Shown: positions 1 through 32,024 of the stretch, in pieces
Layout: each line of letters starts with the position of its first letter
How positions within the stretch are numbered: position 1 is the first letter of the stretch
From: Spartinivicinus poritis
Lineage (GTDB): Bacteria; Pseudomonadota; Gammaproteobacteria; Pseudomonadales; Zooshikellaceae
Assembly: GCF_028858535.1 (NCBI RefSeq)
Contig: NZ_JAPMOU010000055.1
Span: forward strand, 1 to 32,024
DNA length: 32,024 nucleotides
Direction: 5' to 3'
Notes under the pieces: generated by a model
The model's database searches: none
What the model was told of the DNA's origin: nothing
The model's input: only the letters and a program-made list of their open reading frames with translations
Translations under genes and position numbers: made by a program

Positions 1-118
1 CAAATAAAAATCCAGCCCCATATTTCAACAGCAAGGCTTTTAAAAGCGGCTAAAAAATCACCTTGAAAGGGCTGGTCTTATTGACTTAATAGCTTTTATA
101 GATTTAACAGGCTTACTA
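1..118. other. Non-coding region upstream of the TetR gene
   Basis: No gene is visible. A 7-bp inverted repeat (CCAGCCC at 12-18 and GGGCTGG at 69-75) encloses about 50 bases. It could be the hairpin of an upstream gene or an operator for the TetR protein that follows. The true 5' context lies outside the window. Confidence 0.3.
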
Positions 119-790
119 GTGGCAAAACCTAAAACACAAGATAAGATCATCAACACTAGCTTGGCTCTCTTTAACGAGCAAGGAGAGCGCAATGTGACAA
201 CAAATCACATTGCTTCTCACTTAGGTATCTCGCCAGGCAATTTGTACTATCACTTTAAAAATAAGCAGGAAATCATTTATCAGATATACCTTCAGTATGA
301 GAACGACCTACAAAACATCTTGGTACTGCCACAAGACCGCCCTATTACCCTTTCAGACAAGCAGCACTACCTAACAGAAGTTGTACAATGCATGTGGTGC
401 TATCGTTTTTTTCACCGAGACCTGGAACATCTATTATCTTCCGATCCGAAACTACATGGACGATATAAGCAATTTTCTCGGCTTTGCTTACAGTCCGCAG
501 AAGCTATTTATAATGCCCTACGTACAGAGGGCTATATTACAGCCAGTGATGCTCAATTAAAGGCGTTAAGCAATCACTGCTGGATTACAATGACTTCATG
601 GGTTAGCTTTTTACGAACCGCTGTTTTGTCAGACACAAATCGATTAACCAAGCAATGGATTCACGAAAGTATTTTTCAAATCATGGCTATTGAACTGGCT
701 TTTTTTACTGAAAAGGCTTTATATGAGCTAAAAACACTAACAGAGCTCACCTCCCCATCTTTATTATTTGAGGCAATAGATGCAGTATAA
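119..790 (+). CDS. TetR/AcrR family transcriptional regulator
   Basis: A 223-residue one-component repressor-type protein. Residues about 8-55 form the TetR helix-turn-helix: a helix with LALFNEQGERNVT, then IASHLGISPGNLYYHFKNK, the family's strongest signature. The rest is an all-helical ligand and dimer domain of normal length for the family; its ligand cannot be read from sequence. The start is GTG at 119; no in-frame ATG lies close enough to keep the first helix, and the Shine-Dalgarno is weak. The 3' end overlaps the next gene by 11 bases, so the two are probably one translationally coupled unit. The family assignment is firm; target and effector are unknown. Confidence 0.9.
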   Translation: MAKPKTQDKIINTSLALFNEQGERNVTTNHIASHLGISPGNLYYHFKNKQEIIYQIYLQYENDLQNILVLPQDRPITLSDKQHYLTEVVQCMWCYRFFHRDLEHLLSSDPKLHGRYKQFSRLCLQSAEAIYNALRTEGYITASDAQLKALSNHCWITMTSWVSFLRTAVLSDTNRLTKQWIHESIFQIMAIELAFFTEKALYELKTLTELTSPSLLFEAIDAV

Positions 791-1595
791 GTGGTTCATT
801 GACCTGGGCAGTCATTCAGCAAAGCTTTATCGTTTCGAATCTGGTGCGCTAGTCAAGTGCTGCTTAAGAAGCTGGCAATGGATAAAAAACAAATACGACA
901 GACACACAATATACACGCAGCTTAAAAACCTGTTAAACGAATTCTCAGTAAATGAACCAATTTTAGCGGTGGGTACTGCTGCACTCAGAAATAATAAAAT
1001 ATTAAAAAAACATGCCGAGCAGGCTTGCAGAACACTTTCAATACCACTGAAAGTGATATCCCAACAACAAGAAGCAGAGTTAATTCGCTTGGCTTGCCAA
1101 CACCATGATTATCCTAATGAGTATACGATAGTTGACGCTGGTGGAGGCAGTATTCAACTTATTCAACCTGACAAAGAAATACTGTTTTATCCTTATGGCT
1201 TAAACTATTTAACCCAACAATTTAATTTATCTAGTGAACCAGAAAATAGAAACCTCAAACAGTGTATCGAATGGCTAACCGCCCAGCTACCAAAATCAAT
1301 TAACTCCTTTATTTATACCGGCGGCGAAAAGCGTTATCTAGAGCATTTAGCTGTACCATTAACTAAAGATAAGTGCGCAAAAATAGATTTTATTAAGTTA
1401 GCAAGTCAACTAGCGCCAAAAACACAGGAAGAGCTTCGCTGCTTATCCCCCTTCGATCCTGAATGGATGGATGGTGCTATCGCTTCCAACTGCTTAATAG
1501 TTGCATTACTTAATAACTGTAGTGAAGATTTTTTAATGGTGAATAACTTAACGATTGTTGATGGGTTGCCGTTTGCTAGCAACAAACTCTGTTAG
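780..1595 (+). CDS. Short, divergent Ppx/GppA-family protein
   Basis: A 271-residue member of the ASKHA fold family of exopolyphosphatases and (p)ppGpp phosphohydrolases. Visible blocks are DLGSHSAKL (8-16), VGTAALRNN (64-72), the acidic QQQEAELI stretch (95-102) and VDAGGGSIQL (118-127), which correspond to the phosphate 1, connecting and phosphate 2 motifs. Two positions depart from the usual consensus: H12 where the family has Asn in GSNS, and Q126 where it has Glu in GGGSTEL. The protein has no C-terminal HD-type domain and is shorter than classical Ppx or GppA (about 300-510 residues). It starts inside the TetR gene, and its stop codon overlaps by three bases the stop of the opposite-strand NTPase-nuclease gene. 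Activity on polyphosphate or pppGpp is plausible but not assured. Confidence 0.8.
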   Translation: MQYKWFIDLGSHSAKLYRFESGALVKCCLRSWQWIKNKYDRHTIYTQLKNLLNEFSVNEPILAVGTAALRNNKILKKHAEQACRTLSIPLKVISQQQEAELIRLACQHHDYPNEYTIVDAGGGSIQLIQPDKEILFYPYGLNYLTQQFNLSSEPENRNLKQCIEWLTAQLPKSINSFIYTGGEKRYLEHLAVPLTKDKCAKIDFIKLASQLAPKTQEELRCLSPFDPEWMDGAIASNCLIVALLNNCSEDFLMVNNLTIVDGLPFASNKLC

Positions 1596-1780
1596 GGCTT
1601 GGACACATCAAGAACAAACACATCTATTAGCCCTATGAGTTCAGGCGGAAGTTTTGCTTCAATAGAGCTTTTTAGTTCCTTAGCACCTCTAATACCGTGT
1701 TTTATACGCCCTGCAACCTTTTCTTTAATACCAAACCAAATCACGAGAAAAACACCTTGTTGTTCTGCATCTGGATGAAT
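1092..1780. repeat. Long direct repeat, copy 1
   Basis: This segment covers the last 165 or so codons of the Ppx-like gene and the last 60 or so codons of the NTPase-nuclease gene. It recurs in direct orientation at 5918-6584. A hand count over about 470 aligned bases of the ppx part gives roughly 88% identity, with many third-position changes. Both convergent genes are intact in this copy. Confidence 0.9.
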
Positions 1781-4700
1781 GGAGTAACGTTCATGTAATT
1801 GAGTGGATGCTGCAGTATAAAGCTCTGGATGCCACTGCCCTTTGACTTCAGTTACCAATAAACATCTTCTGCCACTTATCATTTTGGTTACTGTGAAATC
1901 ACTCCGCTTTGCATCTTTTAATTGGTGCTCTGGGGTCACTGATATGCCTTGCGGTTCAAGCTTTAGATTGAGCCGCTCAGCAATAATCTCAGTAGACCGT
2001 ACCTCATCCAACCGTTTGTCTTTTTCATAAAATCGATCTGCAGAGTTATATTCACCGCCGTTAATTGCCCCCTGAAATTCTTGAAGCTCTTGGATCACCA
2101 GTTGGCGCAAACCCTCAACAGTAACTATCTCGTTGTGATCTAGTAAATCCACTATTTCCTGAGGTGTGGGTGGTTCGAAATTCATCAATACCTTCTTCCT
2201 GACTTGACCTGCGCGCATTGACTTTAAGGTATTATGAAGGTCTACAAAGCGCATATCGCTAAGAAGCCGATCAAGGACAGGTATAGCATCATCAGGGTCA
2301 TCTGAATCAATTAACCAGATCACATCTGTTAGGAAACGATATGCTTTCTCTTCCTTCGGGCTGTCTGTCCCCCAGGAATTAGGCAAATCAACCTTTGGCC
2401 ATTTATCAATAAAAGCATCTAGAATACCTTCAACTTTGTTCGATGTGAGTTTAGGCCAATATTTATTACCTCTATATGGCACTAAATCTAACTGCCCACG
2501 TAATACAAATACTGCATCTTTATCTGCTTTGAACCAGTCCCAACACTTTTTAGGTACATCCTTTAGAAAGCAAAATGCGCGCAAGTACCAAAATTTACGC
2601 ATTTGGTCGATGTCCTCACCAGCAGTTTGGTTCGGGCTATTGGATATAAACTCTGAACAACGCTCCACAATAATTTCATTCAAATCATCCCGGTTACCAT
2701 ACTGAGCAGCAATCTCAAAAAGCGTGTTTAATGGCTCGGAAGCCAACTCATGAAAACGGTTAAGCCATTCAATTGAGAGCGTTGCCCGCAAATGACTAAA
2801 GACGTCCTCGCGTAGTAAATCAACCTGAGGATAATTACATTTCAACTGTTCCAGTTGTGGCTCAACATACTGTCGGAGAAAACTCTCAGCATTTGTGATA
2901 CCAGAAAAGATTAGTCGGTCAATTTCATTTTTGAGTGCAATACGATCACCTTCTGTAACTGCTTTATAGTGTGTGTAAAAGTTAGTTCGCAGTGCTTTTA
3001 AGAGCCGAAGATCAACACTTTCTAGGTTACCTTTAACACGCATGATCTCTAAGCAAGCCGCATAAAGGATCACTTCAGCATGTAAAATCTTTGAAGTACA
3101 GTGAAGTTCAGCAAGCTTAAGTAAATCGGGAATTTTTGGAGCTAGGAAGTCGAGGCAATTTCTAAGTGCGCTCCGAACCAGCGTTTTGTCACCAAACTCC
3201 TGCTCAATTTTATCTGAGTCATTAAGCACCAGTCTTGCAAAGTGAACTAGGCAACTCCAATGGCACCCACTTTCGACAAGCTCCCGGTTGGCTTGGATAT
3301 ACTTAATATTTAGTCTGCGGATATCATCATTTTGCCTACGACGGCGTCTCATCCTTCGAGTATGCTTAAACCTCGCAACTTGATTTCTAAGCCTGAATTG
3401 TTCCTCAGCTCTGTTCGACTTGGCCCACTCTCGCATAAATGATGGTTTCTCTCTTGCCTGCTCCCGCATATGCCGTCGCAAACTATCAGGGCCACGTATT
3501 CCTTTATTTCGATAGTACTGATGACTAGATATAAAGCTTGCCCACAAATTTGGGTTGTCAGTCCTAAACGCCAAATCGACTAAGAACTTGTCGTCATCAG
3601 CTTGAAGATGAAGGCCCGAGTGGGAGTGTAAACCAAACATATGTAATTTGGCCTTGAAAATCTGGTCCCGGTCTTTCAACTTTTCAAACACATGAGCAAT
3701 AATGCCTTGACGCAGTTCATCGTCCTCTTGAAGTACTTTAACTGCCTTGCTTTGGTTTACAGTTTTACTCTCATGAAAGTTTAGGTTTTTGAGCCATTGC
3801 CAAATCCGTATTAGATTAAACGGAGGGTTAGCCAGATCGAAGTAATGATCCAGCATTGATCCGACGATCTTGCTTATACCGTTTCGGCAATCACACTCAT
3901 ATGACTCCTTCCCGCAAATACAGGCTAAGTCCTTAGTTAAAACATCCAAAAGCGATTCGACAGTTTCCAAAGTCAAACAGGCAATCAACTGTTTTATAGA
4001 GTAGCGGGCACCAACTGCCCCCCCCCCAAAAGTTTCATCATGTGAAGGATAGAGGCTTGTACAAGCCCGAAAAAAATCTTTGAGAAACGTATGTTCAAAT
4101 GATTCTGGGCCAAGCTTTTCGATGGCTTCAGCAACAATTATTAGAGAGGTATTACTGGCCTCAGAAACTAGAGCAGATAAGTCAGCATGATGATCATGCT
4201 CTGGTAATGACAATAAACATCTACTGGCTAATAAGCGAGTAGTTTCACTTTCTTTGGGTGCTAGAGTAAGTTGGCACAATTCAACCTTTAACTTTTCAGC
4301 TGCTGGTGAGCCTGATATAAGTTCAAGGGTTAGATGATGCAAGTGTCCATTACTATTTGATTTCAGAAGAGGCTTAATCTCTTCTACAACGTCTTGAGTG
4401 AAGAAGCCAGCCACACTAAACCTGCGCCAGGAGTCACCCCTTCGGAAGTAGGGATCTATATCTTCAATTTTTTTCAGCTGATTTATAAGTAAACACTTTG
4501 ACGACTTTTCAAGTTGAGATGGGTCACCATTTGCCAGCACAGCATAAGGGTCGAGCTCAATTGCAGCCTTTTCTATTGGCTTATTGCCTAATGCAGCCAT
4601 CCAACCTAACAACCCCCGAAGTTCATCTCGTACTGCTGAATTTGGGGCAATGATAGCGAGGCACTTAGGTAATGTCAGAGAATCTGCTGGGGCTGCTATC

Positions 4701-5614
4701 CGCTTAGTGAGATAATCTGCTGCACAATATTCAGCGACGATCTTATGGACTGGACGGTGCTGATCTGCATTATTTCCAGGCTTAAAAAGTCGGGTTGCTA
4801 GTATGCTATTAGTAACCGTGTTGATGTTTGCCAATGATGCTAATAAGGGATACAGCAGGTTTTCAGAGGCTTCGCTCGTGCTAATACCCTCAGCACCAGA
4901 TAATAAAAGCTTCGCGAAAACCTCTGACGACAGGTCAACTTTTTGAGTGGTTGAAAGTCCACATTTGGTTGTAGATACTTTGGTATTTGATTCTTTTGCT
5001 AAATGCTCGATTGCTTTTACAAAGATTGAATGTTTGCTGGTAAAACGTCTTTCGCTCTCAATATAAGCATCAGCAAATAATTTCAGGAACTGCGGGTTTG
5101 GAAGCAGTATTTCTAAATCAAATCGCGCAACTTCAGTACGGAAACCTTGGAAGTCTTCATTTTTTGCGTGATTCTCAAATATTTTTTGCTGCTCAGCTTC
5201 ATCAAACTCACATAGTTTGACCACTAGAGGTGAGCATCCAATAAACTCTTTAAACGCGCTTGTAGTAGAGCTATACCACTCACTTGATCGACTCGAAATA
5301 ATAACGTGCGTTGGGTTTGCCTTTCTAGCATTTGCGAAAAGTTTGTGTACTCCGGTTTGATCAACTTTGGCCAGTTCATCAAATGCATCAATCACTAGTG
5401 AGTAATTCTTCTCATCGCTTTCTATGTGCCTAAACAGATTTGCAGTCACCAGTGAGGACCCCAACTGTTTGGCAAGGCTTTTCATTAATTCTGTCTTACC
5501 ACCACCAGGTTCAGCCAAAACAATAATGTAATTCGAGGTTGCTAGCAGCTCTTTTTCAGAATATATTTTTTCATTACTTGATAGTCTGCGTGGAAGGTAG
5601 AAAGTTGAATTCAT
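1592..5614 (-). CDS. STAND/NACHT-like P-loop NTPase with C-terminal PD-(D/E)XK nuclease-like domain
   Basis: A 1340-residue protein. The N-terminal NTPase has a Walker A AEPGGGKT (34-41), a Walker B LVIDAFDE (73-80) and a sensor-like VIISSRSSEW (about 104-113), the layout of NACHT/STAND ATPases. Residues about 200-1200 are helical, repeat-like sequence with a cysteine-rich patch (CICGKESYECDC) and an arginine-rich stretch near 755 (RRMRRRRR). The C-terminus shows D1239, E1256-V-K1258 and Q1272, matching the D...ExK...Q pattern of PD-(D/E)XK nucleases. NTPase first and nuclease last is the reverse of typical Avs proteins, whose effector is N-terminal. I infer an anti-phage or anti-plasmid sensor-nuclease. 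A G10 tract at codons 530-533 and flanking direct repeats mark a variable locus. The start ATG at 5614 lacks an obvious Shine-Dalgarno; no upstream partner gene is visible. Confidence 0.75.
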   Translation of the reverse strand: MNSTFYLPRRLSSNEKIYSEKELLATSNYIIVLAEPGGGKTELMKSLAKQLGSSLVTANLFRHIESDEKNYSLVIDAFDELAKVDQTGVHKLFANARKANPTHVIISSRSSEWYSSTTSAFKEFIGCSPLVVKLCEFDEAEQQKIFENHAKNEDFQGFRTEVARFDLEILLPNPQFLKLFADAYIESERRFTSKHSIFVKAIEHLAKESNTKVSTTKCGLSTTQKVDLSSEVFAKLLLSGAEGISTSEASENLLYPLLASLANINTVTNSILATRLFKPGNNADQHRPVHKIVAEYCAADYLTKRIAAPADSLTLPKCLAIIAPNSAVRDELRGLLGWMAALGNKPIEKAAIELDPYAVLANGDPSQLEKSSKCLLINQLKKIEDIDPYFRRGDSWRRFSVAGFFTQDVVEEIKPLLKSNSNGHLHHLTLELISGSPAAEKLKVELCQLTLAPKESETTRLLASRCLLSLPEHDHHADLSALVSEASNTSLIIVAEAIEKLGPESFEHTFLKDFFRACTSLYPSHDETFGGGAVGARYSIKQLIACLTLETVESLLDVLTKDLACICGKESYECDCRNGISKIVGSMLDHYFDLANPPFNLIRIWQWLKNLNFHESKTVNQSKAVKVLQEDDELRQGIIAHVFEKLKDRDQIFKAKLHMFGLHSHSGLHLQADDDKFLVDLAFRTDNPNLWASFISSHQYYRNKGIRGPDSLRRHMREQAREKPSFMREWAKSNRAEEQFRLRNQVARFKHTRRMRRRRRQNDDIRRLNIKYIQANRELVESGCHWSCLVHFARLVLNDSDKIEQEFGDKTLVRSALRNCLDFLAPKIPDLLKLAELHCTSKILHAEVILYAACLEIMRVKGNLESVDLRLLKALRTNFYTHYKAVTEGDRIALKNEIDRLIFSGITNAESFLRQYVEPQLEQLKCNYPQVDLLREDVFSHLRATLSIEWLNRFHELASEPLNTLFEIAAQYGNRDDLNEIIVERCSEFISNSPNQTAGEDIDQMRKFWYLRAFCFLKDVPKKCWDWFKADKDAVFVLRGQLDLVPYRGNKYWPKLTSNKVEGILDAFIDKWPKVDLPNSWGTDSPKEEKAYRFLTDVIWLIDSDDPDDAIPVLDRLLSDMRFVDLHNTLKSMRAGQVRKKVLMNFEPPTPQEIVDLLDHNEIVTVEGLRQLVIQELQEFQGAINGGEYNSADRFYEKDKRLDEVRSTEIIAERLNLKLEPQGISVTPEHQLKDAKRSDFTVTKMISGRRCLLVTEVKGQWHPELYTAASTQLHERYSIHPDAEQQGVFLVIWFGIKEKVAGRIKHGIRGAKELKSSIEAKLPPELIGLIDVFVLDVSKP
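4018..4027 (-). other. Ten-base G tract in the NTPase-nuclease gene (candidate phase-variation tract)
   Basis: Ten consecutive C on the plus strand read as G10 in the coding strand, encoding G530-G532 plus the first base of the next codon. With G9 the frame meets TAA eight codons after the tract; with G11 it meets TAA roughly 28 codons after it. Either slip would give a protein with the NTPase but no nuclease. Confidence 0.7.
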
Positions 5615-5917
5615 AGATGCAAAACTTTAATGTGATACATGGGCTCAACTCAAGCCCTCTAAAGACTACTTGTTTAAACCAGGCAACTTCACCTGATGCT
5701 TCCTTTGCTACTAATCAAACAGCTAGGGGCACACATCAAATCAATTCCAGTGGGTCACTTTTTCTAAGAAAGTCCAGATCATATAACCAAGCTACCTATA
5801 AATAAAGCGTAATATAGACGACAAGAATAGGAATGGCAACATGACAACTAGCAGACTTTAGGGAAACAATTAATTTAGCTGGAGCTATTCAAGCACGCCC
5901 TCTATTTCAAGCTTCTA
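5615..5917. other. Region between the NTPase-nuclease gene and the second repeat copy
   Basis: This is the 5' flank of the minus-strand NTPase-nuclease gene and should carry its promoter, but I see no convincing -35/-10 pair. A 62-codon open frame at 5617-5805 on the plus strand has no ribosome binding site and no recognisable protein character. I see no RNA gene or transposase. Confidence 0.4.
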
Positions 5918-6405
5918 GCTTGCCAACACCATGGTTATCCTATGACACTGGTGGAGGCAGTATCCAACTTATTCAACCTGACAAAGAAATATTGTTTTAT
6001 TCTTATGGTTTAAACTATTTGACCCAACAATTTAATTTATCTAGCGAACCAGAAAATAGAAATATCACACCGTGTATAAACTGGCTAACCAGCCAGCTAC
6101 CCAAGACAATAAATTCCTTTATTTATACCGGTGGTGAAAAATATTATTTAGAACACTTAACTGTACCACTAACTAAAGATAAATGTACAAAAGCAGATTT
6201 TATTAAATTGGCAAATCAACTAAAACCAAAAACATTGGAGGAGCTTCGCAACTTATCCCCCTTCGATCCTAAATGGATGGATGGTGCTATCGCTTCCAAC
6301 TGCTTAATTCTTGCATTATTTAATAACTGTAGTGAAGATTTTTTTATGGTGAATAATCTAACTATTATTGATGGTTTGCCTTTTGCTAGTAACAAACTCT
6401 GTTAG
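5918..6405 (+). pseudogene. Ppx/GppA-like C-terminal fragment
   Basis: From TGGGSIQLIQPDKEIL to the final FASNKLC this is a diverged copy of the last 150 or so residues of the Ppx-like gene at 780-1595 (20 differences in about 152 residues by hand). The N-terminal half, including the first phosphate motif, is absent, and a 16-base deletion shifts the frame just before the glycine-rich motif. A TTG-started frame from 5920 exists, but no sensible start or ribosome binding site does. The frame has stayed open for 150 codons, so the loss is recent or the fragment came from a functional relative. Confidence 0.85.
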
Positions 6406-6584
6406 GGCTTGGATACATCCAGAGCAAACACATCAATTAAACCTGTTAGGTCTGCTGGTAGCTTCACTTCGATAGAGCTTTTTAGTTCCTTAGCACCTCC
6501 AATACCGTGTTTTATACGCCCTGCAACCTTTTCTTTAAATACCAAATCACGAGAAAAATACTTTGATGTTCTGCATCTGGTGAA
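6402..6584 (-). pseudogene. NTPase-nuclease C-terminal remnant
   Basis: The last 40 or so codons (KEKVAGRIKHGIGGAKELKSS to LDVSKP) match the C-terminus of the protein at 1592-5614 with a few substitutions. Upstream of that the match continues at base level for about 50 bases but with indels that break the frame. The D, E and K catalytic positions lie outside the remnant. A 77-codon frame running to 6635 is a chance extension, not a gene. Confidence 0.85.
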
Positions 6585-6757
6585 TACTATGAGCAAAAAT
6601 AATGCCTCTCTGATAAAATACTGACAAAAAGGCACTAGCTATCTTATGATATCAAATAGTATACCCATCATGAATAATTTTTAGGTTTGAAAATAAAGTG
6701 GTATATACTCACAGCATAGATTGAAATTTAACTAACTTTTCAATGGTATATCATTTT

Positions 6758-6786
6758 TTGATATGTTAATGCTCTCAAAGTAGTAA
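6758..6786 (+). promoter_or_regulatory. Possible sigma-70 promoter of the solute-binding protein gene
   Basis: TTGATA (6758-6763), a 17-base spacer and TAGTAA (6781-6786) lie in an AT-rich stretch about 55 bases before the likely ATG. The -10 is poor, so this is tentative. The rest of 6585-6842 has no gene. Confidence 0.3.
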
Positions 6787-6842
6787 AGATTGACTGCTTT
6801 AGGTCTATTCTATAACTAAAATCAAAGTTGTTATTTAGCTTT

Positions 6843-7607
6843 ATGTATATACATACATTGTTACTTTTGACTTTTTCATTGCTGGCAACACTGATATTTA
6901 GCTGCCCTTTGCAAAAAGTCAGATTTATTTCTGAGGACTTTCCACCTTATAACTATATTACTGCTGATGGTAAAGTGGAGGGAATTGCTGTTGACATATT
7001 AGTCGCTGCTTCGTCTCTTGTGAATTGCCATGTGCAAAGAAGTGATGTTGAAATATTGCCTTGGGCGAGAGGGTACAAGTATGCACTAACTGAATATAAT
7101 ACAGCCTTATTTAGCATGAGTTACAGTAAAGAGAGATCCAAGTTGTTTTTATGGGCAGGCCCTTTTGCCAAAACAAAAAACGCACTGATTAAAAAAAAGG
7201 TGAATAATATTATTATTAATCCAGATAGCCCAATACACACCTTTGTGATTGGAGCAATAAGGAATGATATTAGTCATCAATTGGCATTGGCAGCAGGAGC
7301 TAAAAATCATAATTTTCGATTTGCAAACCATCCTGACAACTTAGCCAGAATGCTGTTTAAAGATAGAATTGATATGTGGGCATACAATTACATCACGGCT
7401 AGATGGATCTTTCGAAAACTTAAATATACTGCTGATGAGTTTGAAATTGCTTATTTAATGAGTGAAAACGATAATTTTTTTGCTTTCAACAAAGACACAG
7501 ATCGTGAAGCAATACAGCTATTGCAACAAGGTATTGATCAATTAAAAACCATGCCAGGTAAATTTGGCGCATCGAAAATTGAAGAAATCATTCGAAACTA
7601 CCTATAA
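6843..7607 (+). CDS. Orphan family-3 extracellular solute-binding protein
   Basis: A periplasmic binding protein of the amino-acid type (SBP_bac_3), 254 residues from ATG 6843. A TTG five codons upstream is possible, but ATG fits a normal signal peptide. The N-terminus is a hydrophobic export signal ending in LIFSC; the Cys could be lipidated, though Phe at -2 is unusual for a lipobox. The mature part begins with VRFISEDFPPYNY and contains PWARGYKYAL and ERSKLFLWAGPF, blocks shared with the protein at 21296-22039. No ABC permease or ATPase gene is next to it, so it may serve a distant transporter or act in sensing. Downstream is a non-coding stretch of about 430 bases. Confidence 0.85.
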   Translation: MYIHTLLLLTFSLLATLIFSCPLQKVRFISEDFPPYNYITADGKVEGIAVDILVAASSLVNCHVQRSDVEILPWARGYKYALTEYNTALFSMSYSKERSKLFLWAGPFAKTKNALIKKKVNNIIINPDSPIHTFVIGAIRNDISHQLALAAGAKNHNFRFANHPDNLARMLFKDRIDMWAYNYITARWIFRKLKYTADEFEIAYLMSENDNFFAFNKDTDREAIQLLQQGIDQLKTMPGKFGASKIEEIIRNYL

Positions 7608-7661
7608 ACATTTACTCATCAAAACTCTCATGATAGTTATTGTGATGGTAATCAACATCAG

Positions 7662-7689
7662 CTGGGTTTCTTAACCAAGAAGCGCCCAG
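7662..7689. other. Hairpin after the solute-binding protein gene
   Basis: CTGGG-T-TTCTT-AACC-AAGAA-GCG-CCCAG folds as a 10-bp stem with a small internal loop and a 4-base loop. No T run follows, so it is not a standard intrinsic terminator. It lies 55 bases after the stop at 7607. Confidence 0.4.
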
Positions 7690-7904
7690 TTCTGTCGTAA
7701 TAGAAAATTCACAGACTCACATTGACAAAGACTCATCACGGTAAATTAGGTATAGTTCGTCGTTAAAAGAGCTAGCCACCCGTTAGAAACTTTTACTTAA
7801 TTATGACAAACAATCGATTATTAACTTATATAATGAATACTGTCATCTACTCCTATTGTTGTTTGTGGTTTAGGAAGTTGACTCTATCTCAAAAACAAAG
7901 TTTT

Positions 7905-7932
7905 AGCCCTTATTATCCTGAGGGCTTTTTTT
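7905..7932 (+). terminator. Intrinsic terminator-like hairpin in a gene-poor gap
   Basis: AGCCCT (7905-7910), a 10-base loop and AGGGCT (7921-7926) are followed by a T run reaching 7932. It sits about 300 bases after the nearest plus-strand gene. It may end a long 3' UTR or an unseen small RNA within 7690-7900. I see no tRNA or convincing ORF in 7608-8041. Confidence 0.5.
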
Positions 7933-8041
7933 CGTTATGTTTATTAATTCATTATATTGCTACCAGCTTAACTGGAATGGCTCGCAGAAATTACCGATAA
8001 AACAACAAACGACTCTAGCTGATGCTAATTATTTTCGATCG

Positions 8042-8398
8042 TTAAATTAAACCTTTTGTAAATCGAATTAAGAAGTTTCGATGAGTAATATTTAGTTTGA
8101 GAAATTCTATGCCAATGTAGCAATCCAAATCTTTAGTAGTTGCATGTCTTACTATCCCTTTTGCATATAAAGCGAAGTGGAAGTTCCTATAGTCCACAAC
8201 AATCATAAGAGGAGGCTTCTCTCCCACTTTTAGTAAGGATGGCGACTCGAGTAAAACTCCATAGCTTGATATATTCAACGTTACAGCAGGAGTAGATGTC
8301 TTGTCTTTTTTTCGTTTAATAGCGGCTTCCCACTTTACAGCTCTGCGTTTACCTACACGTTGTTCATTAAATGCATTGAGTAAGGTTCTATTTTTCAT
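8042..8398 (-). CDS. PilZ domain protein, probable c-di-GMP receptor
   Basis: A 118-residue single-domain protein. It shows both halves of the PilZ c-di-GMP signature: R14-V-G-K-R18 (RxxxR) and N42-I-S-S-Y-G47 (D/N-x-S-x-x-G), followed by beta strands. The motif is complete, so nucleotide binding is likely. It has no enzymatic or membrane domain and probably acts as an adaptor on a partner that is not encoded nearby. It is transcribed alone or with the small gene at 8476-8700, which lies upstream on the same strand 77 bases away. Confidence 0.85.
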   Translation of the reverse strand: MKNRTLLNAFNEQRVGKRRAVKWEAAIKRKKDKTSTPAVTLNISSYGVLLESPSLLKVGEKPPLMIVVDYRNFHFALYAKGIVRHATTKDLDCYIGIEFLKLNITHRNFLIRFTKGLI

Positions 8399-8475
8399 GA
8401 GTGGAGTACTGCTATAGCTTGGCTTATTCTATCAGTATAGAAAAATTTATTACAATTTGTTAAAAACTGGAGACT

Positions 8476-8700
8476 TTAATCTTCATATTCGAGGATATCA
8501 CCAAAATAAAATCCAAACATTCCTTTGTAAAACTTGATCTTCATTATCTTTGAATCAATACTGATGGCATTAACCATAAAAATTGCTTGGTCATTTGCCC
8601 GTATCGTCCAGTAATACTCTGCTCTACCACGAACATCTGTTCCTTGGGAAGCTGATATTACTGCGTAATCGCCTAAGAGCTGCTTAAGAACAAAATTCAT
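8476..8700 (-). CDS. Small hypothetical protein
   Basis: A 74-residue protein I do not recognise. It has no signal peptide or membrane segment; the pattern of alternating aromatic and charged residues (AEYYWTIRAND, KIKFYKGMFGFYFGD) suggests a small beta-rich fold. No good Shine-Dalgarno precedes the ATG at 8700. It is oriented with the PilZ gene downstream and may share its transcript. Confidence 0.4.
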   Translation of the reverse strand: MNFVLKQLLGDYAVISASQGTDVRGRAEYYWTIRANDQAIFMVNAISIDSKIMKIKFYKGMFGFYFGDILEYED

Positions 8701-8775
8701 TAAAAACGATAAGAAAGCCTAGTGGAGCGCCAGGCATATCACTGAACCAAAAGATACCATTTGTCATTCAATACC

Positions 8776-8946
8776 ATGTATCTGTCACTAAGAGTAAGGG
8801 CATCATCTGGTTCATTAAATACTGCAATTTGCTATAAGATTATTGATGCCGATGGTGAAATAGTATTAGAAACTTTATATGACCGTTTTAAACTAACATC
8901 TAAGAAAATACCCCTTTATTTCAGTGAAGATTTGAGTATACATTGA
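8776..8946 (+). CDS. Very small hypothetical ORF
   Basis: A 56-codon frame from ATG 8776 (a TTG at 8761 would add five codons). The middle (CYKIIDADGEIVLETLYDRFKL) has protein-like amphipathic composition, but there is no Shine-Dalgarno and no recognised family. It is divergent from the gene at 8476-8700. It may be spurious. Confidence 0.25.
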   Translation: MYLSLRVRASSGSLNTAICYKIIDADGEIVLETLYDRFKLTSKKIPLYFSEDLSIH

Positions 8947-9066
8947 TCAGTATCACCTATTCTTAAAAAGTGATACGCAAGAACCATCAATATCAAGCGT
9001 AATTCCTTTGAGCTTGTTGCAATCTATAAAATCTAAATAATTCGTGCTTGCCTACTTAATTTACAA

Positions 9067-9789
9067 TTAGATATTCATATAAAGAGACTGAGCAATAAGA
9101 TTAATGGCAACCAGTGTCAACACCCACTTAACTATAGAAGAAAAACTTTTATTACTCAGCTTATGACGTACTTTGGTGCCAATATATGAACCCATTATAC
9201 TAGCTACAGCAAGCGCTATGATAAGTGGCCAATAACTTAAAATAGAATATCCTAGCACACCATAAACAACCACTTTAAAAACATGACTAATTGCCATTAA
9301 CACAGCATTAGTTGCGACGATGCCATCTTTAGTCAGCCCTCTATCCGTCAACACGGCAGTCGCTAAAGGGCCTGTTGCCCCAACAATCACCCCTAACCCA
9401 GATTGCAAACAACCAATTAGCCACATGGAATAATTCGAACGATTAAGCCAATTGAATAACTGTGTCCAAGTACTTAGTAAAATGAAAAAGCCGATCAAAA
9501 GGGGAAAGTAGTCAAAGTTAAAATTCACTACAACCAAGCTAGCAATCAACACACCTACTACTGAACCACTTAGAAAAGCACCAACTACAGCCCAGTGAAC
9601 ACTTCTATAAGCAAATAAAAACCTAGAGCAGTTACTCACCAGCTGGTTTGCACCATACATAGGAATCACGACAGATCCTGGCAAGTAAATAGGCAGTATG
9701 CCTAAAAACAGTTGACCACCGGCAAAGCCTAACACGCCACTCACAGTGGATGTTACTAAAGCTGCTATGGTTAAAATGATCCAATCCAT
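9067..9789 (-). CDS. TSUP (TauE/SafE) family membrane permease
   Basis: A 240-residue integral inner-membrane protein with seven to eight hydrophobic helices. The N-terminal TSTVSGVLGFAGGQLFLG repeat half and the second glycine-rich half SGLGVIVGATGPLATAVL are the two internal repeats of the TauE/SafE family, linked to export or uptake of sulfur-containing anions or organic acids. Substrate cannot be predicted because no sulfur or taurine genes are adjacent. AAGG lies 6-7 bases before the ATG at 9789. The gene stands alone. Confidence 0.85.
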   Translation of the reverse strand: MDWIILTIAALVTSTVSGVLGFAGGQLFLGILPIYLPGSVVIPMYGANQLVSNCSRFLFAYRSVHWAVVGAFLSGSVVGVLIASLVVVNFNFDYFPLLIGFFILLSTWTQLFNWLNRSNYSMWLIGCLQSGLGVIVGATGPLATAVLTDRGLTKDGIVATNAVLMAISHVFKVVVYGVLGYSILSYWPLIIALAVASIMGSYIGTKVRHKLSNKSFSSIVKWVLTLVAINLIAQSLYMNI

Positions 9790-9943
9790 ACACTACCTTA
9801 ATCACATAGCCTCGCATATTCAACTTCAAACTTATAAATAGCCAATGCGAATAGTGCAAAAAGAATGCTAAGGTCGTATTGCATTTTATCGCACTTTATT
9901 TAAAAGTGGTAAGGCTAAAATAACAAGGCAAGGAGTAAGCCCA

Positions 9944-10582
9944 ATGAAAAAAAACTATATATTATCAGCACTATTTTGTTTAACTATAGGGGGAGGATAT
10001 TTTAATTCAGCATCTGCTAGCCTGATAACCCAGGTGAATTCAGTAGATGGGCTTGGAGACCAAGCTAATTTTAAAATTGAAAACTTTGAAGACAATCAAC
10101 TAAGTGCAGGTATTAATTTTTCGTCAAGTACTGGTGTTTATAATGCACCTGCAGATGACTTCAGTAGTGGTCATACGCCATCCGGTAAATATGGATTAAC
10201 TACCAATAGTTATCCTGATCCTATTACCATGACATTTAAAAATCCAACTACCGCACTTGGCTTATTCTTCGGTAATGATGATACATGCTGTACCGATAAC
10301 TTTACAGCCTATCTGGATATATTCACTAACAGTGGTGAAGTTGAAACCATTTCTGTCATTGCCAACATGAATAACTGGGCAGACCAATTTATTGGTTTTG
10401 TTAGTGAAATACTAATTACCAAAGTAGTGTTCCGCTACGGGTTTGATGGCACAGCACCATTACATGTATTTATTGATGATGTTAGGTATAAAGCTACAGC
10501 TGAAAGCATCTCTTTACCCGGCACACTTAGCCTGACATTACTAGCAGGTTTAGGCTTATTAAGGCGTAAAACCTTCAGTTAA
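9944..10582 (+). CDS. Exported protein with PEP-CTERM-like sorting tail
   Basis: A 212-residue secreted protein. AAGGAG lies about ten bases before the ATG. Residues 1-26 are a classical signal peptide ending near ASAS. The body is beta-rich and Asp/Asn/Thr-rich (for example FGNDDTCCTDNFTAYLD), resembling carbohydrate-binding jelly-roll domains. The C-terminus has the three-part layout of exosortase substrates: a short motif (SLPGT), a hydrophobic helix (LSLTLLAGLGLL) and a basic end (RRK). The motif is PGT rather than PEP. No exosortase gene is in the window. It is probably released to, or anchored at, the cell surface. Confidence 0.7.
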   Translation: MKKNYILSALFCLTIGGGYFNSASASLITQVNSVDGLGDQANFKIENFEDNQLSAGINFSSSTGVYNAPADDFSSGHTPSGKYGLTTNSYPDPITMTFKNPTTALGLFFGNDDTCCTDNFTAYLDIFTNSGEVETISVIANMNNWADQFIGFVSEILITKVVFRYGFDGTAPLHVFIDDVRYKATAESISLPGTLSLTLLAGLGLLRRKTFS

Positions 10583-10620
10583 CTGCTTGGTATTTATCGC
10601 TACAGTTACCACCTTCAATC

Positions 10621-10671
10621 TTGGTTATGTTATGTTCAAATAGCTCCATAAAAAGATCATAATATAACCAG
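10621..10671. terminator. Stable AT-rich hairpin after the PEP-CTERM-like gene
   Basis: GGTTATGTTATG (10623-10634) pairs with CATAATATAACC (10658-10669), 12 pairs including one G-U, extendable by two, with a 23-base loop. It lies about 40 bases after the stop. No T run follows, so it could stabilise the mRNA end instead of terminating. Confidence 0.4.
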
Positions 10672-10800
10672 CCTTGTCAGAAACCCTTACCACTAACTTA
10701 ATACTGAGTTTATTTTATATACAAATAATAAATGTCGCTTATTAAATACATCTTCAGGATCATTTCACTAAAATCAATCTAAGGGTAAGATAATTAAGAC

Positions 10801-10910
10801 ATCTCTGATAATTGCTTACTATCTTTGGGGGTTCTGAAAGAAACTACCCGACGGCACTTGTTCAGACCAACCACCAAGTTGCACAGAGGCTATAAGCAAT
10901 TATTAGAGAT
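10801..10910. repeat. 110-bp element bounded by 18-bp inverted repeats
   Basis: ATCTCTGATAATTGCTTA (10801-10818) and TAAGCAATTATTAGAGAT (10893-10910) are inverted, with 17 of 18 matching and the odd position able to form G-U in RNA. The interior has shorter complementary arms (GGTTCTGA near 10830 and TCAGACC near 10862). The element ends 33 bases before the cyclase start, so it may be a structured 5' leader, a MITE or a terminator. The rest of 10583-10943 holds only the hairpin at 10621-10671. Confidence 0.55.
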
Positions 10911-10943
10911 CCTTACACTAACAATTGTGATGAAGGTGTACTG

Positions 10944-12137
10944 ATGTCAAATGACACAGCTCCCTATAAGTGGCCTGACCCTGTTGTTGAATGGGCGGCT
11001 ACTTCTATTATTGATGTAAATGCGCCTTCAGAGTGGGTACAAAAGCTGGTAGAACAAATGCTACAAGCCAGCCTACCTTTAGAAAGGGTAAGGATTTTAC
11101 ACCAAATTCTCCACCCACAATTATCCGGCATTAGCTACTGCTGGACTCGAACCAGTGCGGATGTTGTTGTTAATAAAGCAACCCAAGGCTTGTTAGAACG
11201 AGATTCTTACTTGCTCAGTCCTTTTCATCCAGTATGTAATGGTGAAACAACGCTAATTCATCGCCACCTAGAACACATAAATGAGCCGCTAGATTTTCCA
11301 ATACTTAGCGAGCTAAAAGCGCAAGGAATGACAGATTACCTGGTTTTACCTCTCAATTTTTCTGAGGGTGAAATTGGCGCAATTAGCTTGGCCACTAACA
11401 GAACCAATGGCTTTAAGGAACATGAAATCAAACGTATCCAACAAATTGTTCGCGCAGCAACAAGAGGCCTGGAAATACTCATTAGACATGAAACAGCGTT
11501 GTCACTCATTTGTGCTTACTTAGGTAATACTACAGGAAAACGTGTTTTATCCGGCATGGTTCAACGTGGAGAAGGAGAAACCATTGATGCTGTTATCTGG
11601 TTTTCAGATTTAAGAAAATCAACAAAGCTATCAGAAGAGCTGCCAGCCGATGAATACTTAGCCTTACTCAACCAATACTTTGATTGTCTTGCAGGTGCAG
11701 TATTAAACCAGGGTGGAGAAGTGCTCAGGTTTATTGGTGATGCTGTATTAGCTATTTTTCCCGTTGACAAACAAAACTTCACCAGTTGGGAAACAGCTGC
11801 TAAAAATGCACTAATAGCAGTAAAAGATGCAGAACTAAGAATTGCTGTTTTAAATGAAATCCGCGCCAAAGATAATTTACCACCCATTAGCTATGGAATA
11901 GGTTTGCATTCAGGGCCAGTCCACTACGGAAATATCGGTACCTCTGGACGAGTAGAATTTACTGTAGTAGGCAAGGCCGCAAATGAGGCAGCCAAAATAG
12001 AATCTCTTTGTAAACCACTTAATCAAAAAGTAATTGTGTCAGAACCGCTTACTCAATATCATCAGGGGGCTTGGATCAATCTAGGTAAACATCAAATACC
12101 CGGTACAAATACCGAGTTATCCTTATTTACTTATTAG
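10944..12137 (+). CDS. GAF domain plus class III nucleotide cyclase
   Basis: A 397-residue cytosolic signalling enzyme. Residues about 40-180 look like a GAF sensory domain (TDYLVLPLNFSEGEIGAISLA, ending in a helix leading to the output). Residues about 205-397 are a class III adenylate/guanylate cyclase catalytic domain: D222 in WFSDLRKST and D266 in FIGDAVLAIF are the two metal-binding Asp, and N347 is the transition-state Asn. K351 stands where Arg is usual. The nucleotide is probably ATP but is not proven by sequence. A weak GAAGG precedes the ATG. The gene is monocistronic and follows the 110-bp inverted-repeat element. Confidence 0.85.
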   Translation: MSNDTAPYKWPDPVVEWAATSIIDVNAPSEWVQKLVEQMLQASLPLERVRILHQILHPQLSGISYCWTRTSADVVVNKATQGLLERDSYLLSPFHPVCNGETTLIHRHLEHINEPLDFPILSELKAQGMTDYLVLPLNFSEGEIGAISLATNRTNGFKEHEIKRIQQIVRAATRGLEILIRHETALSLICAYLGNTTGKRVLSGMVQRGEGETIDAVIWFSDLRKSTKLSEELPADEYLALLNQYFDCLAGAVLNQGGEVLRFIGDAVLAIFPVDKQNFTSWETAAKNALIAVKDAELRIAVLNEIRAKDNLPPISYGIGLHSGPVHYGNIGTSGRVEFTVVGKAANEAAKIESLCKPLNQKVIVSEPLTQYHQGAWINLGKHQIPGTNTELSLFTY

Positions 12138-12155
12138 TACATTGTAAAAGCAATA

Positions 12156-12232
12156 TGGTTGGCCGGGAAGGACTCAAACCTCCTCATACACTCTTCTCAG
12201 GAATACGCTCTGCCAGATTAAGCTACCGGCCA
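12156..12232 (-). tRNA. tRNA-like gene, anticodon GAG (Leu), no long variable arm, encoded CCA
   Basis: Read on the minus strand the cloverleaf is complete: acceptor TGGCCGG pairs perfectly with CCGGCCA, then U8-A9, a D arm GCTTAATCTGGCAGAGC with G18-G19, an anticodon stem with two G-U pairs, loop CTGAGAA (anticodon GAG), a 5-base variable loop, T stem GGAGG/CCTTC, loop TTTGAGT, A73 and an encoded CCA. GAG is a leucine anticodon, yet tRNA-Leu normally has a long variable arm. The T loop has T instead of the near-universal C56. It could be a specialised tRNA or a decaying pseudo-tRNA. It lies 36 bases downstream of the exporter gene on the same strand. Confidence 0.65.
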
Positions 12233-12268
12233 ATGAATTGATAAATCATTTAGCATTAAGCGAATAAC

Positions 12269-13645
12269 CTAATACTTGTAAACCCTTCCATAAACATATA
12301 AATACAAAAACACAAAAACACAAAAACAAAACCAACCTATAGATGTTGAAATGGAGTGAATTGTATGGTCAGCAGAAAGTCCTATTGCTTGATCAGCAGC
12401 CTTTCCTGTTAATACTACTCCCAACCCCGCAGCTAGTGTGATTATTGTTTTCGTAATGCCAGAAGCTGTACCAGCCACAACTGGACTCACAACTGACTGC
12501 GTTGCCACTAAAGTTAACGCATTCGCTATACCAAGAAAAATTGCACAAATAGTGATGCCTATTAAGTACATAACAAATGATGATAATTTAGGCACTGATA
12601 TAAATACTGCAGCTACAACCCCCAAACATACATTCATCACAAACACTGCATGCAGGGTTTTAAGCCTTCCAGCAATAGGCCCACCAAATGCCATGATTAA
12701 TGCAGGAGGTAAGAATGCTACTCCAGCCGAGTAGGGTGACAAGTGCCACACATCTTGTAATGACAGAGGTACAATAAATAAAAATACAACCGTTATTGCA
12801 TTGATAACTGCCCCTACTACAGTCAACACTATAAAGTTTCTATTTTTGAAAATTTCTAAAGAGATCAGTGGATTACTTGACCTTTTTTCACTACTAAAAA
12901 ACATAGTAATTAAAATTACAAATGCCATTGATAATAATATGTTTAAATTTACATTCCCTCCTGTAGATACTCCATCAATTAATAAACTAAGGATAGCCAA
13001 AGACAAGGTTATCAAAAACAACCCTCTCATATCGATTAACTTTGTTTTGTATGTATCATTTATCTCTGTTTTGACAAAAATGGCTGAATAAATTGCCATT
13101 AAGACGATAGGAATATTAAGCCAAAATATCAAGCGCCAAGAAACTGCTTCTGTAACCAACCCACCTAATATTGGCCCACCTGCTGTAGCGCTGCCACCAA
13201 TGCCAATAGCCAGCCCAATTGCTTTACTTCTTTTCTCTTTTGGATAGACATTAGTGATCAACGCCAGTCCAGCAGGCATAATGCAAGCACCTCCAGCCCC
13301 TTGTATAGCCCTTGCAATCACTAATACAGACATGGATTGAGCTAAAGCACAGAGTATCGATGCGATACCAAATAAAGCTAAACCTATAATTAAAATATTT
13401 CTATAGCCATATTGATCACTCAACCTACCAGCAGCAAGCATTAACCCGCCTACTGATAATAAATAAACACTAACAACCCACTTCAACCCACCTTCTGATG
13501 CAGACAAATCAATACCAATTTGGGGTAAAGCTAAATTAAGTGCAAACGCATCCAACTGAATGCAAAAAATCCCTGCTGCGAATGCCAACAAAGCGAAAAT
13601 AGGACTATTCGCAATTTTTTTATTCATAATAAAATTAACCTTCAT
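12269..13645 (-). CDS. MFS drug exporter, DHA2 (EmrB/QacA-like) family
   Basis: A 458-residue inner-membrane protein with 12-14 hydrophobic segments. D32 in the first helix (FCIQLDAFALNLALPQIG) corresponds to the DHA2 motif D1 position. GRLSDQYGYRNIL is motif A, and GLAIGIGGSATAGGPILGG with VSWRLIFWLNIP are the typical motif C and following block. It likely expels hydrophobic cations or drugs using the proton gradient. ATG 13645 has no Shine-Dalgarno; ATG 13627 (MNKKIAN) follows an AAGG and may be the true start. No HlyD/EmrA-type partner or regulator is adjacent. The tRNA-like gene lies just downstream. Confidence 0.85.
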   Translation of the reverse strand: MKVNFIMNKKIANSPIFALLAFAAGIFCIQLDAFALNLALPQIGIDLSASEGGLKWVVSVYLLSVGGLMLAAGRLSDQYGYRNILIIGLALFGIASILCALAQSMSVLVIARAIQGAGGACIMPAGLALITNVYPKEKRSKAIGLAIGIGGSATAGGPILGGLVTEAVSWRLIFWLNIPIVLMAIYSAIFVKTEINDTYKTKLIDMRGLFLITLSLAILSLLIDGVSTGGNVNLNILLSMAFVILITMFFSSEKRSSNPLISLEIFKNRNFIVLTVVGAVINAITVVFLFIVPLSLQDVWHLSPYSAGVAFLPPALIMAFGGPIAGRLKTLHAVFVMNVCLGVVAAVFISVPKLSSFVMYLIGITICAIFLGIANALTLVATQSVVSPVVAGTASGITKTIITLAAGLGVVLTGKAADQAIGLSADHTIHSISTSIGWFCFCVFVFLYLYVYGRVYKY

Positions 13646-13742
13646 TTATTTACAGTCATATTAAAACTAGTACAGGCCCTGTGTATCAGCCTGATAGGTA
13701 TACTGTGAGTAATGTAACTAGTATTTAATAATGGTCTTTTCC

Positions 13743-13932
13743 AACTTATCAATACTGTGGACAGTTTTTGAATTATAAAACATTGCTCTACAGGCCATGT
13801 ACCATAGGAAGGAGGAGTTTATTGCATGTTAAGCCTCAGGCTATCTTGCAATAAAGTATATGAGAGTAGAGCACTCCCCCCGTAAACACTAACATACAAC
13901 ACCTATAAAACTGTCCGCAGTATTGAACTTAT
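13743..13932. mobile_element. MITE-like element, 176 bp, with 7-bp target duplication
   Basis: The element spans 13750-13925. Its ends are CAATACTGTGGACAGTTTT on the left and the inverted AAAACTGTCCGCAGTATTG on the right, one mismatch in 19. It is bracketed exactly by AACTTAT at 13743-13749 and 13926-13932, a target-site duplication. A second inverted block (TGCTCTAC near 13783 and GTAGAGCA near 13866) makes it a long imperfect palindrome. It has no coding capacity and must be mobilised in trans. It lies in the 426-bp gap between the divergent exporter and periplasmic protein genes. Confidence 0.85.
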
Positions 13933-14071
13933 AAGAGCTATAACAAATTAATAAACCCTTTACATGTCGGATACCCAAAATAAGAAGTTAATGAACCTGA
14001 AGTACTTCAAGCTTAATTCCAGTAAGTACTGCTACACTTAGAAGACTTTGAGCCACTAACAGGATGAAGTC

Positions 14072-14527
14072 ATGCTTTCTGTCTTAAAATCTATCACTCT
14101 GACAACCGGGTTGCTCTTCTGTATAGCTACTCAAGCCGCAACGATTGAACTGGTTGATGGAACACGTATCTTAGGTGAGATCAAGTCTCTAAACGACGGG
14201 GTTTACGTTATCGATACACCTAGCCTGGGCCAAATGCGAATAGAGCAAAAGAAGGTTCGTTCAATAAGTAAGGGTAAAGCAGCTGCTGCTAATAATCTAT
14301 CAATTGATAGCATTAGGCAATCACTTATTAATAGTCCTGAAACAATGAAGGCCATATTAGCACTACAAAATGATCCACAAGTCAAAGCCATACTTGCAGA
14401 CCCTGAACTGATGCAATTAATAAACAGTGGTAATATTAATGCCTTGCAGAACAATCCTAAGATTCAACAATTGATGACCAATCCTGAAGTGCAATCCATA
14501 ACCAAGCAGATTCTTCTAGGGCAATAG
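14072..14527 (+). CDS. Exported protein with LSM-like N-domain and Asn/Asp-Pro helical repeats
   Basis: A 151-residue protein. The signal peptide (residues 1-22) ends near TQAA. Residues 23-67 (IELVDGTRILGEIKSLNDGVYVID, then MRIEQKKVRSI) look like a small SH3/LSM-type beta barrel. Residues about 88-148 are helical with repeated NSPETMKAIL, NDPQVKAIL, DPELMQLI, NNPKIQQLM and NPEVQSI units, which resemble STI1-type helical repeats. The function is unknown; a periplasmic binding or scaffold role is a guess. AGGATG precedes the ATG. It is convergent with the lipase gene, separated by a strong hairpin. Confidence 0.65.
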   Translation: MLSVLKSITLTTGLLFCIATQAATIELVDGTRILGEIKSLNDGVYVIDTPSLGQMRIEQKKVRSISKGKAAAANNLSIDSIRQSLINSPETMKAILALQNDPQVKAILADPELMQLINSGNINALQNNPKIQQLMTNPEVQSITKQILLGQ

Positions 14528-14535
14528 CATGAATT

Positions 14536-14589
14536 ACACCTAATAATGAGTCATAGAAGGTATACCAGTCACGATTCATTATTAGATGT
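14536..14589. terminator. Hairpin between convergent genes
   Basis: ACACCTAATAATGAGTC (14536-14552) and GATTCATTATTAGATGT (14573-14589) form a 17-position stem with one mismatch and one G-U around a 20-base loop. It fills the 74-base gap between the two stop codons. No T run is present on either strand, so it may be a bidirectional mRNA-end stabiliser rather than a terminator. Confidence 0.5.
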
Positions 14590-14601
14590 AGAGCAACTAC
14601 C

Positions 14602-15780
14602 CTAGTGGAGGGTATAGTGCTGTTCAAAGAAACTATACAGTCTATCAGCCAACACTTTATGTGCAGCAGTAGTTGGATGTACTTTATCCCAAAATAAATA
14701 ACCATCACAACTATCTGGTGCATTACCTGCTATATCGATACTTCTAGCCATTGTAGATTCATCATCTTTTAGTTTAGAACCACTATTTCGATTAAAAGAA
14801 TCTCTTTGCTGAAAAGACATTTGTTGCTGTGAAGGTAAGGCATCATGTAGCATAGGGTTTTCAGAAAAGCTAGGATCATTTTCAAATAACTCTTGTAACT
14901 CATATCTATTTAGCTCTTCCATTTTTTTCGGTTCAGTTCGCCAATCATAGTAATCGTACTGTATTAGCGACTCACTATGTGCAAACTGTTTACTTTTACC
15001 TTTTATAAATGGGCGCCAAATATACCCTTTGGTATAGCAGGCCTGATCAATATTAGTAAAACCCAAACTAGACGCATTCTGAATTATTTCTTTCAACTCA
15101 CTTGCAACATCAAATAGCCTGACTTTGTCAGGGTTTCTTGTACTCATTAGTCTAATTAGTTCTTGATTATGTTTGGTTGAGACATTCTCTAAATCAGCAG
15201 ATTGTGTATTATCGTAATAAATTGAGAAAGGCGTTATATTGAGCTTGGGTATATTAATAACCAACACCTGGGCAGCGCCGCCGATTAATGCCTGGCTAAT
15301 TGTTCGATCAATAGCCAACATCACTCTGTCCGTGTCTCGCCAGTTATTTGTCACATAATCATTGGCACCAGCCCAAATAATTACAAGATCAGAAGTTTGG
15401 AATTTATCATGTTCTAAAAACTGTTCTACTTCATGTTCAAGATTATTAATCACTTGATACGTTGGGTTATAAGACTCTTTTTCATATGCAGCTGCTGTAG
15501 CACCGCCTTCTGACTCATTAATTATTGTTAAATCAATAGCTTTCTTTTGAAAAGCCTCTTTTATGTAATCAACCCAAACTGGCCCATCAGAAAATCGCCC
15601 TGTATAATAAGGTGGACTGGATGGCAGCCATCCTTTTGTCTTTTTATACATTTTCCCTGTGTCACTCAAACTATCCCCAAAAATCACAATACGATTAATA
15701 CTCACCTGCTCTTTTGCAGAAAGTTGAATTGCAGAAAATAAAAATACAGCAATGACAGAAAGCTTTATTAGTTTTTTCAT
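14602..15780 (-). CDS. Secreted GDSL/SGNH family lipase or esterase
   Basis: A 392-residue exported hydrolase. Residues 1-22 form a signal peptide ending LSA-KEQ. IVIFGDSLSD carries the catalytic S37 (block I), NESEGGAT is in block II position, WAGANDY holds the block III Asn, and D365-K-V-H368-P is the block V Asp/His. The fold and layout resemble PlaA-type lysophospholipases and thermolabile-haemolysin-like enzymes, which cleave acyl esters of phospholipids. Between roughly residues 245 and 355 there is an extra polar, Gln/Ser/Asp-rich insertion ending at SCDGYLFW. The Cys pair around it may form a disulphide. Divergent from sbcD. Confidence 0.8.
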   Translation of the reverse strand: MKKLIKLSVIAVFLFSAIQLSAKEQVSINRIVIFGDSLSDTGKMYKKTKGWLPSSPPYYTGRFSDGPVWVDYIKEAFQKKAIDLTIINESEGGATAAAYEKESYNPTYQVINNLEHEVEQFLEHDKFQTSDLVIIWAGANDYVTNNWRDTDRVMLAIDRTISQALIGGAAQVLVINIPKLNITPFSIYYDNTQSADLENVSTKHNQELIRLMSTRNPDKVRLFDVASELKEIIQNASSLGFTNIDQACYTKGYIWRPFIKGKSKQFAHSESLIQYDYYDWRTEPKKMEELNRYELQELFENDPSFSENPMLHDALPSQQQMSFQQRDSFNRNSGSKLKDDESTMARSIDIAGNAPDSCDGYLFWDKVHPTTAAHKVLADRLYSFFEQHYTLH

Positions 15781-16017
15781 AATTAATATTCTTTTTATTT
15801 TGAAGTATCAAATGCCACCCTCTATCACATAGAAGCTGTTTATTTTTAATACCCTTTCACAAACCACTCCATGTGGGAGAGGCAAAATAAAGCTGGTTAC
15901 TTATATTTATATCCACAGCTTATATTTGTATTTTAATTCTACTTTATAACAGTTGTTTTAAATGGATGATTGATCACAAAAACAGATTACTAAGCAAACT
16001 TTACATTTCATTCTTTC
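15781..16017. other. Divergent intergenic region, lipase side
   Basis: Non-coding, AT-rich sequence between the lipase and sbcD starts. It contains a short dyad CTCC-ATGTG-GGAG near 15867-15880 that could be an operator. I see no RNA gene or repeat. Confidence 0.35.
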
Positions 16018-16046
16018 TAGACATATTAGTACTGTCTAAATATTAT
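16018..16046 (+). promoter_or_regulatory. Sigma-70-like promoter for sbcDC with overlapping dyad
   Basis: TAGACA (16018-16023), a 17-base spacer and TATTAT (16041-16046) give a good promoter about 45 bases before the sbcD ATG. TAGACA and TGTCTA (16033-16038) form a perfect 6-bp inverted repeat covering the -35 and spacer, a candidate repressor site. Confidence 0.5.
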
Positions 16047-16091
16047 CATCAGTTGAAAAACACTATGCCAGCGGATACTTAGGCCTCTAAC

Positions 16092-17357
16092 ATGCGTCTA
16101 CTCCATACATCAGATTGGCACTTGGGCCAACACTTTATGAATAAAAGCCGAGAGGCTGAGCACCAGGCGTTTTTGGAGTGGTTACTGACCACAATTGATG
16201 AACAAAAAATAGACATATTAGTCGTAGCTGGTGACATTTTTGATACAGGCACGCCACCTAGCTATGCACGAAAGTTGTACAACAACTTGATGGTAGGGAT
16301 TCAAAATACTCACTGCCAGCAAGTGTTGATGGTAGGAGGTAACCATGACTCAGTCGCTGTGTTACACGAATCTCGCCGCATTCTATCTTGTTTAAATATC
16401 ACCGTTATTGGTGGCATATCAGACCACCTTGAAGAGCAAGTGCTTACAATCAAGAACAACAATGGTCATCCAACAGCCATTATCTGTGCAGTACCTTATA
16501 TTCGACCAAGAGACGTATTAAGCAGTCAAGCAGGACAAACTCAAATAGAAAAGCAGCAGAGTTTAGAACAAGCCATCGCTGATCATTATCAGCAGCTTTT
16601 TAATATTGCACAACAAAAGGCCAAAATCAGCAATCAAGCACAGCTTCTACCCATTATCATGACAGGTCACTTGGCCACAGTAGGGGGGCAATCTTCAGAA
16701 TCAGTGCGCGATATCTATATTGGTAGCTTGTCAGCCTTTCCTGCACGACACTTTCCCCCAGCCGACTATATTGCCTTAGGTCATCTACACAGTAGTCAAC
16801 AAGTGTCGGGGGTAGATCATATTCGCTATTCAGGGTCCCCTATTCCGCTGAGTTTTGATGAAGTGGATAACGCTAAGCAAGTGTTGTGTATTGAGCTGAC
16901 AAGTAATGGCTTGGCTTCTATCGAAAGTATTGAAGTACCCCGCTTTCAACCAATGGCTACCGTTAAAGGTAATTTAGCCGATATTGAGCAACAGCTTGAA
17001 CAGCTGGAAGCACCACCACAAGGGCAATCTACTTGGCTAGAAATCGTTATTCAGGAAGATGATTACTTGACTGATTTACAAGCTCGACTCCAACAGCTGA
17101 TCGCCGACAAACCTTTTGAAATATTGAAGTTAAAGCGAGCCCGCACCCAACAACAAACAATTGAGCGAGAAGCTAAAGAAACGCTAACAGATTTATCTCC
17201 TATCGATGTATTTCAACGGCGGCTAGCCCAAGAAACTATGGATGAGTCACTAAAAAATCAGTTAACGCAACATTTCAAAACCATACTAAATGAGATAAAA
17301 GAAGACGAGACTCAACCGACAACAAGCATAAGTTGCAAGGAAAAAGCTACTGTATAA
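16092..17357 (+). CDS. sbcD: Exonuclease subunit SbcD
   Basis: A 421-residue metallophosphoesterase nuclease, the Mre11 counterpart. It works with SbcC to cut hairpins, DNA ends with bound protein and palindromic structures formed at replication. Phosphoesterase motifs are in order: D8-W-H10, G47-D48 in VVAGDIFD, G-N84-H85-D86, a GH in MTGHLATVGG, and GHLHSS about residues 226-231. This is the full Mn-binding set. The C-terminal 100 residues form the DNA-capping region. Its stop (TAA) shares one base with the sbcC ATG, so translation is coupled. Shine-Dalgarno is weak. Confidence 0.95.
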   Translation: MRLLHTSDWHLGQHFMNKSREAEHQAFLEWLLTTIDEQKIDILVVAGDIFDTGTPPSYARKLYNNLMVGIQNTHCQQVLMVGGNHDSVAVLHESRRILSCLNITVIGGISDHLEEQVLTIKNNNGHPTAIICAVPYIRPRDVLSSQAGQTQIEKQQSLEQAIADHYQQLFNIAQQKAKISNQAQLLPIIMTGHLATVGGQSSESVRDIYIGSLSAFPARHFPPADYIALGHLHSSQQVSGVDHIRYSGSPIPLSFDEVDNAKQVLCIELTSNGLASIESIEVPRFQPMATVKGNLADIEQQLEQLEAPPQGQSTWLEIVIQEDDYLTDLQARLQQLIADKPFEILKLKRARTQQQTIEREAKETLTDLSPIDVFQRRLAQETMDESLKNQLTQHFKTILNEIKEDETQPTTSISCKEKATV

Positions 17358-20300
17358 TGAAAATCTTAAGCTTACGGTTAAAAAATATTAACTCCCTTAA
17401 AGGTGAATGGCTCATTGATTTTACTGCGCCAGACTTTGCTAACAATGGGCTCTTTGCTATTACAGGCCCAACTGGAGCAGGAAAAACAACATTACTAGAC
17501 GCCATCTGTTTAGCCCTATACCACGAAACTCCACGCTTAAAAGTGTCTGTTGCCAGCAATGACTTAATGAGCCGACACACAGCAGAATGCTCAGCTGAAG
17601 TAGAATTTGAAGTAAAAAATAACCGTTACCGAGCCAGTTGGCAGCAGCGACGCGCCAGAGGTAAATCTAAAGGAAAGTTACAATCTCCTGTAGCAGAACT
17701 CGCTATATTAAATGGTTCTACAAACAATGTGATTATTGCTGATAAATTAGCAGAAACTCGAAAACAAATAGAAGCTGTCACTGGTCTAGACTTTAGTCGC
17801 TTCACTAAGTCTATTTTGTTAGCCCAAGGAGGCTTTGCTGCTTTTTTGAATGCAAAGCCCAATGAACGAGCTGAATTATTAGAAGAATTAACTGGTACTG
17901 ATATTTATGGAAATATTTCCCAGCGGGTTTATGAGCATTGTCAACATGAAAAAAATAAATTATCACTGTTAAATGATAAAGTTAACATCACTGAGCCACT
18001 CAGCTCTGAAACAAAAAATCAAATAATTTCAAAGCAGGAAAGCCTAGCTAACACTACAAACCAGCTAGAAGTAGCATTAAAAGAGTATAGCCAAAAAAAA
18101 CAATGGTTAGAGCAAATAAGCGATTCCAAAGTAAAAATACAACAAACCAAAGATAAGATTGAGCAACACCAGAATACTATAACTCAAGCCACTCCTGATA
18201 TTAAAAAACTAGAAGCACACCAGCCTGCTTTAGAAATCAAACCAATCTATAAATCCTGGCAAGATGCAAACCAACGTTATAGCAATAATCAGCAGACTAT
18301 AGATGAATGTCTTAACGCACAAAAGTCAATTCAGGACTCCATCAAGCAAGCTGAACAACAGGTTAAATCACTAACAGAGACTTACCAACAATACCAAGCA
18401 AAACAAAATAAACTGGAGAAACTAGCTGATCAGGTGACGCCTCTAGACTATAAAATAGCAGACCTTATCAGTCAGAAGCAAAGGTTTGAAAGTGATTTAC
18501 AGAATCTAAAACAACAGCTAACGAAACAACAAAACTCTCTTAAAAACGCTAGTAGCCAACAAGCAGAGACTGAATCAAACTATATTAGTGCAAAAAACTA
18601 TCTAGACACACATTCACAACACAAATACTTAGCAGAAAAACTCCCATTATGGAAAGAACAACTAAAACAGCGACAAACTCTTAGTCAGCAAGAAAAAGAA
18701 TACACTAACAAAGTGTTATCTACCAAAAAATCAATTGAAGAAAAAAGCTATCAAATTAATGAAATTAATGTCGAACTTAATGCGTCTAGACTATTGTTAC
18801 AGGAGCAACAAAGTCAGCTGCAAATATTATCTAGCCAAATTAAACAGATATTAGGTGAATATAACAATGATACGCTTGAGAATGCTTATCACCAGTCAAT
18901 AGAGCAACGTCCTTTGTTAAAGGAGCTTGAAAAGCTGACCAAGCGCTACTATGAACTAACTGTTAAACAAAACAATCTTTTAAATAGTTACAATACAACT
19001 AAACAAAAGCTTGCTGAGCTGAATAGTAAAAAACAAGAAAAAAGTAAGATTAAAATAGCAATACAAGAGCATATTGCCAGTATTGAGAAAAATTTAAGCT
19101 TAGAGCTTAATATTCAAAGCTTATCAAAACATAGGCTTAAGCTACAAAAAGGCGATCCTTGCCCTTTGTGCGGTTCAGAAGAACACCCAGCAATAGCGGA
19201 ATACCAGCAGGTTGACCCATCAAAAACTGAACAACAGCTCCTCGCCAAGCGGAATGAGTTAACTGAAATAGAAGTCGTTTTAACATATAACAATAACGAA
19301 ACTATTACGATTAATCAGCAAATACAGTATAACCAACAGCAAATAGAAGATGTCATTCAAGAACTTAAAAAATGCGAAAATGAATGGCAGTTTGTCATAG
19401 ATAAATTACAAGTAGTGGCAGCAATAAATAATGAAAGCACTATTACCCAGCTTTTACAAACAGCTAATGAACAGCATGAGCAACTAACCAAACAATGGAA
19501 ACACTATAAAGCTGTCAATAAGCAGTTAACAGATCAACAGCAACACATTCAAAAAATGGAAGCCCAACAGCATGAGAATGATTTAAAACTACTAAATCAA
19601 GCCGTAGAGAATCTACAAGCTCAACACCAGACTGAAACGAAAGAATTAAAGAATACTCAGCAACAGCTGGCTGAATTAGAAGCTATTCTTAACCAGGAGT
19701 TTGCTGTTTTTAATGACTCTCTACCTAATGTAGCTAATCAAAATGACTGGCTAAGCAAACAAAACTTATCAAGCCAAACATACCAACAAACTCAACAACA
19801 GCATAATGAACTACTGCAGGCATTAGCTGATAATAAGTTAGTTATTAATAGCTTAGAAAAAGATACCAAGCAAACAGTCAGCTTAATAGAAGACTCAACT
19901 AATTCATTAAGTGCAGTTAATAATCAATTAACAATACTCCAGTCAGAACGTTATGCTCTTTTTGGTGATAAACAAATTGATACTGAGCGCCGTCAATTAA
20001 AAGAGCAGTTAAGTGTTAAAGAGCAGCAATTGCAAAAAGCTAAGGACCAGTTGAACCACCAGAACCAAAATCATAATCAGCTTAAAGGGCAAATAACTAC
20101 ACTACAGCAAAGCAAGCAAGTATTAACCAAACAGCTACAAGAAACCTCTCAGCAATGGCAGCAAGCCTTAACTGATAGCCCATTTGTCAGCCAGCAATCA
20201 TTTGAACAGGCTATATTATCACCTATTGAATATCAGCAATTAAAACAATTAAAACGACAGCTTGATAATGAGCAGCAACGCAATCAGGGATTATTGCAAG

Positions 20301-21025
20301 ATGCAGAACAAACACTAAGTGATTTGCAGGCAAAGCAACTCACAGGACTTACAATTTCTGAAATCAATCACCAGCTAACCGAACTTGTTAAACAACAAAA
20401 ACAAACACAAGAAGACATGGCTGAACTGAAAGCTACCCTAAAAGCAGATGAAACAGCACAACAAAAGCAGCAATCATTATTAGCAGAAATTCAGCAACAA
20501 CAGTCTATTACAGATGTCTGGGTAAAGTTAGACAGCCTGATCGGATCAGCTAAAGGCGACAAGTTTCGTCGTTTTGCCCAAGGTGTCACCTTAGACCACT
20601 TAGTATATCTGGCTAATCAACATATACAGCGATTACATGGCCGCTACCAACTGAAGCGCAAACTTACTGAAGAGCTAGACTTAGTAGTAGTTGACACCTG
20701 GCAAGCAGATGTAGAAAGAGACACCAAAACCTTATCAGGTGGAGAGAGTTTTTTAATTAGCCTTGCATTAGCCTTAGCACTCTCTGACTTGGTAAGCCAT
20801 AAAACATCAATCGACTCTTTATTTTTAGACGAAGGATTCGGTACCCTTGATGCTGAAACACTCGATACAGCTCTTGATGCCTTAGATGCACTCAACGCTA
20901 GTGGTAAGATGGTAGGAATTATTTCTCATGTTGATGCACTAAAAGAAAGAATTCCTACCCAAATTCAAGTCAAAAAGAGTAATGGTTTGGGTTATAGTAA
21001 ATTGGATAAGCGGTTTGCTGTATAA
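17357..21025 (+). CDS. sbcC: Exonuclease subunit SbcC (Rad50-like SMC ATPase)
   Basis: A 1222-residue ATPase from ATG 17357, overlapping the sbcD stop (TAATG) and preceded by AAGGAAAAA. A TTG eight codons upstream is less likely. It holds Walker A GPTGAGKT (37-44), a Q-loop region with ILLAQGGFAAFL, two long Gln/Lys/Glu-rich coiled-coil arms, a zinc hook C602-P-L-C605, the ABC signature LSGGES near 1126 and Walker B LFLDEG with D1158-E1159. With SbcD it forms the membrane-free nucleoid end-processing complex. The coiled coil is unusually glutamine-rich and contains short A runs. Length is normal to slightly long for the family. Confidence 0.95.
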   Translation: MKILSLRLKNINSLKGEWLIDFTAPDFANNGLFAITGPTGAGKTTLLDAICLALYHETPRLKVSVASNDLMSRHTAECSAEVEFEVKNNRYRASWQQRRARGKSKGKLQSPVAELAILNGSTNNVIIADKLAETRKQIEAVTGLDFSRFTKSILLAQGGFAAFLNAKPNERAELLEELTGTDIYGNISQRVYEHCQHEKNKLSLLNDKVNITEPLSSETKNQIISKQESLANTTNQLEVALKEYSQKKQWLEQISDSKVKIQQTKDKIEQHQNTITQATPDIKKLEAHQPALEIKPIYKSWQDANQRYSNNQQTIDECLNAQKSIQDSIKQAEQQVKSLTETYQQYQAKQNKLEKLADQVTPLDYKIADLISQKQRFESDLQNLKQQLTKQQNSLKNASSQQAETESNYISAKNYLDTHSQHKYLAEKLPLWKEQLKQRQTLSQQEKEYTNKVLSTKKSIEEKSYQINEINVELNASRLLLQEQQSQLQILSSQIKQILGEYNNDTLENAYHQSIEQRPLLKELEKLTKRYYELTVKQNNLLNSYNTTKQKLAELNSKKQEKSKIKIAIQEHIASIEKNLSLELNIQSLSKHRLKLQKGDPCPLCGSEEHPAIAEYQQVDPSKTEQQLLAKRNELTEIEVVLTYNNNETITINQQIQYNQQQIEDVIQELKKCENEWQFVIDKLQVVAAINNESTITQLLQTANEQHEQLTKQWKHYKAVNKQLTDQQQHIQKMEAQQHENDLKLLNQAVENLQAQHQTETKELKNTQQQLAELEAILNQEFAVFNDSLPNVANQNDWLSKQNLSSQTYQQTQQQHNELLQALADNKLVINSLEKDTKQTVSLIEDSTNSLSAVNNQLTILQSERYALFGDKQIDTERRQLKEQLSVKEQQLQKAKDQLNHQNQNHNQLKGQITTLQQSKQVLTKQLQETSQQWQQALTDSPFVSQQSFEQAILSPIEYQQLKQLKRQLDNEQQRNQGLLQDAEQTLSDLQAKQLTGLTISEINHQLTELVKQQKQTQEDMAELKATLKADETAQQKQQSLLAEIQQQQSITDVWVKLDSLIGSAKGDKFRRFAQGVTLDHLVYLANQHIQRLHGRYQLKRKLTEELDLVVVDTWQADVERDTKTLSGGESFLISLALALALSDLVSHKTSIDSLFLDEGFGTLDAETLDTALDALDALNASGKMVGIISHVDALKERIPTQIQVKKSNGLGYSKLDKRFAV

Positions 21026-21070
21026 AAACACTATGTGTGCAAGCTTTGCTCCTAATCCCCTTAACACTGA

Positions 21071-21104
21071 GCCTGGAATATAATTCATTTTTTTAATTCC
21101 AGGC
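21071..21104 (+). terminator. Hairpin after sbcC
   Basis: GCCTGGAA (21071-21078) pairs with TTCCAGGC (21097-21104); the pairing extends one further A-T. The loop is AT-rich. It follows the sbcC stop by 45 bases. The T run is in the loop, not after the stem, so termination efficiency is uncertain. Confidence 0.45.
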
Positions 21105-21118
21105 TAAATATTGGTGAC

Positions 21119-21245
21119 TATAGCCAAAGCGAATGGCTTTTAGGGGCGGCCGTCGAGTGATGAGCCCCATGACTATATGTATTTATAAATGATTGGGTGA
21201 ATAGTGACGACAACAAACCCTAAAAATCATTCGAGAATAATATAG
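21119..21245. repeat. Interspersed palindromic repeat, copy A (about 127 bp)
   Basis: It begins TATAGCCAAAGCGAATGG and ends with CCCTAAAAATCATTCGAG and then TATAG. The two ends are imperfect inverted repeats sharing a CGAATG core and a TTTTAGGG block. The interior has a GGGGCGGCCGTCGAGTG stretch and GATGAGCCCC. It matches copy B at 30104-30232 at roughly 85% in the same orientation. It lies between the convergent sbcC and solute-binding protein genes. Confidence 0.8.
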
Positions 21246-21295
21246 TTTATTTACTATCATAGCTATGGTTAGATCCTACCCTGATACAAACAAAT

Positions 21296-22039
21296 TCAAG
21301 GAGAAATATTATGCTTTTTTATAATTTTATTTTTAATATCATCATTATAAATTTCTTTAAATGCATTATTTAACTTATTATAGACCTCATTAGAGGTATT
21401 ATTACTAACAGCCATGTAGTAGTTATATTTAAAAGTCATTATTGCTGGATAGACGTCCTCAAATTTGAGGCCTAGCTTTTTCAGTCTAATGGGTAAAGTG
21501 ATGTTATTTCCAGAAATCAAGTCCACTTTAAATGCATATAGCTTCTTAATATTTTCTTCTTCTGAAACAGAAATACTCAGCGCTTTCTTTTCTTCAAATC
21601 CTACTGAACTTAAAAACTGATGACTAACATCGCCTCGCATAACCCCAACAATATATTCTTTTGCATCACTGACATTTGAAAGAGCAATGTCTCTCCGACT
21701 ACTTAGCTTATATAGGTAAAATTGCTTACCTGAAAATAGTGGTCCTATCCACTTAAATAGGGACTCTCTTTCTGGAGTACGTAAAATGGTATAAATGATT
21801 ACATTAGGTTTATATAGAGCAATTTGATATGATCGAGCCCAAGGATATAAGTGAATGCTATATTTATAGTTTGCCTTTGCTAATACTTTTTTAACTACTT
21901 CTGTTGAGGCCCCAACAACTTGGCCTTTTTCGCGATAATTATAGGGAGGCCAATTCTCTGTCACCACTAATAATTCATTAGCACTTAGCTGTAACATGCT
22001 AGCAATAACAATCATCAAGCTTAAGCTTTTTACTATCAT
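21296..22039 (-). CDS. Second orphan family-3 solute-binding protein
   Basis: A 247-residue exported protein. The signal peptide (about 1-20) ends LSANE. The mature start LLVVTENWPPYNYREKGQVVG is the typical family-3 opening, followed by YPWARSYQIALYKPN and TPERESLFKWIGPL, blocks shared with the protein at 6843-7607. VGVMRGDVSHQFL corresponds to the central ligand-binding strand. No transporter genes are adjacent. The two proteins are paralogues but clearly diverged. Ligand is unknown; polar amino acids are the usual class. Confidence 0.85.
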   Translation of the reverse strand: MIVKSLSLMIVIASMLQLSANELLVVTENWPPYNYREKGQVVGASTEVVKKVLAKANYKYSIHLYPWARSYQIALYKPNVIIYTILRTPERESLFKWIGPLFSGKQFYLYKLSSRRDIALSNVSDAKEYIVGVMRGDVSHQFLSSVGFEEKKALSISVSEEENIKKLYAFKVDLISGNNITLPIRLKKLGLKFEDVYPAIMTFKYNYYMAVSNNTSNEVYNKLNNAFKEIYNDDIKNKIIKKHNISP

Positions 22040-22132
22040 TTGGTTATATAGCCTACAAGCAAACTAAGCTTAATTATAGCTTCAGCTATTGCGCTTCCAA
22101 ATATTTACTATTCAAGAGATAAGGGAACACCT

Positions 22133-22165
22133 TTGCAATAAATACATGAATTATGTACAATTCAT
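22133..22165 (+). promoter_or_regulatory. Promoter with dyad operator before the glutaredoxin-like gene
   Basis: TTGCAA (22133-22138), a 17-base spacer and TACAAT (22156-22161) form a near-consensus promoter. A perfect dyad, ATGAATT (22146-22152), six bases and AATTCAT (22159-22165), covers the spacer and -10. A bound repressor there would block the polymerase. Confidence 0.5.
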
Positions 22166-22219
22166 ATCCTTTATTTTCAGTTTTATCCTGAGTCAAGAAG
22201 ATGTAGGAGTAACCACCCG

Positions 22220-22690
22220 ATGCTAAGGACAACAGCTTTTAACACGGTATTTCTGTTTATCACCGCAATGTTGGCCAACATCGCCAGTGCTGAAATTTAT
22301 CGATGGGTAGATCAAAATGGCAAAGTTCACTTCAGCGACAAGAAGCCGCAACATAAGCAAGTAAACACTGTTAATATCAATCAAACCAATACTTACCAAA
22401 ATGTTGAGTTAAAGCCTTTAGGGCCTTCTTCCGTTAGCACTAACAGAAAGCGTAATAAAGGGGTTGTCATGTATAGTGCTGAGTGGTGCGGTTACTGCAA
22501 AGTTGCACGCAATTATTTCCAGTCAAAAAATATTCCATTTAAAGAGTATGATATTGAAAAAAGCCAAAAAGGCCGTGATGATTTTAATAAGCTGGGTGGC
22601 GGCGGTGTACCACTTATTTTGGTAGGTAAAAAAAGAATGTCAGGCTTTACTCAGCAACGATTTGACAATTTATATTACCGAAAAAAGTGA
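22220..22690 (+). CDS. Periplasmic DUF4124-glutaredoxin fusion protein
   Basis: A 156-residue exported protein. The signal peptide (1-24) ends NIASA. EIYRWVDQNGKVHFSDKKP is the DUF4124 opening, a small beta module common in proteobacterial envelope proteins. Residues 80-156 form a glutaredoxin domain with the active-site pair C90-G-Y-C93 and a cis-Pro region GGGGVPLILVGKKR. It probably reduces or exchanges disulphides in the envelope. The ATG follows AGGAG at a slightly long spacing. The stop lies one base from the stop of the convergent HlyD-like gene. Confidence 0.85.
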   Translation: MLRTTAFNTVFLFITAMLANIASAEIYRWVDQNGKVHFSDKKPQHKQVNTVNINQTNTYQNVELKPLGPSSVSTNRKRNKGVVMYSAEWCGYCKVARNYFQSKNIPFKEYDIEKSQKGRDDFNKLGGGGVPLILVGKKRMSGFTQQRFDNLYYRKK

Positions 22691-22691
22691 T

Positions 22692-23603
22692 CTACTGTTG
22701 TAACTTTGTCTTGTGCAAGGCTTTTGGCCAGTCTGCCTTAGGATTAAGCTTAATATAAGCCTTACCCTCCATAACAGGTTCTAGTTTATCCAAGTGGTTA
22801 GCTAAATAATCTCCAGTAATCTTTAGCCTTAACGGATAAAACAAATCATTACTTTGTGCAGTTCCTTCAATCACAATGTGATCTTTTTTTGCAGTTGGAG
22901 AAATAAAGGTTATTGTTGCAGGGATAATGATATCATCTAAATTAAACAACGTAATCCTTGCTTCAGAGTTAAGCTCAGCTAAATTTGCTTGTTCTTTCTC
23001 AAGAAAAATCAACATCTCAGCACCTGTTGCATTCATCATTTCTAGCAAAACCGTATCAGGTTTAATTCGCTGATTTTTTTTCACTTTTATTTGTAAAACT
23101 TTACCAGAAGCAGGCGCTTTTATCTTTGTATAAGCTAACTGTTGCTTCAAAACCGTTATTTGTTGCTGTAAATGAGAGACTGCCTCTTGGTTGATAGTGT
23201 CCATTTCCCGTGCTAATTGACAACCAAGTTGAGCTAATTCAAGTGCTTTATTTTTTTTTGATTCAACTGGGGGACAATTACTCACTGGCTTACTGTTTTG
23301 CTTCTGCAACAAAGCTAAACGTTCCTCAACTTTGGTTATTTGATTGTTAATTGGAGTTTTACTTAGCTCCAGAAGTAATTGTCCTTGTTTGACAATGGCT
23401 CCTCCCTGAACTCTGACTCGCTTTATTTTACCAGATATGACGCTGGTTAAATTAATAATAGGTAGTTTCAGCTCACTCTTCGCAATAGCAATACCAGGGT
23501 ATACATGACTATATATAAACCAACTGATAATACCAGCAAAGACAATAAAGAGTATGACAGCAGACGAATACTGCCAAGGTTTTAAATAATAAAACTCTTT
23601 CAT
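22692..23603 (-). CDS. HlyD-type membrane fusion protein
   Basis: A 303-residue periplasmic adaptor anchored in the inner membrane. ATG 23603 is favoured because GAAGAG lies six bases upstream; a GTG at 23630 would add nine residues. One membrane helix (YSSAVILFIVFAGIISWFIY) follows a short cytoplasmic end. Two lipoyl half-motifs, SGKIKRVRVQGGAIVKQGQLLLEL and APASGKVLQIKVKKNQRIKP, flank a coiled-coil hairpin that contains two Cys, and a beta-barrel region follows. A9 at 23251-23259 sits in the hairpin coding part. No ABC, MFS or outer-membrane partner is adjacent, so the exported substrate is unknown. Confidence 0.8.
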   Translation of the reverse strand: MKEFYYLKPWQYSSAVILFIVFAGIISWFIYSHVYPGIAIAKSELKLPIINLTSVISGKIKRVRVQGGAIVKQGQLLLELSKTPINNQITKVEERLALLQKQNSKPVSNCPPVESKKNKALELAQLGCQLAREMDTINQEAVSHLQQQITVLKQQLAYTKIKAPASGKVLQIKVKKNQRIKPDTVLLEMMNATGAEMLIFLEKEQANLAELNSEARITLFNLDDIIIPATITFISPTAKKDHIVIEGTAQSNDLFYPLRLKITGDYLANHLDKLEPVMEGKAYIKLNPKADWPKALHKTKLQQ

Positions 23604-23695
23604 ACCATACTCTTCATGTATCCTTAACACCCTATTACTTAAAGAATAGAAGTTGATATCAGCTACTCATCAATCACCTCTTATATACCCAAAGC

Positions 23696-24331
23696 CTAAA
23701 TGTCATTCGAAAAGAGTGTAAATCTTTCGCCTTTAAATATCCGCTTAGGGTTCCCACGTTCTAATGCCGTGTGTTGCTGCCAACGCTTAACACTTTCTGC
23801 TGCTATAGCCGTTTGCTCCAACTCATCCAATTTTTCTTGCAGTCTAAATAAAGCAAGTTTCTTATTACTATGCTGGCTACGTTGGCTTTGCACAGTACAC
23901 TGTATACCTGTGGGTATATGAGTAACCTGCACAGCTGAGTCAGTGGTATTAACATGCTGTCCTCCCGCCCCTTGAGAACGGCAAGTGGTGATTTTGACTT
24001 GCTCCCTTGGGATCGAAAAATCTTTTACAGGCCAATAGCGGCCAGAAAAAAACCAGTTTTTACGTTTATGTCCACGCCGAAACTGGCTTTCACTCTGCCA
24101 CAACAAAGAACCCTGCCAACGTTGAGCAAATACTTCTGCCTCAGTCCCTGCTACTGTATAAAGCACCGAATAACAGCAGCCTTTATCATTGGCCACTATT
24201 CTTTCAACCTCGTTCAGTTCAATATCAAACTGTTTTGCTTCCTCTTCTAGATAGCGTGCTGCTAAAGTAACAGCGCGAGCACACTCCACTGGTCCACGCC
24301 CTGCGCTTAGCTGTAACCAAAACATCAACAT
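23696..24331 (-). CDS. prfH: Release-factor homologue PrfH
   Basis: A 211-residue class I release factor relative. It carries the peptidyl-hydrolysis motif G123-G-Q125 inside [19 protein letters not shown], followed by a basic helix ([19 protein letters not shown]), but no codon-recognition domain of RF1/RF2 size. PrfH is known to release nascent chains from ribosomes cut in the 16S decoding centre, after which RtcB2 reseals the rRNA. It overlaps the rtcB2 stop: ATG 24331 lies inside the last rtcB2 codons, and an in-frame ATG at 24325 forms a TGATG junction with the stop, so either could be used. Coupled translation with rtcB2 is likely. Confidence 0.9.
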
Positions 24332-25485
24332 CCCCCACTCTTCGCTGTTTTGTAGGTGAGAATGGGTTTAAGGCTAGCAATCAGTTCAATTAGCCCTGCA
24401 TTTTTTAAGTCTTGAATAACTTGGTCTATCGACTTATAAGCTTGCGGAGCCTCCTCATAAAGCAACGCCTTATTTTTACAAACCACATGACTGCCCAATG
24501 ACGTTTTCTGTAAGTCTTGTACCCGATATTTATTAGATAACCGCGCTTTAGCTTCAGAACGCTGCCATTTTCTTCCTGCTCCATGTGCTAATGAAAATAA
24601 TCCAGTAGCACTTTTAACAGGCTTTACCAGATAAGTCAGAGCCCCTCTGGAACCTGGTATTGCAACAATTCCCTGATCGCTCGGTGTAGCACCTTTACGA
24701 TGTAGCCAACCCATTCCCTGCTGGTTAGACACCAGGTTATGGGTAACATCCAGCAACGGATCAGCATCTATATTCAGTGTAGCCATTATTTGCTTGGCAA
24801 TTAATGTTCGATTAGCGCAAGCCCACTGAACAGCATCGTTATGTTTTTGTAAATATTCAATTCCTGCATCAGAGTCAACCGCAATACCCGCCGAGTTAAA
24901 TTGAGCAATATGCTGATTGAGAATTTCATGACCATAACCGCGAGAGCCACTATGCACCAATAGCTGTACATGTTTTTTTGATAAATGAATAGCGTCAGCA
25001 AGTGTTTGATCAAATATAGTCTCAACTACTTGTAACTCAGCAAAGTGGTTGCCACCACCAATACTACCCAATGCTCTATCAAAATCGCTATTAATAACAC
25101 CAAACTGTTGCTTGGTTTGCTCTATTTCATCTTGCCAGTCCCGATTAAGTGGTTCATCTAAAACAGCTAACTTATCTATCCACCGCGATATTTTAAGCTT
25201 ATTTATTGGTTTATCAGTTTGCCAAAGCCCCATACCACAGCCTATATCACTACCTACCAAATAAGGATACAAGGTATTTTTACTTAAAAATGCAGCGCCT
25301 ATAGGGTAACTTTTACCAGGATGCAAATCTGGCATACCTGCAACTTTCAGCATATCAGGCAATTTAGCTGAAAACGTTAATTGCTCAATTGCTTTCCCTT
25401 CAATCCAGGTTTTATTTGATGCAATAAGTTCAATATTATCAGCAATATATTGAATGGAGTTTAATGTGCCCATTATATTTTCCAT
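24325..25485 (-). CDS. rtcB2: RNA ligase RtcB2 (PrfH-linked RtcB)
   Basis: A 386-residue GTP- and Mn-dependent 3'-phosphate/5'-OH RNA ligase. Conserved metal and catalytic residues are visible: D80 and C83 in [10 protein letters not shown]147 in GGGNH, H178 in [12 protein letters not shown]249 in DVTHN, and H301 in [13 protein letters not shown], the guanylylated His. It is shorter than E. coli RtcB (408), as is usual for the PrfH-linked clade. The partner gene prfH follows with an overlap. Start choice is ATG 25485, or ATG 25473 (MGTLNS), which has GGAAA at good spacing. A structured leader and a 22-codon ORF lie upstream. Confidence 0.9.
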
Positions 25486-25494
25486 ATTGATTAG

Positions 25495-25539
25495 ATGAGC
25501 GATTTAGCCAGATATACCAATAGGTATAGGCATGCTCAT
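25495..25539 (-). promoter_or_regulatory. Structured leader immediately upstream of rtcB2
   Basis: On the minus strand ATGAGC (25539-25534) pairs with GCTCAT (25500-25495), enclosing a perfect dyad TATACC-TATT-GGTATA (25528-25513). The hairpin ends ten bases before the rtcB2 ATG. The block CATGCCTA (plus-strand 25527-25534), which overlaps these stems, is also exactly complementary to TAGGCATG containing the stop codon of the upstream 22-codon ORF (25630-25637). The two pairings exclude each other, as in a leader switch. Confidence 0.5.
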
Positions 25540-25634
25540 TTAATGAATAATTTTTTAATCAGACAGGGCTAACAAAGGAAAGAATATGAAGAAATGTAAC
25601 TGGCGGGAGTTATTAATAAACTAACTAAACATGC

Positions 25635-25703
25635 CTAGCCACAAGTAACCTTGCTGCCTTGTCTATTCATTTTAATTTGTTGATTAGTGGTTTGTGTTTG
25701 CAT
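25635..25703 (-). CDS. Candidate 22-residue leader peptide upstream of rtcB2-prfH
   Basis: A short ORF starts at ATG 25703 with a perfect GGAGGT (25714-25709) five bases upstream, the best Shine-Dalgarno in the window. The peptide begins MQTQTTNQQIK and ends GSKVTCG, then TAG at 25637-25635. It is Gln/Thr-rich and basic, with no signal peptide. It is co-directional with rtcB2 and ends about 150 bases before it. Its stop codon lies inside an 8-base block able to pair near the rtcB2 start, so its translation could control rtcB2. It could instead be an independent microprotein. Confidence 0.6.
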   Translation of the reverse strand: MQTQTTNQQIKMNRQGSKVTCG

Positions 25704-25762
25704 GTTTTACCTCCATTTTTATGCTGATTTCTCTACACATCTAAAAATCCTACACCGCATTG

Positions 25763-25813
25763 GGCATAGTTGCGCGAACTTTAAGTGATATATCAATAAA
25801 ATGCAACTATGCC
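25763..25813. repeat. Perfect 11-bp inverted repeat upstream of the leader ORF
   Basis: GGCATAGTTGC (25763-25773) and GCAACTATGCC (25803-25813) are exact inverted copies separated by 29 bases. They lie between the end of the epimerase gene and the leader ORF on the same strand. The site may be an operator, a transcript-end hairpin (no T run follows) or part of the rtcB2 leader. The GGCAT/ATGCC core recurs in the switch-like arms further downstream. Confidence 0.5.
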
Positions 25814-25821
25814 TCTTAGGC

Positions 25822-26670
25822 TTATGTCATCTTATTAATTATTTCCTGATAGCCAGCTTTATAATCTGGGTATTTGAACTGATACCCCAAATCTAACAGT
25901 CGCTGATTACTGCATCGCTTACTACTACCAGTTGATCGACTGAGTGGTAAAGTTGGTATTGTGTTTAACTGGGTGGCTAACCAGCTTGTCACTTCACTCA
26001 ATTTCGCTGGATGATTATCTACACCATTATAGCATTCGGCCAATTGCACCCCCAGACTATCCTGCTCAATTAAATAAGCCAAAATACCTGCACAATCATC
26101 TTGATGAATTCTATTAGTATATGGGTCATTAGCGCCAACAATCCCATATCCCGCCCTTACCTGCTTAAGTAAATATTCTCTTCCTGGACCATAAATACCC
26201 GAAAAACGCACTGCTGTAGTTGGAATATCAGTACTATTCAGCAATTGTTCTGCTTCTAACAACCGCAAACCTAAACCGGTAGGTAATGTTTCACTGGCTT
26301 CTGTCACCCACTCATCTTCCTGTTGGTGATAAACTCGACTGCTTGAAACATACAACAAGCGACGAGTATTTTGCTTTGTTTTCTCCATCCAACTAAGTAA
26401 GTTAGCAAGCCCTTTCACATAGGCTTGGCGATAACCCTCATCAGAACGCTCGCTTGCTGCAACACTGTAAACCACATAGTCACACACAGGCCAGTTTAAA
26501 AAGGTTCTTTCTGAAGCAATATCCGATGTAACAGGATTTATATCACTTGGTAATAAATCAGTATTTCTTCTTACACCCCATACCTTAAACCCTTTTGAAA
26601 ACATCAATTTAGCTAAGCGCGTACCTATATCTCCACAACCAACAATTAAGCAACTTTTTTGATCTACCAT
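25822..26670 (-). CDS. NAD-dependent epimerase/dehydratase family protein (YeeZ-like)
   Basis: A 282-residue Rossmann-fold protein of the extended short-chain dehydrogenase class. The nucleotide-binding motif is VG11-C-G13-D-I-G16, and LLYVSSSRVYH has the catalytic Ser/Tyr region but no Lys at Y+4, so a standard SDR reaction is uncertain. FSGIYGPGREYLLKQVRAG and NRIHQDDCAG are typical of the YeeZ-like group, whose substrate is unknown. It is divergent from oxyR, separated by about 315 bases, and may share the transcript start region with rtcB2 downstream. Confidence 0.8.
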   Translation of the reverse strand: MVDQKSCLIVGCGDIGTRLAKLMFSKGFKVWGVRRNTDLLPSDINPVTSDIASERTFLNWPVCDYVVYSVAASERSDEGYRQAYVKGLANLLSWMEKTKQNTRRLLYVSSSRVYHQQEDEWVTEASETLPTGLGLRLLEAEQLLNSTDIPTTAVRFSGIYGPGREYLLKQVRAGYGIVGANDPYTNRIHQDDCAGILAYLIEQDSLGVQLAECYNGVDNHPAKLSEVTSWLATQLNTIPTLPLSRSTGSSKRCSNQRLLDLGYQFKYPDYKAGYQEIINKMT

Positions 26671-26881
26671 TGCATGATTCTTCTAAAAAATGTCTACTAT
26701 AAATAGAAAACTGATTGATTTTTTTAATAGTATGATAACCGGTACTTAAGCCATGCTATGACCGCCAAACTAAACATTAACTAACTACACAAAAGTAGTT
26801 GTAGTTTTTATTTAGGCAAAATAGCATAGTACTGTTTATACATACAGCATAAAGTTACGCAAAATACCATACTGTGTTAAG

Positions 26882-26912
26882 TTGACATATACGGTATGTT
26901 AGTAAGTATTAA
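26882..26912 (+). promoter_or_regulatory. Likely promoter of oxyR
   Basis: A perfect TTGACA (26882-26887) is followed after 18-19 bases by GTATTA or TATTAA (26906-26912). It lies about 75 bases before the oxyR ATG. The remainder of the divergent region 26671-26985 is AT-rich, and I see no gene or clear repeat in it. Confidence 0.4.
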
Positions 26913-26985
26913 ATAGCTTAAACAAGCAAATAGCGCTAAGTAAGCTAAACAAGTAGCGCACACCAAAAACCAAAAGTAGCCTGTC

Positions 26986-27897
26986 ATGACTCTGACTGAA
27001 CTTAAATACATTGTTACGCTTGCTCAGGAGCAGCACTTTGGCCGTGCAGCTGAGCGATGTTTTGTTAGCCAGCCCACCTTAAGCGTTGGCGTGAAAAAAC
27101 TGGAAGATGAACTGGGTGTCGCTATTTTTGAGCGCACCAAAAATGCCGTACATGTAACTCCTCTAGGGCAAAAGATAGTAGAGCAAGCCCAAAAAGTGCT
27201 TGAAGAAGCTACTACCATTAAGCATATTTCTTCTGCAGGTAAAAACCAGCTAAGCAGCCCTTTGCGGGTAGGTGCCATCTTTACCATTGGGCCTTATTTA
27301 TTCCCTCATTTAGTACCACAGCTGCATAAAGTAGCACCTGAAATGCCACTTTATATTGAAGAAAACTTTACTGCAGTATTAAGACAAAAACTGCGTAAAG
27401 GGGAGTTAGATGCCATTATCATCTCACTCCCTTTCACCGAACCAGATGTTGTTACCAAACCGTTATACGACGAGCCGTTTACAGTCTTAATGCCTGCTAA
27501 CCACCGCTATACCCGGCTTAAAGTGGTTAATCCGGAACACTTGGCTGAAACGGACTTATTACTATTAAGTGAAGGACATTGTTTCCGCGATCAGGTACTG
27601 GAGCTATGCCCAGCACTAGCCCAAACAGCAGATAAAGCGACAAAGACACAAACCAGTGTTGAAGCCAGCTCACTTGAAACAATTCGTCATATGGTTGCTT
27701 CTGGAATGGGGATTACCGTGTTACCTCACTCTGCTGTGCATGACGGCCACTATGCCAGAGGGATGCTCGCCACTCGCCCTTTTAAGTCTCCACCACCTTA
27801 CCGAACTGTAGCGTTAGCTTGGCGGGTAAGTTTCCCCAGGCCTAAGGCAATTGATGTATTAGCTGATGCTTTACGGTTGTGTTCTGTAAGCGACTAG
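26986..27897 (+). CDS. oxyR: Hydrogen peroxide sensor and regulator OxyR
   Basis: A 303-residue LysR-family activator. The N-terminal helix-turn-helix (ELKYIVTLAQEQHFGRAAER, then CFVSQPTLSVGVKKLEDEL) is followed by the two-lobed regulatory domain. The redox pair is at the exact expected positions: C199 in GHCFRDQ and C208 in LELCP. Peroxide converts it to a disulphide form that activates antioxidant genes such as catalases and peroxiredoxins. The following gene is recG, 26 bases away, the order seen in pseudomonads and relatives; the two are probably co-transcribed. Confidence 0.95.
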   Translation: MTLTELKYIVTLAQEQHFGRAAERCFVSQPTLSVGVKKLEDELGVAIFERTKNAVHVTPLGQKIVEQAQKVLEEATTIKHISSAGKNQLSSPLRVGAIFTIGPYLFPHLVPQLHKVAPEMPLYIEENFTAVLRQKLRKGELDAIIISLPFTEPDVVTKPLYDEPFTVLMPANHRYTRLKVVNPEHLAETDLLLLSEGHCFRDQVLELCPALAQTADKATKTQTSVEASSLETIRHMVASGMGITVLPHSAVHDGHYARGMLATRPFKSPPPYRTVALAWRVSFPRPKAIDVLADALRLCSVSD

Positions 27898-27923
27898 ACT
27901 AACTGTTTTGCGGCTGATTTATA

Positions 27924-30008
27924 ATGGCAAATGACTTACATCAAGTCCCCACTACACAACTCAAAGGTGTGGGTGCAAGTTTGGCTGAAAAGCTGGCTAA
28001 GCTAAACATTTATACAGCTCAAGATTTACTATTTCATCTTCCTTTACGTTACCAAGATCGCACGCGAATTACTGCCATAGGTGCACTACAATTTGGTCAC
28101 GAAGTTGTAATCCAAGGCACAATCCAAAAAACGCAGATAGCTTTTGGCAAACGCAAGAGCTTAATGTGCCAAGTTCAAGATAGCTCTGGCATTGTGACTT
28201 TACGTTTTTTCCACTTTACTGCCAGTCAAAAAAACAATTTAACAACAGGTGCTGAAATTCGTTGCTTTGGTGAAGTTCGCCATGGCAGTAGTGGCTATGA
28301 GCTTTACCACCCAGAATATCAACTGCTGAATAGTGACCAGCCATTACCTGTTGAAGAGCACTTAACCCCTATTTATCCAACCACTGAAGGCTTAAGCCAA
28401 AAACGTATTCGAGGCCTTTGTTCACTGGCTTTAGATATGTTGAACAACCAACATGGGTTAACGGAGTTATTACCCAATGATATCCAACGCCGATTTAAAA
28501 TTGCCTCGCTGATTGATGCGATTATGTTGCTTCATCAACCACCACCAGAAACACCCCATCACCTTATCACTGAAGGAAAACACCCTGCTCAACAACGGTT
28601 GAAGTATGAAGAGTTACTAGCCCATCAGCTCAGTTTGCTACGGTTACGTCAAAAAGCCCAGAAAATACCAGGCTACCCACTGGCTACAGGGCAAGATCTA
28701 CAACAGACGTTGGGTAATAACCTGCCCTTTAAACTAACAGGTGCCCAACAACGGGTTATCAACGAAATTAATGCCGACTTAGCAAAACCAGCGCCCATGT
28801 TACGACTGGTACAAGGTGATGTAGGTTCAGGTAAAACCATGGTTGCTGTGATGGCTGCCTTAAAAGCCGTGGCCAATGGCTACCAGGCTGCTGTTATGGC
28901 GCCAACGGAAATTTTAGCAGAACAACACCTGAATAACTTCACTACTTGGCTAACGCCTTTAGGTCTGAAGGTTTCCTGGTTAGCAGGCAAGTTAAAAGGA
29001 AAAAAGCGGGCTGAACAACTGACAAGTATTGCTTCAGGTGAAGCCCACATAGTAGTTGGCACCCATGCGATTTTTCAGGATGACGTACAATTTAAGCAGT
29101 TAGCCCTAGTGATAGTGGATGAGCAACATCGGTTTGGCGTTCATCAACGCTTGTCATTAATGAGTAAAGGCGAAAATGGCCAGACTAAGCCACACCAGCT
29201 TATTATGACTGCCACCCCTATCCCCCGCACCTTAGCCATGTGTGCCTATGCCGATTTAGACTGCTCCGTTATTGATGAACTGCCTCCTGGGCGAACGCCT
29301 GTTACTACGGTTGCTATCGAAGACTCTCGTCGTCCTCATGTTATCCAACGGGTACAGTATGCCTGCCAAAACGGCCGTCAAGCTTATTGGGTGTGCACAT
29401 TAATTGAAGAGTCCGAAGCCCTTCAATGCCAGGCCGCAGAAGCTACTGCAGAGCAATTACGCGAAGAGTTACCAGACCTAAGCATTGGCCTTATTCATGG
29501 CCGGATGAAAGCTAGTGAAAAAGCCGCCATCATGGCTGAATTTAAGGCCAATAACTTAAATTTATTGGTAGCAACCACTGTGATTGAAGTAGGTGTTGAT
29601 GTACCCAATGCTAGCTTAATGATTATTGAAAACCCCGAGCGGCTTGGTCTGGCTCAGCTCCACCAATTGCGTGGCCGAGTAGGCCGGGGATCAACCGACA
29701 GTTATTGTGTATTACTCTATCATCGACCTTTGTCAAAGCACGGCCGAGCACGACTGGAAATAATGCGCGAGACCAACGATGGCTTTGCTATTGCCGAAAA
29801 AGACTTGGAATTACGAGGCCCAGGGGAAGTATTAGGCACCCGCCAAACGGGCCTAATGCAGTTTAAAATAGCGAGTCTTGAACAAGATGCCCACCTGCTA
29901 CCGCTGGTAAAAAATACCGCTGAGCAGCTTATTTCGACCCACCCAGACACTGTCGAGCCTTTGGTCACCCGCTGGTTAGGACAGAATGAACAATACGCTA
30001 ATGTTTAA
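27924..30008 (+). CDS. recG: ATP-dependent DNA helicase RecG
   Basis: A 694-residue superfamily 2 helicase that reverses stalled replication forks and processes Holliday and D-loop structures. Residues about 1-160 form the wedge/OB domain (LKGVGASLAEKLAKL, then the OB strand region). Helicase motifs follow: motif I GDVGSGKT (about 298-305), II DEQH (about 399), III TATPIPRT (about 429), and the C-terminal GRVGRG with the TRG-type end. Length matches the family. The Shine-Dalgarno is poor, consistent with coupling to oxyR upstream. A weak hairpin (GCCTGT 30012-30017 and ACAGGC 30035-30040) follows the stop. Confidence 0.95.
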   Translation: MANDLHQVPTTQLKGVGASLAEKLAKLNIYTAQDLLFHLPLRYQDRTRITAIGALQFGHEVVIQGTIQKTQIAFGKRKSLMCQVQDSSGIVTLRFFHFTASQKNNLTTGAEIRCFGEVRHGSSGYELYHPEYQLLNSDQPLPVEEHLTPIYPTTEGLSQKRIRGLCSLALDMLNNQHGLTELLPNDIQRRFKIASLIDAIMLLHQPPPETPHHLITEGKHPAQQRLKYEELLAHQLSLLRLRQKAQKIPGYPLATGQDLQQTLGNNLPFKLTGAQQRVINEINADLAKPAPMLRLVQGDVGSGKTMVAVMAALKAVANGYQAAVMAPTEILAEQHLNNFTTWLTPLGLKVSWLAGKLKGKKRAEQLTSIASGEAHIVVGTHAIFQDDVQFKQLALVIVDEQHRFGVHQRLSLMSKGENGQTKPHQLIMTATPIPRTLAMCAYADLDCSVIDELPPGRTPVTTVAIEDSRRPHVIQRVQYACQNGRQAYWVCTLIEESEALQCQAAEATAEQLREELPDLSIGLIHGRMKASEKAAIMAEFKANNLNLLVATTVIEVGVDVPNASLMIIENPERLGLAQLHQLRGRVGRGSTDSYCVLLYHRPLSKHGRARLEIMRETNDGFAIAEKDLELRGPGEVLGTRQTGLMQFKIASLEQDAHLLPLVKNTAEQLISTHPDTVEPLVTRWLGQNEQYANV

Positions 30009-30103
30009 TTAGCCTGTCATTATCTGTTTGTTACACAGGCCCTTATCCCCCTTAAACACCTTTGATAGTATAAAACAGCAAAACAAGCCGAAGCCATGTA
30101 ACT

Positions 30104-30232
30104 TATAGTCAAAGCGAATGGTTTTTAGGGACGGCCGTCAAGCGATGAAGCCCTATGAGTTTATGTTTTTATAAATGATTAGGGTGAAGAGCGATGACAA
30201 CAAACCCTAAAAATCATTCGCGAAGAGTATAG
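30104..30232. repeat. Interspersed palindromic repeat, copy B (about 128 bp)
   Basis: It starts TATAGTCAAAGCGAATGG and ends CATTCGCGAAGAGTATAG; the ends are imperfect inverted repeats (about 22 of 27 matching by hand). The interior carries GGGACGGCCGTC and GATGAAGCCC. It is the same family and orientation as copy A at 21119-21245. Its right end stops one base before the ATG of the next gene and supplies GAAGAG at Shine-Dalgarno spacing. Confidence 0.8.
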
Positions 30233-30233
30233 A

Positions 30234-30902
30234 ATGACTACAACAAGAGATGCATACAAAAGCAACAAGCCCACCAAAATAACAAAGCTATTATTAAGTT
30301 TTGTATTTTCTTCGCTAGCAAGCTCAATCTGGGCAGAGCAAATAACCCCAGCACCCGACCAAACAATACCAGACCTACTGTGTAGAGATATTACAAAGTG
30401 CCAGAAGATAGCCAAGCCCACAGAGTGGCCTGCTCCCGTTGAAGCAAAAGGGCTGATTTATGGAAACCTATTGTTTACATTTATCTTACCACCACCAGAT
30501 AAAGCGGTTCGCTCTTTTGGTTCTGACTCTGGACTAGCAGCATTACTTGAAGATGGCTCAGCCTTTTCATTCTATGTAACTGAAAAAATGGAAGGCACAA
30601 CCAGTGCTTTTGAGTATGTATTCGATACTTCTATTAGTGAGCTACCAAAGCAATTACCAGTAGATTATGCCGCAGCAGTGGTTATGTACGGCATAAAAGA
30701 TCAACCCGCCAAAGACACTGAGTTTAGAAAATATAAAAAAGACGGTTGGACTGTTGTAGCAGGCTTTAATGAAACAGAAGGAGTAAAAATTATGGCTGCT
30801 CACAAACAATTTACAGACAGGCTATTTATAGTGAAGTTAAACCCCAAGGCAACGCAGTATTTTGACCAGGTAATGTCTTCTATATCACTAGGGGAAAGAT
30901 AA
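30234..30902 (+). CDS. Exported hypothetical protein
   Basis: A 222-residue protein I do not recognise. It has a long basic n-region (about 18 residues) before a hydrophobic LLLSFVFSSLASSIWA signal segment, with cleavage predicted near WAEQ. The mature part has a CRDITKC Cys pair and alternating beta strands and helices (for example GWTVVAGFNETEGVKIMAAHK and DRLFIVKLNP), suggesting a small alpha/beta envelope protein. The only suitable start, ATG 30234, lies directly against the repeat at 30104-30232, whose end appears to provide its ribosome binding site. No partner gene is obvious. Confidence 0.7.
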   Translation: MTTTRDAYKSNKPTKITKLLLSFVFSSLASSIWAEQITPAPDQTIPDLLCRDITKCQKIAKPTEWPAPVEAKGLIYGNLLFTFILPPPDKAVRSFGSDSGLAALLEDGSAFSFYVTEKMEGTTSAFEYVFDTSISELPKQLPVDYAAAVVMYGIKDQPAKDTEFRKYKKDGWTVVAGFNETEGVKIMAAHKQFTDRLFIVKLNPKATQYFDQVMSSISLGER

Positions 30903-30942
30903 ATAAAACTTAACGACAAAAACGCTTTTAATATATCGCATA

Positions 30943-30957
30943 TTGTTACAATAACAA
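30943..30957. promoter_or_regulatory. Small dyad between two exported-protein genes
   Basis: TTGTTA (30943-30948) and TAACAA (30952-30957) form a perfect 6-bp dyad with a 3-base centre, in the 228-base gap before the CAP-domain gene. It is a candidate operator or part of a terminator; no T run follows. Confidence 0.25.
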
Positions 30958-31130
30958 CGTGAACCACATCACTCACCTATAGCTTAGAAGCAATTAACTC
31001 TGCCTATAATTTCTTCAGGAAGATAAATAGTTACCAGCCTATCGCCCCAAGCTAACAAGCTATATATCACCAAGCTAGTTTTACCGTAATTTTTTAACTG
31101 TAAAAAGCTTTCTTATATCATGGAGGATAT

Positions 31131-31973
31131 ATGAAAATATTGCGTCATCTTTTAACACCATTTCTAGTACTAGTTTCACCAACCATTAATGCTCAAGCAG
31201 TAGACCTTATTCAAGAAGCAAACGGAAATTATAATCACATCTTTCAAAATCCTAATCCTAATATCATTCAAGAAAAATTAATTACAATAAGTACGGATTT
31301 TCTAGCCTCAGACGTAGAAAATTTAACGCAAATAAAAATTATGCTTTTTGATAACATGTCAATTACTGCTAATCGGGGAAAAATAATTCATGATATATTG
31401 CTCAGTGATTTATGGGTAGGCTCTGTTGAAGGTATCGCAAACAGCTCTGTCATTCTTGCTATTTCTGCCACAAGTATTTCAGGGAAAGTTAAAGTTTTTG
31501 GAAGAACTTTTTTTATCCACTATTTTAATGGCCAACAGCTTCTACGTGAAGTAGTAGAACCCAACGTTATTGAAAGCTGGTCGAATCAAATCGATGAAAC
31601 CAAAGAGCAACGGGTCTATGAAATCGTTAATTCAGAGCGCTCAGCCAGTAATCTTTATCCCTACAATTATGATACTAAACTAGCAAGATCATCACGGCTT
31701 CACTCTGAAGACATGGCAAAAAATAATTATTTTAGCCACACCAGCCGTGATGGAAGATCCCCTTTCGATAGAATTAAAGCCCAAGGCTACCAATACAGTC
31801 GGGCAGGAGAAAATATAGCAGCAGGCGCTTCAACAGCAGAGCAAGCAATGGAGCTATGGATGAACAGCTCAGGACACAGAGCTGCAATACTAAGCAGCCA
31901 ATACTGTGATATTGGGGTAGGTTATAGTTCAGCTAATCGCTACAAACATTTACCTAATTATCATCATGCCTAA
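31131..31973 (+). CDS. Secreted CAP (SCP/PR-1, YkwD-like) domain protein with N-terminal propeptide-like domain
   Basis: A 280-residue exported protein with a strong GGAGG six bases before the ATG. Residues 1-22 form a signal peptide ending near NAQA. Residues about 24-150 are a beta-rich domain with WVGSVEGIANSSVILAI and ISGKVKVFGRTFFIH, resembling the N-terminal prodomain seen in some secreted zinc metalloproteases. Residues about 160-270 are a CAP domain with RLHSEDMAKNNYFSH, RSPFDRI, AGENIAAG and SSGHRAAIL, which supply the conserved His/Glu set, and an ending QYCDIGVGYSS. The usual final aromatic strand after GVGY is short here. The role of bacterial CAP proteins is largely unknown. Confidence 0.8.
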   Translation: MKILRHLLTPFLVLVSPTINAQAVDLIQEANGNYNHIFQNPNPNIIQEKLITISTDFLASDVENLTQIKIMLFDNMSITANRGKIIHDILLSDLWVGSVEGIANSSVILAISATSISGKVKVFGRTFFIHYFNGQQLLREVVEPNVIESWSNQIDETKEQRVYEIVNSERSASNLYPYNYDTKLARSSRLHSEDMAKNNYFSHTSRDGRSPFDRIKAQGYQYSRAGENIAAGASTAEQAMELWMNSSGHRAAILSSQYCDIGVGYSSANRYKHLPNYHHA

Positions 31974-31995
31974 GCTATATTTAGTAGCTTACCTG

Positions 31996-32020
31996 GTAGC
32001 GGAGGTGTTCTCAGCGCTAC
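31996..32020. terminator. Hairpin after the CAP-domain gene
   Basis: GTAGCG (31996-32001) and CGCTAC (32015-32020) form a 6-bp stem with a 13-base loop near the window end. Whether a T run follows cannot be seen beyond four bases. Confidence 0.25.
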
Positions 32021-32024
32021 AAAT

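Follow-up and report, generated by a model that had tools for sequence, protein, structure and literature searches.

Diverged copies of a Ppx-like/EruA gene junction in Spartinivicinus poritis: a candidate trace of exchange within the genus

Background

Defence genes turn over fast in bacteria, and ordinary recombination can leave an exchange unmarked. In the core defence hotspots of P. aeruginosa, cDHS1 and cDHS2, as portrayed in passages of PMC10250203, the flanks are conserved, the defence genes turn over and no fixed mobile element is present; transduction combined with homologous recombination is proposed there, a route that would leave no mobile-element scar. Homology-facilitated illegitimate recombination and the single-crossover integration of circularised DNA, as outlined in part of PMC3240628, combine a homologous end with a non-homologous join and would produce an intact gene beside a 5'-truncated partner. 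The EruA family is defined by a profile (NF058535, NCBIfam antiphage_EruA). Since no anti-phage literature on EruA was found among titles and abstract openings, its name is taken from NCBIfam alone; 'Eru' is also absent from the main-text passages of PMC13092281.

The locus described here lies in a window of 32,024 nt, the whole stretch of S. poritis DNA that was analysed, and resembles each of these systems in part. Its predicted EruA protein shares with the family a full-length match, a STAND-type NTPase and a putative C-terminal nuclease-like domain, and the protein itself shows nothing distinctive. Its setting is different: the neighbours of the window's EruA gene are found at none of 77 EruA loci at E 1e-4 (the distinct loci among the best 80 of 356 matches), and a genus-specific Ppx-like gene together with a second-allele stump is absent from these loci. 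Conserved flanks, defence-gene turnover and the lack of a fixed mobile element are shared with cDHS1/2 as they appear in those passages of PMC10250203, but the window keeps a scar inside the flanking gene, which looks to be a further allele of that defence module, and with three available genomes of the genus the locus is a candidate hotspot only. Compared with the routes in the cited part of PMC3240628, the layout alone suggests the route taken in the window, and no long microhomology, judged by eye, singles out a route at its junctions.

The EruA gene and the Ppx-like gene

The EruA-family gene (1592..5614, minus strand) encodes a protein of 1340 aa, which matches NF058535 over residues 13-1338 with 1424.7 bits against a curated cut-off of 1000. 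An nSTAND3-type NTPase is located near the N-terminus (28.5 bits, cut-off 27.2), and the NACHT model scores 18.2 bits, under its cut-off of 26.7. The C-terminus, a candidate PD-(D/E)XK nuclease, carries a nuclease-like motif, D1239 / E1256-x-K1258 / Q1272, in which the D, the E-x-K and the Q are invariant across 23 sequences. When the fold model of this domain (pLDDT 84.5) is compared with the PDB, MspJI occupies ranks 1-4 with a best E of 2.6e-3 and a TM of 0.31, none at E 1e-3 or better, and ranks 5-6 go to folds of no relation, for example Tdp2 and AvrA. By its NF058535 score, what had been called an NTPase-nuclease is refined to an EruA-family protein, and judged from its sequence the gene looks like an anti-phage-type gene. 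Among the best 80 of 356 matches, proteins of Marinobacter, Zobellella, Pseudomonas and others are about 59-70% identical to it. Relatives also occur in 7 plasmid records and 1 phage record, none at 60% identity or more, and at 10 loci in viral contigs, the best at 61%. When the region upstream of the gene (5615..5917) is compared with the one ahead of the EruA gene in another genome, G254, no convincing similarity emerges.

The gene that converges on EruA (780..1595, plus strand) is an open reading frame for an intact Ppx/GppA-like protein of 271 aa (PF02541, 52.3 bits), and its stop codon overlaps the EruA stop codon. The protein misses the cut-offs of the canonical exopolyphosphatase/GppA models (52 bits against 307 for TIGR03706, 24.5 against 864 and 23.6 against 624), and the label 'ppx', under which the gene was first described, had to be given up: it encodes a family member, not the canonical enzyme. 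A separate relative is located elsewhere in the genome, in a 505-codon frame. A search of 293 genomes of the order at E 1e-20 or better recovers the Ppx-like gene in 3, each of them a member of its own genus; because of this restriction, a donor should be a congener. The two congeners, G001 and G002, have one close Ppx-like gene each and no EruA, which is likewise absent from both sister-genus genomes. The C-termini of the congeners' Ppx-like proteins differ from that of the window.

The repeat pair

The two copies form a direct repeat, with copy 1 at 1092..1780 (689 nt) and copy 2 at 5918..6585 (668 nt), both on the plus strand and both recovered by blastn and by a match search of the genome. 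They align at E 0 with 85.05% identity and 21 gap columns; identity is 87.1% without gaps (1133-1728 against 5943-6538) and 87.0% over the 445 nt of the Ppx-like part. Direct repeats of 0.67-0.69 kb around the nuclease gene, about 88% identical in that part, had been described from the sequence alone, and they are found as described. Each copy consists of the 3' end of the Ppx/GppA-like gene and the 3' end of EruA, tail to tail. This pair is the sole repeat of at least 60 nt that the repeat search reported in the window, and the segment has two matches in the genome (6.83 Mb, E 0.001). Chance is ruled out as a source by 85% identity over 668 nt at E 0 and the two places in the genome, and an assembly mis-join is unlikely with copies as diverged as these.

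In copy 1 both genes are whole, while copy 2 is a stump in which both are truncated and frameshifted, in agreement with the breakage claimed earlier. Of the Ppx-like gene it contains a 5'-truncated tail (5918-6405), from codon 105 onward and with 16 nt deleted; of EruA, about 61 of the 1340 codons survive (6402-6585, minus strand), with one deletion of 4 nt and another of 1 nt. The Ppx-like frame has 148 open codons with 21 residue differences from copy 1, against about 150 and about 20 in the sequence-only reading. At the joins, 5917/5918 and 6585/6586, long microhomology is absent by eye. A run of 23 identical nt (1581-1603) crosses the Ppx-like/EruA junction in both copies, and since this single gene-gene junction is common to both, they descend from one module.

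Divergence and selection between the copies

Between the copies, the Ppx-like tail has a dN of 0.083 and a dS of 0.437 (dN/dS about 0.19), and the EruA tail, over 44 codons, a dN of 0.063 and a dS of 0.508 (dN/dS about 0.12). The dS of 11 window genes against G001 is 0.17-1.33 (12 rows, of which a half-gene row repeats the Ppx-like gene), and by these sequence comparisons the copies would be about as far apart as the congeners are. When 58 substitutions are placed at random, none of 5000 simulations gives as few as 21 residue changes, a result that rules out plain neutral decay of copy 2 as a pseudogene of copy 1. In the EruA tail, 12 of 18 differences are at third positions. An open frame is by itself weak evidence: of the simulations, 8% keep it when 58 changes are made and 48% when 16 are. 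The changes polarised to copy 2 number 16 (10 non-synonymous and 6 synonymous) and those to copy 1 number 19 (8 and 11), so that copy 2 looks partly relaxed beside copy 1. In the end tracts the branch of copy 2 is 0.052 and that of copy 1 0.028; across the 445 nt as a whole copy 2 has evolved no faster, with 59 differences to G001 against 65 for copy 1, and 83 each to G002. The proposal that copy 2 diverged as a working allele before it was broken therefore holds in that the divergence is mostly constrained, as the simulations and the third positions indicate, but not on the strength of the open frame, and the changes in copy 2 look relaxed.

Ranked among 80 rows, the two EruA tails match each other best, with 38 of 44 residues identical, so a different EruA type is ruled out as the source of the copy 2 tail. 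The ranking gives 25 of the 80 rows; with 6 of the 44 residues different between the copies, none of the remaining rows can reach 38.

Origin of the two copies

On balance, the copies are probably two diverged alleles of one module that were joined by recombination within the genus, with the stump left behind. An EruA-type gene would have been inserted directly behind the Ppx-like gene in an ancestor within the genus, as the one shared junction suggests. Versions of the module would then have diverged, both under selection to judge from dN/dS, and presumably in separate genomes. DNA of the other version may later have entered the chromosome and recombined at the locus, giving one intact module and a 668-nt stump of the other. 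The simplest route would be a crossover in shared sequence, either the Ppx-like gene or the left flank, together with a non-homologous join at 5917/5918, by homology-facilitated illegitimate recombination or by a circularised fragment integrating through a single crossover. At 6585, a second deletion would have taken away the remainder of the second EruA. Two break events are the minimum for this scenario, which counts against it. A stump with part of a second allele and the same junction would be a readable trace of exchange and points to a within-genus donor. Recombination across the 4.8-kb direct repeat is predicted to be a simple possible route for the loss of EruA.

The differences between the copies are clustered (p 0.0014 for the Ppx-like part and 0.009 for the whole), whereas copy-G001 differences are not (p 0.90 and 0.80); the control pair G001-G002 is nearly clustered (0.055). 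Informative sites change allegiance along the tail (permutation p 0.0074). In the middle tract copy 2 groups with G001 (bootstrap 89), to which it is 89.4% identical against 81.0% to copy 1, and in the end tracts the copies group together (86). The tract borders, which play no part in the permutation tests, were picked after the data had been seen. At the 62 sites where copy 2 agrees with just one of copy 1 and G001, the maximum cusum is not significant (p 0.079), and a value of 0.0005 is reached only with a range statistic suited to a middle tract. Tested for its allegiance to copy 1 or copy 2, G001 gives 0.26, and AU tests on the middle tract do not reject the copies together (p 0.121). The divergence is thus patchy, but a mosaic of alternating tracts is not secure; such tracts of high and low identity would fit crossover or gene conversion between versions.

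The main competitor, which we regard as possible but distinctly less likely, is an old tandem duplication in situ of the whole Ppx-like/EruA module, in which both copies worked for long, acquired conversion patches, and the second then decayed. The copies are tandem, direct and share a junction, over all 444 nt they are weak sisters (bootstrap 54-56), and patches of 94%, 91% and 98.5% identity are what conversion between neighbours leaves. Such a history, however, would have to maintain two redundant modules by selection over a span roughly equal to the age of the species split, and the middle tract of copy 2, being nearer to G001, is unlike the prediction of a recent duplication in situ and needs a duplication before the split or outside input. 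A two-copy layout in all relatives, named beforehand as the outcome that would speak against an exchange, is not what is found: a second close copy and EruA are lacking in both congeners. An alternate allele, or a Ppx-like/EruA module in single copy, turned up in no genome, the congeners searched being two. The earlier proposal that a resident module was replaced or partly deleted by incoming DNA accordingly stands in outline, as an exchange, on the congeners, the constrained divergence and the middle tract; its donor, order and mechanism are what we infer.

Flanking genes and the insertion site

The left flank common to both congeners is a TetR-family regulator (119..790, plus strand; PF13972, 131 bits) and the right flank a TauE/SafE-family gene (9067..9789, minus strand; PF01925), both supported by synteny. 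The content between the Ppx-like gene and TauE differs among the window, G001 and G002 (n=3). In the window a block at 1.6-9.0 kb, missing in both congeners, is composed of EruA, the stump, a solute-binding-protein gene of the SBP_bac_3 profile (6828..7607, plus strand; 82% paralogue at G000:C77:426-1133) and a gene for a PilZ-domain protein (8042..8398, minus strand; PF07238). Since G001 has at the site a HAD hydrolase gene (272 aa), of which the window keeps a remnant of about 27 codons (8984..9066, minus strand), this 7.4-kb block is an insertion.

The composite block would suit a two-copy layout that was built in another congener and arrived whole. This is improbable, since the Ppx-like gene runs into TetR and the flank with no copy-1-specific step in identity to the congeners, and a left border of foreign DNA was found in neither gene. 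Less probable still is an integrative element targeting gene tails, with the copy 1 tail brought by the element and copy 2 as the displaced native tail: such integration usually leaves a 5'-truncated copy on the far side of the gene it brought in, and enterobacterial EruA loci with PemK-tail repeats are similarly laid out, one beside a tRNA gene, but the displaced copy bears an EruA tail, so that the site already had EruA, an attachment core is far shorter than a repeat of this length, no integrase was recognised by eye among window ORFs of at least 90 aa, and the only tRNA gene in the window (12156-12232) is not at the locus.

Related loci

Flanking repeats, direct or inverted, are present at 11 of the 77 EruA loci, 8 of the 77 having been passed over because they had no long ORF. 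In a translated comparison of flanks, 79 rows (the 77 loci, L028 and the window) are reduced to 74 after 5 with short flanks are dropped, or to 73 distinct ones since L028 and L146 are apparently one contig (both 37,407 bases). Nine of the 74 rows have translated flanking repeats, all direct among the best three matches listed, and in three of the nine (L097, L104 and the window) these lie within 1 kb on both sides. In the Enterobacterales loci L097 and L104, a PemK/MazF gene converges on the EruA 3' end and a diverged copy of its tail is directly upstream, as in the window. They differ in the neighbour gene and in that no EruA tail was found in their upstream remnant, the window being the one row of 74 with an EruA tail upstream of EruA; L097, unlike the window, adjoins tRNA-Asn. 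It is a speculative and rather unlikely generalisation that EruA modules move without a recombinase of their own, carrying the tail of the converging gene; this tail would offer the homology for entering by a single crossover and, once a direct repeat, would let the module be lost or swapped later. Diverged neighbour-tail stumps upstream of EruA (Ppx-like here, PemK in Enterobacterales) would then be a signature of recurrent cassette exchange driven by recombination.

About 73 nt past the end of copy 2 is the left part of a dispersed repeat (6658..6716, plus strand). Four of its loci have no match in Rfam. It has at least 25 matches in its own genome, itself included (40 of 86 candidates scored), and is also present in G001, G002 and the sister genus.

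Organization of the locus

At the left end of the window, which comprises the first 32,024 nt of contig 55, a TetR regulator gene is followed by the gene for a 271-residue Ppx/GppA-like protein. The gene of a 1340-residue NTPase-nuclease lies on the opposite strand and overlaps the Ppx-like stop codon. Copy 1 of a direct repeat (1092-1780) takes in the 3' part of the Ppx-like gene (504 nt) together with about 189 nt from the tail of the nuclease gene. Copy 2 (5918-6585) has the same order and orientation, with 85% identity including gaps, and the ungapped part contains seven identical runs of 20-38 nt each. That copy 2 is broken in both genes was proposed in the sequence-only reading and is borne out; copy 1 is intact. 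The repeat search reported no further repeats of at least 60 nt within the window, and the genome-wide search (6.83 Mb) found no third copy.

The nuclease scores 1424.7 bits against the NCBIfam family antiphage_EruA (cut-off 1000), and a profile search places an nSTAND3 NTPase domain in it. Its C-terminal end carries a D...E-x-K...Q pattern, invariant across 23 aligned sequences, which we take to be the PD-(D/E)XK nuclease motif. For the C-terminal 200 residues, the predicted fold (pLDDT 84.5) has MspJI, a restriction enzyme, as its PDB matches at ranks 1-4 with unrelated folds directly below, and none reaches an E value of 1e-3. The C-terminal end reads as a putative nuclease, an assignment in which the motif carries more weight than the fold. 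The partner gene, earlier called ppx, is not canonical ppx, scoring far under the curated cut-offs. Among 293 genomes of the order, close relatives at E 1e-20 or better are confined to this genus, in all three of its members.

Insertion of the EruA block

Both congeners have a single close Ppx-like gene and lack EruA; a second Ppx-like match in G002 is weak and corresponds to a 505-codon relative. The gene order is TetR, Ppx-like, HAD hydrolase, TauE in one congener (G001) and TetR, Ppx-like, TauE in the other (G002). A piece of the HAD gene, about 83 nt long, remains in the window beside TauE. Given this and the gene orders, the block from about 1580 to 8983 most likely represents inserted DNA that took the place of most of the HAD gene, rather than DNA that the congeners lost. 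EruA is found in 3/293 genomes of the order at 1e-100 and in 9/369 genomes of the class at 1e-50, three of the latter above the family cut-off. The window's neighbour genes occur, at E 1e-4, in none of the 77 EruA loci from the best 80 of 356 matches in the collection. An alternate allele of the module was found in no genome, with two congeners compared, and three genomes of the genus are too few for calling the site a hotspot.

Within the block, a dispersed repeat family is represented at 6658-6716 by its left part; scoring 40 of 86 candidates gave at least 25 matches genome-wide, this one among them. Both congeners and the sister genus also carry the repeat, many of its other copies extend into longer shared sequence, and four loci tested gave no Rfam match. 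Two solute-binding-protein-like genes lie in the window, at 6828-7607 and 21296-22039, the second judged by eye only. The first appears to have entered the block as a copy, given an 82% paralogue elsewhere in the genome (G000:C77:426-1133) and a match of 70% in G001. The stretch 8399-9000, which separates the PilZ gene from the HAD remnant, is low in G+C (34%) and contains small ORFs, among them one of about 74 aa read by eye on the reverse strand near 8480-8700.

Two probable alleles of one module

The Ppx-like/EruA junction is common to both copies, which are identical over 1581-1603, and the C-terminal ends of the congeners' Ppx-like proteins differ from it there. Since the junction is shared, the insertion preceded the split of the copies. 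Most differences between the copies are silent, with dN 0.083 and dS 0.437 in the Ppx-like tail and dN 0.063 and dS 0.508 in the EruA tail, where 12/18 changes are at third positions. These dS values fall inside the range of 11 window genes compared with G001 (0.17-1.33), so the alleles are about as diverged as the species. The claim that copy 2 diverged as a working allele stands on constraint, seen both in dN/dS and in simulation, where 58 random changes to copy 1 gave a mean of 39.9 residue changes and 0/5000 runs gave as few as 21. The open frame alone is a weaker argument, because it survived in 8% of simulated runs. Of the polarised changes, 10 non-synonymous and 6 synonymous fall to copy 2, against 8 and 11 to copy 1; in these small numbers copy 2 appears less constrained, as expected if it was broken in the last period.

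Identity between the copies varies along the repeat, at 94.1% (1134-1234), 81.0% (1235-1450), 91.3% (1451-1577), 78.6% (1578-1661) and 98.5% (1662-1728). The differences are clustered, with p 0.009 over the whole repeat and 0.0014 for its Ppx-like part; differences to G001 are not clustered for either copy (p 0.90, 0.80), although the control pair G001-G002 itself comes close to clustering (p 0.055). Copy 2 is nearer to G001 (89.4%) than to copy 1 in the middle tract (bootstrap 89), while in the end tracts the copies group together (bootstrap 86). The AU test rejects the tree joining copy 2 with G001 in the end tracts (p 0.037) and does not reject the copies-together tree in the middle tract (p 0.121). 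Allegiance at informative sites gives p 0.0074 in a permutation test; against a mosaic, scoring which of the two copies G001 sides with gives p 0.26. The maximum cusum, the first test run, gives p 0.079 on 62 sites; the same sites are significant only with the range statistic (p 0.0005), which is suited to a middle tract. Tract borders were seen prior to use and several tests were run, and the mosaic pattern, suggestive rather than settled, favours recombination between diverged alleles over a single recent duplication.

Proposed origin

The insertion, the shared junction and the constrained divergence are all observed at this locus, as is a stump, broken in both genes, alongside an intact copy. 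The second allele probably came from a congener and would have recombined here by one crossover between shared sequences, joining non-homologously at 5917/5918; the remainder of the second EruA was probably lost at 6585. Two routes described in E. coli (PMC3240628), homology-facilitated illegitimate recombination and the integration of a circularised fragment by a single crossover, would each suffice. Either allele may have been the resident one, as identity to the congeners across the TetR and Ppx-like genes shows no step peculiar to copy 1. Recombination between the copies is predicted to delete EruA. Exchange of defence loci through homology in conserved flanks was proposed earlier (PMC10250203), and the locus adds a further case, one whose scar is unusually informative.

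Repeats at other EruA loci

Flanking repeats were sought in 74 rows with both flanks, the window included; two rows (L028 and L146) appear to be one contig, which leaves 73 distinct loci, and the collection loci come from the best 80 of 356 matches. Direct repeats (≤1 kb) on both sides are found in 3/74 rows, namely the window and loci of Serratia (L097) and Brenneria (L104), and an upstream EruA tail is present in the window alone. The repeated segment in L097 and L104 consists of the tail of a PemK/MazF-like gene converging on EruA. Since these loci are related, they may represent one event, and their layout parallels that of the window but is not proof of a common mechanism. The toxin tails that bracket EruA there are diverged and lie about 0.3-0.7 kb away on its upstream side and 0.2-0.6 kb away on its downstream side; parts of the repeat are present also in three further EruA loci (L091, L094 and L117). 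In two other loci the EruA gene is apparently split by extra DNA, of about 1.7 kb in Desulfoluna limicola (L111, 12442-13713) and about 1.3 kb in Leptolyngbya PCC 7375 (L133, 13212-13349).
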